A stretch of DNA of 64,000 bases from an uncultured Kangiella sp. (lineage in GTDB: Bacteria; Pseudomonadota; Gammaproteobacteria; Enterobacterales; Kangiellaceae): contig CATNCP010000010.1 of assembly GCA_950096615.1 (NCBI GenBank), forward strand, positions 1 to 64,000, written 5' to 3'. Of the stretch, positions 1-64,000 are shown in pieces. The translations under genes were made by a program, and so were the position numbers. The stretch's first letter is position 1; each line of letters begins with the position of its first letter. The notes beneath the pieces were generated by a model. The model saw only the letters and a program-made list of their open reading frames with translations. It did no database searches and had not been told where the DNA came from.

Positions 1-156
1 GAGCAAGCATTACTCGAAACAGAGCGCGCGCAATTAGCGAATGTTATCTCGTTATATAAAGCACTCGGTGGCGGCGACAAAGCCGTAACTTACGCCCCTA
101 AGAACGATGCTGAAAGTATGGATACAGAAGCACAAAGTTCCGGAGTAACAGAGTAA
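1..156 (+). CDS. C-terminal end of an RND-type outer-membrane efflux factor (NodT/OprM-like), truncated by the window start
   Basis: Frame 1 is open from the first base and stops at TAA 154-156, giving about 51 residues. The segment LANVISLYKALGGG is the usual C-terminal signature of the NodT/OprM family of outer-membrane efflux lipoproteins, which form the TolC-like exit duct of tripartite RND pumps. A polar tail of about 25 residues follows. Only the end of the gene is present, so the partner pump genes, presumably upstream, cannot be seen. A strong terminator follows at 197. The family call rests on the short signature alone. Confidence 0.6.
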   Translation, partial: EQALLETERAQLANVISLYKALGGGDKAVTYAPKNDAESMDTEAQSSGVTE

Positions 157-196
157 ACCTAAATCTACCCCCTTAGTGTTTATATTCACTCCACTC

Positions 197-223
197 AGCC
201 CTGCTTTTGCAGGGCTTTTTTTA
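197..223 (+). terminator. Rho-independent terminator after the efflux factor gene
   Basis: AGCCCTGC and GCAGGGCT pair around a TTTT loop and are followed by a run of seven T. It ends the plus-strand unit and lies about 30 bp beyond the stop of the minus-strand gene at 253. Confidence 0.85.
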
Positions 224-252
224 TACAAAAACACTAAGGAACTTATGTTAAT

Positions 253-855
253 TTAAAATACTCTGAATTCACTATAATCGAGTTTCTTCTCATCTATTTC
301 CTCGGCTACATACACAACTTTCGTCACATTAGAAATGCGCACATGCTTAAGATATGGAGATTGAGCAACTTCCCAATATTTATTTTGATAAGCAAAGTTT
401 AGGTTTTTAAACTGTTCCGGGGCGATATATATGTCAGGTGAGTACCAGTATTTAGAAATACTGCCATCTTTATATTTTATTGTTAATAAGCGAGTGTTTT
501 TTCCCAGAATGACTAAGTCTGATGGCTCATCATTAAGGCTCGCTAATACCCTAGCTTCTTTAGAACCATCAGCGACTTCCACTTCACTTGAATTGGGTAA
601 ACGAATATATTGCTTATTCTTTTCTGAAGAATACACTTCCCAAGCGTCTTCATGACTAGCCATTTCTATTTTTTTAAATCCTGTCTTGTAGTAGATCTTC
701 ATTATATTTCCGTATATTTCTTGAACTCTAGAGCTCGAAACCTTATCAGTTAATGAAGTGGCGGTAATTGAATAAGTAATTACTCCTTCAAAGCTTTCCT
801 TAGCAATAGAATTTAAACTAAAAAAAGTAACAAAAAGAATTGATATAAATTTCAT
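253..855 (-). CDS. Secreted hypothetical protein, possibly DUF4412-like
   Basis: This 200-residue protein starts with a short basic N-terminus, a hydrophobic stretch and SIAKE, a plausible Sec signal peptide cleaved near residue 18. The mature part begins with FEGVITYSITA and is rich in beta-prone and charged residues. A start of the type FEG-x-I-x-Y is common in periplasmic DUF4412-like proteins that report on a conversion of their substrate, but the resemblance is weak. No catalytic motif is evident. It is more AT-rich than its neighbours and stands alone between two terminator-like regions. Function unknown. Confidence 0.7.
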   Translation of the reverse strand: MKFISILFVTFFSLNSIAKESFEGVITYSITATSLTDKVSSSRVQEIYGNIMKIYYKTGFKKIEMASHEDAWEVYSSEKNKQYIRLPNSSEVEVADGSKEARVLASLNDEPSDLVILGKNTRLLTIKYKDGSISKYWYSPDIYIAPEQFKNLNFAYQNKYWEVAQSPYLKHVRISNVTKVVYVAEEIDEKKLDYSEFRVF

Positions 856-1032
856 AATATCCCTTATCTATATGATAAAAACACCAAAGCTATACCATTC
901 ACGAAGCTTTGATGAGACAAACATTGTATGCGAGTTTCCTATGGACTTTCTTTGTGTATCCAAAAGGTATTAAAGACTACTGTAACCACCAAACCGAGTC
1001 AAAGCCTCATAGTTGCAACATACCTTTTTTTC

Positions 1033-1055
1033 ATCCCGCGGTTAAACAGCGGGAT
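1033..1055. repeat. Short GC-rich palindrome resembling dispersed intergenic repeats
   Basis: ATCCCGC and GCGGGAT flank a 9-nt spacer, followed by CCAG. Palindromes of the form catcccgc...gcgggatccag are widespread as dispersed intergenic repeats in many proteobacteria. It lies in the 279-bp gap between two minus-strand genes (856-1134), which otherwise holds no convincing gene. It lacks a T run, so it is a poor terminator on either strand. Whether it is repeated elsewhere in this genome cannot be seen here. Confidence 0.45.
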
Positions 1056-1134
1056 CCAGTTTCTTACTTTGAAAACATAGAGTTCACAGCAAGTTTATAC
1101 GAGATCCTGAATTACCTAAAGGTATTCCCTTCGG

Positions 1135-2181
1135 TCACTTATCACCCAGCATAATGCCGATCCATTGGGTTTCTTTATTACTATCGAGGATGATTTTGAC
1201 AATGATGGTCAGTGGTACTGACAGTAACATTCCGACAGGCCCTAAAACCCAGCCCCAGAATAATAATGATAGGAATACCACTAAGGTTGATAAGCCCAAG
1301 CCTTTGCCCATAAATTTAGGTTCGACGATATTACCGACGACAAAGTTGACGGTTAAATAACCTGCGGCGACTAACAGCGGCGTGGTAATCGAGTCTTGCG
1401 TTAACCATGCCATAATCACCGCTGGAACCGCGGCGATGATCGAGCCGATATTTGGTACGAAGTTAAACATAAAGGCGACCAGGCCCCATAAGAACGGGTA
1501 CTCGACGTCTAGAATCACTAGCCACACGCTGATTAAGGCACCAGTCAGCAAACTAACAATCGATTTAATGGTGGCATAGCGCTTAATTTTTTCGATCACT
1601 TCGCTTAAACCCAAGTGCGCTTTACTTTCGGCGTTAGGAAAGGCCCGTTGCATTTTGTCACCAAAGACGCTGGCTTCCATCAATAAAAAAATCGACGTTA
1701 GAACAATTAAGAATAAATTGCTGAGCATGCCACCTAGACCATTTAATACAGACGCCGAAAGGCTCATCACGGTGCTTGGAGAAAAGCGCTCAGCTAACGT
1801 AGCCTCTGGAATATTAAAGCCAAGCCCTTCTAACCAAGTCATAGCCCCAGCCAGTTTAGCTCTGAGCATGATTTCATATTCAGGTAACTTGGCTGAGAAC
1901 TGCTCTACCGAGTTACCTACTAAACGTCCGATTAAGAAGAACAGTAACGACATAACCACCACCACCAGAATCATGGCAAGCCAGTCAGGTATGGTTTTAT
2001 CCGTTTTCGGTACTTTTAGGTTCGCTAGGAAAAAATACAAAGGCCCTAAGATGATTGACACAAACAGCGATAAAATCACTGGCACTACAAAGCTGCTGGC
2101 GGCTTTTAGCCCTGCAATCACAATAAAGGTAGCGGCGATGGCTAATAAAACATTGGTCACGCGACTCATATCTGAAGACAT
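1135..2181 (-). CDS. AI-2E family transporter (PerM/TqsA/YdiK-like permease)
   Basis: The 348-residue protein is almost entirely hydrophobic, with about eight predicted membrane segments: a pair near residues 10-50, others near 70-95 and 150-170, and a dense block at 210-330. The C-terminal pattern with FVPNIGSIIAAVPA, a G-x-x-L-x-V-NFVVGN-x-VEP-x-x-MG stretch and a final LSVPLT-x-x-K block is the family hallmark. Members are inner-membrane transporters; some export autoinducer-2 and others act in sodium/proton exchange, so the substrate is not predictable. It is divergent from tatD, and the 107-bp gap holds both promoters. Confidence 0.9.
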   Translation of the reverse strand: MSSDMSRVTNVLLAIAATFIVIAGLKAASSFVVPVILSLFVSIILGPLYFFLANLKVPKTDKTIPDWLAMILVVVVMSLLFFLIGRLVGNSVEQFSAKLPEYEIMLRAKLAGAMTWLEGLGFNIPEATLAERFSPSTVMSLSASVLNGLGGMLSNLFLIVLTSIFLLMEASVFGDKMQRAFPNAESKAHLGLSEVIEKIKRYATIKSIVSLLTGALISVWLVILDVEYPFLWGLVAFMFNFVPNIGSIIAAVPAVIMAWLTQDSITTPLLVAAGYLTVNFVVGNIVEPKFMGKGLGLSTLVVFLSLLFWGWVLGPVGMLLSVPLTIIVKIILDSNKETQWIGIMLGDK

Positions 2182-2288
2182 AGGGTTCCCTGTTATAATC
2201 GGTATTTAGTGGCAAGTATCATTTCTTGTCAAAATAGTTTATAACAAGGAAGCAAAATCACAAGTCTACAAGCAAAAACTACAAATTT

Positions 2289-3098
2289 ATGTCATTTATT
2301 GATATCGGCGTTAATCTTACTAATAACCGCTTTAATGACGACTACGAGCACGTCATTAAAAAAGCGCGCAACCATCGTGTCACTGCACACATTATTACTG
2401 GTACCACTCCTGAGGAAAGTCAGCAGGCTTTTGCCCTAGCGGAGCAGTTCCCTGACTTATTCTCGACAGCAGGGTGTCACCCACATGATGCTAAAGATTT
2501 TAAAAACGATGATTTATCACTGTTAAAAGAGCTGCTGCAACAGGATAAAGTGGTCGCCGTTGGCGAATGTGGCTTAGACTATAATCGTAATTTTTCGCCG
2601 CAAGAGACTCAATTAGCAGTTTTCGAGCAGCAGCTACAACTGGCCTGCGATATTCAAAAACCTTTGTTCCTGCATGAACGAGATGCTGGCGAAGCCATGA
2701 TTAGCCTACTTCAGCAGTACCAAGCTCAACTTCCTAAAGCGGTGATTCATTGTTTTACAGGGAGTCAGGAGAGCCTCAAGCAATATATCGACATGGGGCT
2801 TTATATTGGTATTACCGGCTGGATCTGCGATGAGCGTCGCGGGCAAGACTTAGCCAACATGGTGCATTTAATTCCAGACGATAAACTGATGATGGAAACT
2901 GACTCGCCATTTTTAACGCCTAGAGACTTAAGTAAGGAGCAGAAGGCACAACTCAAGAGTAACCGTAACGAGCCTTTTTTATTGCCCCACGTGGCACAAA
3001 AAATTGCAGACTGCCGTGAACAGTCATTGCTAGAACTGTCGAAACATTGTTTTAACAATACCGTGACTTTCTTTAACCTGCCCATAAAACAACAATAA
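2289..3098 (+). CDS. tatD: TatD family metal-dependent deoxyribonuclease
   Basis: The 269-residue protein opens with FIDIGVNLTNNRF, almost identical to the E. coli TatD start, and shows the TIM-barrel metal ligands of the family: the N-terminal IDIGVNL strand, GCHPHDA, GECGLD, FLHERDA, IHCFTG and METDSPFL. TatD is a cytoplasmic 3'-5' exonuclease of single-stranded DNA and RNA, linked to DNA repair. Length matches the family (about 260). The next gene begins 16 bp later, so the two are probably co-transcribed. Not part of a tat export operon here. Confidence 0.93.
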   Translation: MSFIDIGVNLTNNRFNDDYEHVIKKARNHRVTAHIITGTTPEESQQAFALAEQFPDLFSTAGCHPHDAKDFKNDDLSLLKELLQQDKVVAVGECGLDYNRNFSPQETQLAVFEQQLQLACDIQKPLFLHERDAGEAMISLLQQYQAQLPKAVIHCFTGSQESLKQYIDMGLYIGITGWICDERRGQDLANMVHLIPDDKLMMETDSPFLTPRDLSKEQKAQLKSNRNEPFLLPHVAQKIADCREQSLLELSKHCFNNTVTFFNLPIKQQ

Positions 3099-3114
3099 GC
3101 CAAGGAACCGATAC

Positions 3115-4995
3115 ATGGCTCAGAATCAATTTACACTATTTAAGCAAAAGTTCTTTTCATCGTTTTTTATTACTCAAGCCCTTGGCGCGCTTAACGATAA
3201 TATTTTTAAAAGCGCTTTGTTAATTTTTATTGCTTTTCGAGCTGGCGATGAGCTTGGTCTAAGTTCTGACTTACTCAACAACATTGCCGCTGGTCTTTTT
3301 ATTATTCCTTTCTTTTTGTTTTCGGCTACGGCGGGACAAATCGCTGAAAAGTATGAAAAGTCCGCTCTCATTCGAAAAATTAAAGTGCTGGAAATAGTGA
3401 TCATGGCGCTAGCGGTTCTGGGCTTCTTTTTAAATAATATTTGGTTCCTGCTGGGCATCCTATTCTTAATGGGTTTGCAGTCGAGTCTTTTTGGCCCTAT
3501 CAAATACAGTATTCTGCCACAGCACTTATCGGACAAAGAATTACTAGGTGGTAATGGTTTGGTCGAAATGGGGACCTTTCTCTCGATTATTATCGGTACA
3601 GTGATTGGCGGCGTGCTTATTGGCTTTGATGATCTGGGCGTTCGAATACTGAGCGTTTTGTTGTTGGTGGTTTCTGCTTGCGGCTACTTAGCCAGTCGAC
3701 GAATTCCAGAGACGCCTTCAGCTCAACCTTACTTAAAAATTAACTGGAACCCAGTCACCGAAACATGGAGAACCTTTCAGTACGCACGGGCTAACCGCGT
3801 AGTCTTCTTATCGATCTTGGGTATCTCTTGGTTTTGGTTCTATGGTGCGGTTTTCTTAACTCAGATCCCCAACTTCACAAAAGTTAGCCTCAACGGTAAT
3901 GAAAACGTTGCAACGATGATCTTAGCGACGTTTTCAGTAGGTATTGGCGTCGGATCTGCACTGTGTGAGTTTTTATCCGGTCGAAAAGTAGAGCTGGGAT
4001 TAGTACCATTCGGCGCGATAGGAATGACATGGTTTGCCTTAGATATTTACTTTGCCAATCCCACCAGTAGCTATATCGGCGAGCTAGGCCCGTTAGCTTT
4101 CCTTAGCCAAGATGGCGCAGTTAGAACCCTTCTGAACTGTGCCTTTGTGGGTATTTTTGGCGGCTTTTACATTGTACCGCTCTACGCACTGGTTCAAGAA
4201 CGCTGTGACAAGTCACACCTCTCACGCGTTATCGCGGGTAACAATATCCTCAATGCTTTTTTTATGGTGATCGCAGCTGTTTTAGCCGCAGTTTGTCTCG
4301 GTAATGGCATGACCATTCCACAATTCTTTATGCTGACCGCAATTCTAAACGCGGTAGTCGCTATTTATATATTCAGCCTGATTCCTGAGTTCTTGATGCG
4401 TTTCTTAATTTGGATTCTCATCAATACGATCTATCGAGTGAAGAAAACAGGTTTAGAAAATGTGCCGGAAGAAGGCGCCTGCGTGGTGGTTTGTAACCAC
4501 GTCAGTTATGTCGATGCCTTAATTATTGGCGGTACTATTAGGCGCCCTATTCGTTTCGTGATGTACCACAAAATTTTTAAAGTACCAGTGCTTAGTTTTA
4601 TTTTCAGAACAGCGAAAGCAATTCCTATTGCAGGACACAAAGAAAATCCTGAGTTACTGAATGAAGCCATGTACACCATCGCCGAGGCATTAGAACAAGG
4701 CGAAGTGGTTTGCATCTTCCCTGAGGGAAAGCTAACTTCAGATGGCGATATGAACGAGTTCAAGTCTGGGATAGAACGTATTATCGAAAAGACACCCGTT
4801 CCAGTCGTGCCTATGGCACTTCAGGGGTTGTGGCACAGTTTATTTAGCCGCAAGAAAGTGAATAAATTTATTGATCGCCTCAAGCGACTGCGTACGAAAG
4901 TTAAATTAGTCGTCGCTGAGCCGGTATCACCTGATGAAGCCAGCAAAGAACGCTTGTATACTATGGTTAAAGAACTAAGAAACAACAAACCTTAG
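3115..4995 (+). CDS. Fusion of an LplT-like MFS transporter with a PlsC-type 1-acylglycerol-phosphate acyltransferase
   Basis: The 626-residue protein has an MFS domain with about twelve membrane helices in residues 1-430 (QALGALNDNIFKSAL is typical of LplT lysophospholipid flippases), then a PlsC acyltransferase domain at about 445-626. The latter carries NHVSYVD (H462-x4-D467) and FPEG (535-538). In E. coli lplT and aas are adjacent genes, and some bacteria fuse transporter, acyltransferase and acyl-ACP ligase. Here the AMP-binding ligase part is absent. The likely role is inner-membrane uptake of lysophospholipid and re-acylation, which would need acyl donors from elsewhere. It follows tatD by 16 bp and precedes an SRPBCC gene by 52 bp. 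Confidence 0.9.
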   Translation: MAQNQFTLFKQKFFSSFFITQALGALNDNIFKSALLIFIAFRAGDELGLSSDLLNNIAAGLFIIPFFLFSATAGQIAEKYEKSALIRKIKVLEIVIMALAVLGFFLNNIWFLLGILFLMGLQSSLFGPIKYSILPQHLSDKELLGGNGLVEMGTFLSIIIGTVIGGVLIGFDDLGVRILSVLLLVVSACGYLASRRIPETPSAQPYLKINWNPVTETWRTFQYARANRVVFLSILGISWFWFYGAVFLTQIPNFTKVSLNGNENVATMILATFSVGIGVGSALCEFLSGRKVELGLVPFGAIGMTWFALDIYFANPTSSYIGELGPLAFLSQDGAVRTLLNCAFVGIFGGFYIVPLYALVQERCDKSHLSRVIAGNNILNAFFMVIAAVLAAVCLGNGMTIPQFFMLTAILNAVVAIYIFSLIPEFLMRFLIWILINTIYRVKKTGLENVPEEGACVVVCNHVSYVDALIIGGTIRRPIRFVMYHKIFKVPVLSFIFRTAKAIPIAGHKENPELLNEAMYTIAEALEQGEVVCIFPEGKLTSDGDMNEFKSGIERIIEKTPVPVVPMALQGLWHSLFSRKKVNKFIDRLKRLRTKVKLVVAEPVSPDEASKERLYTMVKELRNNKP

Positions 4996-5047
4996 CGTTT
5001 TTTGCTAAGAACGATTCTTACAATATAATTTTTTAGGCAGAAAATTT

Positions 5048-5599
5048 ATGAAATTTGTGAAATATTTTTTTATTGTCGTTGGTGTGATTCTATTAACGCT
5101 TGTTGCTATTGGCATTTTCAAATCGGACTACCAAAGCAAAGCCAGCATCGAGATCGACGCATCACAGCAGCAAGTATTCGCTGTATACAATAATCCGTTA
5201 CTGTATAAACACTGGATGACCAATTACCAAGGACTTGAGCAACTTGAGGGCCAGATGAATGAGATCGGTAATAAGCATCGTCTAAAGTTCACCACAGGCT
5301 CAGGTGAAATTACAACGCTAGATCAAACCCTAGCAGAATTTAAAGCCAACGAACTGATTAGTTATAACTATGAGAATCAGTGGCTTGAAGGCACCAGTAA
5401 AGCTACTTTTACTGATACTGGGAATGGTACAACCAAAATTGATTTACACTTAGATTATTCAGGACGCGGTATCGTCCAGAACGCCCTGTTGTTTCTGTTG
5501 AGCTCCACCATCGATCAAGGGCACCAACATAACCTTGAGCAACTGAAAGCTTTGATAGAAGATTCGAAGCCAGAAGAGCTTGAATATACAGCTGAATAG
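5048..5599 (+). CDS. Membrane-anchored SRPBCC (START-like) family protein
   Basis: The 183-residue protein has one N-terminal membrane segment (residues 4-24) followed by an SRPBCC/polyketide-cyclase fold: SKASIEIDASQQQVFAVYNN with P-L-L-Y-x-x-W is the standard first strand and helix, and an ISYNYENQW/TKIDLHLDYSG pattern forms the central sheet. The fold binds hydrophobic ligands; no substrate can be named. The domain should face the periplasm, or stay as a signal-anchor. It is the last gene of the tatD plus-strand unit and converges on dtd with one base between the stops. Confidence 0.8.
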   Translation: MKFVKYFFIVVGVILLTLVAIGIFKSDYQSKASIEIDASQQQVFAVYNNPLLYKHWMTNYQGLEQLEGQMNEIGNKHRLKFTTGSGEITTLDQTLAEFKANELISYNYENQWLEGTSKATFTDTGNGTTKIDLHLDYSGRGIVQNALLFLLSSTIDQGHQHNLEQLKALIEDSKPEELEYTAE

Positions 5600-5600
5600 C

Positions 5601-6038
5601 CTAAACCTGTAAGTTAAAGGTCACTGGTCCATCGTTCACTAGATGGACCTTCATATCTGCACCAAACTCACCCGTTTCAACAGTCGAGTAAGAGCTTTTA
5701 GCCTGAGTAACCAAATAATCAAACAACTCTTGTCCTTTTGCTGGAGGCGCTGCGCTGGAAAAACTAGGGCGCATACCGCTTCTGGTGTTAGCGGCGAGTG
5801 TAAACTGTGGCACTAATAACAAGCCACCACTGACCGCCTCTAGCGATAAATTCATTTTATCGTCGTCATCAGAAAACACTCGATAACCCAGTAATTTCTT
5901 TAACAGCTTGTCCGCTACCGCTTGGTCATCATCTTTTTCGACACCGATAAGAGCCATCAGCCCCTGATCAATAGCGCCAATGGTACTCCCATCAACAACA
6001 ACTTTTGCTTCAGTGACCCGTTGAATTAAAGCAATCAT
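5601..6038 (-). CDS. dtd: D-aminoacyl-tRNA deacylase
   Basis: The 145-residue protein matches DTD in length and opens [11 protein letters not shown] hydrolyses D-amino acids (and glycine from tRNA-Ala) off mischarged tRNAs, acting through tRNA-based chemistry. Its two motifs are visible: the SQ-x-T motif appears here as [10 protein letters not shown] with Pro replacing Ser, and the N-x-P-x-T motif as NDGPVTF near the C-terminus. The Pro variant occurs in other DTDs as far as I recall, so activity is likely retained. A lipoprotein gene ends two bases upstream, so the pair should form one transcript. Confidence 0.93.
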
Positions 6039-6040
6039 GA

Positions 6041-6406
6041 TTAATTGTCGTCGGCGTCATCTTCATCCGAATCATCATTGATGACTTCGTCATCACTGAC
6101 GTCTTTGATGATTACCTCTCCATCTGTAGGACGCTCACCAATGCCTTTTTCTTCAACAACTTTGGCGTAGGCTTCCTGAACGCACTCCTGCATTTTATCT
6201 TGCTGGCCTTCATAATCACCTAAACAGACACGGTACTCATACTCCAAGGCTTCTTTCACGGTGGTATCTTTAAAGACTGACTGGTCATGCTGACCGCCTA
6301 ACAGCGTACTAATGGTTTTTAGTGCTCCTTTACCACCGTTCGTGCTACAGCCAGCAGCGAATGAGATACTAGCGACTGCTGAAAAATAAGCGATTGCCTT
6401 TAGCAT
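6041..6406 (-). CDS. Small lipoprotein with an acidic C-terminal tail
   Basis: From the ATG at 6406 the protein is 121 residues: MLKAIAYF, a hydrophobic stretch, then SFAAGC, a good lipobox with Cys near residue 20. An ATG seven codons earlier (6427) is possible but gives an unusually long n-region. The mature part has two further Cys residues (YRVCLG and MQECVQ) 18 residues apart that could form a disulfide. The last 15 residues are nearly all Asp, Asn, Glu and Ser. I do not recognise the family. It is transcribed just before dtd, with 2 bp between them. Confidence 0.7.
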
Positions 6407-6473
6407 GTATAAACCTACCCTTATCATTTGTTTTGTCCCAACTATAGCATAGCCGAAAAAACTTTCAGCATAA

Positions 6474-6503
6474 AAAAAGCCGCTGACTGAGCAGCGGCTT
6501 TTT
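6474..6503. terminator. Bidirectional-looking hairpin downstream of typA
   Basis: AAAAAGCCGCTG and CAGCGGCTTTTT pair perfectly over 12 bp with an ACTGAG loop. A-run on one side and T-run on the other mean it can act on either strand. It lies 13 bp past the typA stop and upstream of the lipoprotein gene, so on the minus strand it ends the typA transcript. Confidence 0.85.
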
Positions 6504-6516
6504 AGAGAGCTTCAAC

Positions 6517-8337
6517 TTAGTTTTTTGGCGGACGAGCGGCACGTTTGCGCTCATTTTCCGTCAAATGCTTCTTACGTAAACGAAGACTTTGTGGCGTCAC
6601 TTCAACCAATTCATCGTCGTTAATAAACTCAAGAGCTTGCTCCAAAGTCAATTTAACCGGCGGAGTCAATACTTGTGATTCATCAGTACCTGAGGCGCGC
6701 ACGTTGGTTAACTGCTTACCTTTAAGGCAGTTTACAGTTAAATCGTTTGAACGGCTGTGAATACCCACAATCTGCCCTTCATAAACGGCGTCGCCGTGCT
6801 TAGTAAACAAACGACCACGTTCCTGAAGATTGAACAACGCATTGGTCAAGGCTTTACCTTGTGAGTTAGCGATCAATACACCGTTAGAGCGCTGACCAAT
6901 CTCACCACCTTTGAATGGGCCGTAATGATCGAATGTGTGGTACATCAAGCCGCTACCTGACGTTAGCGTTAAGAATTCTGTTTGGAAGCCAATTAAGCCA
7001 CGGCTTGGCATGATGAAGTCCAATCGAACTCGGCCTTTACCATCTGGTGACATATTGGTCATCTCGGCTTTACGCTCGCCCAAACGCTCCATCACGCTAC
7101 CTTGGTGCTCTTCCTGAACGTCGATAGTAACCGTTTCAAATGGCTCTTCTAACTGACCATCAACCTCATGGATAATCACTTCCGGACGCGATACGGCTAG
7201 CTCATAACCTTCACGACGCATATTCTCAATTAAGATACCCAAGTGTAGCTCACCACGACCAGACACTCGGAACTTGTCCGGGTCATCGGTTTCTTCAACG
7301 CGTAGCGCAACGTTATGAACCAGCTCTTGCTGTAAACGTTCAAGAATATTGCGCGACGTTACAAACTTACCTTCTTTACCCGCAAACGGCGACGTGTTTA
7401 CTTGGAAAGTCATGGTCACTGTTGGCTCGTCAACTGATAGAGCTGGTAAAGCTTCGATAACGTTTGGATCACAAATGGTGTCCGAAATTTTCAGATCTCC
7501 TAGACCTGAAATAGCAATAATATCGCCCGCGTCTGCGTCTTTAACTTCGTGGCGGTCTAAGCCCATATAGCCCAATACCTGCCCTACTTTGCCATTGCGC
7601 TTAGTTCCATCCGCCGACACAATGCTGACTTGCTGGTTAACTTTAACCTGACCACGCTTGATTCGGCCTACACCGATAACACCCACGTAAGAGTTATAAT
7701 CCAACTGCGAGATTTGCATTTGGAAGCCACCTTCTGAGTTTGCAGGTGGAGGCGAAACACTCTCAACGATGGTTTCGAATAACGGCTGCATGTCAGCGCC
7801 TTGCTCATCAGCACTCTGACTTGCCCATCCATTCAACGCAGAAGCGTAAACCACGTCAAAGTCTAGCTGCTCATCAGTTGCGCCTAGATTGTCAAATAAA
7901 TCAAATACTTGATCCATAACCCAGTCAGGACGAGCACCAGGCTTATCAATTTTGTTGATAACAAGGATCGGCTTTAAGCCTTGAGCAAATGCTTTTTGCG
8001 TCACGAAACGAGTCTGAGGCATTGGTCCTTCTTGAGCGTCGACCAGTAATAGTACCGAGTCAACCATCGACATAACACGCTCAACTTCACCACCAAAATC
8101 GGCGTGTCCCGGCGTGTCTACGATGTTAATACGGTAATCTTTCCACTCAATGGCAGTATTTTTAGCCAGAATGGTAATTCCGCGTTCTTTTTCCAAGTCG
8201 TTTGAGTCCATGACACGATCTTGCTCGCCAGCTCGGTCACCCAGGGTGCCTGATTGCTCTAAAAGCTTGTCAACCAAGGTTGTTTTACCATGGTCAACGT
8301 GAGCAATAATGGCGATATTTCGTAACTTCTCAATCAT
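6517..8337 (-). CDS. typA: Ribosome-associated GTPase TypA/BipA
   Basis: I start this at the ATG at 8337 ([20 protein letters not shown]), giving 606 residues, the usual BipA length; the open frame runs 23 codons further upstream but that extension is not conserved-looking. G1 is [10 protein letters not shown]3 is [14 protein letters not shown], and G4 is NKID. Then follow EF-Tu-like and EF-G-like domains and the BipA C-terminal domain ([22 protein letters not shown]). BipA binds the 70S ribosome and assists 50S assembly, especially in cold or stress. It is a single-gene unit closed by the hairpin at 6474. Confidence 0.97.
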
Positions 8338-8415
8338 AAATAACTCTGCAAATCTGTATGCGCAAAAAAATTGGCGCCATTCTATACTAGATAGGTGGAT
8401 TCGCACAGAAAATAA

Positions 8416-9114
8416 TCACTTTTCTTTGGTTTCGCCCTTATCTTTTTCTGGACTTTCTAATTCTTTGACAGTTACCGAGCCCCCTGCTTGTAACTTAAGC
8501 TCAATATATTCATCGGTCTTAGCTAAGTCATGCTTTAGTTTCCGTATTACTTTAGGATCTCTTAATGCCACTTCTCTTAGGCATTTATCATAGCTTTTCT
8601 GACTCCCATTATTAAAACAATAGTGCTTTACAAAGCTACAATTGCCCCTTATTCTCGAACCTCCACATTTCGGAATGGTATTTCTTATCATTCTTTTCAA
8701 TCTCATCGCTATAACGAGATCGCTATATTTCTCAGATAACTCAGCTTTGATAGTTTCGGCTTTTGCTAACTCATCTTTTGCTATGGTGGATTTAACTTGG
8801 TGATAATAATCTCTTATTTCCTTACTTTTAACCCTTCTAGCTAAATTAGCCCACCCATAAGCCTTTAATTTGTCTTTTTTGGTTCCCAAACCATTAAAAA
8901 ACTGAAGCGAGACCATATACTGTGAGTATTTGTCACCTATCTTGGCAAGTGATAAATAGATCTCAAGAGATTCTTTATACTTTCCTTCCTTAAATAACTC
9001 TTCTGCCTCTATCTCGGCATTCTCTTCAATTTTAGGTAAATCAAATAACGTTTCCTTCGCTCCAGCGAGATTTGAAATAACCACTATACATATTGATATG
9101 ATTAACTTTATCAT
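8416..9114 (-). CDS. Periplasmic hypothetical protein with a Sel1/TPR-like helical part and four cysteines
   Basis: The 232-residue protein has a clear Sec signal peptide (MIKLIISICIVVISNLAGA). Residues 35-100 look like one or two Sel1/TPR repeats: AEELFKEGKYKESLEIYLSL, then a YMVSLQFFNGLGTKKDKLKA stretch typical of Sel1 units. The segment from about 148 to 180 has four Cys (KCGG, NCSF, HYCF, KCLR), probably two disulfides in the periplasm. The tail is highly charged. AT-rich and with no obvious partner; it is transcribed towards typA 78 bp away. Function unknown. Confidence 0.7.
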   Translation of the reverse strand: MIKLIISICIVVISNLAGAKETLFDLPKIEENAEIEAEELFKEGKYKESLEIYLSLAKIGDKYSQYMVSLQFFNGLGTKKDKLKAYGWANLARRVKSKEIRDYYHQVKSTIAKDELAKAETIKAELSEKYSDLVIAMRLKRMIRNTIPKCGGSRIRGNCSFVKHYCFNNGSQKSYDKCLREVALRDPKVIRKLKHDLAKTDEYIELKLQAGGSVTVKELESPEKDKGETKEK

Positions 9115-9263
9115 GGGATTCTTGTCTCCATACTAGAATATCTTATTGATTTAATTGTTATACCGATTCCTTGTCGATCAATCAATTAGCTAGTACTTAC
9201 CTTCAATAAAATTACTAATTACGGCTGAACTAACTTGCTCGGTAATAAGTTGCTTCTCACAGG

Positions 9264-11396
9264 TTACTGACTCTTACTAGTCATTCGATTTCTTCCGTGT
9301 TCCTTGCTCTCATAGAGAAGCTTATCTGCTTTGCATAACAACGTGTCATAGCTCATATCAAACCTATTGTTAAGGCTATAGGCTCCAATACTGATGGTTA
9401 AATTAATTCGTTCGCTTTCATACCCAACGACTGAGTCTTCGACCTTCCTCCTCACCGACTCCAGAAGTTGAAAATGTCGCTCCACGCTATCCCCTATAAT
9501 CAATGCAATAAACTCCTCTCCTCCAAACCGCCCGACATAATCACTGTCTCGCTGTAGGACTTCTTGAATAGCGCCCCCAACGGCTACTAAACAGGCATCA
9601 CCAGCGCTATGGCCATACTTATCATTAACATCCTTAAAGAGATCCAAATCCATGATGGCTAATGTGACCTTTGATTGATTACGACACGCCAAAGGGTAAA
9701 CCGAATCTACTACTTGCTCAAAACCTCTACGATTTAGAAGGCCTGTTAAAGGGTCGTGTGAGCTGAGCTTTTCTAGTTCTGCATTTAACACTATCAGCTC
9801 TTCAGTTTTACTTTCTACTTTTGCCTTCAGCTGATCCTGAAAGTCAATCATGACTCTCTGAGCCTCTTGCAGTTGGCTCCTGACAGTTTCAATTTCTTGG
9901 CTTGAAAAGTACGATGCAGGTTTTTTTGGCACTGGTTTGTGCGACGAAAAGAAAGTGACCAATCGCTCTAAAGGGCGAGTAATATGATGAGAAAACTTAT
10001 GGGCAACACGAGAGGCGATTAACGAAAGAACCATTATGCCGATTAGAAGTGCGTAAAAACTATTACGATATTCAACCAGCAACTCATCAAAAGGGCTCAA
10101 AATATAGATGCGCCACCCGTTGCTTGTTTCAATTCTTTTATAATTATAGACCTCATCATCATCGAGTATTAACGACTTAATTGAGTTTGCATACGACTGC
10201 TCATTCTCTTCAATGCTTACTTGATCTAGTGGGGTAAGCTCTAACTTCCTAGAGCCATAGATAACTTGCTCAGAGGCATCTACTACCAACAGTGAGCTTC
10301 TTCCCCCAAGACTATCGATCGTTTCAAACTTGGGTAAGTTTAAGGAGCCTTCAACGATGCCATGAAACTTATCCCCCTTTATTATAGGCACACTGACAGC
10401 AATAATGGGATCACTGCCAAAACCACGCCCTCTAAATACATTGGAAACATATGGTTGACCGGTATCACGCGCTACTTTGAAGTAATCTCTGTCGCTGACC
10501 TTTCTTTCATTTGGAGGCTTTTGTAATAGCTTTCCGAATGACTGGTTTGGAACGCCACGAGTCACCACTCCTTGATGATCTGTCAGAATCATCGAAATAA
10601 AGCCTGGATAACGCTCTATCCAACGGTTCATCAGTTCCTGCTCACTGCCACTACTTTGCTTTTCCCTCAGCGCATCAGCCAAGCTCTCCACCGCTCTTCG
10701 GTGAAACAACTGATAGTTTTCAGCCCGCTCGCGCAAATGCTCAGCTCTAATATCTAACTCTTCTAGTAGTTGCCGTTCAAGCTTGTCTGCAGAGCTATCA
10801 CTTAATACAAACATCACGATCAAAGACGGAATCGCTATACTTATTAAACATAACTCAAATATTCGTTTGGATAACTTTGGTGGCTTGATGTTAATTTGCG
10901 GGCAATACCAGATGAACGGAATGAATGCTCTGAACATGGTAGCGATAGAAACATTAAGTAGGCCGTTGAGAGCCTGCTTAATTAGTATCACCTGAGTAAA
11001 GTCCGTGGAGTTGATGTCATAAGCAAAAAGCAGGGTCACCAAGGTTACAGGAATACCTATCACAGCCCAAAACACCATATCTGCAATAATTAGTAGAACT
11101 CCTTTTCTAAAAAGCAGCATCAATACCAGTAATTCAGCTATGGTTAAAGCGACTAAGGGAAAACTATTGGTGGAGAAATATAAACCTAGAGAAGATAGAA
11201 AAAGGGCTACTAAGGCTGATTTCTCGCCTCGAGTGATAAGACAAACCACAACGATGATTTGTCCTAGGTGGATACTTAAGTTCCCGTATAAAGGTATTAG
11301 AGCATAATAATTAACAAGGAAAGCCAATACACCGTAGGCAATGCTAAATTGCCAACTAATTCTACTGGTCAATGTTCCTTGAAGTCTATGCAGCAC
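9264..11396 (-). CDS. Membrane diguanylate cyclase with multi-helix N-terminus, Cache-type sensor and GGDEF domain
   Basis: The 710-residue protein has about six membrane helices in residues 15-205 (a MASE-like region I cannot assign to a named family), a periplasmic Cache-like sensor at about 220-440 (DRDYFKVARDTGQPYVSNVFRG is typical of dCache), a last membrane helix near 455, a HAMP-like linker and coiled coil, and a GGDEF domain from about 550. The catalytic motif reads GGEEF (625-629), and RDSD five residues before it (616-619) is the allosteric inhibitory site. It should make c-di-GMP from two GTP, with product inhibition. A GGAGG ribosome site precedes the ATG. No phosphodiesterase domain or effector gene is adjacent. 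Confidence 0.92.
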   Translation of the reverse strand: MLHRLQGTLTSRISWQFSIAYGVLAFLVNYYALIPLYGNLSIHLGQIIVVVCLITRGEKSALVALFLSSLGLYFSTNSFPLVALTIAELLVLMLLFRKGVLLIIADMVFWAVIGIPVTLVTLLFAYDINSTDFTQVILIKQALNGLLNVSIATMFRAFIPFIWYCPQINIKPPKLSKRIFELCLISIAIPSLIVMFVLSDSSADKLERQLLEELDIRAEHLRERAENYQLFHRRAVESLADALREKQSSGSEQELMNRWIERYPGFISMILTDHQGVVTRGVPNQSFGKLLQKPPNERKVSDRDYFKVARDTGQPYVSNVFRGRGFGSDPIIAVSVPIIKGDKFHGIVEGSLNLPKFETIDSLGGRSSLLVVDASEQVIYGSRKLELTPLDQVSIEENEQSYANSIKSLILDDDEVYNYKRIETSNGWRIYILSPFDELLVEYRNSFYALLIGIMVLSLIASRVAHKFSHHITRPLERLVTFFSSHKPVPKKPASYFSSQEIETVRSQLQEAQRVMIDFQDQLKAKVESKTEELIVLNAELEKLSSHDPLTGLLNRRGFEQVVDSVYPLACRNQSKVTLAIMDLDLFKDVNDKYGHSAGDACLVAVGGAIQEVLQRDSDYVGRFGGEEFIALIIGDSVERHFQLLESVRRKVEDSVVGYESERINLTISIGAYSLNNRFDMSYDTLLCKADKLLYESKEHGRNRMTSKSQ

Positions 11397-11557
11397 AAAC
11401 CTCCAACCTATTATTTATTTTAATATCTCAGCTTACCTATCATCTTACAAGTTTTTTGTTTTTTTACTCAGTTTCTTTGCTTGAAGCGCTTAGCTAATAT
11501 ATAATCGCTGTCCATTTTTTGAGCACCAAGCTCCATCTAAGTTATTGATTTTCAGTT

Positions 11558-12643
11558 ATGACACAAAACATTTCTTCACAAGATACGAGTAATCCACCCA
11601 AACAACGTAAAGCTGTCGCTTTAATTTCAGGTGGCTTAGACTCCCTATTAGCAGCTAAAGTCGTTCAAGAACAGGGAGTTCATGTCGAAGGGATCAACTT
11701 TTATACCGGCTTTTGTGTTGAAGGGCATACTCATGCCATCCGTAAAAAGGACAAAGATAAGCAGAAGCGGAATAACTCTCTGTGGGTTGCTGAACAACTC
11801 GGTATTAAGTTACACATCATTGATATTTCTGAAGAGTACAAAGATATCGTTCTAAACCCTAAGCATGGTTATGGTGCTAACTTGAACCCTTGCCTTGACT
11901 GCAAAATCTTTATGGTTAACCAAGCTCAAGCTTGGGCCTGGGCTGAAGAGAATGATTTTGACTTTATCATCACTGGCGAAGTAATTGGTCAGCGCCCAAA
12001 ATCGCAGCGCAAAGAAACTATGCCAATCATTGCCCGTGAGTCTGGTGCTGATGACCGCTTATTACGTCCCTTGTGTGCCAAAAACCTGATACCTACTTTA
12101 CCTGAGCGTGAAGGATGGGTTAACCGTGAAGAGCTTTATGGTTTTTCAGGCCGTAGCCGTAAACCACAGTTTGAATTGGCCAAAAAGTTTGGTTTTGAAG
12201 ACTTTGCACAACCAGCCGGCGGTTGCTGTTTCTTAACTGATGCTAACTACTCGAAAAAGCTTGCAGATTTATGGGATGCACGTGGCGAACGCCGTTATGA
12301 ACTTGATGACATTATGCTCCTCAAAGTTGGTCGTCATATCCGCCCAAAGAAAAACTTTAAACTCATTGTCAGCCGTGAAGAAGGTGAGAATAACTTCTTG
12401 CGTGGTTACAAAAAACAGTTTACCAGCATACACACTGTCAGCCACGGTGGGCCACTAACGCTTTTAGATGGGGAGTTTGATAAAGAGGACATCAAGCTTG
12501 CAGCACAGATAGCTGCTCGCTACTCAGGCGGTAAAAATGCTGAGCAGGTAACAGTCCAAGTAGAGAACTATAAAGGCACTTCCTATGTCATGGATATTCC
12601 ACCTATGCCTGCTGACGACGTAAAGCAGGAGTGGCATGTATGA
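11558..12643 (+). CDS. PP-loop (MnmA/ThiI-like) sulfurtransferase family protein
   Basis: The 361-residue protein carries the ATP-pyrophosphatase loop SGGLDS (24-29) of tRNA-thiolating enzymes, a Cys pair NPCLDC (C112, C115) in the place where MnmA holds its catalytic Cys, and PAGGCC (C223-C224). The C-terminal third (LKVGRHIRPKKNFKLIV and onward) resembles the NFACT-R-like RNA-binding extension seen in this subfamily. It is often labelled a thiouridylase or methyltransferase, but it is neither canonical MnmA nor ThiI. Its stop overlaps the start of a TusA-like gene (ATGA), which strongly suggests that it receives sulfur from that carrier. The likely target is a tRNA thiouridine; the position modified is unknown. 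Confidence 0.8.
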   Translation: MTQNISSQDTSNPPKQRKAVALISGGLDSLLAAKVVQEQGVHVEGINFYTGFCVEGHTHAIRKKDKDKQKRNNSLWVAEQLGIKLHIIDISEEYKDIVLNPKHGYGANLNPCLDCKIFMVNQAQAWAWAEENDFDFIITGEVIGQRPKSQRKETMPIIARESGADDRLLRPLCAKNLIPTLPEREGWVNREELYGFSGRSRKPQFELAKKFGFEDFAQPAGGCCFLTDANYSKKLADLWDARGERRYELDDIMLLKVGRHIRPKKNFKLIVSREEGENNFLRGYKKQFTSIHTVSHGGPLTLLDGEFDKEDIKLAAQIAARYSGGKNAEQVTVQVENYKGTSYVMDIPPMPADDVKQEWHV

Positions 12644-12861
12644 GTCAACAAACTTTAGATTGTAGGAACCTCCTTTGCCCTATGCCGGTTATCCGTACAC
12701 AAAACGCCCTCAAAGAACTGTCTGAGGGCGAATTATTGGAAGTTACCTGTACTGATCCTGGTACTTTAAGTGACATACCTACTTGGTGCCGCATTAATGA
12801 ACATGAAGTTATTTCTACTAAAGAAATAGGTCATGAGATTATTTTTGTTATAAAAAAATAA
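12640..12861 (+). CDS. TusA-like sulfur carrier protein
   Basis: Starting at the ATG at 12640, which overlaps the upstream TGA by four bases and has GCAGGAG nine bases before it, the protein is 73 residues. A GTG nine bases earlier is in frame but less likely. LDCRNLLCPMPV contains the CP-x-P motif of TusA/SirA proteins, whose first Cys (C13) carries a persulfide. The fold-typical EGELLEVTCTDPG and DIPTWC segments follow. TusA proteins pass sulfur from cysteine desulfurases to thiolation enzymes; here the translationally coupled PP-loop protein is the obvious acceptor. Confidence 0.9.
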   Translation: MSQQTLDCRNLLCPMPVIRTQNALKELSEGELLEVTCTDPGTLSDIPTWCRINEHEVISTKEIGHEIIFVIKK

Positions 12862-12875
12862 TTTTTTACTGGGGC

Positions 12876-13856
12876 TTATGAAATTTCTATGCCCCAAGCC
12901 ACGATTTTCCCATCATTTTTTAACTCTTCCTTCTTTGTTATTTGTTTTCCATAAGTGAGCATATCTTCTTCTAATTTCTTTACATCTGCTTCATCCATAG
13001 CAGCGGTTATAAGTTCCAATAGCCTTTCTTTACTTAAATTTAATTCATTCTTATAACGACTATATTCATTCTTAGCCACCGACCTGCCTTTTATTTTTGC
13101 CAAGTCAAATATATGACGAGAAAATCTTAAGCTATTTTGTAAAAGGTCTGGTACCGAAGAGTTCTCTGCCTGCTTCACTACCTTCTGGCTTTCGTTATTG
13201 AAACGCTCCCTTGCTCTAGTTGCGTTATTGTCTTTATTTATTTTCTTTGCATTGGCAGGATTTCTTAACTTTGAAAAGATAGGAATTAAAGTGTTCACGC
13301 TATCAAAGTAACCATCCTTAGCTAACAGTAAGTCAATATGTTTTATTTCTTCTTTTGCGACTGTTACTAAAGCGGATTCTTTATGATGTACAGCAAAACG
13401 TGCAGCTCCGGTTTGGTCCATCACGCGGCAGACTTCTTTTAAAACAGCTCCGCCTAAAGCGTACTCAACTCCAAACTGACTAGTTATTAAGTCAAATACT
13501 CCTGCTTCAAAAGGAAGTTCAGAAATATTAATACCGTACCTAAAATCAACGTTTGCTTTATACTTCTCGAACTGGTCTTCTACAGTAGTTTTATCTATAT
13601 CAGACAAGTCAACGCCAGTAAAATGACCTAATACTTTTTTATCTTCAGATGATTGATATTTTATCAACTGCTTTATGACATCACCTTTACCAGTGCATAA
13701 ATCCAAAATCCTATTATTCTCTTTAATCATTGCTGATGTTTCAGCCCAGAAATTATCTAATTCTGATAACTCTGCTTTAATTCCATCCCTGCATGAATCT
13801 GTTGAGTTACTTTTCCAATAATTAGTCCAATTATCTTGTCGTTGTTTTTTATTCAT
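12876..13856 (-). CDS. Class I SAM-dependent methyltransferase of unknown substrate
   Basis: The 326-residue protein has a Rossmann methyltransferase core: motif I ILDLCTGKGDV (about 49-59), a GVDLSD acidic loop after strand 2, and ELPFEAGVFDLITSQFGVEYA around motif IV. This is the UbiE/Methyltransf_11 pattern. The second half is long, lysine-rich and helical, with no domain I recognise; it may bind the substrate. The gene is noticeably more AT-rich than its neighbours, faces the TusA-like gene, and is separated from the TonB receptor by a terminator, so it stands alone. It could be a recent acquisition. Confidence 0.75.
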   Translation of the reverse strand: MNKKQRQDNWTNYWKSNSTDSCRDGIKAELSELDNFWAETSAMIKENNRILDLCTGKGDVIKQLIKYQSSEDKKVLGHFTGVDLSDIDKTTVEDQFEKYKANVDFRYGINISELPFEAGVFDLITSQFGVEYALGGAVLKEVCRVMDQTGAARFAVHHKESALVTVAKEEIKHIDLLLAKDGYFDSVNTLIPIFSKLRNPANAKKINKDNNATRARERFNNESQKVVKQAENSSVPDLLQNSLRFSRHIFDLAKIKGRSVAKNEYSRYKNELNLSKERLLELITAAMDEADVKKLEEDMLTYGKQITKKEELKNDGKIVAWGIEIS

Positions 13857-13877
13857 TCATTTTCTCTTACATAAAAA

Positions 13878-13904
13878 AGAAGGGCGAATAAATTCGCCCT
13901 TCTT
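13878..13904 (-). terminator. Terminator of the TonB-dependent receptor gene
   Basis: AAGAAGGGCGAAT and ATTCGCCCTTCTT form a 13-bp stem around a single-base centre, and the minus-strand reading continues into a T run from the A tract at 13873-13878. It lies 24-50 bp after the receptor stop. Confidence 0.8.
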
Positions 13905-13927
13905 GGTCTTGCTTAAAGCTCTAAATA

Positions 13928-16630
13928 TTAGAAGCTTTGAGTGTACTGAACGTACGTGTAACGACCGTAGCCATCGTATAAACCGAAGTTATAGTCACGA
14001 CCATCGAAAGTTACTAATGTAGGAAGTTTTTCACCCACATTTTGTACACCTAGAGTGATACGACCATCCCAAGGTGCTGTGTAGTTCATTTGTACGTCAT
14101 GCGTAGTCCAAGTACCTACAGCATTAGCGCCTTCACCGTTAGCATCAACAACGTTTGTGTTTAATGCAAACTGGAAGTCACCGATAGCGTATTGGTTACG
14201 TAGTTGTGCACGGTACTCAGGAAGACTTGCGATACCTACTAGGTCTTCACCGTCATTTACAGAGTAATCGTTAACATAGCTGATTTGTAGAACTGAGTCT
14301 AAAACACCACCACCTAGGTCAAAACGAGTGTGCATGTTCCAGTCGATGTTACTTGTTTTCAAAGTACCTTCGTTACCAGAACCACGTACAACTTGTGTGA
14401 TTACATTACAAGTTTGTGAAGGGTCTACCGAACATGGCTGCGCTTCACGAGTAACGATCATAGCGTCGTCTACTGGACGAGGATCGTAGTTCGCGTCACC
14501 TTGCTGATAGATACCAGCTTCGGTACCACGACGGTTAACAACCGTTTGCGCCGAGAATGATACGATACGGTCTTCGATTTCAACAGAAGAGAAATCTAAA
14601 GTCATATCGAACCAATCAGCTGGCTGCCAAACAACACCGAAAGCATACTGCTCTGATTGCTCAGAAGACAAACCTGGGTTTGAAATAGACAAGCCGTTAA
14701 TTTGACACTCTTCTGTACGATCGCCAACTAATACGTCACACGTATCTGCGTCAGAGATAGAGTCAGCTGAGAAAGCAGGTCTTTGAGTTAAGATATCTAG
14801 AGTCGGAGCTCGGAAACCTTGACCCCAAGAAGCACGTAAAGTTACTTCATCAGTTGGCTGATAACGCATACCAACTTTAGGAGAGAAGTCACTACCGTAG
14901 TCTGAATAGCTATCTTGACGACCAGCTAAAGTTACTTCAAAGTTATCTGCGAAAGGCATCAACGTTTCGAAGTACATAGCGTTTACGCTACGGCCACCGC
15001 CTGCAGAGTTACCCGCAGAACCACCAACTAGACCAGCTTCAGACTGTGAGTCATATAGATCTTGGTAGTACTCTTCACGACGCTCAGCACCGATGAACAT
15101 TTGCATAGTGCCGCCATCAAGATCCATAAGATCGAACGCTACAGATGCATACACTTCGTCAATGTTGAAGTCACTTTCACGTGAAGTTGTTACCGCAGAA
15201 CCACTTAATACTGAATCTGGGTTTGAAGATGGTTGCTGAACGTTATACCCAAAGTAGTATGAGTCTGGATCAAACGTACTAGTGTTATCACCGTATGTCT
15301 CATAACCAGGGTTAAAATCGTTTACAAAGCCCCAAGCTGTGTTTGCTGCTAAGTAACCATTACCGATTTCTTTAGTGCTGTTACGTACACGACGTGCACC
15401 AAAGTCTAGTTCAACGTTACCTACATAACCCGTAGCACCAACTAAGAAGTCGTAGTTTGTGTTGTTAACTGTGTTATCACGGTTACCAACAGCTGCGAAA
15501 CGGTGCCAAATGTCAACGTCACGCTGCGCGCCTACTACAGAAGCATCATATGCTACTGAGTTAGGGTTGTTTGGATCATAGTACCAAGCATCAGGGTTCG
15601 TCGGGTTGTTGTAGCTGTTCGCTTCAATCACTAAATCGTCATAGAAGAATGTGCTATCAGGTACTGGAGCGTAACGACCAAAAGAAGTAGTTCTATTCAC
15701 GCTTGCGTTGCTGTAAAGCTCCCAGTCATCATTGATCTGGTGAGTACCTTTTAAGAAGATAGACTCGTTTTCGTTTGAAGCTTCGTTAGCGTTTGTTGCG
15801 TTAAAGTTATAACGGCACAAACTACCATCAATGAAGAAGTTATCTTCACCACAAGCACCCGGGATACCTACAAAGTCAAATTGGCGGCGTGATGTAAAGT
15901 TAGCACCGTAAATTGACGCACCAGAGCCTACCCATGGGAAGTCACGTTCAAAAATGATTTCACGCTTGTTCCAAGATACACCTGCTAATAAGCTTGTAGT
16001 ACCATCAGAAGAGCCAAATAACGCGTGGCCAGATTCACGGTCACCGCCATCAGCAGGAACGCTTACGCGACCTTGGCTTACCATCAACTCTGCGCCATTG
16101 TAGTCTTGGCGAGTGATAACGTTTACAACACCACCGATAGCATCAGAACCGTATACAGCTGATGCACCGTCAGTTAAAACTTCGATACGCTCAATCGCAC
16201 CTAATGGGATTGAGTTCAAATCTTGACCTTGACCTGTTGAAGGAGAGTGCGTCAAACGACGACCATCAATCAATACCAAAGTACGGCCAGAACCGATACC
16301 ACGTAAATCAACAGTAGAAACACCCTGAGCTGAGCTACCAGATTGTGGACGCAATGAACCAGCACTGTTAAAAGTAAGTTCACGCATTAATTCTGCTGCA
16401 GATAAAGCACCAGATAATTCGATTGTTTCACGGTCAATTACTGTAATTGGGTTTGCGCCTTCAACGTCAGAACGCTTCAAACGTGAACCAGTTACAACAA
16501 TCTTTTCAGCGTCAGCGCTTTCGTCTTCGTCTGCAGCGAAAGAAGCTGGTGCGCTAACAGCCAAAGAAGCAGCAAAACCGCTATATAAAGCGACTTTTAC
16601 AGCTTTAGCTATCATTGTCTTGTTAGTCAT
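13928..16630 (-). CDS. TonB-dependent outer-membrane receptor
   Basis: The 900-residue protein has a signal peptide (about 1-32, ending ASFAAD), a short acidic stretch, then the TonB box region and plug domain (EKIVVTGSRLKRSDV, GANPITVIDRE, RGIGSGRTLVLIDGRR, IERIEVLTDGASAVYGSDAI, GVVNVITR). A long 22-strand barrel follows, ending with YVQYTQSF, whose C-terminal Phe suits BamA assembly. Cys pairs in extracellular loops (GACGEDNFF/SLCRYN, and DTCD/EECQ, QPCS/TCNV) are likely disulfides. This large subclass often takes up peptides or oligosaccharides rather than siderophores. AGGA lies six bases before the ATG. No adjacent TonB, ExbB or uptake gene. Confidence 0.95.
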   Translation of the reverse strand: MTNKTMIAKAVKVALYSGFAASLAVSAPASFAADEDESADAEKIVVTGSRLKRSDVEGANPITVIDRETIELSGALSAAELMRELTFNSAGSLRPQSGSSAQGVSTVDLRGIGSGRTLVLIDGRRLTHSPSTGQGQDLNSIPLGAIERIEVLTDGASAVYGSDAIGGVVNVITRQDYNGAELMVSQGRVSVPADGGDRESGHALFGSSDGTTSLLAGVSWNKREIIFERDFPWVGSGASIYGANFTSRRQFDFVGIPGACGEDNFFIDGSLCRYNFNATNANEASNENESIFLKGTHQINDDWELYSNASVNRTTSFGRYAPVPDSTFFYDDLVIEANSYNNPTNPDAWYYDPNNPNSVAYDASVVGAQRDVDIWHRFAAVGNRDNTVNNTNYDFLVGATGYVGNVELDFGARRVRNSTKEIGNGYLAANTAWGFVNDFNPGYETYGDNTSTFDPDSYYFGYNVQQPSSNPDSVLSGSAVTTSRESDFNIDEVYASVAFDLMDLDGGTMQMFIGAERREEYYQDLYDSQSEAGLVGGSAGNSAGGGRSVNAMYFETLMPFADNFEVTLAGRQDSYSDYGSDFSPKVGMRYQPTDEVTLRASWGQGFRAPTLDILTQRPAFSADSISDADTCDVLVGDRTEECQINGLSISNPGLSSEQSEQYAFGVVWQPADWFDMTLDFSSVEIEDRIVSFSAQTVVNRRGTEAGIYQQGDANYDPRPVDDAMIVTREAQPCSVDPSQTCNVITQVVRGSGNEGTLKTSNIDWNMHTRFDLGGGVLDSVLQISYVNDYSVNDGEDLVGIASLPEYRAQLRNQYAIGDFQFALNTNVVDANGEGANAVGTWTTHDVQMNYTAPWDGRITLGVQNVGEKLPTLVTFDGRDYNFGLYDGYGRYTYVQYTQSF

Positions 16631-16947
16631 AAATTCCTACCTATAGATAAGTTGGTAAATTTTCTTTGTTGTTACCAAAACCATTTTCCGCCTCCCACAT
16701 AAAGAGGGCCATGGCAAAATACAGCCTTGGAGTATGCTATAGGTACCACATTAAAATTACTTGGTCAACAAAATTTACATATTAATGTTTTAATAGGCGG
16801 TCTTAGTTTGATGGCATAACCTACTGTTTTAATTGACTATATTTTCTCATTGCTTGGTGTTTTTTTCGACTTACAGCTGTTCATTTTATAATCATGATTT
16901 TACACGCTCATTAACTACTCATTCAGTTTTGATCTTTTGTAGAGGAT

Positions 16948-16964
16948 TGCACCAAGTTGGTGCG
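16948..16964. promoter_or_regulatory. NtrC-type binding palindrome upstream of glnA
   Basis: The core GCACCAAGTTGGTGC fits the enterobacterial NtrC consensus GCAC-N7-GTGC. The same 15-mer appears before ntrB at 19166-19180. Its centre lies about 72 bp upstream of the start point implied by the -10 element at 17016, a distance used by activators that contact the sigma70 polymerase. Confidence 0.75.
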
Positions 16965-17012
16965 CTTGCTTCTCACCCACGTTTACTTTTACGTAGTTTT
17001 AAGATTCAAGAT

Positions 17013-17021
17013 TGATATAAT
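17013..17021 (+). promoter_or_regulatory. Extended -10 promoter element of glnA
   Basis: TGATATAAT is a perfect TATAAT with the TGN extension, about 40 bp before the glnA ATG. A weak TAGTTT lies 16 bp upstream as a possible -35. A poor -35 with a good extended -10 is typical of activator-dependent sigma70 promoters. Confidence 0.5.
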
Positions 17022-17061
17022 GTGCCCAGTTTAAATTCAATCTTGATTCGGGGTTACCGCA

Positions 17062-18471
17062 ATGTCTGTAGACAATGTTTTAAAGATGATCGAAGAGTAC
17101 GACGTGAAATTTGTTGATTTACGCTTCACGGATACTAAAGGTAAAGAGCAACACGTCACTATCCCTGCTCGCGTAGTTGACGAAGACTTGTTGTCAGACG
17201 GCAAAATGTTTGATGGTTCTTCCATCGCTGGCTGGAAAGGTATTAATGAATCTGACATGGTTTTAATGCCAAACACAGATACGGCATTAATGGATCCATT
17301 CTACGAAGACGCAACCTTATTACTTCGCTGTGACATCTTAGAGCCTGCAACAATGAGCGGCTATGACCGTGACCCACGCTCAGTAGCTCGTCGCGCAGAA
17401 GAGTACTTAAAATCAACAGGCCTTGCTGATTCAGCATTTTTCGGACCTGAGCCTGAATTCTTCATTTTTGAAGATGTTAAATTTAAAACTGACATCAGTG
17501 GCTCTTCTTACAAAATCGACGATCCTGAAGCGGCTTGGAACTCTGACAAAAGCTATGAAGGTGGTAACACCGGTCACCGCCCTCGTGTAAAAGGCGGTTA
17601 CTTCCCAGTTCCACCAGTGGACTCTTCACAAGACTTACGTTCTCAGATGTGCCTTGTTTTAGAAAGCATGGGCCAAGTGATCGAAGCACACCACCACGAA
17701 GTCGGTACTGCCGGTCAGAACGAAATTGCGACTCAGTTTAATTCTTTAGTGAAAAAGGCTGATGAGATTCAAATCATGAAGTACGTTATCCATAACGTCG
17801 CTCATGCTTACGGTAAAACAGCAACGTTCATGCCAAAGCCACTCGCTGGTGATAACGGCTCGGGGATGCACGTTCATATGTCTTTAGCCAAAGATGGCAA
17901 TAACATCTTCGCTGGCGATAAATATGCAGGGCTTTCTGAAGAAGCTTTATATTATGTTGGCGGTATCATTAAGCACGCTAAAGCGCTTAACGCTCTAACC
18001 AACCCTTCAACAAACTCATATAAACGTCTGGTTCCTGGTTTTGAAGCACCGGTTATGTTGGCATACTCTGCTAAGAACCGTTCAGCATCAATCCGCGTTC
18101 CTCACGTAGGAAGCGCTAAAGCGCGTCGTATCGAGGTTCGCTTCCCAGACCCTATGGCAAACCCTTACTTAGCATTCGCAGGCCTAATGATGGCCGGTTT
18201 AGACGGTATCCAAAACAAAATTCACCCTGGTGATGCTATGGATAAAGATTTGTATGATCTTCCAGCGGAAGAAGCAATGTCTATCCCTCAGGTTGCGGGT
18301 TCGTTAGAAGAAGCACTAAATGAACTGGATAATGATCGCGAATTCTTGACTCGTGGCGGTGTTTTCTCTGATGACATGCTTGATGCTTATATTAATCTTA
18401 AGCGTGAAGATGTAGAACGCTTGAAGTTAACGCCATCACCTGTAGAGTTCGACTTGTATTACAGTCTATAA
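17062..18471 (+). CDS. glnA: Glutamine synthetase, type I (GSI-beta)
   Basis: The 469-residue enzyme condenses ammonia and glutamate with ATP and is the main ammonia-assimilating step. It shows the N-terminal beta-grasp domain ([26 protein letters not shown]), the metal-binding [11 protein letters not shown], the [11 protein letters not shown] and [10 protein letters not shown] motifs, and NRSASIRVP of the active site. KDLYDLP contains Tyr398, the residue adenylylated by GlnE in this class. Length equals that of E. coli. It is followed by a strong terminator, so it can be expressed separately from ntrB, as well as by an NtrC-type site upstream. Confidence 0.98.
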
Positions 18472-18499
18472 GACTTTTGAAATTGAAGTTAGATCTGCA

Positions 18500-18525
18500 A
18501 AGCCCGGCACAGCCGGGCTTTTTTG
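18500..18525 (+). terminator. Terminator of glnA
   Basis: AAGCCCGGC and GCCGGGCTT pair across an ACA loop, followed by TTTTG. It starts about 28 bp after the glnA stop. Confidence 0.9.
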
Positions 18526-18586
18526 TTTTGACAGTTTAGTACTAGTTTTAGATACTAAAGAAAGTCCATCCATTCAGGGAAAAGAC

Positions 18587-19144
18587 ATGAAATTATTACC
18601 GTTGACACTTTTTATTCTGTTGACCACTGGCGTTAGCTGGAACACCGTCGCAGCGAATGAAACCGTGATGTATAAAAAAGTGGACAAGAATGGCAAAGTC
18701 ACTTTTACTGACAAACCCATTCCTGGCTCTACGCCCATCACAATTAAGACCAACACCAATGTAGTCAAAACCCCAAAGCCTACGCTTATACAGCGCCAGC
18801 CTAAAGATGCTCCGAATGAAGATAAAGGTGAGCAGGCATTTAAGTATGAAGTACTTTCCATCGACTCTCCTTCTAACGACGAGGCCGTAAGAGCGAACGA
18901 TGGCGATATCAACGTAATTGTGGGAATAACACCAAATATTCAACCACAACACAGTTTACAGCTATTGCTAGATGGGGAAGCTGTCGGTACCGCACAGAAA
19001 GGGCCATATTTTTCGTTAAATAATGTTAATCGCGGCACACACCAGTTATCTGTCAAAGTTATCGATGACGAGAGCAAAGACACGGTACAAACAAGTGAGT
19101 CCATAACTTTCCATCTATTAAGAGCCTCAAGGCTGAATCGATAA
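18587..19144 (+). CDS. DUF4124 domain-containing periplasmic protein
   Basis: The 185-residue protein has a signal peptide (MKLLPLTLFILLTTGVSW to about residue 23) and a DUF4124-type N-terminus: YKKVDKNGKVTFTDKPIPG, the family pattern Y-x-x-x-D-x-x-G-x-x-x-F-T-D-x-P. The remainder is a beta-rich domain with LLLDGEAVG and GTHQLSVKVID, resembling an Ig-like fold. The role of DUF4124 proteins is unknown. Its position between glnA and ntrB recurs in many gammaproteobacteria as far as I recall, which may reflect only shared ancestry. AGGGA lies seven bases before the ATG. Confidence 0.85.
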   Translation: MKLLPLTLFILLTTGVSWNTVAANETVMYKKVDKNGKVTFTDKPIPGSTPITIKTNTNVVKTPKPTLIQRQPKDAPNEDKGEQAFKYEVLSIDSPSNDEAVRANDGDINVIVGITPNIQPQHSLQLLLDGEAVGTAQKGPYFSLNNVNRGTHQLSVKVIDDESKDTVQTSESITFHLLRASRLNR

Positions 19145-19164
19145 TATTGCACCTCCCAATGATG

Positions 19165-19181
19165 CGCACCAAGTTGGTGCG
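19165..19181. promoter_or_regulatory. NtrC-type palindrome upstream of ntrB (also a possible short hairpin)
   Basis: CGCACCAAGTTGGTGCG contains the same 15-mer as the glnA site. A TATACT at 19200-19205 is a candidate ntrB -10; the palindrome then centres near -39 and would block it, as NtrC represses glnLp in E. coli. The following TTTT also lets it act as a weak terminator for the DUF4124 gene. Confidence 0.65.
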
Positions 19182-19235
19182 TTTTATGCTCAAGCCAGAT
19201 ATACTAATAACTCCAATATATAATAAGCATCGAGC

Positions 19236-20315
19236 ATGCAGACAGAGCGACTTCTCGACAACCTCTCCACAGCTATAATTGCATTTGATGCCTATGGCCG
19301 CTTTGCTTATTTAAATCAGGCCGCTGAAAAAGCATTTTCAACCAGCAGCAAAGTTCTTGTCGGAAAGCGATACAGCTATTTTATAGCGAGTGACTCCTTG
19401 CCCATTACTAAGATTGTTGAAGCCCTGCGCCAAAACGGTCAGTTTATTCTGGATAGTGTCCAACTCAAGCTACTTAATGATAAAGAGTTAACCGTCGATC
19501 TCTCTGGCCATTGGTACCAAGCGGAGCAACCCTACTTAATTGTAGAGTGGCAAGATCCAAGCAACTTACCACACAGGGCTCAAAGCCATGACCTATCAAA
19601 ACAAAGCCAGGTCAGCGAGCGCTTGCTACAAAAACTTGCGCATGAAATCAAAAACCCACTAAGTGGAATTCGTGGTGCAGCACAGCTTCTCGCTAATGAG
19701 CCAAGAGCCACTAAAGATAACAGTATCACTGAATTTACCGATATCATTGAGCAGGAAACATCACGCCTGACACAGCTCGTTGATCGCATGCTGCTCTCCA
19801 CGCACAAAGCTACACGCGTGGACATGAACATTCATGAAATTACGGAAAGGGTCGTTGAGTTATCTGCCATAAACTTACCAACAAATATTGAGCTTAAGCG
19901 TGACTATGATCCGAGCTTACCCAACTTTTTCTGTGCTCCGGACTCAGTTTACCAAGCCATTCTAAACATCACGCAGAATGCTATCGAGGCCTGTTCTTCG
20001 CAAAAAGAAGCGGTCATAACACTTCGCACACGGGCATTACCGCGTCACACCATTAATGATAAACAGCATTCTTTAACAGTTTGCGTACAGGTCGAGGATA
20101 ACGGGCCGGGCATTCCACCAGAATTACAGCCCAATATATTCTTTCCTTTAATTAGCGGCAGAAACAGTAGTGGCTTAGGGCTTGGCATAGCGCAAAGTCT
20201 AATACAACAACAACAGGGACTTATAGAGTTTAGTAGCACACCTGACAAAACAGTTTTTTCGGTCTACTTACCAGTAATTAAACCTGATGGTTCCACGGGC
20301 GTGACTGATGAGTAA
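19236..20315 (+). CDS. glnL: Nitrogen regulation sensor histidine kinase NtrB
   Basis: The 359-residue cytoplasmic kinase has an N-terminal PAS domain (LLDNLSTAIIAFDAYGRFAYLNQAAE), an H-box LAHEIKNPLSGIRGAAQLL with His136, an N-box NITQNAIEA, a G1 box EDNGPGIP and a G2 box SSGLGLGIAQSL. The last 35 residues (IEFSSTPDKTVFSVYLPV) closely follow E. coli NtrB. It should phosphorylate and dephosphorylate the adjacent response regulator under PII control. The stop overlaps the regulator start by eight bases, so translation is coupled. Unlike its partner it is full length. Confidence 0.95.
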   Translation: MQTERLLDNLSTAIIAFDAYGRFAYLNQAAEKAFSTSSKVLVGKRYSYFIASDSLPITKIVEALRQNGQFILDSVQLKLLNDKELTVDLSGHWYQAEQPYLIVEWQDPSNLPHRAQSHDLSKQSQVSERLLQKLAHEIKNPLSGIRGAAQLLANEPRATKDNSITEFTDIIEQETSRLTQLVDRMLLSTHKATRVDMNIHEITERVVELSAINLPTNIELKRDYDPSLPNFFCAPDSVYQAILNITQNAIEACSSQKEAVITLRTRALPRHTINDKQHSLTVCVQVEDNGPGIPPELQPNIFFPLISGRNSSGLGLGIAQSLIQQQQGLIEFSSTPDKTVFSVYLPVIKPDGSTGVTDE

Positions 20316-20940
20316 CTCTGATATGAGTAGCACCGTATTAATAGTAGATGATGACAGCTCAATTCGTTGGGTGCTTGCTCGGGCACTTAACAATGCTCAA
20401 TTTAAAGTACTCTCATGCGACAGTGGCCAACAAGCCATCAGCATTATTGAATCAAACCCACCGCAACTGGTCATCACCGATATCCAGATGAATGGTATGG
20501 ATGGTCTTGAGCTTTTGGCTACTATTAATCACAAATGGCCAGAGCTTCCTGTAATCATGATTACTGCTTACGCTGACACCGACCTTGCAACAAAAACTCA
20601 TGAACTTGGTGCTTTCGATTATTTACCCAAGCCTTTTGATATTAACCACGTCATCAAGCTTTGCCAGCGCGCGGTTGATAGCCAGAAAGAACGGCAGGAA
20701 CTCCCTTTATGGTTACAGCAAATAGAAAAAAAAATTGATAGTGAGTACCACCAAGGGAATAGTGAGATACTGATTGAAATGCAACAACAGTTTGAAAAAT
20801 TTGTGGTCGAGTCAGCTTTGCGACTAACTCAGGGCCATAAACAAAAAGCTTCAAAAGTGCTTGGCTGGGGTCGCAATACGCTTACGCGTAAACTAAAATA
20901 CTGGCAAGAACACTCTGAACCAAAAACTGAAGAAGAATAG
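20308..20940 (+). CDS. Shortened NtrC: receiver plus Fis-type DNA-binding domain, without the AAA+ domain
   Basis: The 210-residue protein has a receiver domain (about 8-125: VDDDSSIRWVLARAL, phosphoacceptor D58 in VITDIQM, GAFDYLPKPFDI) and a C-terminal helix-turn-helix (ESALRLTQGHKQKASKVLG, GWGRNTLTRKLKYW), both nearly identical in pattern to E. coli NtrC. The central AAA+ ATPase of about 240 residues (Walker A, GAFTGA loop, Walker B) is missing, replaced by a linker of about 40 residues. The frame is uninterrupted and both ends align cleanly, so it looks like a precise domain loss and not a frameshift. It cannot activate sigma54 in the known way. It should bind the NtrC palindromes at 16948 and 19165 and regulate sigma70 promoters. 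Confidence 0.92.
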   Translation: MSNSDMSSTVLIVDDDSSIRWVLARALNNAQFKVLSCDSGQQAISIIESNPPQLVITDIQMNGMDGLELLATINHKWPELPVIMITAYADTDLATKTHELGAFDYLPKPFDINHVIKLCQRAVDSQKERQELPLWLQQIEKKIDSEYHQGNSEILIEMQQQFEKFVVESALRLTQGHKQKASKVLGWGRNTLTRKLKYWQEHSEPKTEEE

Positions 20941-20941
20941 T

Positions 20942-21403
20942 ATGTTGCACATCGTTTTATTTGAGCCTGAAATTCCGCCCAACACAGGAAACATCATCAG
21001 GCTTTGCGCCAACACCGGTATGCAACTACACCTCATCAAACCCTTCGGGTTTGAACTCGAGGACAAGCGTATGAGACGCGCAGGGTTGGATTATCATGAG
21101 TGGGCTAACGTCATCATTCACGATGACTTTGATAGTTTTAAAAGCTCCCAGCAACCTCAACGATTATTTGCACTCAGCACCAAAGGTAAGCAGCACTATC
21201 ATCAGATCGATTATCGGGATGGGGACTATTTTATTTTCGGGCCTGAAACCCGTGGATTACCCGACTCAATTTTAGAAGAGTTAGCGACAACGCTGTTAAG
21301 GATACCGATGAAAGAAGGAAGTCGAAGTCTAAACCTTTCAAACACTGCAGCGATCATGGCATTTGAAGCTCTGAGACAGTTAGGCTTTGAAGACTGTAAA
21401 TGA
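20942..21403 (+). CDS. trmL: tRNA (cytidine(34)/uridine(34)-2'-O)-methyltransferase TrmL
   Basis: The 153-residue SPOUT-class enzyme shows the three family motifs: EPEIPPNTGNIIRLCANTG (motif 1), FGPETRGLP (motif 2) and the knot segment MKEGSRSLNLSNTAAIMAFEALRQ (motif 3). It methylates the wobble ribose of tRNA-Leu isoacceptors. Length equals that of E. coli TrmL (157). It begins one base after the shortened ntrC stop, so it shares that transcript, and converges on gpsA 16 bp later. In E. coli trmL also lies near gpsA and secB. Confidence 0.95.
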   Translation: MLHIVLFEPEIPPNTGNIIRLCANTGMQLHLIKPFGFELEDKRMRRAGLDYHEWANVIIHDDFDSFKSSQQPQRLFALSTKGKQHYHQIDYRDGDYFIFGPETRGLPDSILEELATTLLRIPMKEGSRSLNLSNTAAIMAFEALRQLGFEDCK

Positions 21404-21419
21404 GGAAGAGTTAAAGGTA

Positions 21420-22424
21420 CTAAGACTCAGTTTTGAGATCGCGGGTTAACAGTTCACGAGCCGCGGCTTTTGGATCAGCGCCTTCGTAAATGATTTTATA
21501 TATCGCTTCGCAAATGGGCATTTCGACGCCAACACGCTCAGACAACATATGAATTTCATGGGCATTCCTAACACCTTCAACGACTTGCCCAATGGCGTTT
21601 TCCGCGCCTTCGCGATCACCACCCTGCCCTAATGCCAAGCCAAAGCGTCTGTTGCGTGACTGATCATCCGTACAGGTTAAGACCAAATCACCCATTCCAG
21701 CCATACCGTTAAAGGTTTCAGGTTTGCCGCCTAGGGCAACACCTAAACGTTTCATTTCGACTAGTCCACGAGTAATTAATGCAGTACGAGCATTCGAACC
21801 GAAACCTAGCCCGTCGGCAATTCCAGCACCGATAGCAACCACGTTCTTAACCGCGCCACCGATCTGCAACCCGATAACATCACTACTGATATAAACCCGG
21901 AATCGTTCGTTATGGAAGTCGAGCGCTAATTGCTCTGCTAACTCAGGGTCATCAGACGCTAAACTAATGGCGGTTGGCATACCGCGAGCCATTTCTTTGG
22001 CAAAGCTAGGACCAGACAAGATAGCATGAGGCTGGGATGCTCCAAGCTCTTCTTTTAACACATTACCTAATAAGTCACCGGTATCAGGGTCTAGGCCTTT
22101 ACTTGCCCAGATGATTGGTAACTCAGTAGTAAGGTGTGGTTTTATTGATTGCAAAGCTGAGCGAAAAGCGTGGCTAGGGACAGCCACCAACACTACGTCT
22201 GAGTGAGAAACAGCCGCAGCGATATCATCAGTTACTTCTAATCCCTGTGGAAAAGTCACATCAGGTAAATAGCGCGAGTTGCTACGCTCAGATTGCATAG
22301 TTGCAGCCTGAGAGGCATCACGCGCCCACATTCTTACCTGATGGCCATTGCTCGCTAAAACAATAGCTAGAGCGGTTCCGTACGAGCCTGCGCCAAGAAC
22401 CGCAAAAGACTTAAGATCAGCCAT
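21420..22424 (-). CDS. gpsA: Glycerol-3-phosphate dehydrogenase [NAD(P)+]
   Basis: The 334-residue cytoplasmic enzyme reduces dihydroxyacetone phosphate to sn-glycerol-3-phosphate, the backbone for phospholipids. The N-terminal nucleotide-binding loop is VLGAGSYGTALA; ILSGPSFAKE and GAVKNVVAIGAG (with the catalytic Lys) and GMAGMGDLVLTCTD are family signatures. It starts in a one-base overlap with the secB stop, so it is the last gene of the rhodanese-grxC-secB-gpsA operon, as in E. coli. Confidence 0.97.
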   Translation of the reverse strand: MADLKSFAVLGAGSYGTALAIVLASNGHQVRMWARDASQAATMQSERSNSRYLPDVTFPQGLEVTDDIAAAVSHSDVVLVAVPSHAFRSALQSIKPHLTTELPIIWASKGLDPDTGDLLGNVLKEELGASQPHAILSGPSFAKEMARGMPTAISLASDDPELAEQLALDFHNERFRVYISSDVIGLQIGGAVKNVVAIGAGIADGLGFGSNARTALITRGLVEMKRLGVALGGKPETFNGMAGMGDLVLTCTDDQSRNRRFGLALGQGGDREGAENAIGQVVEGVRNAHEIHMLSERVGVEMPICEAIYKIIYEGADPKAAARELLTRDLKTES

Positions 22425-22921
22425 TAAGCGTTAGCTTCGCCCTGTTGTGCAGCTTGTTGCTGGGCTTGCTGGTATAAAGAGTTAAAGTTGATTGGCTGAA
22501 GCACGAAGCGTGGGAAGCCACCACGTGAAACTGCTTCCGAAATTGCTTCACGAACATACGGTAGTAACTGTTCACAGCAGAAAGTTCTCAATAAGCGGGA
22601 ACGAGTTTCTTCGTCCATGCCTTTAATTGCGAATACTCCACCATATTTAACTTCTGCAATAAAAGCTGTTTTTTCACCGACTTTTGACGTTACAGTTACT
22701 TGAAGCTCTGTCTCATAACTATCATTTTCTAGGTCTTTAACGCGATTATTTAAGTTCACGCTAATCTCAGGCTTGTACTGCTCGAGGAAAATTTCCGGTG
22801 AGTTAGGAGCTTCAAACGAGATATCTTTAGCGTAAATCGTTTGGATGACTAATTGAACGCCCTCAGGAGTTTCAACTTGTTGCTCGCCTGCTGCTTGATT
22901 TGCTGAATTTTCATCTGCCAT
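22424..22921 (-). CDS. secB: Protein-export chaperone SecB
   Basis: The 165-residue protein holds unfolded preproteins in the cytoplasm and hands them to SecA. Typical segments are YAKDISFEAPNSPEIF, LQVTVTSKVGEKTAFIAEVKYGG split by the usual variation, RTFCCEQLLPYVREAISEAV, and GGFPRFVLQPINFNSLY. The N-terminus is a short Ala/Gln/Glu-rich tail and the C-terminus a Gln/Ala-rich helix. It sits between grxC and gpsA on the minus strand, 45 bp after grxC. Confidence 0.97.
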   Translation of the reverse strand: MADENSANQAAGEQQVETPEGVQLVIQTIYAKDISFEAPNSPEIFLEQYKPEISVNLNNRVKDLENDSYETELQVTVTSKVGEKTAFIAEVKYGGVFAIKGMDEETRSRLLRTFCCEQLLPYVREAISEAVSRGGFPRFVLQPINFNSLYQQAQQQAAQQGEANA

Positions 22922-22966
22922 AACTGTACTCTCTTTAATATTTAATGTTTTGAGTTGTTGTAATAA

Positions 22967-23224
22967 TTACGATTGTTCCAACATAGGTTCTAACTTGCCC
23001 GCCGCATGTAATGCATACAAATCATCGCAACCGCCAATAGGCTGATCATTGATAATGATTTGTGGCACTGTACGCCCGCCAGCAATCTCAATCATGGTTT
23101 GGCGCAACTCACTGTTACCGTCAATCGCTATTTCGTTGTAATCAACATCTAGTTTATCCAGTAAATGCTTTGCTCGTACACAAAATGGGCAATAGCCTTT
23201 GGTATAGATATCAATTGTCGCCAT
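22967..23224 (-). CDS. grxC: Glutaredoxin 3
   Basis: The 85-residue thioredoxin-fold protein has the dithiol active site YCPFC (residues 11-15), the cis-Pro segment TVPQIIIND and the GGCDDLYAL glutathione-binding stretch. It reduces disulfides using glutathione in the cytoplasm. The active-site pair CPFC differs from the more common CPYC. It lies 9 bp after the rhodanese gene and 45 bp before secB. Confidence 0.95.
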   Translation of the reverse strand: MATIDIYTKGYCPFCVRAKHLLDKLDVDYNEIAIDGNSELRQTMIEIAGGRTVPQIIINDQPIGGCDDLYALHAAGKLEPMLEQS

Positions 23225-23233
23225 AATTATTGC

Positions 23234-23659
23234 TTAACCTTTTGTTAGAGGTAAATTGTCACCAGTCCATGACTGGATACCACCTTTTAATTTATGCACT
23301 TGCTGAAAGCCATGTTTTCGCAATAATATTGCGGCACTGCCAGACTGCATACCAGTGGCACAGACCATAATAATGGGGCCCTGCTTATTTTTTTCAAGGT
23401 CCTTGGTGCTATCCTTTAACTTAGTAAAAGGAATATTGATGGCACCATGAATATGGCCTTTATTAAAGTCAGCAACTGACCTTAAATCAACCACTTGCGC
23501 ATCTTGTTTGTTGATCATTTGAGTTGCTGTCAATGGCGTTAAAGCCTGAGAACCACTGGTCATGGTTTTAATAATACTAATCAACAACAAAAGCGCGAAC
23601 GCTAACCACGCCGAACCTAAGAATGGATGGTTGCTAAAGAATTCAAATAACTGCTGCAT
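23234..23659 (-). CDS. Membrane-anchored rhodanese-domain protein (YibN-like)
   Basis: The 141-residue protein has one N-terminal membrane helix (about 15-32) and a single rhodanese domain (40-138). The active-site loop is CATGMQS, with a plausible catalytic Cys, preceded by VVDLRSVADFNKGHIHGAIN, the standard rhodanese start. Sulfur transfer is likely but the substrate is unknown; a YibN homologue has been linked to membrane-protein biogenesis. It leads the grxC-secB-gpsA operon, the same order as yibN-grxC-secB-gpsA in E. coli. Confidence 0.92.
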   Translation of the reverse strand: MQQLFEFFSNHPFLGSAWLAFALLLLISIIKTMTSGSQALTPLTATQMINKQDAQVVDLRSVADFNKGHIHGAINIPFTKLKDSTKDLEKNKQGPIIMVCATGMQSGSAAILLRKHGFQQVHKLKGGIQSWTGDNLPLTKG

Positions 23660-23759
23660 TTGTCAGGAAACCTAGAGTTTATGCTGAGATTTAAAACAAT
23701 GCATTATACACAAAACCAAGCCCTAGCCTAGAGTCTGCGCCCCAGCAAAAGCACTAAAA

Positions 23760-24653
23760 CTAGCCTTCAAGGGCTTTTTTGCAGATAGCTTTCAGAGCGT
23801 CAACACTTTTCAAGCGCGTAAAGTTGGGGCGTATCAAGAAAGCGACTTTACGGTGCGGCCCTTTTTCATTCAGATGCACTGCTGTTAACTCCTTGTTTTG
23901 TGAGATTAATTGTTCCATCGCCATCTCTGGAATTAAGGTCGTTCCTAAACGCCCCATCACCATCTGAACCAAGGTGTTAAGGCTGGTAGCACCAAAGCCA
24001 TGATTAGCCGCTTGCTCCGTCAGCTTACAAGCATCAAGGATATGATCTTTTAAGCAATGACCTTCTTTCAGCAGCATCAAATTACTTTGTGTGAGTTCAT
24101 CACTGGTAATTTCTTTAAGGCCGCTGTATTTGTCATCCTTTAACGTCACCCAATAGAAATCTTCCTGCCAAAACTCTAACGATAAGAGGCCATCATGAGG
24201 GTATGGCAGGGCCAAAATGGCTGTGTCCAACTCTCCTTTCCTTACCATATCTACTAACACATGAGACTGCTCTTCTACGATCCGAAGCTCAGCATCAGGG
24301 TACTCATCATGTAATAGCGGAAACATTTTCGGCAACAAGTATGGCGCAATCGTCGGAATCACACCGACTGACAAAGGAAAGCTCAATGGATCCTGCAAAC
24401 TTTCGGACAGCCCCTCCAGCTCATTAACCTGTAACACAATCTGTTGCGCACGCTTAAGAACTTCTTGGCCGACAGGCGTCACCAAGACTTTTTTATTGTC
24501 ACGCTCAAAAATTTGCACACCCAGCTGCTCTTCCAGTTGATTGAGAGCGGTGCTTAGGGCTGACTGACTAATGCTACATTTCTCCGCAGCCTTCTTAAAA
24601 TGCAACGTTTGTGCCGCGGCTAATGCGTACGTTAATTGTTTAAAAGAAATCAT
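23760..24653 (-). CDS. oxyR: Hydrogen peroxide-sensing LysR-type regulator OxyR
   Basis: The 297-residue protein has an N-terminal winged helix (KQLTYALAAAQTLHFKKAAEKCSISQSALSTAL) and a LysR substrate domain. GHCLKD holds C200 and DACK holds C209, nine residues apart exactly as C199 and C208 of E. coli OxyR, which form the regulatory disulfide under peroxide. The following FGATSLNTLVQMV matches the OxyR pattern ATSLETL. It is transcribed divergently from ahpC, its expected target, over a 137-bp intergenic region. Confidence 0.95.
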   Translation of the reverse strand: MISFKQLTYALAAAQTLHFKKAAEKCSISQSALSTALNQLEEQLGVQIFERDNKKVLVTPVGQEVLKRAQQIVLQVNELEGLSESLQDPLSFPLSVGVIPTIAPYLLPKMFPLLHDEYPDAELRIVEEQSHVLVDMVRKGELDTAILALPYPHDGLLSLEFWQEDFYWVTLKDDKYSGLKEITSDELTQSNLMLLKEGHCLKDHILDACKLTEQAANHGFGATSLNTLVQMVMGRLGTTLIPEMAMEQLISQNKELTAVHLNEKGPHRKVAFLIRPNFTRLKSVDALKAICKKALEG

Positions 24654-24713
24654 GGCTATCCTATCGACTTTTTATATTCACTATTTTAGAACATAAATAT
24701 CAATTAATTCAAA

Positions 24714-24741
24714 TTTACTAAACATCAGCCATCCTTATACT
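24714..24741 (+). promoter_or_regulatory. Candidate ahpC promoter in the oxyR-ahpC divergent region
   Basis: TTTACT (24714-24719) and TATACT (24736-24741) are separated by 16 bp and lie 50 bp before the ahpC start. The AT-rich stretch just upstream is where OxyR would bind, but I cannot place its four ATAGNT-type elements with confidence. Confidence 0.45.
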
Positions 24742-24790
24742 GGACACCGTAATCACTTAAAACCCTAAATTAATGAACAGGAGGCCTCAC

Positions 24791-25354
24791 ATGGCACTTA
24801 TCAACACACCAATTAAACCGTTTAACGCAACAGCCTATAAAGACGGCGACTTCGTTGAAGTTTCAAACAAAGATATCGAAGGCAAGTGGGCAGTATTCTT
24901 CTTCTATCCAGCAGACTTCACGTTCGTGTGTCCAACAGAGCTTGGCGACCTAGCAGACCATTACGAAGAGCTACAGAGCCGTGGCGTTGAAGTATTCTCA
25001 GTATCAACTGATACACACTTCACACACAGAGCATGGCACGAAACGTCTGACACCATCGGCAAGATCAAGTACGGCATGATCGGTGACCCAACAGGTGAAA
25101 TCACTCGCAACTTCGAAGTGATGCGTGAAGGCCAAGGCCTAGCAGATCGCGGTACTTTCGTGGTCGACCCTGACGGTGTTATCCAGGTCATGGAAATTAC
25201 GGCTGAAGGCGTTGGCCGTGACGCAGATGAGTTGGTTCGTAAAATTAAAGCCGCTCAATACGTTCGCGACAACCCAGGCCAAGTATGTCCAGCAGCTTGG
25301 AAAGAAGGTGAAGAAACATTAGCACCATCTTTAGACCTAGTCGGTAAGATTTAG
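24791..25354 (+). CDS. ahpC: Alkyl hydroperoxide reductase subunit C (peroxiredoxin)
   Basis: I start at the ATG at 24791, seven bases after a perfect AGGAGG, giving 187 residues as in E. coli; an upstream in-frame ATG at 24773 would overlap that site. The protein is nearly collinear with E. coli AhpC: peroxidatic Cys47 in [32 protein letters not shown], resolving Cys166 in GQVCPAAW, and the C-terminal [11 protein letters not shown]. It reduces hydrogen peroxide, alkyl hydroperoxides and peroxynitrite, and is recycled by AhpF encoded next. Confidence 0.98.
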
Positions 25355-25378
25355 TCGGTTAGCTTTAGCTGGAAAAAA

Positions 25379-25448
25379 ACTAATAGGAGTTTAACTCTAC
25401 ATTAGTCCCTACCGTCAGCTTGGTGAGTTTATAAAGGCTCACCAAGCT
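25379..25448 (+). other. Two stem-loops in the ahpC-ahpF spacer
   Basis: The first is an interrupted hairpin (ACTAAT/ATTAGT and GAGT/ACTC, 25379-25406). The second is a perfect 11-bp stem, AGCTTGGTGAG and CTCACCAAGCT, around a 10-nt loop (25417-25448). Neither has a T run, so a stabilising or partly terminating role that lets ahpC outnumber ahpF is more likely than full termination. Confidence 0.6.
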
Positions 25449-25481
25449 ACTAAAACTTAAATCGCAAGAAGGAAAGTTATT

Positions 25482-27095
25482 ATGTTAAACAAACAAATAT
25501 TAGATGCTTTGAAAAGCTATACCGCCGAGATGCAAAAGACGGTGACTTTCGTCTTGCAAAACGGCGAACATTCGAAGCGCCAAGAACTTAAAGAATTTTT
25601 AGAACAATTTGCTAGCGTCAGTGACCGCGTGCTTTTTGAAGAGCGAGACCAAGACAACTTGCGAAGCCCCATTAGCTTTACCCTTGAAGTAGACGGTGAA
25701 GCTACAGGTATCCAATTTTCGGGAATTCCTTCGGGTCACGAGTTTAACTCGCTAGTACTTGCAGTGCTTCAATCTGCTGGCACACCGGTTAAGTTAGATA
25801 ACTCATTGCAAAGCATGGTCAAGAATATTGACCAAGATATGAAGTTTGAGGTGTTTGTTAGCTTAAGCTGCCACAACTGTCCTGACGTGGTGCAAGCGTT
25901 AAATCAGTTTGCGGTATTAAACCCTAACATTTCAGCAGAAATGATCGATGGCGGCTTATTCCAAGACATCATTGAGGAGCGCGACATCCAAGGCGTGCCT
26001 AGCGTTTACTTAAACGGTGAATTATTTGCTAATGGTAAAGTCACTGCGGCAGAACTTATTGATAAATTGCTAGAGCAGGATCCATCCATCGCCAAAGCGG
26101 ACTCTGCTGACAAATTACCATTACAAGACGTGGTTGTTATTGGCGGCGGTCCAGCAGGCGTTAGCTCAGCGATTTACAGCGCGCGCAAAGGCTTAAAAGT
26201 CACCATGATCGCCGACCGTATTGGCGGTCAGGTCAAAGACACTATGGGTATTGAAAACTTAATTTCTGTGCCGAAAACCACAGGCCCTGAATTATCAGGC
26301 GCGCTACAGGCTCACTTAAACGAATATGACATTACTGTGAAAGAACATTTGCGCGTGACAGAAGTGAGACAAGGCGAGATCAAAAATATCACTTTGTCAT
26401 CTGGCGAAGTTATTGATACTAAAACCATGATTATCGCCACAGGCGCTAAATGGAGAGAACTGGGTATTCCAGGTGAAAAAGAAAACGTCGGTAATGGTGT
26501 GGCTTACTGCCCGCACTGCGATGGCCCATTCTTTAAAGGTAAAGATGTTGCCGTCATCGGTGGTGGTAACTCAGGTATCGAAGCGGCATTAGATTTAGCC
26601 GGTATCGTAAAGTCAGTAACCGTATTTGAATTTATGCCAGACCTCAAAGCCGATAAGGTCTTAGTAGACCAAGCCGAAGCAAAAGACAACATCACGATTC
26701 TAAAAAATGTTGCGACTAAAGAGATTCATGCAACGAATGGCAAAGTATCGTCAATTGAGTATCAAGATCGTACAACCGAAACTAACCACAGCATTGACCT
26801 CGATGGCGTCTTTGTACAGATTGGCCTAGTGCCTAACAGTCACTTCCTAGGCGACGTGATCGAAACCACCAAGTTTGGTGAAATCGTGATTAACGAAAAA
26901 TGTGAAACCTCACAACCCGGTATTTATGCTGCTGGTGACGTCACCACCGTTCCGTATAAACAAATCGTTGTTTCCATGGGCGAGGGTTCAAAAGCATCCT
27001 TGGCATCATTCGAATACTTGTTAGCGAACTCAAGTAAGCTAGAAAAGATGTACGAAGAGAGTCACACAAAAGACCGTCAAAAAGATGCTGCTTAA
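25482..27095 (+). CDS. ahpF: Alkyl hydroperoxide reductase subunit F (NADH-dependent disulfide reductase)
   Basis: The 537-residue flavoenzyme passes electrons from NADH to AhpC. The N-terminal double thioredoxin fold carries CHNC in [10 protein letters not shown]; then a FAD-binding [17 protein letters not shown], the thioredoxin-reductase-like active site [10 protein letters not shown], an NAD-binding [13 protein letters not shown], and [14 protein letters not shown] near the end. Length is slightly above E. coli AhpF (521) because of a short charged C-terminal tail. It has its own ribosome site (AAGGAAA) and a terminator downstream. Confidence 0.97.
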
Positions 27096-27098
27096 ACT

Positions 27099-27126
27099 AA
27101 AAAGCCCTTCTCAAGGAGGGCTTTTT
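27099..27126. terminator. Terminator after ahpF
   Basis: AAAAAGCCCTTC and GGAGGGCTTTTT pair over 12 positions (one G-T) with a TCAA loop. It is almost symmetrical and may also serve the minus-strand membrane gene that ends at 27191. Confidence 0.88.
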
Positions 27127-27190
27127 ATACAGGGCTCTAAATTATACTCTGGCCCCATTTGTTTCATCTAACTTCAGCCTTTCTTATATT

Positions 27191-27526
27191 TCAAAAATTA
27201 TCTCTATTTTTTAACTGCTCTAACATTGTCGATTGCTCTTTATATGCTTCGGATATGCTACAAAAAACGGCTGCAATGGGAGCAAAGAGTAGAAACATAG
27301 CCGCCCAACCTATTTTGGGATTAACTGCAGGATTGGTCAAACAGTCATAAAACAAATAAAGGGTATATAGTACGGCAATAAGCGGAAACAATATTGCCGG
27401 GATTTGGATATAAATTCCTAGCTCTTGCTTATCAACAAAGCCTGCTTTATCTAAAACCAATAAAGTTAACAGCCCAAATACTGACAGTATCGCCAACCAA
27501 TTATATTTTCTTATTAGCGTTTTCAT
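27191..27526 (-). CDS. Small membrane protein downstream of the NfeD gene
   Basis: Starting at ATG 27526 (MKTLIRKYN) the protein is 111 residues; an in-frame ATG at 27559 would overlap the end of nfeD. Three membrane segments are likely, at about 9-29, 39-62 and 75-96, ending in a charged tail EAYKEQSTMLEQLKNRD. I do not recognise the family. It follows nfeD by ten bases and so belongs to the stomatin-nfeD transcript, but no clear ribosome site precedes it. Confidence 0.55.
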   Translation of the reverse strand: MKTLIRKYNWLAILSVFGLLTLLVLDKAGFVDKQELGIYIQIPAILFPLIAVLYTLYLFYDCLTNPAVNPKIGWAAMFLLFAPIAAVFCSISEAYKEQSTMLEQLKNRDNF

Positions 27527-27536
27527 TATCAGTGAG

Positions 27537-27998
27537 TTAGCTATTTGATAACGACTCAACCTTCAAAGTCGCACCTTCAAAGCCGACTACTTTGACTTTT
27601 TCACCTTGTGGTGTGTCAGGGCCAGTAACGCGCCAGTAGGTATCACCGACTTTGGCTTTACCGACGCCATTTTCGATGGCGGTGGCTAGAGTGAAGTTTT
27701 TACCGATTAATGATTTGCCGCGATTATTCAACGAGCTGTCGTCTTCGGGTTCATTCAACTTACGCTTTTTGCTGTAGGTGCGCCAGACGACGATGCTCAC
27801 AACCGAGAACACCGAGAATACAATCCATTGCCATTCAGGCGTTAAGAGTTCTCCTAAAAACAGCAGTAAGGTTCCGACGATTAATGCCGCAATTCCTAGC
27901 CATAATAAAATAGCGCCAGGTGCAAACATTTCTAGAATCAACAGCACCAGCCCAAAAACCATCCAGTGCCAATACTCTGCGTTTGAGAAGAACTCCAT
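27537..27998 (-). CDS. NfeD family membrane protein
   Basis: The 153-residue protein has two to three membrane helices in residues 10-65 (VFGLVLLILEMFAPGAILLWLGIAALIVG split by the family glycine pattern) and a C-terminal OB fold (residues 85-150: GKSLIGKNFTLATAI, GDTYWRVTGPD, VKVVGFEGATLKVE). Short NfeD proteins partner with SPFH proteins in membrane microdomains; the stomatin-like gene lies 29 bp upstream in the same orientation. It is a NfeD1b-type short form without a protease domain. Confidence 0.9.
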   Translation of the reverse strand: MEFFSNAEYWHWMVFGLVLLILEMFAPGAILLWLGIAALIVGTLLLFLGELLTPEWQWIVFSVFSVVSIVVWRTYSKKRKLNEPEDDSSLNNRGKSLIGKNFTLATAIENGVGKAKVGDTYWRVTGPDTPQGEKVKVVGFEGATLKVESLSNS

Positions 27999-28027
27999 AA
28001 CGACTCCTATTTATTCTTTATTAGCAA

Positions 28028-28933
28028 TTATTTATTACTGAAAGCTTCTTTTGCAATTTCGGCAACACCTGCGACCGATCCGATCACTGATGATGCTTCT
28101 AACGGTAGCATCAGTACTTTCTGGTTGTCTGACGTTGCAATCTTTCCTAGCGCATCCACGTATTTTTGTGCCACGAAGTAGTTAACTGCCTGTACATTAC
28201 CTTCAGCAATCGCTTTCGATACCATGGTCGTTGCATTTGCTTCGGCTTCGGCTTGACGCTCACGGGCTTCCGCTTCACGGAATGCCGCTTCTTTGGCACC
28301 TTCCGCCGTTAATATCTGCGACTGTTTTTCGCCTTCCGCTTCTAAAATTTCCGCTTGCTTGGTGCCTTCCGCTTCAAGAATCTGCGCACGCTTCAAACGC
28401 TCGGCCTTCATCTGGCGCCCCATCGCCTCAACCAAGTCATGCGGCGGAAGTATGTCTTTAATCTCGATACGAGTGACTTTTACGCCCCAAGGATTGGTCG
28501 CTTCGTCAACAATGGTTAAGATACGCGCGTTGATTTCATCACGCTTAGATAACATCCAGTCCAAGTCCATGCTACCTAAAACCGTACGAATGTTAGTCAT
28601 GACTAAGTTCTGCATGGCACGGTGCAGCTGATTCACTTCATAAGTCGCTTTTACTGGGTCAACGACCTGATAGAAACACACAGCATCAATCGTTACGGTG
28701 GCGTTATCTTGTGAAATAACTTGCTGGGCTGGAATATCTAACACCTGCTCCATCATGTTCACTTTTGCACCGATGCGATCAATGATAGGGACGATAACAT
28801 GCAAGCCTGGCGTTAACGTTTTCCGGTATTTACCAAAGCGTTCTACCGTATATTGATTACCCTGTGAGACAGTTTTAACCCCTAAAAAGATGCCAATAAC
28901 GACAAGGGCAACAACAGCAATAGTCAGTTCCAT
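28028..28933 (-). CDS. SPFH-domain stomatin-like protein (QmcA-like paraslipin)
   Basis: The 301-residue protein has an N-terminal membrane anchor (3-20), a SPFH/band-7 domain ([51 protein letters not shown]) and a long Glu/Ala-rich coiled coil (195-255) with repeated ILEAEG-type heptads. Members assemble into rings that organise membrane domains and modulate FtsH-like proteases. E. coli QmcA is paired with the NfeD-like YbbK in the same way. It is the first gene of a three-gene minus-strand unit divergent from gpmI. Confidence 0.93.
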
Positions 28934-29144
28934 TAAAAGATTCCTCTGTATTAATTATTCAAATTTTTATCAAGCGTTCAATATAGAATGATTTTTATGA
29001 TGTATTCAATCTATTTTTAAGAGAAATTGTAACAACTCATGGTTAAGCGACAGCCAACCTTCCCTCAACTCCAGCCTAAGCTCTGGTCTCACCGCCGCTA
29101 GCACGATACAATAGCTCATAAGTTCGTCATTTATATCTAATTTC

Positions 29145-30677
29145 ATGAGTAATAGCCCAAAACCTGTTGCCTTGATCATTCTTGATGGTTGGGGATATAG
29201 CGAAGATCCGAAAGATAACGCCATCATGGCGGCCAATACCCCTAACTGGGATAAATACTGGGATCAGTACAGCCACACCCTTATTTCTGGCTCAGGAACC
29301 GATGTCGGCTTACCTGATGGCCAGATGGGTAACTCAGAAGTTGGACACTTGAATTTAGGTGCTGGCCGTGTGGTCTATCAAGATTACACCCGCATCAGTA
29401 AAGATATCGAAACTGGTGATTTCTTTGATAATCAGACGCTCTTAAAAGCTATTGATAAGGCCGTCAGCAAAGATAAAGCCGTTCACTTGATGGGGTTACT
29501 ATCCCCAGGTGGCGTTCATAGCCACGAAGACCATATCAATGCAGCGATTAAATTATGTAAACAACGTGGCGCTAAGAAAGTCTATATTCACGCCTTCTTA
29601 GATGGCCGCGACATGCCACCGCGTAGCGCTGAAGCCAGCATCGTAAAACTTGATCAAGTATGCGAAGAGATTGGCGTTGGGCGACTAGCAACAATGGTTG
29701 GTCGCTATTATGCGATGGATCGTGATAATCGCTGGGAGCGAGTTGAGATGGCTTACGACATGTTGACTCAAGGTAAAGCCGAGTATCAGTTTATTGATGG
29801 CGTTAGCGCATTGAAAGCCGCTTATGACCGCGACGAGAACGATGAGTTTGTGAAAGCTACCGTTATTGGCGAAGCCGCTCCTATAGCAGACGGCGACAGT
29901 GTGATTTTTATGAACTACCGCGCAGATCGTGCTCGCCAAATCAGCAAAGCTTTTGCCAATGACAACTTTGATGTTTTTGAACGTGGGACTCGTCCAGAGT
30001 TAGCTGACTTTGTGATGCTAACCCAGTATGCGACTGATATTAATGCTTCTATCGCTTATCCGCCGATTAGCATGAATAATGTGCTTGGTGAGCATCTTAT
30101 GAAGCTCGGCAAAAAACAGTTGCGTATAGCTGAAACCGAAAAGTATGCGCATGTCACCTTCTTCTTCAATGGCGGCGTTGAAACACCTTTTGCTGGCGAA
30201 GACCGCGAATTAATACCATCACCAGATGTCGCGACTTACGACTTGCAACCTGAAATGAACGCTAAACTGGTAACTGACCACTTAGTTAAAGTTATCGAAA
30301 ACCAAGAATACGATGCGATTATTTGTAACTTCGCGAACCCTGATATGGTCGGGCACACGGGTAATTTCAACGCCACGGTTAAAGCTATTGAAGCATTAGA
30401 CGAATGCATCGGGCGAATTGTCAAAGCATTGGAAAAAGTCGGTGGCGAAGCATTAATTACGGCCGATCATGGCAATGCCGAAAAAATGGCTGACGCGACA
30501 ACGGGCCAAGCCCACACGGCACACACTAGCGAACCAGTGCCATTACTTTACATTGGTCGTAAGACTGAGCCGGCTGTCACAGATGGAGTTTTATCTGACT
30601 TAGCGCCGACCTTATTAACCTTGATGGATCTGCCGATTCCTGATGAAATGACTGGCCGACCAATTTTCAAACTGTAA
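29145..30677 (+). CDS. gpmI: 2,3-bisphosphoglycerate-independent phosphoglycerate mutase
   Basis: The 510-residue enzyme interconverts 3- and 2-phosphoglycerate in glycolysis and uses two Mn ions. The alkaline-phosphatase-like N-terminus [11 protein letters not shown] contains the first metal-binding Asp, and [17 protein letters not shown] contains the catalytic Ser. [11 protein letters not shown] and [15 protein letters not shown] bind substrate, [13 protein letters not shown] and [10 protein letters not shown] supply the remaining metal ligands. It is followed 22 bp later by envC and then ctp, the same gpmI-envC order seen in E. coli. Confidence 0.98.
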
Positions 30678-30699
30678 CATTAAACAAGGTTAATACTGC

Positions 30700-31851
30700 A
30701 TGATGCCACCAAGACGATTATTGATATGCCTCATCACTTTCTTGGTGGCCTTTTCACTCCCTGTCAAATCAGCAACGAACAACAAAGCCCAAGCCGAAAA
30801 AGAACTCAAGATTCTTAAGGCCGCTATTTCTGATATCCAAAAGGAATTACAAGCAAATCTCAAAGAGCAAAGCGAAGCCCAACAAAAGATCCAAACCATT
30901 GATAAAGCTTTAGCCCAAGCCACCACGGAGTTGAGACAAACCCGTGACAAGCTCAGAACAGCCCAGCAAAAACTTGACCAATTAAAGGTTGAGCAACAGC
31001 AAAAAATCACGCTTAGAGAAAAGCAGCGTAAACAATTGGCTGCTCAGCTAAAAAGTGCTTATATTTCTGGAAAACAGGAATACGTCAAATTGATTCTCAA
31101 TCAAGAAGACCCCACCAAAGTTTCACGTATGCTCGAATACTTTCGATACTTAAACCAAGCACGTATCGACGATATCGAAGAGTTACAAGAGACTTTAGAG
31201 CAGCTCAAAACTATCGAGCAAGAGATACAAACCACCCTTGTATCGCTATCAGAACTTGAGGAAAATCAAAAAGCACAACAGGCAAGCCAAGTTAAGCTAA
31301 AAGAACAACAAAAAGTCGCCTTACAGCAACTCAAAAATAGCTACAGCAACCAAAACTCTCGTCTTTCGAAGTTGAAACGCGATGAACAAGAGCTTGCGAA
31401 GGTTATTCAATCTATTGAGAAAACATTACGCCAGTTTGCTCCCAAGCAGTCCCTCACAGGGCTTGGCAAACACAAAAACAAACTCCAACGCCCAGCGCAG
31501 GGCTCGTTGCTCTCGCGTTACGGTAGCAATAAACTGGGAAACCGTTTAAAGTGGAACGGCGTTTTAATTGGGGCTAAAGAAGGCGATATGGTTCATGCCA
31601 TTCACCATGGCCAAGTCGTGTTTTCTGACTGGCTACGTGGATATGGACTATTAGTTATCATTGATCATGGTCAAGGTTACTTATCTCTCTATGGCCAAAA
31701 TCAAACACTGATGAAGTCCCCTGGAGACTGGGTTGAAGCTGGAGAGCCTGTTGCGACATCCGGTGGCAGTGGAGGAAGTGGCGAAACCGGACTCTATTTT
31801 GAGATTCGGTATAAAGGTAAGCCGCAAAATCCTATGGCTTGGATAAAATAA
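30700..31851 (+). CDS. envC: Murein hydrolase activator EnvC
   Basis: The 383-residue protein has a signal peptide (ending about residue 26), a long coiled coil (about 27-255, Gln/Lys/Glu rich) and a C-terminal LytM domain (about 275-383). The LytM motif is degenerate: the first zinc ligand region reads KWNGVLIGAKEGD instead of an H-x3-D motif, and the final H-x-H is replaced by LYFEIR, as in E. coli EnvC. Such proteins do not cut peptidoglycan but open the amidases AmiA/B at the septum under FtsEX control. It lies between gpmI and a C-terminal processing protease. Confidence 0.93.
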   Translation: MMPPRRLLICLITFLVAFSLPVKSATNNKAQAEKELKILKAAISDIQKELQANLKEQSEAQQKIQTIDKALAQATTELRQTRDKLRTAQQKLDQLKVEQQQKITLREKQRKQLAAQLKSAYISGKQEYVKLILNQEDPTKVSRMLEYFRYLNQARIDDIEELQETLEQLKTIEQEIQTTLVSLSELEENQKAQQASQVKLKEQQKVALQQLKNSYSNQNSRLSKLKRDEQELAKVIQSIEKTLRQFAPKQSLTGLGKHKNKLQRPAQGSLLSRYGSNKLGNRLKWNGVLIGAKEGDMVHAIHHGQVVFSDWLRGYGLLVIIDHGQGYLSLYGQNQTLMKSPGDWVEAGEPVATSGGSGGSGETGLYFEIRYKGKPQNPMAWIK

Positions 31852-31894
31852 TCGAATGACACATGTTGGGTAGCAAAGTAAGGACAAGGAATTT

Positions 31895-33178
31895 ATGACA
31901 TCTAGAATTTTACTGGTTAGCATATTGTGTTGCTGTTTTGTCAGCACAGCCTTCGCTGATAACCCAACAGGTACGACGAATAAACAAGAATCCAATAATA
32001 AAGCTGCTATAGAGTCAGGAACCGCTAATACTGTAGAAACCCTACCATTAGACGAGCTAGCAGCCCTAGCGGATGCCTATGCTCAGATCAAAAAGTCCTA
32101 TGTCAAAGAGCTTAGCGATAAAGAAATTTTAGATGCTGCAATCCGTGGCATGCTCAATAACCTTGATCCTTACTCAAGCTATTTAACTGCCGAACAGTTC
32201 GCTGCATTACAAGAAAGCGCAACAGGAGACTACGCCGGGATTGGTATTGAGGCTAATCATCTTGAAAAGGGTATCGAAGTAGTTAATGTCATTTCAGACT
32301 CACCAGCCCAAGCAGTAGGTTTACGAAAAGGAGACTTAATCATAAAAATTAATGATGTCTCAACCCAAAACCTACCTCCGGAAGAAGGTTCCGACTTAAT
32401 GCGTGGCACCCCAGGCAGTAAAGTTAAGCTAACCTATATAGCTGCTGAAGACGAAAAAGAAAAAGAAGTATTGATTACAAGACGAATCATTCATACCACC
32501 AGCGTTAACTACGAACTTCTAGAATCCAATATAGGATTTGCGCGTATTACTGAATTCCAGCTTCGTACCGCAAATGATTTAAGCCAAGCTATCAGCAATA
32601 TGGAGTACCTCAGCAAAAAACCATTATCGGGATTAATTTTAGACTTACGAAATAATCCAGGCGGCCTTCTCGACGGCGCGACTGAGGTTAGTGACTTATT
32701 TCTGAATGACGGCATTATTGTTAAAACCAAAGGCCGTGAGCAAGATAATAATGAAGTCCATAATGCAACTGTTGGCGATATCTTGCGAGGCAAACCATTG
32801 GTTGTACTTATTAACAACCGTTCTGCCTCAGCTTCTGAAATTGTTGCTGGTGCTTTACAAGATCATAAACGAGCAACTTTAGTTGGTACACAGTCTTTCG
32901 GGAAAGCAATGGTCCAAACGATTTTGCCGATTCACGGTGGTAACGCTATCAAGCTCACAACATCGCTGTATTACACTCCTAGCGATCGTTCAATTCAAAA
33001 CTCAGGCATCACTCCAGACATATCTCTAGAATTCAAAGCTACAGATACCTCCAAAAGCGAAAAGCTACAAACCGATACAAAAAAAACCACTTCAACGCAA
33101 GGTACTGAAAAACAAGACTATCGCCGTGATAACCAAGTGATGGCAGCTGTCGATCACATAAAAAAAGTGTCTAAATAG
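31895..33178 (+). CDS. S41 family C-terminal processing peptidase (CtpA-like)
   Basis: The 427-residue periplasmic protease has a signal peptide (to about 22), an N-terminal helical part with IKKSYVKE and GMLNNLDPYSSYL, a PDZ domain (about 105-195: GIGIEANHLEKGIEVVNV, AVGLRKGDLIIKIND) and the S41 catalytic core. NNRSASASEIVAGALQDH contains the nucleophile Ser and GTQSFGKAMVQT the catalytic Lys. These enzymes trim C-termini of exported proteins. The order gpmI-envC-ctp recurs in many gammaproteobacteria. The C-terminal 45 residues are charged and low in complexity. Confidence 0.94.
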   Translation: MTSRILLVSILCCCFVSTAFADNPTGTTNKQESNNKAAIESGTANTVETLPLDELAALADAYAQIKKSYVKELSDKEILDAAIRGMLNNLDPYSSYLTAEQFAALQESATGDYAGIGIEANHLEKGIEVVNVISDSPAQAVGLRKGDLIIKINDVSTQNLPPEEGSDLMRGTPGSKVKLTYIAAEDEKEKEVLITRRIIHTTSVNYELLESNIGFARITEFQLRTANDLSQAISNMEYLSKKPLSGLILDLRNNPGGLLDGATEVSDLFLNDGIIVKTKGREQDNNEVHNATVGDILRGKPLVVLINNRSASASEIVAGALQDHKRATLVGTQSFGKAMVQTILPIHGGNAIKLTTSLYYTPSDRSIQNSGITPDISLEFKATDTSKSEKLQTDTKKTTSTQGTEKQDYRRDNQVMAAVDHIKKVSK

Positions 33179-33263
33179 AATATAGCAACTCGATCAAGTT
33201 AATAACTTATATTAAACTGAAAAGCTGTTTTCCTTATCTATCATAATAATATCGGGGTAGTTT

Positions 33264-34832
33264 ATGTTTCCTTGGAGATTATTTTGCGCTTGCGCAGCGC
33301 TAATTATCTTATCTGGCTGTGACGTGCCTAATGCTGAAATTAAAGGCAAAGTGACTTATGAAAAGGTCCCTCATAGCGATATTTCTCACGGCTTAGAGTA
33401 CGATAAATCGTTCGACTCTCCTGTGCGAGGCGTTGAAGTCCAGCTGATTGAAGATGGCAATATTATTGATACCGATATTACTGACGCTCAAGGCCAATAC
33501 AAGTTTATTAAGAAAATGGATACTTTCGTTAAAATTCGGGTGCGAGCAGAGTTATCGAATGGTACCGGTGATGACGATAACAACGAATGGTTAGTTAAAG
33601 TAGTCGATAATACTAACGGCAAAGCCCTGTACACCATGGAAACAAATACCTTTGAGGTAAAGCGTGAATCTATGTCTATCAACCTACATGCTTCTTCTGG
33701 CTGGCAAAGGGAGCAAGGTTATACGTCAACACGTGCCGCAGCCCCTTTTCATGTTCTCGATAAGGTTTATGATATTTTCCTTAAACTCGATGCCATCGGC
33801 TATGTTCAACTTCCAGCACTCTCAATTAACTGGAGCCCGAATAATATCCCTCAATTTGGTGACATAACCACTGGTGAAATCGGCACTTCTTATTACCAAA
33901 ATGGCCAAATCTTTCTATTAGGCGCAGAAGACGTTGATACCGACGAGTACGACCAGCATGTCATCATTCATGAGTGGGGCCATTTCTTTGAGGATAAAAT
34001 AGCACGCTCAGACAGTATTGGGGGGCCGCACGCAGGAGGCGATTACCTTGATATGCGCGTTGCTTTCGGTGAAGGGTTTGGTAATGCATGGTCAGCGATG
34101 ATCACCGATAAGCCTACTTATCAAGACTCCTTTGATCAAGATCAAGCAACGGGGTTCTCTATCGAAATCGAAGATAACGATGTCATCAATCCAGGTTGGT
34201 TCAGTGAAGGTTCAGTGCAGTCCTTGTTATATGATATTTATGATGAAGCAAGCGATGGTCAAGATTTTATCAACCTAGGTCTAGAGCCTATTGTCGCTAT
34301 TTTGACCGGACAGCAAAAAGATACTCCAGCAATGACAAGTATCTTCACTTTTATGACTTTTATAAAAAATGAGAACCCTTCTTTCGTAAACGACTTTAAT
34401 AACTTGCTAGAAGCTCAGAATATTACAGCGGATGTCGATATCTGGGGGACAAATGCTACTAATGATGGCTCCCTTCCAGAAGCTCTGCCCGTTTACTTAG
34501 ATCTTTCCGTAGGAGACACCATAAGGGTTTGCACAAGTACTTCACAAGGTGCAGATGGTAATAAGTTAGCAAACCACCGCTTTATTAAGCTCAATGTACC
34601 TTCTAACGGTAGCTATACCCTTACATTAACGCCTTCACGTGATAATGATATAGATGGGTATATATTTACAAATGGAGCAGCCGTTGCTGCCAACGAAGCC
34701 GCCGGTATAGAGCCTGCTGTGATAACAGCAGAACTTGTACAAGGCATTAGTATTGCTGACGTTATAGGCTATAACGCAGAAGGCACCGCAGTAGCAGCTG
34801 TGTGCTTCGATGCAGACTTTCAAATGAATTGA
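33264..34832 (+). CDS. Lipoprotein with an HEXXH metallopeptidase-like domain, copy 1
   Basis: The 522-residue protein has a lipobox IILSGC, a carboxypeptidase-regulatory-like beta domain (about 22-130; VRGVEVQLIEDGNIIDTDI, DAQGQYKF), a core of about 150-410 with IIHEWGHFFED (H236-E237-x-x-H240), RSDSIGGPH, DMRVAFGEGFGNAWS (E270) and NPGWFSEGSVQS, and a C-terminal PPC-like beta domain (about 430-522). HEXXH with a conserved Glu 33 residues downstream of the first Glu suggests a gluzincin-type zinc protease. I cannot match it to a named peptidase family. It sits on the cell surface or in the periplasm and is followed 25 bp later by a paralogue. Confidence 0.75.
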   Translation: MFPWRLFCACAALIILSGCDVPNAEIKGKVTYEKVPHSDISHGLEYDKSFDSPVRGVEVQLIEDGNIIDTDITDAQGQYKFIKKMDTFVKIRVRAELSNGTGDDDNNEWLVKVVDNTNGKALYTMETNTFEVKRESMSINLHASSGWQREQGYTSTRAAAPFHVLDKVYDIFLKLDAIGYVQLPALSINWSPNNIPQFGDITTGEIGTSYYQNGQIFLLGAEDVDTDEYDQHVIIHEWGHFFEDKIARSDSIGGPHAGGDYLDMRVAFGEGFGNAWSAMITDKPTYQDSFDQDQATGFSIEIEDNDVINPGWFSEGSVQSLLYDIYDEASDGQDFINLGLEPIVAILTGQQKDTPAMTSIFTFMTFIKNENPSFVNDFNNLLEAQNITADVDIWGTNATNDGSLPEALPVYLDLSVGDTIRVCTSTSQGADGNKLANHRFIKLNVPSNGSYTLTLTPSRDNDIDGYIFTNGAAVAANEAAGIEPAVITAELVQGISIADVIGYNAEGTAVAAVCFDADFQMN

Positions 34833-34857
34833 TAAAACTTTTGACCCGGAGTTAATT

Positions 34858-36468
34858 ATGAACATAAAGAAAATGCTCACTATGGCTGTTCTTGCTGGAA
34901 TGGTTTATGGTTGTGGCGGCGGTGGAGGCAGCGATGATAGTTCTCCAACACCTCCTCCAGGCGGTGGCGGTGGTAGTGGCGAAGCTGCGACAATCTCTGG
35001 GAAATTGACCTTTGATCAGGTCCCACATAATCAGTCAACAAACGGTTTAAACCATAGTGCTACTGTAGAAGCTCCAATACGCGGCGTTACCGTTCAATTA
35101 CTAGATGGCAGTACAGTTGTTGATACAGATGTCAGCGATGCTTCAGGTAATTATAGTTTTGATGCGGAAACTGGTACTTCATACCGTATTCGTATACGTG
35201 CTGAGCTGAAACAAAGTGGCACTCAATCATGGGATATCGAGGTTGTTGATAATACCAGCAGTAACGCTCAATATGTTCTAGACACCTCGACGTTCACTGT
35301 TAGCTCATCCAGCGAAACACGTGATATCAATGCAGACTCTGGATGGGGCGGTAGCTCTTATACCTCAACACGAGCGGCGGCACCTTTTAACATTCTTGAT
35401 CGCGTTTATGTCATTATCCAGAAACTACAAAATGTTGATTCAAACCTAACGCTAGATCCTCTTGTCATTAACTGGAGTGTCAATAACATCCCTGAAAGTG
35501 GTAACTTAGCGACTGGCCGTATCGGTACTTCATTCTATACACAAGACCAAATCTATCTTTTAGGTGCTGCAAACACTGATAGCGATGAGTATGACGGCCA
35601 TGTCATCATCCATGAGTGGGGACATTATTTTGAAGATAATAACGCCCGTTCAGACAGTATTGGTGGCCCTCACGGTGGTGGCGATAGACTTGATATGCGC
35701 GTAGCCTTTGGTGAGGGATTTGGTAATGCTTGGTCAGGTATTATTACTGACGATCCATTCTATAGAGACTCATTTGGCACAAATCAATCGCAGGGCTTTT
35801 CTATTAATGTCGAGAATAACAACGTCTCTAACCCTGGCTGGTTTAGCGAAGGGTCAGTCCAATCTATTCTGTATGATGTTTATGACGGAGCCGATGACGA
35901 CTTAGCTAACTTAGGCTTGCAGCCAATTTATGATGTCTTAACGGGACAACAGCGAAACACTGAAGCCTTCACCAGTATTTTCAGTTTTATGACATACTTA
36001 AAAGCCGAAAACACCAGTGACGTAGCTGCTTTGAACGATCTTCTAAACGGACAAAACATCGATATTAATGTTGATATCTGGGGTTCTAATGAAACTGATA
36101 ACGAAGGTCAACCAAGCGTAATCCCCGTTTATAACGAACTATCTCCTGGCGACACTCAGGAAGTTTGCACTATCACTACTTTCGGTAACGACAGGAATAA
36201 ATTAGGCAACAGAAAGTTCTTGAGACTTAATATACAATCCGCTGGAAATTATACATTGAGGCTAACCCCTTCGGGTTCTAACGACTTGGATGGATACATA
36301 TACAACCAAGGTCAGTTGGTAGCCTTCACTGAAGCTCTAGGCACTTCAACTGTAGACATTACTGAAAACTTTGCAGCAGGCACTCACGTAGCAGACGTAC
36401 TTGCATATAACTCATCTGGTTCTGCCATTGTTGGCACTTGCTTCGATGTATCGCTTATTCAGAATTAA
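34858..36468 (+). CDS. Lipoprotein with an HEXXH metallopeptidase-like domain, copy 2
   Basis: The 536-residue protein is a clear paralogue of the preceding one along its whole length. Its lipobox is GMVYGC, followed by a flexible Gly/Ser/Pro linker (about 20-45) that copy 1 lacks. The regulatory-like beta domain (ISGKLTFDQVPH; IRGVTVQLLDGS) and core (HEWGHYFED, H252-E253-x-x-H256; RSDSIGGPHGGGDRLDMRV; E286 in AFGEGFGNAWS) are conserved, as are the two Cys of the C-terminal domain (VCT and GTC). The linker suggests it reaches further from the membrane. GGAG precedes the ATG. Likely co-transcribed with its twin and the small lipoprotein after it. Confidence 0.75.
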   Translation: MNIKKMLTMAVLAGMVYGCGGGGGSDDSSPTPPPGGGGGSGEAATISGKLTFDQVPHNQSTNGLNHSATVEAPIRGVTVQLLDGSTVVDTDVSDASGNYSFDAETGTSYRIRIRAELKQSGTQSWDIEVVDNTSSNAQYVLDTSTFTVSSSSETRDINADSGWGGSSYTSTRAAAPFNILDRVYVIIQKLQNVDSNLTLDPLVINWSVNNIPESGNLATGRIGTSFYTQDQIYLLGAANTDSDEYDGHVIIHEWGHYFEDNNARSDSIGGPHGGGDRLDMRVAFGEGFGNAWSGIITDDPFYRDSFGTNQSQGFSINVENNNVSNPGWFSEGSVQSILYDVYDGADDDLANLGLQPIYDVLTGQQRNTEAFTSIFSFMTYLKAENTSDVAALNDLLNGQNIDINVDIWGSNETDNEGQPSVIPVYNELSPGDTQEVCTITTFGNDRNKLGNRKFLRLNIQSAGNYTLRLTPSGSNDLDGYIYNQGQLVAFTEALGTSTVDITENFAAGTHVADVLAYNSSGSAIVGTCFDVSLIQN

Positions 36469-36488
36469 TCGTATTGAGGACAATTTAC

Positions 36489-37004
36489 ATGAAAAAGTTA
36501 TTACTACCATTATTCATTGCGATACCACTTATCGCTTGCAATAACCAAACCACTGCTCAAGAACAAGGCGCTAAAGGCGAAAGTAGTTTCAAAAGCCCGG
36601 GAAAGCCTTCGATGAAAGTAAAGATGGGGTATACGGTCTCTAAAGAACGCGTTGCGGTAGGTGAAACGGTTGATATCAGCGTTAACTTTACTGGCAAACA
36701 AAAGCCTAGCCACGCTAATTTAAAGACTACTGACAACATGGTGTTACACGGTAATACACAGCTTAACCTACAGAAAGCATCTGGCGGTCAAGCCCAACAT
36801 AAGTTTAGCGTAACGCCAATGACCGAAGGTATTCACCTTATCACAGTGGTCGCGGAGGATGCCCAACAGTCTCACAAGAAACCTTTCGCTATCCGTATTA
36901 TTGCTGGCAACAAACCTATCGAAGAGTACCTCGAGAAGAATGGGACTTTAACCACCGATGAAAATGGTGAGAAGATTATTTCTATGCCAGCCGAAGAGCG
37001 TTAA
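36489..37004 (+). CDS. Small lipoprotein following the HEXXH pair
   Basis: Starting at ATG 36489, seven bases after TGAGGA, the protein is 171 residues; an upstream in-frame ATG at 36438 would run into the preceding gene. MKKLLLPLFIAIPLIAC is a lipoprotein signal. The mature region looks like one Ig-like beta sandwich: VGETVDISVNFTGKQ, HANLKTTDNMVLHG, EGIHLITVVAEDAQQ, KPFAIRIIAG. No family recognised. Gene order and spacing (20 bp) suggest it works with the HEXXH lipoproteins, perhaps as an accessory. A terminator follows. Confidence 0.7.
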   Translation: MKKLLLPLFIAIPLIACNNQTTAQEQGAKGESSFKSPGKPSMKVKMGYTVSKERVAVGETVDISVNFTGKQKPSHANLKTTDNMVLHGNTQLNLQKASGGQAQHKFSVTPMTEGIHLITVVAEDAQQSHKKPFAIRIIAGNKPIEEYLEKNGTLTTDENGEKIISMPAEER

Positions 37005-37022
37005 TACCCGGTTAGTCACATT

Positions 37023-37049
37023 AAAAAGCCGCTTTTTAGCGGCTTTTTT
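37023..37049. terminator. Bidirectional terminator between the lipoprotein gene and nudE
   Basis: AAAAAGCCGCT and AGCGGCTTTTT form a perfect 11-bp stem with a TTTT loop. The stop codon of nudE (minus strand) lies in this hairpin, so the same structure closes both converging transcripts. Confidence 0.88.
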
Positions 37050-37590
37050 GTTCTAAATATCTTTTTAGTAAGTACACTGCAGCAATACTTCTAGCCTCAC
37101 TAAATTCCTCTAGCTCCAGCAGCTCATTAATACGATTAATATCCCACTCAACCACTTCAATAGGCTCGGGTTCATCACCTTCTAATTTACTAGGATAAAG
37201 TTCTTCAGCAACGACAAGATTCATTTCATGGCTAAGGTAGCCTGGTGCAAGCGTAATCTTTTTTAACTCATTAAGTGACTTAGCTGCATAACCTGCCTCT
37301 TCTTGCAGCTCACGATTGGCAGCTTCTACTGCAGATTCGCCCGGATCGATGAGACCTTTAGGAAAAGCCAGCTCATAACGTTCCATGCCCGCGGCATACT
37401 CCTTAATGAGTAACATGGTCGTCTCATTCAAAAGCGGGATGATCATAACGGCCCCATGCTTACCCGCCTTAAGCCTCTCATAAATTCGATAAACTCCATT
37501 AGAAAACTCAAGTTCTAATTCTTCGACAGCGAAGATCCTTGTTTTGGCGATTACTTGCTGCTTTTTGATTTTCGGTAATTTTGAAGTCAT
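37036..37590 (-). CDS. nudE: ADP-compounds Nudix hydrolase NudE
   Basis: The 184-residue protein contains a perfect Nudix box, GLIDPGES followed by AVEAANRELQEEAGY (G-x5-E-x7-REU-x-EE-x-GU). Length and the C-terminal SEARSIAAVYLLKRYL match E. coli NudE (186), which cleaves Ap3A, ADP-ribose and NADH in the cytoplasm. It is the last gene of the gsp-yrfG-nudE minus-strand series; in Vibrio and Shewanella nudE also follows the gsp cluster, as I recall. It begins one base after the yrfG stop region. Confidence 0.92.
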   Translation of the reverse strand: MTSKLPKIKKQQVIAKTRIFAVEELELEFSNGVYRIYERLKAGKHGAVMIIPLLNETTMLLIKEYAAGMERYELAFPKGLIDPGESAVEAANRELQEEAGYAAKSLNELKKITLAPGYLSHEMNLVVAEELYPSKLEGDEPEPIEVVEWDINRINELLELEEFSEARSIAAVYLLKRYLEQKSR

Positions 37591-37591
37591 A

Positions 37592-38272
37592 TTATTTCGT
37601 TGGTAGTAATTCGGTTAATAAGTTAACGCTTGGTAGTGCCACGATATTCCTTGCTGGAATTGTCATATCAGGCTGCTCAACCATCACTACATGTTTAACA
37701 CCTGACTGTTGCGCTTGTATTAAAATTGACTCTGTGTCATCAACAAACAAGCAATTTGATAGCAGTGTCTTTATTGCCTTCTCAAGCTGAGCCCAAAAAA
37801 TAGGAGACTCTTTTGGTTGATTAAACTGATGTGATGAGTAAAGGGCATCAAAGTACTGATCGATTCCTGTTTGCTCCAATTTAACCCGCAACGTTTCTGG
37901 ATGCGCATTGGTCACGAGAATAACCTTCTTGTCGCTCTCACTGACTCGCTGTAAAAACTCTTGGGTACCAGGTCGTAACGCTATTTTATCGGCTAATGCT
38001 GTCTTGTGTTTTATTATGTCTAGCTTAAGTTTATCCGTCCAAAAATCCGTACAATACCAATTAAGCGTTCCATGGTGTTCTTCATAATATTGCCCAAGAT
38101 CACAGCGCGACTGTTCTAAACTTATTCCTTTCTCTGCGGCATAAATGGTCGGTACTGCTTCTTGCCAAAAATGATTATCAAAAGCTAGATCCAGCAAGGT
38201 GCCATCCATATCCAATAAGATGGCCTCGACAGTATTCCAGTCTTCGAGCCTCAAGGTAGACGCCCCTGCCAC
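37592..38272 (-). CDS. yrfG: HAD-family GMP/IMP nucleotidase (YrfG-like)
   Basis: The 226-residue protein is a HAD phosphatase: motif I LLDMDGTLLDL (nucleophile Asp), motif II VILVTNAH, motif III around NQPKESP, and motif IV FVDDTESIL. The cap sequence and YCTDFWTD match the YrfG group, which dephosphorylates GMP and IMP. Its start overlaps the end of gspN by 22 bases. In E. coli yrfG lies directly before hslR-hslO; here the whole gsp operon lies between them. Confidence 0.88.
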   Translation of the reverse strand: MAGASTLRLEDWNTVEAILLDMDGTLLDLAFDNHFWQEAVPTIYAAEKGISLEQSRCDLGQYYEEHHGTLNWYCTDFWTDKLKLDIIKHKTALADKIALRPGTQEFLQRVSESDKKVILVTNAHPETLRVKLEQTGIDQYFDALYSSHQFNQPKESPIFWAQLEKAIKTLLSNCLFVDDTESILIQAQQSGVKHVVMVEQPDMTIPARNIVALPSVNLLTELLPTK

Positions 38273-39003
38273 TCTAAATAAATTCTATCTCCATCTTGAC
38301 GCCCCCAGTGAGTTAACCAGTTTTTTATATTTGCAGGAAGCTCGTTTGTGGCATGGATATTCATCGTAAATTGTTTGTTTAAACCGATTTCAATAAAACC
38401 CTTTAAATCTAACACGCCCTGATTGTCTGTAATATCAACTCTTGCAGCATTATCTAACTGACCACTTTTACTTAAGCGAAAACTAACATTACCTATTTCT
38501 AAATTGTTATTCGGATAGAGAATAACTGCATTATCCCACTGTCCTTCTCCAGACAGTTGCTGCAAACTCTTTTGTGAGTATTCCAATACTGAAATCTGGC
38601 CCTTAACTCGGCCTGACAGCCCATCAATTGGCATCTTGATAAGACTGGCGACGTAAGCAGTATCCAAATCAAACATTGCATCTTTAACAGAGTAATTATT
38701 TGCCGATAAAACTGTATCTGCTTCAACCTTTATATTGGGGTCATTAACACTGACGCTTGCTTCTAAAGCCCCCCAGAGCAAAGCCATAGGGCTTGGATCT
38801 AACTCAATGTCATTGAGCGTTAAGTTTCGATACTTTGCTTGTTCAATATGGGTAGACCAGATTGAGCCACTAACATTGGATAAGTGTAACTCAGGAACCG
38901 CATCGGTAATCCACGGCGTTGCAACTCTAGCTGGCGCAAGCGTTAAAAGAATCGTTATAAAAAGAATAAGGGCTATAACAGCCCCTACAATTATTTTTTT
39001 CAT
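38251..39003 (-). CDS. gspN: Type II secretion system protein N
   Basis: The 250-residue protein has an N-terminal membrane helix (3-24) and a periplasmic beta-rich region with APARVATPWI, LHLSNVSGSIWSTH and a C-terminal IYLEWQGRLP, the pattern of GspN. The role of GspN is poorly defined and some systems lack it; it is thought to sit in the inner membrane with the GspC/L/M platform. It closes the gsp operon and overlaps yrfG by 22 bp. Confidence 0.88.
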   Translation of the reverse strand: MKKIIVGAVIALILFITILLTLAPARVATPWITDAVPELHLSNVSGSIWSTHIEQAKYRNLTLNDIELDPSPMALLWGALEASVSVNDPNIKVEADTVLSANNYSVKDAMFDLDTAYVASLIKMPIDGLSGRVKGQISVLEYSQKSLQQLSGEGQWDNAVILYPNNNLEIGNVSFRLSKSGQLDNAARVDITDNQGVLDLKGFIEIGLNKQFTMNIHATNELPANIKNWLTHWGRQDGDRIYLEWQGRLP

Positions 39004-39017
39004 ACAATATCGTCTAC

Positions 39018-39500
39018 TTAGGATGGTTTTATAAATTTCACTGAAGCATCGACTATCCCTGACTCGTCATTATCTGAAACACGTAACGTGTCGATAACTA
39101 GCCCTTGCTGTTGTTCTAATTGCCCAACCCAACGTAACAGTTGGTCAAACTCAACATCATCCAGCCTAACCTGAATTTCTTCATCACGTTTACGTTCTTC
39201 AATTCGTGAAAACTTCAAACCATAACGCTTACTACTATTCGTAATTAGCTGATTTAGCGACTGATTCGTTACCTGTCGACTATTGCCAGAGCGAGCTTGT
39301 AGTGCCTGAACTTTTGATGCTACGTTTGGTAGATCAGACTCAAGCTGCTGGACATCATCATTAAGGCGATTCACATACCCTTTAATCGGCAAGACAACAG
39401 CAATAAAGATAATTAGCAATATCATCATAGCGCCGAGAATCGTTACCATGCTACGTTCACGCTGATTTAAACCAGAGTACCAATCTTTTATTGCTTTCAC
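39018..39500 (-). CDS. gspM: Type II secretion system inner-membrane protein M
   Basis: I start at the GTG at 39500, which overlaps the gspL stop as GTGA, giving 160 residues beginning KAIKDWYSGLNQRERSMV; the open frame extends to an ATG at 39533 inside gspL. The protein has one membrane helix (about 18-40), a coiled coil and a small ferredoxin-like periplasmic domain ending in VSDNDESGIVDASVKF. GspM binds GspL and helps position the assembly platform. Confidence 0.9.
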   Translation of the reverse strand: MKAIKDWYSGLNQRERSMVTILGAMMILLIIFIAVVLPIKGYVNRLNDDVQQLESDLPNVASKVQALQARSGNSRQVTNQSLNQLITNSSKRYGLKFSRIEERKRDEEIQVRLDDVEFDQLLRWVGQLEQQQGLVIDTLRVSDNDESGIVDASVKFIKPS

Positions 39501-40723
39501 TTGCTTAACCCCACCGTAATTCTTGCAGTCCAAACACCTCCATTCTCAGAAGCATTACGCATACTTACTTCCAAACCAGAGCTCTCAAGGCTTCGTTGTG
39601 AGCCGGTTAAAATATCGTAACTTTCGGCACTCACATCCATGCTCAATTCACCCCGACTAGCGATATACTCCATCTGATTAAATTCAATATTTTTCGTGTC
39701 CATCGCCTTGATCGACTTATCCATTAGTCCAGCAAAGTTCACTCCGCTACCACTATCCCCACCGATGCTAGAGAAGCCTCTGTTTATTTGAATTAATGCA
39801 ACGGTTAAGTCTTCTTGACCCGGGTAAACTTTCTTTGTTTCAGCTAAAGTCCGCTCTTCTAATTCAGAATGTTGCTTATTCAAATAAACTATATTACTCA
39901 CAAGATAAGCTAAACCTAATAATAACAAGAGGGAGGCTGCTATTGCTGGTAACTTCCATACGCCATAATTACGTTGCGTCTTCTTTTGGGACGCAAACTC
40001 TTGCTGTAGTAAGTTAATAGCACCGCCGTCAAAATTCTTAGCCAAGAAAAGGAAAGAATCATCCAGAACTTCTTGTTGCGTCGCCAAGCCAGGAACACCT
40101 TCAAGTTTTAATACTTCCCCTTCGACGGCGTAGACGCGCACTGCTTGTGTAACACTTAATTCATTACTTTGAAGCTCCAGTTTTAATAACTCTTCTACCA
40201 ACTGCTTATCGGCTGACCAAAAATTATTTTCCTCCTGGCGGACTAATACCTGCTCCTCAATCACGACACTCCATGCATCATAATAATTGGGCAAGCAAGC
40301 TGCTTCTGACACTACATAGTCTGGCTCCACACCAGCTTCTTTTAATAAAGCCAAAGTCTCTTCAAAGTAAGCTTTATCTACAACATTGATCGCTAAGCGT
40401 TCCTGAGCATCAAACGAGCCCAGCGCAAAATGCTGACTATCAACACTATCAAGAATTTGCTCTTCCAGTTGGTAAGGAATTGCTTTTTCCAGCTGTTTAC
40501 GATTTTTAGTTGGAGTCGTTTCGTTAAAACATTTAACTCGGTGAGCTGGAAGCATCAGTATGACTTGGTGCTCATCAATAATTTCACCTAAAGTCTCTGC
40601 ATCTTCAAGCAGTAAGCTACCGTTATCTGCAAAAGCATGGCTCCCCTCTTCTGCGTCTAACAGAGTCCCCCATTGTAACGATCGCTCATCGCTACTAATT
40701 CGTATAAATAATCGTTCTTTCAT
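39497..40723 (-). CDS. gspL: Type II secretion system inner-membrane protein L
   Basis: The 408-residue protein has a large cytoplasmic actin-like part (1-260; VILMLPAHRVKCFNET, QLEKAIPYQLEEQI are typical), one membrane helix at about 268-288 and a short periplasmic ferredoxin-like domain (about 330-408). The cytoplasmic part recruits the ATPase GspE to the membrane. It starts four bases after the gspK stop and ends overlapping gspM, so expression is tightly coupled. Confidence 0.93.
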   Translation of the reverse strand: MKERLFIRISSDERSLQWGTLLDAEEGSHAFADNGSLLLEDAETLGEIIDEHQVILMLPAHRVKCFNETTPTKNRKQLEKAIPYQLEEQILDSVDSQHFALGSFDAQERLAINVVDKAYFEETLALLKEAGVEPDYVVSEAACLPNYYDAWSVVIEEQVLVRQEENNFWSADKQLVEELLKLELQSNELSVTQAVRVYAVEGEVLKLEGVPGLATQQEVLDDSFLFLAKNFDGGAINLLQQEFASQKKTQRNYGVWKLPAIAASLLLLLGLAYLVSNIVYLNKQHSELEERTLAETKKVYPGQEDLTVALIQINRGFSSIGGDSGSGVNFAGLMDKSIKAMDTKNIEFNQMEYIASRGELSMDVSAESYDILTGSQRSLESSGLEVSMRNASENGGVWTARITVGLSK

Positions 40724-40726
40724 TAT

Positions 40727-41788
40727 TTATTCTCCAATGTGGCGTGCAACCACATGAAATTCATTATCATTTTTTAACATTAAAGAATGCACAACGGCAG
40801 TTCCTGTGCTTACTCTGGCCTCAGCTTTTAACAACATATACTTACTATCATAAACCAGCCTGCCTTTGCCCTGCTCTGACACCTTCCCGCTACCTAGCGC
40901 CTCAAAAAAACTACTTTCGTCATAACCGTCATCTGGTAATTCCTGTAAAGCTTGGCGAACCTGCGACAACTCGACCTCATCCAGTAGCATCCAAACTAAC
41001 TCAGCATGCTCAGGCTTAACCGTATTAACGTTAATGGTACCTTCAGTAGTTGGTAGTACACACAAATACTCTTTCACAGACTCATACGTTTCCGCACTAA
41101 ACCCTTTGATCACCATTAATTCACTAGTATGAGCCAATAACGTATCGGCTGTCCTGTAAGGAACTTGTAGTCCTGTATAAGTGTAATCCTCAGCACCGTC
41201 AATCCCTGTAGGCTCTTGATCTTCATCAATAAAATCTTTTGTAGCTACCGCCAAAGCCTGCGGCGAAGTACTTTCATCTTCTACATGAGACTCAAGCAAT
41301 TTAGCAAACAGATCCACGCCCGGCATACCGCTTCCGCCATCATCATCAGGTGATTTGCTGCCACCACTACCACCACCGATACTGGTACCACCGCCACCCA
41401 GAGGTTGACCGCTCCCTCTAGTATCAACCGTCTCTGTCTCCATTAAAATACTGTTGACGTTGAAACAACTGTGCATATCCCGCAACTCACCTTGAAGCTG
41501 CCCTAATCCCTGCTCAATTTCGAAGGCAATTCCACCTTCAGACCACGGTTGATTACGGTGAACACGTTCGGCTTTACTATCTTTAAAGTACTGCTTTAAC
41601 TGTTCAGACGCAAACACCTCGGCTCCATACATGTACTGATAAGCTCTCGAGCCGTTAATAATATTTGCTGTACGTTGTAGGTGCATTTGTTGTGTATTTA
41701 GAATTTGTATGGCTAACACACTTAGCACTGAAAATATAATCAGTACAGTAATCAAAGCGACACCACGGTTCTTGCCAAAAGCTTTCAT
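40727..41788 (-). CDS. gspK: Type II secretion minor pseudopilin K
   Basis: The 353-residue protein has the prepilin peptidase site NRGVALITVLIIFSVLSVL with Gly before Val, and Thr instead of Glu at position 5, normal for GspK, the tip pseudopilin. RGTADLL-like and PEGTINVNTVKPE-like segments of the large helical domain appear as YRTADTLLAHT and TEGTINVNTVKPE. It carries an unusual Gly/Ser/Asp-rich insertion of about 35 residues near 130-165. It overlaps gspJ by four bases. Confidence 0.94.
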   Translation of the reverse strand: MKAFGKNRGVALITVLIIFSVLSVLAIQILNTQQMHLQRTANIINGSRAYQYMYGAEVFASEQLKQYFKDSKAERVHRNQPWSEGGIAFEIEQGLGQLQGELRDMHSCFNVNSILMETETVDTRGSGQPLGGGGTSIGGGSGGSKSPDDDGGSGMPGVDLFAKLLESHVEDESTSPQALAVATKDFIDEDQEPTGIDGAEDYTYTGLQVPYRTADTLLAHTSELMVIKGFSAETYESVKEYLCVLPTTEGTINVNTVKPEHAELVWMLLDEVELSQVRQALQELPDDGYDESSFFEALGSGKVSEQGKGRLVYDSKYMLLKAEARVSTGTAVVHSLMLKNDNEFHVVARHIGE

Positions 41789-42510
41789 GAGTCGTTGCTC
41801 CTTAAGCTTTTACCTCGGCCATCATCATTATCTCGATCATTGCTCCCTCCACTCCGACCATTTGGAGTAGACGGTTGACGCTCAGCATCATCACCGGCGG
41901 ATACTTCAAAGCGAGGCATTGGAAATAATCTATGAAGCTCGCCGTAATCTTCTAGTACAACGGTAATCTTGATTGCCTCTGGCATTGCCAATCGTTGGTC
42001 GTCATCGACCAGCCAATCTTTCTTCCAAGTTCCTTCTGTTAGGAACTCTAGATTAAACTCTTCAACCTGCGTCAGAAAATCACGCGATAACTCCTGATCA
42101 TCTCGTGCACTATCCACAAAAATCCAGTGGTGACGCTCAATACGATCATCGATGAATTCGTATTTAACATGCTGTAAATTGCTACGTTTGATCTTAGCTG
42201 GATTACGCCAGCCACTTCTTGTGAACTCTATATAGTTGTTAGCGCTCTGAGACTCAGCTTTTAATAAAGGAGCTCGGTCACCAAAAACATCGCGCCTGTC
42301 GCGAGGTACCATATATCGAATATCTTCTTCTAACTGTCGAAACGCTAATTGGACTTCGCGTAATCGTTCTATCTGCTTATCATTTGCCTCAGATCTAACC
42401 TGAATAAAGTTAAATATTTGCAAAGCACCTGCTAATACCACGCTAAAAATAAATAACGCAATAAGAACTTCGGTAAGAGTAAAGCCTTCTACTTTGCTAG
42501 AGCGCATCAT
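41785..42510 (-). CDS. gspJ: Type II secretion minor pseudopilin J
   Basis: The 241-residue protein has the type IV prepilin leader VEGFTLTEVLIALFIFSVV (cleavage after Gly, Glu5 present) followed by the helix and a beta domain with ELEEDIRY-like QLEEDIRYMVPR and YLEF-like stretches. The C-terminus after about residue 205 is a polar, Arg/Asp/Ser-rich tail not usual for GspJ. It overlaps gspI and gspK by four bases each. It belongs to the GspH-I-J-K pseudopilus tip. Confidence 0.93.
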   Translation of the reverse strand: MMRSSKVEGFTLTEVLIALFIFSVVLAGALQIFNFIQVRSEANDKQIERLREVQLAFRQLEEDIRYMVPRDRRDVFGDRAPLLKAESQSANNYIEFTRSGWRNPAKIKRSNLQHVKYEFIDDRIERHHWIFVDSARDDQELSRDFLTQVEEFNLEFLTEGTWKKDWLVDDDQRLAMPEAIKITVVLEDYGELHRLFPMPRFEVSAGDDAERQPSTPNGRSGGSNDRDNDDGRGKSLRSNDS

Positions 42511-42908
42511 CGTCGCTCTCCGCCACCTTTGTCAGATTTCTTTCCGACAAAGCCTGTCATGGTGTAAATACCCTGCGCTCCGTAAGTGATCGAAAGGGTA
42601 ACACGACGCATGCTCTCCACTTCCGTACCGACAACTTTACGCTCCCACTCCCACTCTCTATTAGCGAACTCTGTGGTGCCTTGTTGGGTACCAACAGACG
42701 GCCACTCATCGTCAATCTGCAATTCAGCGAAATGATTCTGAGCAACAAAGTTTGCCAAGGTCTTATCTTTAGAGTTGCCTAAGGCAACAATGCTCGACGA
42801 AAACAAACCAGACAACATTGGCGTGATGAAAATAGCCAATACTGCTAATGCTATTAGCAGTTCAAGCAAACTCAGGCCAGACTGTCGATTTCTATGCTTA
42901 CTCATCAT
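42507..42908 (-). CDS. gspI: Type II secretion minor pseudopilin I
   Basis: The 133-residue protein has a prepilin leader QSGLSLLELLIALAVLAIF with Gly before Leu and Glu5, then a small globular domain (ALGNSKDKTLANFVAQNHFAEL is typical for GspI with its N-x-x-A motif). It nucleates the tip complex with GspJ and GspK. Start overlaps the gspH stop by 11 bases and the stop overlaps gspJ by four. Confidence 0.93.
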   Translation of the reverse strand: MMSKHRNRQSGLSLLELLIALAVLAIFITPMLSGLFSSSIVALGNSKDKTLANFVAQNHFAELQIDDEWPSVGTQQGTTEFANREWEWERKVVGTEVESMRRVTLSITYGAQGIYTMTGFVGKKSDKGGGERR

Positions 42909-43566
42909 TTTCGTCGTCTAAATCTTTATCCCAATCATGACTATAATGACCCTCTAATGCATTCGAGAACTCGATATCTCCAACATAATTACCACGAATT
43001 CGGTAAAACAAAGGCTCGTCACGATCTAACCCTATGGTCACCACAAAGTCGTTCATCTCACCACTAGAGAGCATATAAATTTGTGGTGTTTTAGATTTGT
43101 TTTTCTTTTCTTCTTGCTCTGAACTATCTTTGTCACCGCCGCGGCTAGAGGACTCATCATCTTCAGGTGGCTCATTTTCTAATAAAGCATCCTGCCCCTC
43201 TAGATTAACCGCCACTCGAATCGGCCCTTCTAATTCAACGGTTTTCAGCAAACGGTGATCTTCAAGCGGTTGCCATTTACCACCGTTATAAATCATAAAC
43301 GAATAGCTATCCGATTCGATACGAACGCCTAATTCAATACCTCTAATAATCGACTCTTCTTGAGCGACTTGAAGTAATCCATAGAGCTGACGCGATTTTG
43401 TTTTGAGTTCAGCTCGCTCGTTGTCATTCAAAGCAATGGTTGCTACCGAAATCATCATGGCAGCAATCATCAACGCAATCAGTACTTCAACGAGCGTAAA
43501 GCCTTTTTGAAGAGATGTTTTGATAGGTGTTAATTTACTGGTTTTCGGTGTTGAAATTAGCTTCAT
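42898..43566 (-). CDS. gspH: Type II secretion minor pseudopilin H
   Basis: Starting at ATG 43566 the protein has 222 residues and a prepilin leader ending QKGFTLVEVLIALMIAAMM. The open frame extends to 43623, deep inside gspG; even the chosen start overlaps gspG by 32 bases, and no later start codon precedes the leader. The globular domain holds a charged Ser/Glu/Lys-rich insertion of about 35 residues near 135-170 that is unusual for GspH. It should bridge the major pseudopilin GspG and the tip. Confidence 0.88.
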   Translation of the reverse strand: MKLISTPKTSKLTPIKTSLQKGFTLVEVLIALMIAAMMISVATIALNDNERAELKTKSRQLYGLLQVAQEESIIRGIELGVRIESDSYSFMIYNGGKWQPLEDHRLLKTVELEGPIRVAVNLEGQDALLENEPPEDDESSSRGGDKDSSEQEEKKNKSKTPQIYMLSSGEMNDFVVTIGLDRDEPLFYRIRGNYVGDIEFSNALEGHYSHDWDKDLDDENDE

Positions 43567-44020
43567 GTAAATTCCAAGTACCGATATCCTTATTCTCACC
43601 TTCACCACCTTCACGACCATCATTACCTAAGGTGTATAAATCGAAGTCATCATGACGGCCAGGGTAAATATAAATATAATCGCGCTTCCACGGATCTTTT
43701 GGTACCGCACTCGAACCTAAGTATCCTGAGCTTTGGTAATTCTGTGGAATAGGGTCGCTAGTAGGACGTCGAATCAAAGCCGATAAACCTTGCTCCGTTG
43801 ACGGGTAGAAACCATTATCAATCTTGTATGAGTTCAATGCTGTTTTTAACGTATTCAAATCACCCTTCATCTTTTGAAGGTTTGCTTTATCTACGTTACC
43901 CATCAAACTTAAGGTTACGAATGTACCCATAATTGCAACAATCGCTAATGCGATTAAGATTTCGGTTAAGGTAAAACCTTTAACCTGTTTTTTCATTTTG
44001 TGTGTCTGTAAACGTTTCAT
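43535..44020 (-). CDS. gspG: Type II secretion major pseudopilin G
   Basis: I choose the ATG at 44020, nine bases after GGAG, giving 161 residues; the ATG at 44029 directly abuts that GGAG and is unlikely. The leader ends KGFTLTEILIALAIVAIMGTF. The rest is the classic GspG fold: KTALNSYKIDNGFYPSTEQGLSAL is present in two parts, then DPIPQNY, DPWKRDYIYIYPG and the calcium-binding FDLYTLGNDGREGGEGENKDIGTW. It polymerises into the pseudopilus that pushes substrates through GspD. Confidence 0.95.
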   Translation of the reverse strand: MKRLQTHKMKKQVKGFTLTEILIALAIVAIMGTFVTLSLMGNVDKANLQKMKGDLNTLKTALNSYKIDNGFYPSTEQGLSALIRRPTSDPIPQNYQSSGYLGSSAVPKDPWKRDYIYIYPGRHDDFDLYTLGNDGREGGEGENKDIGTWNLHEANFNTENQ

Positions 44021-44039
44021 TAAAACCATCTCCGTCTTT

Positions 44040-45260
44040 TTAACTGGTAATAGAGTTAGTCATTTCAAAAATTGGTAACATCATCGCCGCAACAATAAAC
44101 ATCACCATACCGCCTAACGCTAAAATAATCAGTGGCCCCATTATGTTCAGCGCCACATCAATGCTGTTTTCGAACAATGTTTCTTGGTTTTCTGATACTT
44201 GTTCTAACATGTGCTCCAGCTCTCCTGAAGCTTCACCACTGCCGATCATATGGATCATCATAGGTGGAAATTCGCCTGTTTGCTGCAACGCCATCTTTAA
44301 GCTTCCGCCTTCCCGAACTTTTACCGCTGCTTCATTAATCGCTTTACGCATCTTTAGGTTAGACAGAACCTTGCCACCAATGTTCATAGCCTCCAATAGC
44401 GGAACACCACTGGAATGCAAGATGTTCATCGTGCTCGCGAACTGTGCCGTATTTAAGTTTTTCGACAAACGACCTATAACCGGGATTTTCAATATTGTGG
44501 CGTGCCACCTCAAGCGATTTTCATCTTTTCGCAGCCACATTTTGAAGCCAAACATCAACAACACTGCCGCAATTAATACGTAGACGCCGTATGAAATGGT
44601 AAAGTCACTCAGGCCAATCAATACTTTTGTAATGGTTGGAAGTTCCTCACCCATATGTTGGAACTGTTCAACCACTTTTGGTACCGCGAATACCATCAAG
44701 CCAGCCACCACGCCAACAGCAACCAAAATCAATACTATTGGATAAACCATAGCAGCTGAAACCTTGGTGCTGATCTTTTGACGACGCTCAGTATAGTCGG
44801 CTAGTCGATTAAGGACTTTGTCCAAATGTCCGGCGCGTTCACCCGCAGCGACCATCGAACGGTATAACTCATTAAATACGCTCGGAAACTCTGATAGACC
44901 GTCAGCCAGGGTGTGACCTTCCATTACCTTGGCTCGGACGCCAAGCATAATGGTTTTTACTTTTGCTTTATCCGTTTGCTCTGCAACTGCCTTAAGTGAC
45001 TCTTCAATGGGTAGTGCTGCTCGTACTAATGTCGCCAATTGGCGGGTAACTAAAGCTAAATCAGAAACGCTGATTTTAGGGCCAAAGAAGCTGCCACCCT
45101 TATCTTTTTTGCGGTGAGCATCGCCGATATGATTGACGTCTAGTGGCGTTAGTTGCTTTTCACGCAACTGCTGACGAATCTGACGAGCAGTGTCGCCTTC
45201 TAGAACACCTTTTTTCTGCTTGCCTTTAGCATCAAGCGCGACATACTCGAATGCAGCCAT
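44040..45260 (-). CDS. gspF: Type II secretion inner-membrane platform protein F
   Basis: The 406-residue protein has two homologous GspF domains (about 70-195 and 270-395) and three membrane helices (about 170-195, 220-240, 375-400). FEYVALDAKGKQKKGVLEGD at the N-terminus, LALVTRQLATLVRAALPIEE and GSGEASGELEHMLEQVSENQE are the family signatures. It is the central platform protein driven by GspE. It begins in a one-base overlap with the gspE stop. Confidence 0.96.
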   Translation of the reverse strand: MAAFEYVALDAKGKQKKGVLEGDTARQIRQQLREKQLTPLDVNHIGDAHRKKDKGGSFFGPKISVSDLALVTRQLATLVRAALPIEESLKAVAEQTDKAKVKTIMLGVRAKVMEGHTLADGLSEFPSVFNELYRSMVAAGERAGHLDKVLNRLADYTERRQKISTKVSAAMVYPIVLILVAVGVVAGLMVFAVPKVVEQFQHMGEELPTITKVLIGLSDFTISYGVYVLIAAVLLMFGFKMWLRKDENRLRWHATILKIPVIGRLSKNLNTAQFASTMNILHSSGVPLLEAMNIGGKVLSNLKMRKAINEAAVKVREGGSLKMALQQTGEFPPMMIHMIGSGEASGELEHMLEQVSENQETLFENSIDVALNIMGPLIILALGGMVMFIVAAMMLPIFEMTNSITS

Positions 45261-46792
45261 TAGTCCTCCCGAGTAACGCGTAACACTTCTTCAACAGTGG
45301 TAATACCTTGAAGAACTCGGTGACGACCATCAGCGCGAATGCTTGGCGTTGCTTGACGAGCATGGCGCTCCATTTCCTGCTCACTATTATTATTGTGAAT
45401 CATCGTTCGCATTTGATCATCAATAAGCACTAACTCATAAATACCTTGACGGCCACGGAAACCTTGTTGATTACAGGTATCGCAGCCTACGGGATGATAA
45501 ATCGTTGGAGGATCTTGAGGATCAAAGCCCATCAATTCACATTCTTTTTCATTCGCCGTAGCTGGTTGCTTGCAGTCTTCACACAAACGACGGACAAGTC
45601 GTTGCGCCAACACACCTAGCAAGCTTGATGATAATAAGAAAGGCTCTACGCCCATATCTTGCATACGAGTAACGGCACCAATCGCAGTATTGGTATGCAA
45701 CGTTGATAAAACTAAGTGACCGGTTAAACTCGCCTGAACAGCAATCTGCGCTGTTTCCAAATCTCGAATCTCACCAATCATCACCACGTCGGGATCCTGA
45801 CGCAAAATTGCTCGAAGTCCGCGAGCAAACGTCATATCCACCTTCGGGTTCACCTGAGTTTGACCAATACCATCAATCAAATACTCAATCGGGTCTTCAA
45901 CCGTTAAAATATTTCGCGTCGTGTTATTCAGTAATGATAGACCAGCATACAAGGTTGTTGTTTTACCAGAACCGGTAGGCCCCGTGACCAGAATAATGCC
46001 ATGAGGCTTATGTAAAAGATCATCCATAAGAGACATGGTGTCCGGCTGCATACCCAAGTGTTTGAAATCTAAACGTCCAGCTTCTTTATCCAACAAACGC
46101 AATACAACACGCTCGCCGTGACTGGATGGCATGGTCGATACACGAACATCAACCGCTCGGTTGGCGATTCTTAGAGCTATACGACCATCTTGGGGGATAC
46201 GTTTTTCAGCGATATCCAGCTTGCCCATGACTTTAATACGAGAAACTAACAAAGGTGCTAATTTGCGGCTCGGTTGCAATACTTCTCGTAATACGCCATC
46301 GACGCGGAAACGTACCGATAAAGTTTTCTCGAAGGTTTCGATATGAATATCAGAGGCGTTTTCTTTAATCGCCTCCGTCAATAACGCATTGATTAACTTA
46401 ATAATCGGAGCATCATCTTCCGCTTCGAGAAGGTCTTCAGTTTCTGGTAATTCCTCTGCCAACCGGAACAGATCCATCTCATCGCCCAAATCTTCCATCG
46501 TTTGGCGAGCATCGGTTGTTCCTGACTGGTAGTAAGCACTTAGTTCTTTTTCGAAAGCAGCCTCATCAAGCCATTCAAGCTGAAAGGACTGAGGGTAATG
46601 ACGACGAACTTCGAGTAGAGCCTGAGGTGACGCGCCTTCTCTCATAAAGCACTTAACCTCATTATCAGACTCTTTTAGAAAGACACCGTGTCTTTTTGCA
46701 AAGCTGAAAGGCATTGCACGAAAACGACCAACTTCAATGGTTTTTTCCGTTTCCGCTTCCAACCCAATGTCTGTCTCAAGTTGCTCTGACAT
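45260..46792 (-). CDS. gspE: Type II secretion ATPase GspE
   Basis: The 510-residue cytoplasmic ATPase has an N-terminal domain that binds GspL, then a RecA-like core: Walker [15 protein letters not shown], Asp box TVEDPIEY, Walker [17 protein letters not shown], His box [16 protein letters not shown] zinc finger carries two CXXC motifs (CEDC, CDTC). It powers pseudopilus assembly. Its stop and start overlap its neighbours gspF and gspD by one base each. Confidence 0.97.
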
Positions 46793-48966
46793 TACTCTTC
46801 GTCTGCCTCTTGCTCAGTTTGTTCTTCCGCAGCTCCGCTGCCCTGATCAAGCAACATGTCTTTATCCAGATACTCTTCGAAGCTTGGCGGTAACACTAAT
46901 GCTTCATCATAAGTTGGCAACACTGGCGCTTCAGCGCTTGGCATTAAACTAATACCTTTATTAGCTTGCTCAATTTGCTGCGCTCGCATATAGCTATATT
47001 TAGCATTACTGACTTCACGTAAATCTTTATCATCTTTCAACACGCGAGGGTGAATGAACACCATCAAGTTACGTTTGATTTTTTGAGTACGTTCTGACTT
47101 AAATGCATGACCTAAAATTGGGATATCGCCAAGAATCGGCACTTTCTGGGAGCTTTGTTGAATATCATCGTCAATCAAGCCGCCTAGCACGACTAATCCG
47201 CCATTAGGCACTAATACAGAAGTTTTAACTTCACGCTTATTGGTCACCACGTCTACCGCTGTCGAACCAGCAATCGACGATACTTCTTGCTCAATATCCA
47301 AACGAACATAGTTACCTTCGTTAATTTGCGGCGTTAGTTTCAGCATCACACCAACATCTTTACGCTCTACATTCTGGAATGGATTTGAATTATTATCGCC
47401 TAAAGTCGAGCCGGTGATGATCGGAATTTCCTGACCAGCTTTGAATATTGCTTCTACATTATCCAGCGTAGTCACACTTGGACGTGCCAGCGTATTCGAG
47501 TCGGTGACGCCTTCTAGTGCTTTAATAAAGGCAGCCCAGCTCAAACCGGATTGACTAGTACGAGCAATACCTAAGCCTGCTCCTTGTAAACCACCGAGTA
47601 CTTCTGCTAAAGCAACACCATTGTCTCCACCAGTAGTAATAGTTTCCGTTCCAGTGATACGACCATCTTCATCTCGAGTAAACACTTCTTCTTCTTGACC
47701 GCGGCTAGCGATTGCGCCACCTGCTACTTGGCCAATCGTCGTACCCGTATTATTGAAGTTAATAATACCGGCTGGTTGAGTGCCTGAGCCGCTTGGTGAG
47801 AACAGCCACTGAATGCCTAACTCTTTTGCTGTGGTATCAGAAATCTCGACGATTATCGCTTCAACGTGCACTTGCTTACGGCGAATATCTAAACTACGGA
47901 TAACTGAATCAAACTCACGCATCATATCTGGCGGCGCCGTTAAAACAAGCGCGTTCGTTTCTTCATGAAACTGCACAGAATACAGGGCTTTTTTTGCTGT
48001 AGCTCCACCACCGGAAGCACCGCCTCCTCGTCCAGAATTAGCGGCTTCTTCTTTTTTCTTAATCTCACCAATCCCTTGCAACACTTCAGACACATGCTCA
48101 GCTTTCGCATACTTCAAGAAAACCGTTTTTGTGTTGCCGGTATTGTCTAACTGGCGATCTAAACTATGAATTAAAGCCCTTAAACGAATACGTTGACGAT
48201 TACCCGCACTCAATAAAATACTGTTAGTACGCTCATCCGCTACATAACGCGGCTGTTGAACTTGATTGACTCGCTCTTGCTGACCGCCACGGTTTAAGCT
48301 CTCTAAAATGCGAACGATTTCACTGGCTGACGCATGCTTCAATTGAATCACTTCAATTTCTTCATCATTCGCCTTATCTGTACGCTCAATAATTTTAGTA
48401 ATTCGCTCTACGTTTGACGCAGAGTCATGCAAAATCAAAGTGTTTGTTCCTTGAACCGCAAATAAATGACCCGATTGTGGCGATACCAAAGGACGCAACA
48501 CATTCATGATTTGCTGAGCATCCACATTTTGTACTGGAATCACCTGAGTAATGGCTTGATCGCCATATGCTTTGGGGTTCTTTACATTAACTGGCGATGC
48601 TTCATAGCGCGCTTTTTGATCTTGTACAATTTTAATCACGCCATTATTTTCAATCGCTTGGAAGCCATGAACCTGAATAGCCGACACAAAAATGTTATAG
48701 ATTTCATCTTTACTGAAATCATTATTTGAAATGATAGTAACTTTGAGGCCTTTTACACGTGGGTCAACAATCATGGTCTTACCCGTAATGCGCGCAACCG
48801 TTTCAACCACTTCACGGATATCCGCATCGCGAACATTCAAACGCTCAGCCTTTACCATAGCCGATGAAAATAATAGTGATAGAGCAAATAGCCCCATGAT
48901 CGCCCCGTGTTTCCACGATGACTGCTTGTGTTTATAGTTATCCTGACTATTTAATTTGTCTAACAT
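46792..48966 (-). CDS. gspD: Type II secretion outer-membrane secretin GspD
   Basis: The 724-residue protein has a signal peptide with a long polar start (cleaved near residue 42, after MVKA), N0 to N3 domains ([52 protein letters not shown]), a Gly-rich insertion in N3 (about 316-330) and the secretin barrel ([51 protein letters not shown]). It forms the outer-membrane channel. The C-terminus is a Glu/Gln-rich S domain that normally binds a pilotin; no gspS gene is nearby. It overlaps gspC by 20 bases. Confidence 0.97.
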
Positions 48967-49936
48967 TGCCTTCTCTCTTTTCTAAGTTCGGCTCTATATT
49001 CGGTCTAGAGTTTGAACGAGGGCGCTGATTGCCCATATCAGAAATTCCAAGTATTAGGGTGACTGGCTGACCATTGCGTTGAATGGTCACTTCGACTGAA
49101 TCAGAGTTACTCAACTCATTCATGACACCCATCATGCCCTCATTGCTTAATTTTTGCCCATTCACAGACGTTATCACATCATTACGGCGTAAGCCGAGAC
49201 GTGTGAACATTCTTGGGTCTTTACCCGGTGATACTTTAAAGCCACTCACTTGACCGCTAGCATCCACCACCGGTTGTACGTTTGCGATATCTTTTAGTGC
49301 CTGAGGATTGCTGTAGATCTGTTCTTTCATTTCAGCCAGCTCTCGACTTAAGCGAGCATCGCGACTTTTATCGATTGTCCGCTCAGGGCCTTTTTCAGAT
49401 TTCAACTCAGGCTTTTTAGCCGACGACATCACTTGCTGATTTAACTGCTCCACCAGGGTTAATGTCTCGTATTTGCCGCCATTCTTTAAGATAACCTGTA
49501 ATGTCTCAACTTTATGCAGCGTGACTTGTCCTCGGACTTTTAACTTGTCACCGATAAAGTAAACCGACTCTTGGCTGCCATTGGCTTCAATAATGGCACT
49601 ACTTAATTTATCTTCAGAAGAAACATAGGTTCCGAGCAGCTTGAGGTTTAGCTTCGTTTCTTCAGCTTCAACTTGCTCTTCAACTGGGGCATTGGCTTCG
49701 CCAAAAAGGTGCAGACCAGCGATACTCTCAACATTGACAGTTGCTTGTTTTTTAGGGGCAGGAGCGCTTTTTACAGGTACAAGCTCTGGCGGTGGCTGGA
49801 AAAACTCAACCCACAACCAAACGAGTTTGGCCAAGACATACAGGCTTATTATAGCCAATATCAAGGCTACAATTCGTGCTACTAACCTACCCCGCTGTTG
49901 CACGAATTGGGTAAAATTGTTCATCATTGAATTCAT
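48947..49936 (-). CDS. gspC: Type II secretion inner-membrane protein C with PDZ domain
   Basis: The 329-residue protein has one membrane helix (about 20-42), a homology region (LHLFGEAN at about 75 through LKLLGTYVSSEDKLSSAIIEANG) that binds GspD N0, and a C-terminal PDZ domain (about 215-305; FTRLGLRRNDVITSVNGQKLSNEG). It links the inner-membrane platform to the secretin. It is the first gene of gspCDEFGHIJKLMN and is divergent from hslR, with a 155-bp gap holding both promoters. Two further Met codons lie within the first five residues, so the start may be a few codons later. Confidence 0.95.
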   Translation of the reverse strand: MNSMMNNFTQFVQQRGRLVARIVALILAIISLYVLAKLVWLWVEFFQPPPELVPVKSAPAPKKQATVNVESIAGLHLFGEANAPVEEQVEAEETKLNLKLLGTYVSSEDKLSSAIIEANGSQESVYFIGDKLKVRGQVTLHKVETLQVILKNGGKYETLTLVEQLNQQVMSSAKKPELKSEKGPERTIDKSRDARLSRELAEMKEQIYSNPQALKDIANVQPVVDASGQVSGFKVSPGKDPRMFTRLGLRRNDVITSVNGQKLSNEGMMGVMNELSNSDSVEVTIQRNGQPVTLILGISDMGNQRPRSNSRPNIEPNLEKREGNVRQIK

Positions 49937-49996
49937 TTATATAATATTTTACGGGTTTCCGTTGTATTCCCGAATTATGTCCCCAAGTTAAATTTT

Positions 49997-50025
49997 AGCT
50001 ATCTTTCTCTGAGATAGCTTATAAT
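49997..50025 (+). promoter_or_regulatory. Candidate hslR promoter with an inverted repeat over the -35 region
   Basis: AGCTATCT and AGATAGCT form a perfect 8-bp inverted repeat with a 7-bp spacer (49997-50019), immediately followed by TATAAT (50020-50025), 67 bp before the hslR ATG. The repeat covers the -35 position, where no TTGACA-like element is seen. It is either an operator or the start of a structured transcript. I see no clear sigma32 promoter here. Confidence 0.45.
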
Positions 50026-50091
50026 AAGCATATTCCCACTCAAATCGCGGAAAAGCAAGACAAGATACTGTAAAGATAAGTAAGGTTCAAG

Positions 50092-50472
50092 ATGGCAGTT
50101 GACAATTCTGTGAGGTTAGACAAGTGGTTATGGGCGGCCCGTTTTTTCAAAACGCGCTCAATAGCCAAAGAAGCCATTGATGGTGGCAAAGTTCATTGTG
50201 ATGGCGTCAAAGGTAAAGCAAGCCGAGTCGTGACCACGGGCATGAGCTTAAAGATCAGGCAAGGCTTTCATGAAAAAACGGTCATCGTGAAAGACTTATC
50301 CGATAAAAGAGGCCCAGCAAAAATGGCTCAAACCCTTTATGAAGAAACAGCCGATAGCATCAAACAGCGAGAAACCTTAGCGGTTCAGCGCCAATCAATG
50401 CCGAAAACCGAAGGCAAGCCTGATAAGCGCCAACGGCGACAAATTCATCGCTTTAAACGGGACAACTCTTAA
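50092..50472 (+). CDS. hslR: Ribosome-associated heat shock protein 15
   Basis: The 126-residue basic protein consists of an S4 RNA-binding domain (RLDKWLWAARFFKTRSIAKEAI, GGKVHCDGVKGKASRVV) and a Lys/Arg-rich tail. Hsp15 binds 50S subunits that carry a stalled nascent chain after erroneous dissociation and helps recycle them. Length equals that of E. coli (133). hslO follows 63 bp later in the same orientation, the conserved hslR-hslO pair. Confidence 0.95.
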   Translation: MAVDNSVRLDKWLWAARFFKTRSIAKEAIDGGKVHCDGVKGKASRVVTTGMSLKIRQGFHEKTVIVKDLSDKRGPAKMAQTLYEETADSIKQRETLAVQRQSMPKTEGKPDKRQRRQIHRFKRDNS

Positions 50473-50535
50473 TCAAGCTATACAGTTACTTGTACCTTTT
50501 ATAACAGCACTTTCGACACAACAACTGGAATTACG

Positions 50536-51432
50536 ATGTCAGATACGATTCAACGATTTACCTTTGCAAACCTGCCTATTCGAGGCGAAATTATCAGTCT
50601 AGGGCAAAGCTTTCAGACCATTATTGAGAAGCACGCCGAGCAGCATCAGTATAATTCCGCTCAGCGACAGCTACTCGGACAGGCATTAGCTGCTACCGCG
50701 TTAATGGCCGAAATCATTAAAATAGAAGGTAAAGTGGCGTTGCAATTACAGAGCCCTTCTGCTGTTAAGTTATTGCTGACAGAATGTACTCATCAAGGTT
50801 ACATCCGTGGTCTCACACACCTAGATCAAGAGAAAACGTCAGATTCGCTAGATTTTGCACAATGGACTCAAGGCGGTCAGATGGCCATTACCATTGAGCC
50901 TGCTCAAGGCAAACGGTATCAAGGCGTAGTACCTCTCGAAAACTCTGAGCTGTCTCATTGCCTTGAAGAATACTTTGAACGCTCGGAGCAGCTACCAACC
51001 TATATCCAGCTGTTTGCTCAGGATAGCAAAGTATTTGGGCTCTTTTTACAAGCGATGCCTGGCAACTCACAAGAAAATACTACGGCTGAAGACAAAGCGG
51101 CTGCTTTCGAGCACGTCAAAGCACTAGCGGAAACATTAACGGCCGAAGAAGCTTTGGGCATTTCTCACCAAGAATTACTGTATCGATTATTTAATCAAGA
51201 TGAAGTAACGATTTATCCCGAAAAGCAGATTCAGTTCCAGTGCGGTTGCTCACGCGAACGCAATGAAAAGGCATTAGCAACTATTCAGCCAGCAGAATTG
51301 GTGGAAATGGTTCAGGAAAGTGGCGGACAAATTGAATTGGTTTGTGACTTCTGCAGTCATAAAGAAATCTTTACTGAGCAAGATATTATGACGTTCCTCA
51401 GCAACACAGCCCCAAGCGACAGCGTCAATTAA
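50536..51432 (+). CDS. hslO: Redox-activated chaperone Hsp33
   Basis: The 298-residue protein has the Hsp33 N-terminal domain (RGEIISLGQSFQTII, LGQALAATALMAEIIKIEGKVALQLQ split over two strands) and the C-terminal zinc switch CGCSRERNEKAL and CDFC, whose four Cys bind zinc when reduced and form two disulfides on oxidative stress, turning on the chaperone. It follows hslR and converges on envZ with four bases between the stops. Confidence 0.96.
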   Translation: MSDTIQRFTFANLPIRGEIISLGQSFQTIIEKHAEQHQYNSAQRQLLGQALAATALMAEIIKIEGKVALQLQSPSAVKLLLTECTHQGYIRGLTHLDQEKTSDSLDFAQWTQGGQMAITIEPAQGKRYQGVVPLENSELSHCLEEYFERSEQLPTYIQLFAQDSKVFGLFLQAMPGNSQENTTAEDKAAAFEHVKALAETLTAEEALGISHQELLYRLFNQDEVTIYPEKQIQFQCGCSRERNEKALATIQPAELVEMVQESGGQIELVCDFCSHKEIFTEQDIMTFLSNTAPSDSVN

Positions 51433-51436
51433 GCCA

Positions 51437-52750
51437 TTAAGTGTTGGTCCTGACAGGAAATTCTAGGCGGGCTTCGAGCCCGCCTTCAGCACGATTAATC
51501 AACGAGACGTTACCACGATGCAGCTTTGCGATCCGCTGAACAATCGCTAACCCTAAACCTGAGCCACCACCACTTCGAGCACTATTGCCACGCGAAAACG
51601 GTTGGAATAAACGCTCAATTTCTTTTTCATCAATACCAGGCCCTTGATCGTACACTGATACTCTTACTTTGTTATCAATGACTTGAGTCTTAACTTCCAA
51701 CGGCGCACCAGCGTACTTCAAACCATTCATGATGAGGTTCATAATCAGACGTTTCATCGCCATAGGTTTAAATGCCAACGGAGGAATCTTCCCCAACTCA
51801 TAACTAATGTCTTGAGTTTGAATGCGAACAGACTTCACGCAGTCTTCAACCACCGTATTTAAATCGCCCACTTGATCGCGTTCGTCACGGCCATCTCGAA
51901 CAAACGAGATGAACTGATCGATGATTTGGTCCATATCTTCAGTATCGCGAATAATCCCTTCACGAACTTCAGCTTCGTCGTCACTCATAAACTCAGTGGC
52001 CAGTCGGATCCGCGTTAAAGGAGTTCGTAAGTCGTGCGACACACCAGCCAACAATAAGGTTCTGTCTTCTTCTAGCTGCTGAACATTTCGCGCCATCTGG
52101 TTAAAAGCACGAGTCACCGTGACCATCTCCTCCAAGCCCTCTTCCTTCAACTGGCCAGGATTATCACCACGACCGATTTCTCGCGCAGCAAACTCTAAAC
52201 GACGCAACGGTCGACTAATTTGCTTGGTAAAAATCCAACCACCGAGCAAACTCAGCAATAGAATCGCAGTAAAATAAACAATAGGGGGGTGGATATAGAA
52301 TCCTTCAAACGGCTCCATACCAATACGGAACCAGACGTTGCTGTGCTTGGGTGATTTAATCCAATAATAAATTTGGTCGGATTCTTCCACGCGCATTTCA
52401 GTACTGTCTTCTGGCACGCCTAGGCTTTCGGCGAGCTGCGAGGTCAGAACCGTGTAAAGTTGCGCTTCGCGGAGTTGCTTCGGATCGCCCATACGAGTAG
52501 AAATCATCTGGATTCGTTGATCATCCATGATTTCCAGTCGCACCTCATTCGTCATCTTGCCTTCGATTTCCAAGTCCTGCATCGACATGGCTGTTTTAAC
52601 ATCGGATGCTAACAGCTGCACCAGCTGCTTCATCGAAGGCTGTGCCACGTACCAAGAAATCGACAAATAAGACACCCACTGGTTGATCAGCAGTAGCACG
52701 CCAACCAGTAAGGCTATTCGTCCAAAAGCACTTTTCGGTAAGATTCGCAT
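51437..52750 (-). CDS. envZ: Osmosensing-type sensor histidine kinase EnvZ
   Basis: The 437-residue inner-membrane kinase has two membrane helices (about 10-32 and 160-180) flanking a periplasmic domain, a HAMP linker ([20 protein letters not shown]), an H-box [20 protein letters not shown] with the phosphorylated His, an N-box [12 protein letters not shown], and G boxes DQGPGID and [13 protein letters not shown]. It lies 31 bp after ompR in the same operon. The family partner and order support EnvZ, although the environmental signal cannot be inferred. Confidence 0.94.
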
Positions 52751-52781
52751 GAACTTAAAGTGATGCCGAGAGCATCAGCAA

Positions 52782-53504
52782 TTAGGCTTCGCCACCGTCT
52801 GGCACGAACACATAACCCACACCCCAGACCGTTTGAATGTAACGTGGGTGGGCCGGGTCAGCTTCAATTAAACGTCGTAAACGAGAGACTTGTACATCAA
52901 TACTGCGCTCTAATGCGGAATAATCACGACCACGAGCTAAGTTCATCAACTTATCACGCGAAAGCGGCTGGCGAGCGTGCTCGACCAATGACTTTAATAC
53001 CGCGAACTCGCCACTGGTCAACGAGATTGATTTACCATCATCCGTCATTTCGCGAGTTGCAAGATTTAGAGTGAAGCGTCCAAAGCTGATCACTGACTCA
53101 GCGTTGCTTGGTGCTCCTGGGATATGTTTGGCCTGACGACGCAATACCGCACGAATACGTGCGAGTAATTCTCTTGGATTAAACGGTTTCGCCAAATAAT
53201 CATCAGCACCCACCTCTAATCCAACGATGCGATCGACCTCATCGCCTTTTGCCGTCAGCATAATAATTGGTATTGGATTGTTGTCAGAACGCAGGCGACG
53301 ACAAATGGATAAACCATCTTCCCCTGGTAACATCAGATCCAGAACCATCAAATGATAATTCTCACGCTCTAAAAAGCGATCCATCTGCTCTGCATTCTCT
53401 ACCGTACGAACGATAAAATCCTGCTCCTTGAGGTAACGCTCAAGCAAACTTCTTAAACGCACATCATCATCAACCACTAGTACTTTTGGTGTTTCTTCAG
53501 TCAT
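52782..53504 (-). CDS. ompR: Response regulator OmpR
   Basis: I start at ATG 53504, eight bases after CAGGAAA, giving 240 residues as in E. coli (239); the frame opens seven codons earlier. The receiver has VLVVDDDVRLR and phosphoacceptor D56 in MVLDLMLPGEDG; the C-terminal winged helix shows LTSGEFAVLKSLVEHARQPLSRDKL and the VQVSRLRRLIEADPAHPRYIQTVWG end. It controls outer-membrane and envelope genes with EnvZ. In E. coli greB lies between ompR and tex; here tex is directly divergent. Confidence 0.96.
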   Translation of the reverse strand: MTEETPKVLVVDDDVRLRSLLERYLKEQDFIVRTVENAEQMDRFLERENYHLMVLDLMLPGEDGLSICRRLRSDNNPIPIIMLTAKGDEVDRIVGLEVGADDYLAKPFNPRELLARIRAVLRRQAKHIPGAPSNAESVISFGRFTLNLATREMTDDGKSISLTSGEFAVLKSLVEHARQPLSRDKLMNLARGRDYSALERSIDVQVSRLRRLIEADPAHPRYIQTVWGVGYVFVPDGGEA

Positions 53505-53674
53505 GGTCTTTCCTGCCCTTCCCAACCAATATCGTTATGCTTCATTCATTATTTGAATCGCCTAAATCTGACAATTTTCAGAAAGCACTCACGGAATGTC
53601 GAATTTAGACTTTTTTCATATTTCTACAAGCACTATACTATGCCGTCATATTTTTCCCAATACGCGAAAACAAG

Positions 53675-56005
53675 ATGTTACAAATTAACCAGCAGATTGC
53701 TCAAGAGCTGAATGTCCGCCCACAGCAGGTGGAAGCAGCCGTAAAACTCCTTGATGAAGGCTCGACCGTTCCCTTCATCGCACGTTACCGTAAAGAAGTA
53801 ACGGGCGCACTGGATGACACACAACTGCGTGATTTAGAGCAGAGACTGGGTTATTTACGTGAAATGGAAGATCGCCGCGGTGCCATCTTAAAGAGCATTG
53901 AAGAACAAGAAAAACTAACGCCAGAGTTGGAAAAGGCCATCAAAAGCGCCGACACCAAAAGTGAGCTAGAAGATTTATACCTTCCTTATAAACCAAAGCG
54001 TCGCACCAAAGCACAGATTGCTCGCGAAGCTGGTTTAGAGCCTCTCGCGCACGACTTATGGCAAAATCCATCTTTAGATCCAGAAGCAGAAGCCGAGAAA
54101 TACCTTAATCAGTCCGATGATAAAGACAAGCACATTGCCACCACCAAAGACGCGCTTGATGGAGCACGTCAGATTTTGATGGAAGAGTTTGCAGAGAACG
54201 CGGACTTACTAAAACAACTTCGTGATTATTTATGGGAAAATGCTTACATCAAAGCCGAAGTGGTCGAGGGTAAGGAAAAGGAAGGGATTAAGTTCTCAGA
54301 CTATTTTGACCACAACGAAGCTTTTAATGCGATTCCATCACACCGGATTTTGGCGCTATTACGTGGGCGCAATGAGAATATTTTGTCTTTACAGATGGTC
54401 TCCAACCAACACCTCATTAAAGAGCCAGATGCTGCGGATCCTTGTGTAGGCATGATTGCACAGCAATTTAATATTCAAGATCAAGGACGCCCGGCAGACA
54501 AGTGGTTACAACAAGTCATCCTGTGGACTTGGAAGATTAAACTTCACTTGTACATGGAAACCGAGCTACTGACTAAGGTTCGTGAGCAAGGCGAAGCAGA
54601 GGCCATTCGTATCTTTGCTAAGAATCTTAATGACTTATTAATGGCGGCACCAGCTGGCGCTAAAACTACCATGGGCTTAGACCCTGGATTACGTACCGGT
54701 GTGAAAGCGGTTATTGTTGATGACACTGGTAAATTATTAGCTCATAGCACCATTTTTCCACATGCACCGCAAAAGCAATGGGACCAATCATTGCGTAAGT
54801 TAGAAACTATGTGTGAGATGCATAAAGTCGAACTTATCAGTATTGGTAATGGTACAGCTTCTCGTGAAACCGATAAGCTGGTTGCGGAGCTTATGAAAAA
54901 GGCACCACAACTTAAGCTACAAAAAATCATGGTCAGCGAAGCTGGCGCATCGGTGTACTCTGCATCGGCGCTTGCAGCTAAAGAATTTCCGGATCTCGAC
55001 GTCAGTTACCGTGGCGCCGTTTCTATCGCTCGCCGCTTACAAGATCCGCTGGCTGAGTTAGTAAAAATCGAGCCTAAGTCTATTGGCGTTGGTCAATATC
55101 AACACGACGTCAGCCAAAGCCAATTGGCGAAAAGCTTGGACGGCGTGGTCGAAGATTGTGTGAACGCCGTTGGTGTTGACCTGAATATGGCCTCAGTCCC
55201 GCTTTTAACCCGTGTTTCAGGTTTAAGTAAAACCTTGGCGCAAAATATTTATAACTGGCGTAACGAGAATGGTCGCTTTAATTCTCGTCAGCAATTGTTA
55301 GAAGTTGAACGCATGGGCCCTAAGACTTTTGAGCAGGCGGCTGGCTTCCTACGCATCACCGAAGGTGACAATGCCCTGGACAGTTCTGGCGTTCACCCTG
55401 AGACTTATGCCATTGTTGAGAAAATCATTAGCGACCTGCAATTGCAAGATATTCACCAGCTGATCGGCAATGATAAACACCTAAAACAAGTCAAAGCCGA
55501 AAACTATACTGACGAAAAGTTTGGTGAACACACCATCAATGACATCGTCAAAGAGTTGGACAAGCCGGGCCGTGACCCTCGTCCAGAGTTCCGTATGGTG
55601 CAATACAAAGATGGCGTAGAGACGCTGAAAGACCTGAAAAAGAACATGGAACTGGAAGGTGTGGTCACCAACGTCACAGCATTTGGTGCTTTTGTTGATG
55701 TTGGTGTCCATCAAGATGGACTTGCTCACCTTTCGGTTATGGCAAACAAGTTCATTAAAGATCCTAGCGAAGTGGTTAAAGCCGGCGATATTGTTCGTGT
55801 TTGGGTATCTGACGTGGACTTACAGCGCAAGCGGATCAGCCTGTCCATGGTTGGTCCCGATGCAGGAGGCAGCACCAAGTCCGCTAGCAAGCCGGCATCA
55901 AAACAAAGCAAGCCGTCACACAAGAGTAGTGGTGGGAGGAAGTCTCAAAAGCAGCCTCAAGGTGCTTTTGCTGATGCTTTATCGGCTGCTTTAAAGAAGA
56001 ACTAA
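53675..56005 (+). CDS. tex: Tex/YhgF RNA-binding transcription accessory protein
   Basis: The 776-residue protein has the Tex N-terminal helical domain ([41 protein letters not shown]), a YqgF-like RNase H fold ([19 protein letters not shown]), two helix-hairpin-helix motifs ([40 protein letters not shown]) and an S1 domain at about 655-725 ([21 protein letters not shown]). A Ser/Lys-rich tail ends it. Tex binds nucleic acids and affects expression of stress and toxin genes. Length matches the family. Confidence 0.96.
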
Positions 56006-56139
56006 AGGTGCCCAACGGCTCTATAGCCCTTGTATGACAACTGCTCCAATGTGCGCACTTCTACTTGAACTTTTCATGAAGTCCATGTAGTGTGCGCTAA
56101 ATTGCTTGCTCGAATCGAGTCTGTACAGAGTAAAATTTC

Positions 56140-56652
56140 ATGAATTTAAATAATAGAGGCTGGAACTTCCTTGGCGCATTTATTTGTTACCAGCTAATAG
56201 TAACTGCCTTGTATTTCCAATACGTCGACGGACTTGAGCCATGTCCCTTATGCATGTTTCAGCGCGCAATGGTCATCGCTCTGGGTGGCGTATTGCTGAT
56301 TAACGCTGTTCATAACCCCAAGATCAACTCTTGGGCCAATCGTATTTATCAAATCCTTGCTTTGTTGCCGGCCATTGGTGGCATCATTATTGCAGGGCGT
56401 CATGTTTACCTGCAGCACTTGCCAGAAGATGAAGTTCCGGCCTGCGGTGCTCCGCTGGAAACCATGATGGACATGTTACCGTTTACTGAAGTCATTCAAA
56501 CGGTATTATCGGGTGATGGCGAATGCGCCAAGATTAGTTGGAGTTTTATTGGGCTATCAATGCCTGAATGGATGCTCGTTATTTTCATCATCGCAACCTT
56601 GGTTCTTGGGTTTAGACTGTTTAAGTCTTTTCAACAACCAAAACCATTCTAA
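56140..56652 (+). CDS. dsbB: Disulfide bond formation protein B
   Basis: The 170-residue inner-membrane protein has four membrane helices (about 8-26, 42-60, 68-88, 142-162). EPCPLCMFQRAM holds the first redox Cys pair and the second periplasmic loop holds Cys in VPACGAP and GECAKISW, the pair that receives electrons from DsbA. It passes them to quinones and so re-oxidises DsbA. Length equals that of E. coli DsbB (176). Its own partner dsbA is not in the window. Confidence 0.95.
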   Translation: MNLNNRGWNFLGAFICYQLIVTALYFQYVDGLEPCPLCMFQRAMVIALGGVLLINAVHNPKINSWANRIYQILALLPAIGGIIIAGRHVYLQHLPEDEVPACGAPLETMMDMLPFTEVIQTVLSGDGECAKISWSFIGLSMPEWMLVIFIIATLVLGFRLFKSFQQPKPF

Positions 56653-56676
56653 TCCACTAAAATACTAGGTCCCTAA

Positions 56677-56976
56677 ATGATTCGTATTATTATTGAGCGT
56701 AATATCCTCGATGGTAAGCTCGACGACTATCATGCACTGATTCGCCAAGCTAAAAACAAAGCCAGCAATATGCCAGGCTTTCTGTCAGGCGAAATTTTCC
56801 ACGTAAAAGACGATAAGCATCAAGTTATTGTGATGTCATGCTGGGACTCTTTTGACACGTGGGAAGTCTGGGCTGAGTCTGAAGATCGCCAAGATTTACT
56901 CGACGAAATGCGTCCTTTGCTAAAAAGTGATGAAAAAGTGATGGTGCTACAATCTTCTCATCTCAAGAAAGACTAA
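56677..56976 (+). CDS. Antibiotic biosynthesis monooxygenase (ABM) fold protein
   Basis: The 99-residue protein has the dimeric ferredoxin-like ABM fold: IRIIIERNILDGKLDDYHALI, NMPGFLSGEIFHVKDD, VIVMSCWDSFDTWEVWAESEDRQ in sequence order. It is a family of small enzymes and heme-handling proteins; IsdG-type heme oxygenases carry an N-W-H triad that is not evident here. It lies 24 bp after dsbB, probably co-transcribed. Function unknown. Confidence 0.82.
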   Translation: MIRIIIERNILDGKLDDYHALIRQAKNKASNMPGFLSGEIFHVKDDKHQVIVMSCWDSFDTWEVWAESEDRQDLLDEMRPLLKSDEKVMVLQSSHLKKD

Positions 56977-57010
56977 TTTATTCAAATTCAATTAGTTAGC
57001 TGATTTTATA

Positions 57011-57044
57011 AAAACCGTTTAGTGCAAACTAAGCGGTTTTTTTT
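57011..57044 (+). terminator. Terminator after the ABM protein gene
   Basis: AAAACCGTTTAGT and ACTAAGCGGTTTT pair over 13 positions (one G-T) around GCAA, followed by further T to 57044. It isolates the dsbB unit from the next operon. Confidence 0.88.
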
Positions 57045-57097
57045 GGTCTAGGGCTGGTCATTGCAATACAAAAGAGCAGTCAGCAATAATATTTTAA

Positions 57098-57146
57098 TTG
57101 ACTTAATGTTAAATATTATTAACATAGAGTTAACTTTAAATAACTC
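57098..57146 (+). promoter_or_regulatory. Promoter with two GTTA-N8-TAAC operators
   Basis: TTGACT (57098-57103) and TAACAT (57120-57125), 16 bp apart, form a candidate promoter. Operator 1 is ATGTTAA-N6-TTAACAT (57106-57125) and operator 2 is GAGTTA-N8-TAACTC (57127-57146). Both contain GTTA-N8-TAAC and their centres are 21 bp apart, two helical turns. Operator 1 covers the spacer and -10; both lie in front of the operon with the HTH gene, so autoregulation is likely. Confidence 0.65.
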
Positions 57147-57160
57147 GAAGGACGTTAATT

Positions 57161-57595
57161 ATGACATTTACCGATCTTACCTTTAGGGAAAAAAGCGCAC
57201 TCATTCATATGGCTGCGTTAACCTTGTTACTGGTATTTACGCTCAGCATCATCTGGCCATTTTTTAGCGGATACGAAGAAGTCATCTTAGAAGTTAAGCC
57301 ATTATGGGTCGCGGTTATTCTTTTTATTCTACTCGAAATCATTGGGCATAGTGTTGTCGCCGCATGGAACGCCAAAGAAGCTAACGCAGAAGCGGATGAA
57401 CGCGAAAAGATAGTCGTTATGAAATCAAACTTCTACTCAAGTCATGTTTTAGGATTTATTCTGATCGGCTACATTAGTCTCAGCATGCTTTTTCAGATCC
57501 CTTTCTTGAGCATTTACTTTGTTTTCATCGCTTTCGTCATCGCTGAGCTGATAAATTATAGCTCTCAATTTATCCTGTCTCGTCGTGGAGTGTAA
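57161..57595 (+). CDS. Four-helix membrane protein, possibly DUF2178-like
   Basis: The 144-residue protein has four likely membrane segments (about 14-34, 48-68, 92-112, 116-136) and a cytoplasmic loop EADEREKIVVMKSNFYSSH, where DERE followed by hydrophobic residues recalls DUF2178-type proteins. Such small proteins are commonly encoded next to a short HTH regulator, as here: the HTH gene starts two bases after this stop. Function unknown; it may be the regulated target or a sensor for the regulator. Confidence 0.7.
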   Translation: MTFTDLTFREKSALIHMAALTLLLVFTLSIIWPFFSGYEEVILEVKPLWVAVILFILLEIIGHSVVAAWNAKEANAEADEREKIVVMKSNFYSSHVLGFILIGYISLSMLFQIPFLSIYFVFIAFVIAELINYSSQFILSRRGV

Positions 57596-57597
57596 CC

Positions 57598-57819
57598 ATG
57601 GCGAAGCAAATCCCTATCAGCAATAACATTAAAACTTTGCGGTTTCTAAATGATGAAATGACTCAACAAGAACTCGCTGACAAGCTTGGACTGACAAGGC
57701 AAACCATTGCAGCTATTGAACAACGTAAATATTCGCCCTCTTTAGAGGCTGCATTCAAAATTGCTATGATTTTTGATAAATCTTTAGAAGAGGTGTTTAG
57801 CTTCGAGGGTGCCGACTAG
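57598..57819 (+). CDS. Short Xre/Cro-family HTH transcriptional regulator
   Basis: The 73-residue protein is a single Cro/CI-type HTH: IKTLRFLNDEMTQQELADKLGLTRQTIAAIEQRKYSPSLEAAFKIA, then a short FDKSLEEVF end with no sensor domain. It starts two bases after the membrane protein gene. Members of this compact type bind palindromic operators as dimers and the two operators upstream of the operon are the obvious targets. Its stop overlaps the convergent DUF962 stop by four bases. Confidence 0.92.
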   Translation: MAKQIPISNNIKTLRFLNDEMTQQELADKLGLTRQTIAAIEQRKYSPSLEAAFKIAMIFDKSLEEVFSFEGAD

Positions 57820-58142
57820 AAGTATTTAGGCCACTCATATTTTAAACGCCCAGTTAACGCGTAATAAAACATCTTATAATCAGCCGCTAATGACCATAGT
57901 GGGTAAGTAAACGTTGCAGGACGGTTCTTTTCTAGGAAAAAATGACCAATCCACGCTGGCCCATACCCTACAACTAGCGCTAACGGTATAAACCACCAGT
58001 TCTGAGTGAGAATCAACCAGACTAATAAAGCCGTTGAAAAAAAAGTGCCACAATAATGAAGGAAGCGATTTCTGGGCAAGCGATGCTCGCCCAGATAGTA
58101 AGGCCAGAACTCTTTAAAACTTTTTAGTTCTTTTTCCGACAT
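57816..58142 (-). CDS. DUF962 (Mpo1-like) membrane protein
   Basis: The 108-residue protein starts SFKEFWPYYLGEHRLPRNRFLHYCGTFF, which is the DUF962 signature with H-x-x-P and H residues; yeast Mpo1 of this family is an iron-dependent dioxygenase in alpha-oxidation of phytosphingosine. Two to three membrane segments follow, with GPAWIGHFFLEKNRPATF holding further His and Glu ligands. The bacterial substrate is unknown. It converges on the HTH gene and begins 12 bp after the FKBP stop region. Confidence 0.88.
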   Translation of the reverse strand: MSEKELKSFKEFWPYYLGEHRLPRNRFLHYCGTFFSTALLVWLILTQNWWFIPLALVVGYGPAWIGHFFLEKNRPATFTYPLWSLAADYKMFYYALTGRLKYEWPKYF

Positions 58143-58153
58143 TAGACGTCAGC

Positions 58154-59110
58154 TTATTGCTTATCGCCCGTCGCTTCTTTAACTTCTTCTTTGACCTCTT
58201 CAGCGCCTTCTTTCACAGCGTCTGCAGCTTCAGAAGCCGTTTCTTCGACAGCTTCACCAGCTTCTTCAAGCTTTGCTTCAACGCTATCTTCTGGTGCTTG
58301 ATACGGCTCTTCAGGATTAATAGCTAACAGCTCCACATCAAAGATTAATGTTGAGTTACCAGGAATTTGCGCGCGATCATTTTCGCCGTAGGCTAGTGCC
58401 GCAGGAATCACGAACTCGTACTTATCGCCAACCGTCATGTACTGAAGCCCTTCAGTCCAACCTGGAATAACGCCGCCTAAGTTGAAGTCGATTGGCTTGT
58501 TACGCTTGTACGAACTATCAAACTCTTTTCCATCAATAAAAGTACCACGATAATGAACACGTACGGCATCTTCAGCTGTTGGGCTTTCTGAGCCCTCAGC
58601 ATCTTCTACTACGCGATACATCAAGCCTGATTCAGTCTTAGTGACTCCTTCTTTTTCAGCATACTCAGCTTCAAAAGCTTGCCCTTTCTTCAAAGTTTCT
58701 TCAGCTTTCTTCTTCGCCTCTGCTGCTATCTCAGCTTGACGCTCTTGCATCTTTTCGTTTAAAGCTGTTTGAAATTCGTTCATGTTAGCTTTAACTTCTT
58801 CTTCAGAGAACTTGGCATTTCCAGCAAAACCATCGCGCATACCTTCCACGACTAAGTCTTTATCAATTTCAATGCCGTACTCTTTAATAGAGTCGAAGTT
58901 TTTAGACATTTGGCGAGAAAAATTCACACCCATTGAATATGCAGCTTTCTCATACATACTCTCAAACTCACCTTGTTGCTTAGTTGCAACAGCACCCTTC
59001 TCTTCAGCTTTTGTAGCATTATTTGACTTATCGTTGCCTGAATCACAAGCAACAAGCGTGCCCGCTAGAGCAACCGCTACAGCTGTTTTTTTGATCGATA
59101 ATAGTTTCAT
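58154..59110 (-). CDS. FKBP-type peptidyl-prolyl isomerase lipoprotein (FkpA-like)
   Basis: The 318-residue protein has a lipobox LAGTLVACD (Cys near residue 22), an N-terminal helical dimerisation domain (about 50-160: YEKAAYSMGVNFSRQM, VVEGMRDGFAGNAKFS) and an FKBP domain (about 165-265: AVRVHYRGTFIDGKEFDSSYKR, GGVIPGWTEGL, IPAALAYGENDR). A Glu/Ala-rich tail of about 45 residues ends it, like a coiled coil. It is a periplasmic proline isomerase and chaperone. E. coli FkpA lacks the lipobox and this tail. Confidence 0.92.
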   Translation of the reverse strand: MKLLSIKKTAVAVALAGTLVACDSGNDKSNNATKAEEKGAVATKQQGEFESMYEKAAYSMGVNFSRQMSKNFDSIKEYGIEIDKDLVVEGMRDGFAGNAKFSEEEVKANMNEFQTALNEKMQERQAEIAAEAKKKAEETLKKGQAFEAEYAEKEGVTKTESGLMYRVVEDAEGSESPTAEDAVRVHYRGTFIDGKEFDSSYKRNKPIDFNLGGVIPGWTEGLQYMTVGDKYEFVIPAALAYGENDRAQIPGNSTLIFDVELLAINPEEPYQAPEDSVEAKLEEAGEAVEETASEAADAVKEGAEEVKEEVKEATGDKQ

Positions 59111-59182
59111 TGAGGATTCCCCAAATGGTTAATTGATTGTTAAAAACATAACATTTTGCATAGAAATAGCCAAAATGCGAGC

Positions 59183-59707
59183 CTAATCGCTCAACTTTTG
59201 AACCAGAGCACCTAGCGCTTTGGCTTCTTTTTCCGCCTCATCTCCACTACTGGTGGCGCGGACATAGTTAGTAAGGTTGGGCTCAACCGTATTTTCTTCA
59301 AGGATGGAATTGTTAAATCCAAGTAAAGTCTCCATAGCCTTAGATTGAACCAGATTTTCTCCCTTGAGTTCTAAGTCCAGTAATTCTTCGTACTTCTTAC
59401 GGTCGGTCAGCTTCACCTTTCGACGCCGTTGTCGAATCTTACGCACGCCTTCTCGCAAACGGTCGGTTCTTTTAATCAGCATACTCCAACCAGTTTTCGA
59501 GATAAGATAATGCCGCTGTCCTAACCAAATAGCTAATAACAGAAAGTTTACATTACAATTAAAGCGGTTCTGCATGGCCAAACATAACGTTTGGACATCA
59601 CCATCCGCGTAGACAGCACAGGTCCAATCCCAAAACTCATCGGCCCAATCCGCCACAGAAATATCTTTTTGTTCCAGCACCAAGTCCAAATTTGTTGTCT
59701 TACTCAT
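59183..59707 (-). CDS. TIGR02444 family protein
   Basis: The 174-residue protein shows the family pattern FWDWTCAVYADGDVQTLCLAMQNRF split by short loops, then NVNFLLLAIWLGQ and a basic stretch around RLREGVRKIRQRRR. It is cytoplasmic with no motif that suggests a catalytic function; the family is uncharacterised. The gene overlaps the upstream DUF423 gene by eight bases, so it is translationally coupled. Confidence 0.85.
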   Translation of the reverse strand: MSKTTNLDLVLEQKDISVADWADEFWDWTCAVYADGDVQTLCLAMQNRFNCNVNFLLLAIWLGQRHYLISKTGWSMLIKRTDRLREGVRKIRQRRRKVKLTDRKKYEELLDLELKGENLVQSKAMETLLGFNNSILEENTVEPNLTNYVRATSSGDEAEKEAKALGALVQKLSD

Positions 59708-60086
59708 CAGTATTCGACTGCCTTGAAAAAATTGCCAGTATTAAAGCGAGCCAGCTACTAATTAGCAAGACTCCACCGACAGGAATGATACTCCGTACCC
59801 ATTCTTGCTGGGTTATCGCGTAAAAGTATAAACCGCCACTGAAGCCAATGATGCCAGCGAACATCAGCCAGCCAGCTAGCAAAGTCTTTTTGTTAGGGAA
59901 TTGGCTAAATACAATCCCTATCGCCAGCAAGCCTATTGCATGATAGACCTGATAGTTGACGCCTAGATTAAACAGGTGCATCGACTTATCCGTCAGCTTA
60001 GCTGAAAGCGCATGCGAGCCAACAGCGCCTAACGCAACTGCAAGCGCCATAAACATGGCACCGTGCAATAAAAAATTCTTTTTCAT
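59700..60086 (-). CDS. DUF423 membrane protein
   Basis: Starting at ATG 60086 (MKKNFLLHG), seven bases after AAGGA, it is 128 residues; the frame opens seven codons earlier. Four membrane helices are evident. AVALGAVGSHALSAKLTD, FNLGVNYQVYHAIGLLAIG and GLYFYAITQQEWVRSIIPVGGVLLI match the DUF423 consensus (YgdD-like). Function unknown. It is co-transcribed with the TIGR02444 gene. Confidence 0.9.
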   Translation of the reverse strand: MKKNFLLHGAMFMALAVALGAVGSHALSAKLTDKSMHLFNLGVNYQVYHAIGLLAIGIVFSQFPNKKTLLAGWLMFAGIIGFSGGLYFYAITQQEWVRSIIPVGGVLLISSWLALILAIFSRQSNTDE

Positions 60087-60208
60087 AATATCCTTGGTTT
60101 TACTCACTCGAACATAGATGAAGCTGTCTGCATTATGACAAATTTCACAGTCATTGTAATTGCTCAGTGACGCGGTAAAATGATGAAAACACTAAATATC
60201 GACTCATT

Positions 60209-61741
60209 TTGTCAAAAGAAAAAGGTTCACTAGGCTCACGCATCGTCCTCGGATTCGCCTTTGGCGTACTTAAGCTCTTCGCAAAGCTTCCTTACCCTGT
60301 CGTAATGGCTGCGGGTCGTACTTTGGGCAGGTTGCTGTATCGTGTTAAAAGCAGACGAATGATCGTGGAAGCGAACCTACGTTACTGCTTTAACAAAAAA
60401 ACGTTTGATCAACGTCAGACCATGGCTAAGCGCCACTTTCTGGCTTTGGGTGAGGGTTTTGCAGAACTGACCTTAGCTTGGTACAAGCCTTTTGACAAAC
60501 TTGAGAAATATCATCAAATCAAAGGCCTAGAGCACTACGAAAAGGCAAAAGACAGTGGCCAAGGAATTCTATTCTTAGGCTACCACACCACCAGCTTGGA
60601 ACTGGCTGGTGCGCTGATGGCTAAGTACCTTGATTTCGCCGCTTTTTATCGTCCCAACAAAAACCCAGTGCTTGACCGACATATTCAGGCTGGCCGCACT
60701 AATCGTAGTAAAACTATGGGGCGTAACGATATCCGTTCTATTGGCAAGTGGTTAAAAAGTGGTGAAGGTTTGTGGCTTATGCCCGACCAAGACATGGGAA
60801 GGCACAGCACTGAATTTGCTCCCTTCTTTGGCAACCCAGCTTGCACCCTGACATCGCCACAGAGAATTGCAAAACTGGGCAAGGCTAAAGTTTTGCCAGT
60901 GAGTTATCATAAAAATAAACAAGGTGTGATGACCATAGAAGTGTTGCCTGAAATTGAGTTTACGGGCGATGATTATATTGACTGCACCATGACTAACAAG
61001 ATTCTTGAAGCTTGTGTCATGCAGGCACCTGAACAGTATTACTGGGTTCATCGACGCTTTAAAACCTTACCCGAGGGGCAGCGTAGCGTTTATTACCAGA
61101 AGCCGCCGAAGCTCAAGTCCATTAGCGCTGAACAACATGATGGCGCCTTGTATTCAGGCAAAATTCTGTCTCGAGACAGTGGCCTACCTAAACTTGTAAG
61201 GACTATCGACGGCCAACTGCTTAATGTGTTCCATCGTGGCACCAGCTTCGGTACCGACTTAACTCGCAAAGAATTAAGCACGATGCTTCAGAAATGTGCT
61301 TTGTTTACTTTCCGTGGCTTTTACACCATATCGCCTAAAGAATTTACCTTCTGCCATGAGCGTGACGCTTACATGCTGCGTTATCAGGAGTCCCCCGGAG
61401 TTGCTTTGCACCATATTCCGCAAAGCCGCCGACACCCTACTGCAATTGTCTTAGGAAACTGGTTAGCCCAACTCCATAATGAAGGTATTAAATTAGGCGA
61501 AGTACGAGAAGCGAATATTCAGTTACTGCCTAATGGAAGCCCTATATTATTAAACCCTCGCAACTGTGAGTTCTATCACCAAGGCTTAAAAGAGAAGGCT
61601 CGACAGAAAGATATGAAGCAGTTCATCAATAGCATAGTGTTTCTGGAGCAGGACGAATCAAGCCAAAAACTCTTCCACGAACAGTATCAGCTCAATCGTC
61701 TGAATGAAGTTGATAATGAGCAAACTAACGTCGAAGATTAA
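60209..61741 (+). CDS. LpxL-like lipid A acyltransferase fused to a kinase-like domain with lost catalytic residues
   Basis: The 510-residue protein starts at a TTG; no in-frame ATG lies upstream and the next Met would remove conserved sequence. Residues 1-295 are a lysophospholipid/lipid A acyltransferase: membrane helix, LPYPVVMAAGRTLGRLLYR, the catalytic HTTSLE (H126-x4-E131), MPDQDMG, YWVHRRFKTLPEG. Residues about 300-510 resemble WaaP/Kdo kinases: LGNWLAQLHNEGIKLGEVREANI then ILLNPRNCEFY. The usual HGDL reads LGEV (429-432) and the metal-binding DFD reads LNPRN, so it looks like a pseudokinase. It may bind LPS core and guide acylation. Confidence 0.78.
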   Translation: MSKEKGSLGSRIVLGFAFGVLKLFAKLPYPVVMAAGRTLGRLLYRVKSRRMIVEANLRYCFNKKTFDQRQTMAKRHFLALGEGFAELTLAWYKPFDKLEKYHQIKGLEHYEKAKDSGQGILFLGYHTTSLELAGALMAKYLDFAAFYRPNKNPVLDRHIQAGRTNRSKTMGRNDIRSIGKWLKSGEGLWLMPDQDMGRHSTEFAPFFGNPACTLTSPQRIAKLGKAKVLPVSYHKNKQGVMTIEVLPEIEFTGDDYIDCTMTNKILEACVMQAPEQYYWVHRRFKTLPEGQRSVYYQKPPKLKSISAEQHDGALYSGKILSRDSGLPKLVRTIDGQLLNVFHRGTSFGTDLTRKELSTMLQKCALFTFRGFYTISPKEFTFCHERDAYMLRYQESPGVALHHIPQSRRHPTAIVLGNWLAQLHNEGIKLGEVREANIQLLPNGSPILLNPRNCEFYHQGLKEKARQKDMKQFINSIVFLEQDESSQKLFHEQYQLNRLNEVDNEQTNVED

Positions 61742-62774
61742 GCATTGAAGCTAATTTATCAATTTTTGCTTTAACGTCATCAGCACTAATTAACGCCATG
61801 GCACCGCGGTCATGAACTCGAGTACGCCATGGCACCTGCTTCGGATTTTTGTGCAATATTCTTTCTACCGCTTGCTCAAACTTATCCACCGTTAAATCTT
61901 GGAATAGATAAGGACCTGATAGGCGACTCGGAGCAACCGCATATAAACCAATCACTCGGGTGTTCATAGCGTTAGCGATATGTGCAGGTCCCGTGTCGGG
62001 GGCAATGCAAAACTCTGATTTCTGTAATACTACAGCCAGCTGCTGTAAGCCGGTTTTACCAACCAGATTTATTAACGGCGTCGTACAAGTCGCTGAAATA
62101 TCATTAACTATCTCTTGCTCAAAGTCCGCGTCAGAACCGGTTAATACCACCGGCAACGCGTATTTCTTGTAGCAGTATTCAATCACTTCAATGTAACGTT
62201 CAACAAACCAGCTCCGCTCTATCTTGCTCGCGGCCGGGTTGATCACAATGTAGCGTTCTGGCAAATTTAGATGTTCAACATCCGTCGTTGTCGTGATATG
62301 CCAATTACGGTAGTCACTCGAATCCCCCCCATCAGCAGGGCTTGGATTAATGTTTAATTTTTGCGCAAACTTTCGAAAACTATCGTGTAAGTGCTCAGAC
62401 TCAAACTCAATACGTTCGTTAGTGAATAACCACTGCAACTCTCTAGCGCGAGTTTTATCGAAACCAATTTTTCTTTTAGCTTTAACTAATGGGTATATTA
62501 AGTTAACTCTTGTACTAGCCTGCATTGCAAACAACACATCATAATAATTATCCAGTAGCCGCTTAATCTTACGGTAGTCCCCCAGTGATTTTGGCTTATC
62601 CACCACGATAAAGCTCAACCTGGGATGCACGCAGTCCTTTAACAGCTCATAAGCTGCCCGACCGATTAACCAAGTTATGGTTGCGTCTTTTCTTTGCTCG
62701 AGGATTGCACGAATTACCGGCAGCACCAAAGTACAGTCGCCTATGGCTGATAATCGCACAATTAGGATATTCAC
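61725..62774 (-). CDS. Glycosyltransferase family 9 (heptosyltransferase-like)
   Basis: I start at GTG 62774, which overlaps the MATE transporter stop as GTGA and follows GGGAG by six to seven bases, giving 349 residues; the open frame continues 42 codons into the upstream gene. NILIVRLSAIGDCTLVLPVI is the typical GT9 start (RLSxIGDxxL). VINPAASKIERSW, GSDADFEQEI and CIAPDTGPAHIANAMNTRVIGLYA form the nucleotide-sugar site. Such enzymes add heptose to Kdo in the LPS inner core. Its end overlaps the convergent acyltransferase gene by 17 bases. Confidence 0.9.
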   Translation of the reverse strand: MNILIVRLSAIGDCTLVLPVIRAILEQRKDATITWLIGRAAYELLKDCVHPRLSFIVVDKPKSLGDYRKIKRLLDNYYDVLFAMQASTRVNLIYPLVKAKRKIGFDKTRARELQWLFTNERIEFESEHLHDSFRKFAQKLNINPSPADGGDSSDYRNWHITTTTDVEHLNLPERYIVINPAASKIERSWFVERYIEVIEYCYKKYALPVVLTGSDADFEQEIVNDISATCTTPLINLVGKTGLQQLAVVLQKSEFCIAPDTGPAHIANAMNTRVIGLYAVAPSRLSGPYLFQDLTVDKFEQAVERILHKNPKQVPWRTRVHDRGAMALISADDVKAKIDKLASMLNLRR

Positions 62775-64000
62775 GCCTGCTCCCTTTTGTACTTCTCTAT
62801 CGTCGATAAAGAAATATAGCGTCCTGCTTTTATACCTCGGTACAGTAACCAGAACGAGGTGATGGCTCGCATTGCTAAAAATGCAAAGAACGCCCACCAT
62901 AGGCCATGATTACCATAATCTTTGGTAAAGAAATAAAGTGGTATAAAGCCAACAATAACAGCAAGAATCATTGAGTTTCGCATCGTGGTAATGGCTGAGG
63001 CACCCACAAAGATTCCATCCAACCAGAATCCCCAAATAGCAACTAACGGAATTAAGATAATATAAACATGGTAAGGCTCTGCCTGTTGTCTAACCGACTC
63101 AATGTCAGTAATCCAACCTATAAAGGTTTCTACGAACAGCAGAAATGTCAGGCAGAAAGCCAAGCTGGTGACGATCGACCAAAACCCACCAACATTAATA
63201 CTTGCTCTAAAGTCTTGCCATTTATCGCGCCCTAAAGCGCGTCCGACTTGAGCTTCCACGGCATTAGCAAAGCCATCTAAACCGTTTGAGATCACTAGCA
63301 AGAAGTTTAACAGCACGGCGTTCACGGCCATCACTTCGTCACCCAGCTCTGCGCCTCGGGAATGGATCGTAAAGAACACCAGCTCTAAAGACAATGTTCT
63401 AATAAGCAAATCACCATTGAGCCGCAATAGCTGCTTCAGCTTAGCCCATGCCAACTGAAACTTTTCTTGCAAAGGAAACTTATTAAGCAACCCCTTGAGG
63501 CAAATCGCGCCGTAAATAAAACCAAGAATTTCTGAAATGACGCTGGCGATTGCGACACCATCAACTGCCATGCCAAAGCCTTGCACAAATAACAAGTCCA
63601 GTCCGACATTGAATAAGTTAATGATCAACAGCATGGCGAACGGGACTCGTGCATTCTGCATGCCAATGAACCAGCCAATCATGACCGCATTGAGCAGTGT
63701 AAAAGGAAGTCCCCAAATTCGCGTATTCCAATACAATAGTACGCTTTCTTCAACAGCCGCAGAGCCTTCCACCCACCATAAGATGAGATCGATAATCCAA
63801 GGGTTTAATATCAAGGTTATGATGGCGACTGATAGGGCCAACAGCGAAGAAAGGAAAAGCCACTGTCGAATGTCTTGGTGATTGCTCGCGCCATAAGCCT
63901 GCGCCACCAAACCTGTGGTGATCATGCGCAGAAAGCCCATGGTCCAAACAATAAAGGTAAATAATGCAGCGCCAAGGCCGACAGCTGCTAAGTGGTGGGA
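62771..64000 (-). CDS. MATE family efflux transporter (DinF-like), N-terminus beyond the window
   Basis: The minus-strand frame stays open to the window end, so at least 409 residues are present and the start is missing. It has ten or so membrane helices in the visible part. AYGASNHQDIRQWL, NTRIWGLPFTLLNAVMIGWFIGMQNARVP and GRALGRDKWQDF (a second-half repeat motif) match the DinF subgroup of MATE transporters, which export cationic compounds with H+ or Na+. The stop overlaps the glycosyltransferase start, so both are in one transcript. Confidence 0.93.
   Translation of the reverse strand, partial: SHHLAAVGLGAALFTFIVWTMGFLRMITTGLVAQAYGASNHQDIRQWLFLSSLLALSVAIITLILNPWIIDLILWWVEGSAAVEESVLLYWNTRIWGLPFTLLNAVMIGWFIGMQNARVPFAMLLIINLFNVGLDLLFVQGFGMAVDGVAIASVISEILGFIYGAICLKGLLNKFPLQEKFQLAWAKLKQLLRLNGDLLIRTLSLELVFFTIHSRGAELGDEVMAVNAVLLNFLLVISNGLDGFANAVEAQVGRALGRDKWQDFRASINVGGFWSIVTSLAFCLTFLLFVETFIGWITDIESVRQQAEPYHVYIILIPLVAIWGFWLDGIFVGASAITTMRNSMILAVIVGFIPLYFFTKDYGNHGLWWAFFAFLAMRAITSFWLLYRGIKAGRYISLSTIEKYKREQA

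Follow-up and report, generated by a model that had tools for sequence, protein, structure and literature searches.

The NtrC of Kangiella has lost its AAA+ domain and probably acts as a DNA-bound regulator at a sigma70 promoter of glnA

The AAA+ domain has been lost from NtrC in the genus Kangiella, and the remaining short protein, which its profile scores and gene neighbors indicate to be the true NtrC of this genus, has by clean removal of that domain become a classical two-domain response regulator. As a sigma54 activator NtrC is a textbook case, with its AAA+ ATPase being regarded as its engine; in Kangiella this ATPase has been removed whole from the nitrogen regulator of a genus, with the remainder being under strong selection. 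Considering that the AAA+ domain has been lost and that glnA is without a detectable sigma54 promoter, NtrC is probably an ordinary DNA-bound switch here, and the mechanism regarded as most likely, with a probability of roughly two in three, is that phosphorylated NtrC activates glnA by a class I contact with sigma70 polymerase. Searches of open-licence papers, judged by their listings and by excerpts, brought up no report of an AAA+-less NtrC orthologue.

The short ntrC gene is located on the forward strand at positions 20308-20940 of the window (being the whole 64 kb stretch of DNA that was analyzed), and specifies a protein of 210 amino acids in which the receiver occupies residues 10-117 and the C-terminal dimerisation and Fis-type HTH region approximately residues 135-200. 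Pfam analysis of this protein retrieved Response_reg (residues 10-117) and the Fis-type HTH_8 (residues 161-197), and no match to Sigma54_activat at an E-value of 0.1. The match to the solved NtrC receiver (1dc7) stops at residue 126 and that to the solved C-terminal domain of NtrC (1ntc, E-value 1.2e-11) starts at residue 135, placing the true join at about eight residues, in agreement with an alignment to full-length NtrCs in which the AAA+ domain is excised whole and in frame. Among 19 aligned Kangiella short NtrCs, D14-D16, D58, T86 and K108 of the receiver and the GWGRNTL motif of the HTH are invariant. The receiver retains the acidic pocket and the phosphoacceptor aspartate, threonine and lysine, and the 1ntc match and the alignment both identify the dimerisation and HTH domain of NtrC; the AAA+ domain with Walker motifs and GAFTGA that characterizes bacterial enhancer-binding proteins was not found in the short protein. 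The adjoining ntrB gene (19236-20315, forward strand) encodes a full-length NR(II) histidine kinase of 359 amino acids (PRK11073, 285 bits, cut-off 240). A preliminary description of this locus had reported an uninterrupted frame, an NtrC receiver with D58, the Fis-type HTH of NtrC, the absence of the AAA+ domain and an intact kinase, and these statements are all borne out by the above findings; the stretch of about 40 residues that it described as a linker, however, consists largely of the dimerisation region of NtrC itself.

The best of 108 NCBIfam matches of the short protein was the NtrC model TIGR01818 with 188.6 bits, which is under the whole-protein cut-off of 558.6 bits because the AAA+ part of the model has no counterpart in the short protein. 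Membership of other families was rejected, with NtrX (NF051870) scoring 94.4 bits against a cut-off of 600 and lower than NtrC, RegA/PrrA/ActR (NF033791) scoring 77.7 bits against a cut-off of 250, and FixJ being ruled out by its NCBIfam score. The gene furthermore lies near glnA (17062-18471, forward strand), the glutamine synthetase gene, named from sequence and presumed to be the main target, which is 83-99% identical in the 18 further Kangiella genomes that gave a match; the best-scoring model, the adjoining ntrB and the proximity of glnA together assign the short protein to the NtrC gene lineage. The features in common with canonical NtrC (NR(I), a group I enhancer-binding protein) are the NtrB partner, the glnA neighborhood, the receiver, the C-terminal dimerisation/HTH domain and the operator sequence, whereas the Kangiella protein differs from it in being without AAA+ and in having no sigma54 promoter detected at glnA, and this genome in having no rpoN detected. 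The RegA/PrrA/ActR regulators have the same receiver plus Fis-type HTH plan, but represent a different family by score. The nearest named loci are those of Kangiella taiwanensis, K. shandongensis and K. spongicola, at 77-78% identity. Between glnA and ntrB a gene at 18587-19144 has a weak DUF4124 match, and parts of similar proteins were observed at the same position in G021 and G032.

The distribution of both forms of NtrC was determined in 40 Kangiellaceae genomes, comprising 20 of Kangiella and 20 of other genera (here named sister genera). Short NtrC is encoded by 19 of the 20 Kangiella genomes in open frames of 204-247 residues, all 19 proteins matching receiver and HTH_8 and none matching Sigma54_activat at an E-value of 0.01. 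The remaining genome, G023, is 55% complete and was excluded from promoter and tree counts, as no short ntrC, glnA or rpoN was found in it. NtrC over the full-length cut-off occurs in 19 of the 40 genomes, all of these belonging to sister genera (19 of 20, the exception being G015, which is 73% complete), and no second ntrC over that cut-off was found in any of the 20 Kangiella genomes, this one included, for which an intact copy elsewhere had been raised as a possibility in the preliminary description. The dN/dS of short ntrC was 0.017-0.052 in four of eight pairs, the other four being uncomputable due to saturation, and these values indicate that the short NtrC is kept under purifying selection. 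A clean in-frame loss could also come from misassembly, yet an assembly deletion, a frameshift or a decaying gene is barely credible as the explanation for a short gene that is present in 19 genomes, five of which are single-contig assemblies, with the same join in the alignment rows shown, low dN/dS in the four computable pairs and both domains intact by Pfam in every case.

The preliminary description had placed the altered nitrogen control, as a possibility, in a lineage that lost or lacks RpoN. In order to place both losses, rpoN was scored by its DNA-binding domain across the 40 genomes, and was found in 32 of these, being all 20 from sister genera and 12 of the 20 from Kangiella; it was not found in G000, G017, G019, G021, G022, G033 and G034, nor in the incomplete G023. 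The first part of the earlier interpretation stands, since a genome-wide search of this genome, listed as 100% complete, revealed neither rpoN nor a sigma54 activator-interacting domain. Its second part, loss of rpoN as the cause, does not, as all 12 rpoN-positive Kangiella genomes also carry short NtrC. In a tree of GlnA and NtrB from 30 genomes (not a whole-genome tree, and with G015 omitted for the NtrC trait) the seven near-complete Kangiella genomes without rpoN group in a single nested clade with a support of 100/100, and a single change suffices for each of the two traits. The presence of short NtrC in all rpoN-positive Kangiella, combined with this nested clade, means that the AAA+ domain was lost first and sigma54 later on this tree. 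An order in which rpoN loss came first and left the AAA+ domain useless would accommodate the lack of a detectable rpoN in this genome, but was rejected as very improbable: it is contradicted by the above distribution unless several Kangiella groups re-acquired rpoN, and by two genomes of another lineage (G304 and G400) in which short NtrC coexists with rpoN.

The 64 kb window contains exactly two perfect GCACC-N5-GGTGC palindromes, a sequence which we take to be the NtrC consensus. Both are putative NtrC operators with the sequence GCACCAAGTTGGTGC, one before glnA (16949-16963), with its centre 60 bp before the predicted -10 box TATAAT of glnA promoter P1 (17016-17021, forward strand, extended by TG at 17013-17014 and paired with a poor -35), and the other before ntrB (19166-19180), where it overlaps the -35 region in a position of autorepression. 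The glnA site was recovered in all 19 Kangiella genomes examined (17 perfect, two with one mismatch) and the ntrB site is perfect in all 19, with similar sites preceding glnA and ntrB in many sister-genus genomes that encode full-length NtrC. At the threshold used, no sigma54 promoter was detected in any of the 19 Kangiella glnA regions, and one scoring 10-11 of 11 was detected in 17 of 18 sister-genus regions. This genome is thus without both the detectable rpoN and the detectable sigma54 promoter at glnA that would accompany a bacterial enhancer-binding protein. An NtrC-like site with at most two mismatches is likewise present in 17 of the 18 sister-genus regions, mostly 157-241 bp before the start. 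These 18 regions do not include G015, which was treated apart, or G007, which gave no glnA match; G012 was counted as a miss, since its 330 bp region yielded neither an NtrC-like site nor a sigma54 promoter scoring over 9 of 11, and the glnA start of G008 was placed at a non-ATG codon that by comparison with G009 seems to be about 32 bp off. The sister-genus thresholds (up to two mismatches for NtrC-like sites, 5 of 6 for -10 boxes) are permissive, so that some of these sites and boxes are due to chance.

The lack of a detectable sigma54 promoter in all 19 Kangiella glnA regions also bears on the proposal that the short NtrC still serves sigma54 by pairing with another AAA+ regulator. The rpoN-positive Kangiella genomes do retain other regulators with GAFTGA, which such pairing would call upon, but with no sigma54 promoter at the presumed main target, and no rpoN found in seven near-complete genomes of the genus, this proposal is hardly plausible.

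The distance from the operator centre to a perfect TATAAT is 60-62 bp in 18 of the 19 Kangiella genomes and 50 bp in G031 (where two TATAAT boxes are present, as in G018, G028 and G031, the one nearest to 61 bp was taken). This length is kept despite a diverged spacer, the identity of which is 0.31-0.35 between three clades as compared to 0.30 for shuffled sequences, and the distance from the -10 box to the ATG varies from 42 to 67. In mononucleotide shuffles (2000 rounds), a TATAAT occurred at 60-62 bp from a randomly chosen point in on average 0.07 of 19 regions, and in 2 at most. Within clades the spacer identity is 0.38-0.53, and shared descent may account for part of the constancy in length. 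The best -35 sequence has just 1-3 of 6 matches in all 19 regions. In the usual numbering the operator centre is located near -72 (near -62 in G031), from either of which positions CRP can act as a class I activator, and the Kangiella operator has the placement of a class I-type site, being upstream of -35 and on a fixed helical face in those 18 genomes.

These features suggest a mechanism in which NtrB, presumably under PII control, would phosphorylate D58 of the short NtrC, following which the phosphorylated dimer would bind the GCACC-N5-GGTGC operators. At glnA the predicted start of the sigma70 promoter, which combines a consensus -10 with a poor -35, lies approximately 72 bp downstream of the position of this dimer, from which the dimer would aid sigma70 polymerase in a class I-like manner, possibly by contacting the C-terminal domain of the alpha subunit. 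At ntrB, an operator lying over the -35 region would cause repression. The rewired nitrogen control proposed in the preliminary description agrees with the operators and with the exchange of promoters at glnA, and its statement that the protein can at most be a DNA-bound regulator of sigma70 promoters is in line with the loss of AAA+ and with the failure to find rpoN in this genome.

The predicted -10 box of ntrB (TATACT, 19200-19205, forward strand) is 27 bp from the operator centre, and in 18 of 19 Kangiella genomes (G025 differs) the centre is 25-27 bp before a -10-like box and the operator overlaps the -35; a distance of 25-29 bp was found in 9 of 19 sister-genus loci. NtrC is a repressor at some sigma70 promoters of enteric bacteria, and from its operator position the short NtrC probably represses ntrBC; such autorepression, needing only receiver and HTH, could have kept both domains under selection. 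The main rival to class I activation extends this role to glnA, in that the short NtrC would be solely a repressor or anti-activator which lowers expression of glnA and ntrBC, activation of glnA having been lost. In its favor are, besides the ntrB operators, the variable spacing of the glnA operator among related genera, the palindromes that cover the glnA -10 region in G045 (see below), and the fact that repression does not require any polymerase contact. The Kangiella glnA operator, however, is upstream of the -35 and helically phased, and the combination of a consensus -10 with a poor -35 in 19 of 19 regions is the usual look of an activator-dependent promoter, for which reason we consider a purely repressing NtrC unlikely, though more deserving of attention than any other alternative.

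The sigma70 promoter at which class I activation of glnA is proposed may be ancestral. In genus g2 (G001-G005, five of the 18 sister-genus genomes), which encodes full-length NtrC, an NtrC-like site is located 60-61 bp before a perfect TATAAT with the sigma54 promoter further downstream, so that this spacing did not arise with the loss of AAA+. The simplest reading of this arrangement is that ancestral glnA was transcribed from tandem promoters, P1 (sigma70) and P2 (sigma54), with Kangiella retaining the former. The Kangiella ancestor would then have lost both P2 and the AAA+ domain, and a single subclade, including this genome, would later have lost rpoN. Ancestral tandem promoters, if true, would provide an easy path out of sigma54 control. 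Elsewhere in the sister genera the distance from the site to a -10-like box is 66 bp (G037, G038 and G039), 69 bp (G014), 79 bp (G036), 51 bp (G006) or 55 bp (G013), and several genomes have no -10-like box 40-90 bp from the NtrC-like site. A distance of 66 bp differs from the Kangiella phase by half a helical turn and the other four values also misfit, indicating that Kangiella and g2 share a fixed phase which does not extend to the family as a whole. As a separate observation, in G015, a 73% complete bin of another genus in which NtrC of neither form was found and whose position in the tree is unsure (long branch), rpoN is present and glnA (L230, G015:C109) has a perfect operator 61 bp from TATAAT, with no sigma54 promoter at the threshold used.

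A class-wide search was performed on 369 gammaproteobacterial genomes drawn evenly, with up to eight candidates scored per genome. At least three of the 368 other genomes (G304, G400 and G045) encode a contiguous two-domain NtrC among the matches listed, in each case with glnA, ntrB and short ntrC in a row and with the short protein scoring best with NtrC models; the NtrB of G045 scored 204.7 bits, under the cut-off of 240. G304 and G400 belong to one genus (g227) and possess rpoN, and in G045 (a 1.7 Mb genome, 96% complete) rpoN was not found. Since G193, of the same family as G304, encodes a full-length NtrC with GSFTGA, the AAA+ loss in the G304 lineage was separate from that in Kangiella. 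AAA+-less NtrC arose independently in at least one other gammaproteobacterial lineage, and probably in two when G045 is counted on the basis of its membership of another family. The glnA genes of G304 and G400 are preceded by a single degenerate operator, 76 and 66 bp before TACAAT, in a phase unlike that of Kangiella, and that of G045 (L220:5200-8678) has two palindromes of the GCACTATAATAGTGC type, with two mismatches each, over its -10 region, a placement which suggests repression. We tentatively propose, with the chances being just short of even, a repeatable route by which a sigma54 activator becomes an ATP-free class I activator, in that the sigma54 promoter of the target is lost, transcription passes to a pre-existing and phased sigma70 promoter, the complete ATPase domain is removed, and rpoN can be lost only after that. 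The removal of this domain took place at least twice (Kangiella and g227), and a third instance is probable in G045, where the outcome may be a repressor instead. How sigma54 control is abandoned can here be tested directly, since there are sister clades with and without rpoN, a neighboring genus with possible tandem-promoter intermediates, and one or more independent repeats.

Among known systems, the NtrC proteins of Rhodobacter capsulatus and Caulobacter are without GAFTGA, act on sigma70 promoters and keep their AAA+ domain, according to the excerpted text of PMC10274813, which also states that R. capsulatus NtrC needs ATP binding, that Caulobacter NtrC needs its Walker residues, and that growth of Caulobacter in ammonium medium depends on the AAA+ domain. 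As far as that excerpt goes, Kangiella would resemble both in employing an NtrBC pair on nitrogen genes through sigma70 polymerase, but is unlike them in that its NtrC is without the AAA+ domain which they retain, and the Caulobacter requirement would, by analogy, count against activation by an ATPase-free NtrC. Beta-proteobacterial NtrX (PlrR) is a relative of NtrC without AAA+ (PMC13001219, in excerpt), but it is a paralogue with NtrY as its kinase and another gene neighborhood, and not the glnA regulator NtrC. The 180 amino acid GrtR (PMC12918730, in excerpt), consisting of a receiver and a Fis-type HTH, has the two-domain plan in common with Kangiella NtrC, being likened to it here by description.

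A strict operator search of 20 genomes returned seven places besides glnA and ntrB. Five of these (in G018, G024, G025, G028 and G029) are within open frames and were treated as chance occurrences, and the remaining two (in G021 and G022) consist of two perfect sites 40 bp apart, with the edge 71-72 bp before the start of a gene which, named from sequence, we take to be amtB. A nitrogen regulon that has shrunk to glnA, ntrBC and, in some genomes, amtB is consistent with the physiology of Kangiella, for which the excerpted text of PMC6000758 describes reduced genomes, an ability to grow on amino acids as the source of both carbon and nitrogen, and an ammonia transporter found in just one of five strains.

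Other regulators of the sigma54 type were also inspected in Kangiella. The PEP-CTERM response regulator PrsR has lost GAFTGA in all seven near-complete rpoN-minus genomes (L101, G000:C20:28619-29119, and L201-L206), its Walker A and B motifs being still recognisable, and the corresponding PrsR-type protein retains GAFTGA in 12 of 12 rpoN-positive Kangiella genomes, a contrast that agrees with the loss of rpoN in the former. L101 was identified as PrsR by TIGR02915 (612 bits, cut-off 502.6) and adjoins PrsK, and from the shared sequence around the motifs we infer that the other 18 sequences are PrsR orthologues. PrsR may be another regulator of the sigma54 type that adapts to the loss of sigma54, by a route other than that of NtrC. 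In a PrsR-like paralogue (L102, G000:C9:39522-40022, and L207) GSLHAG replaces GAFTGA and Walker B is degenerate, and in a third regulator (L103) both the GAFTGA loop and a normal Walker A are missing. Among the rpoN-positive Kangiella, a second group of AAA+ regulators (L200 and L209-L217) carries GAFTGS, GAFTNA, GSYTGS or GAFTGA at the corresponding motif, and this variation means that motif drift is by itself no proof of sigma54 loss.
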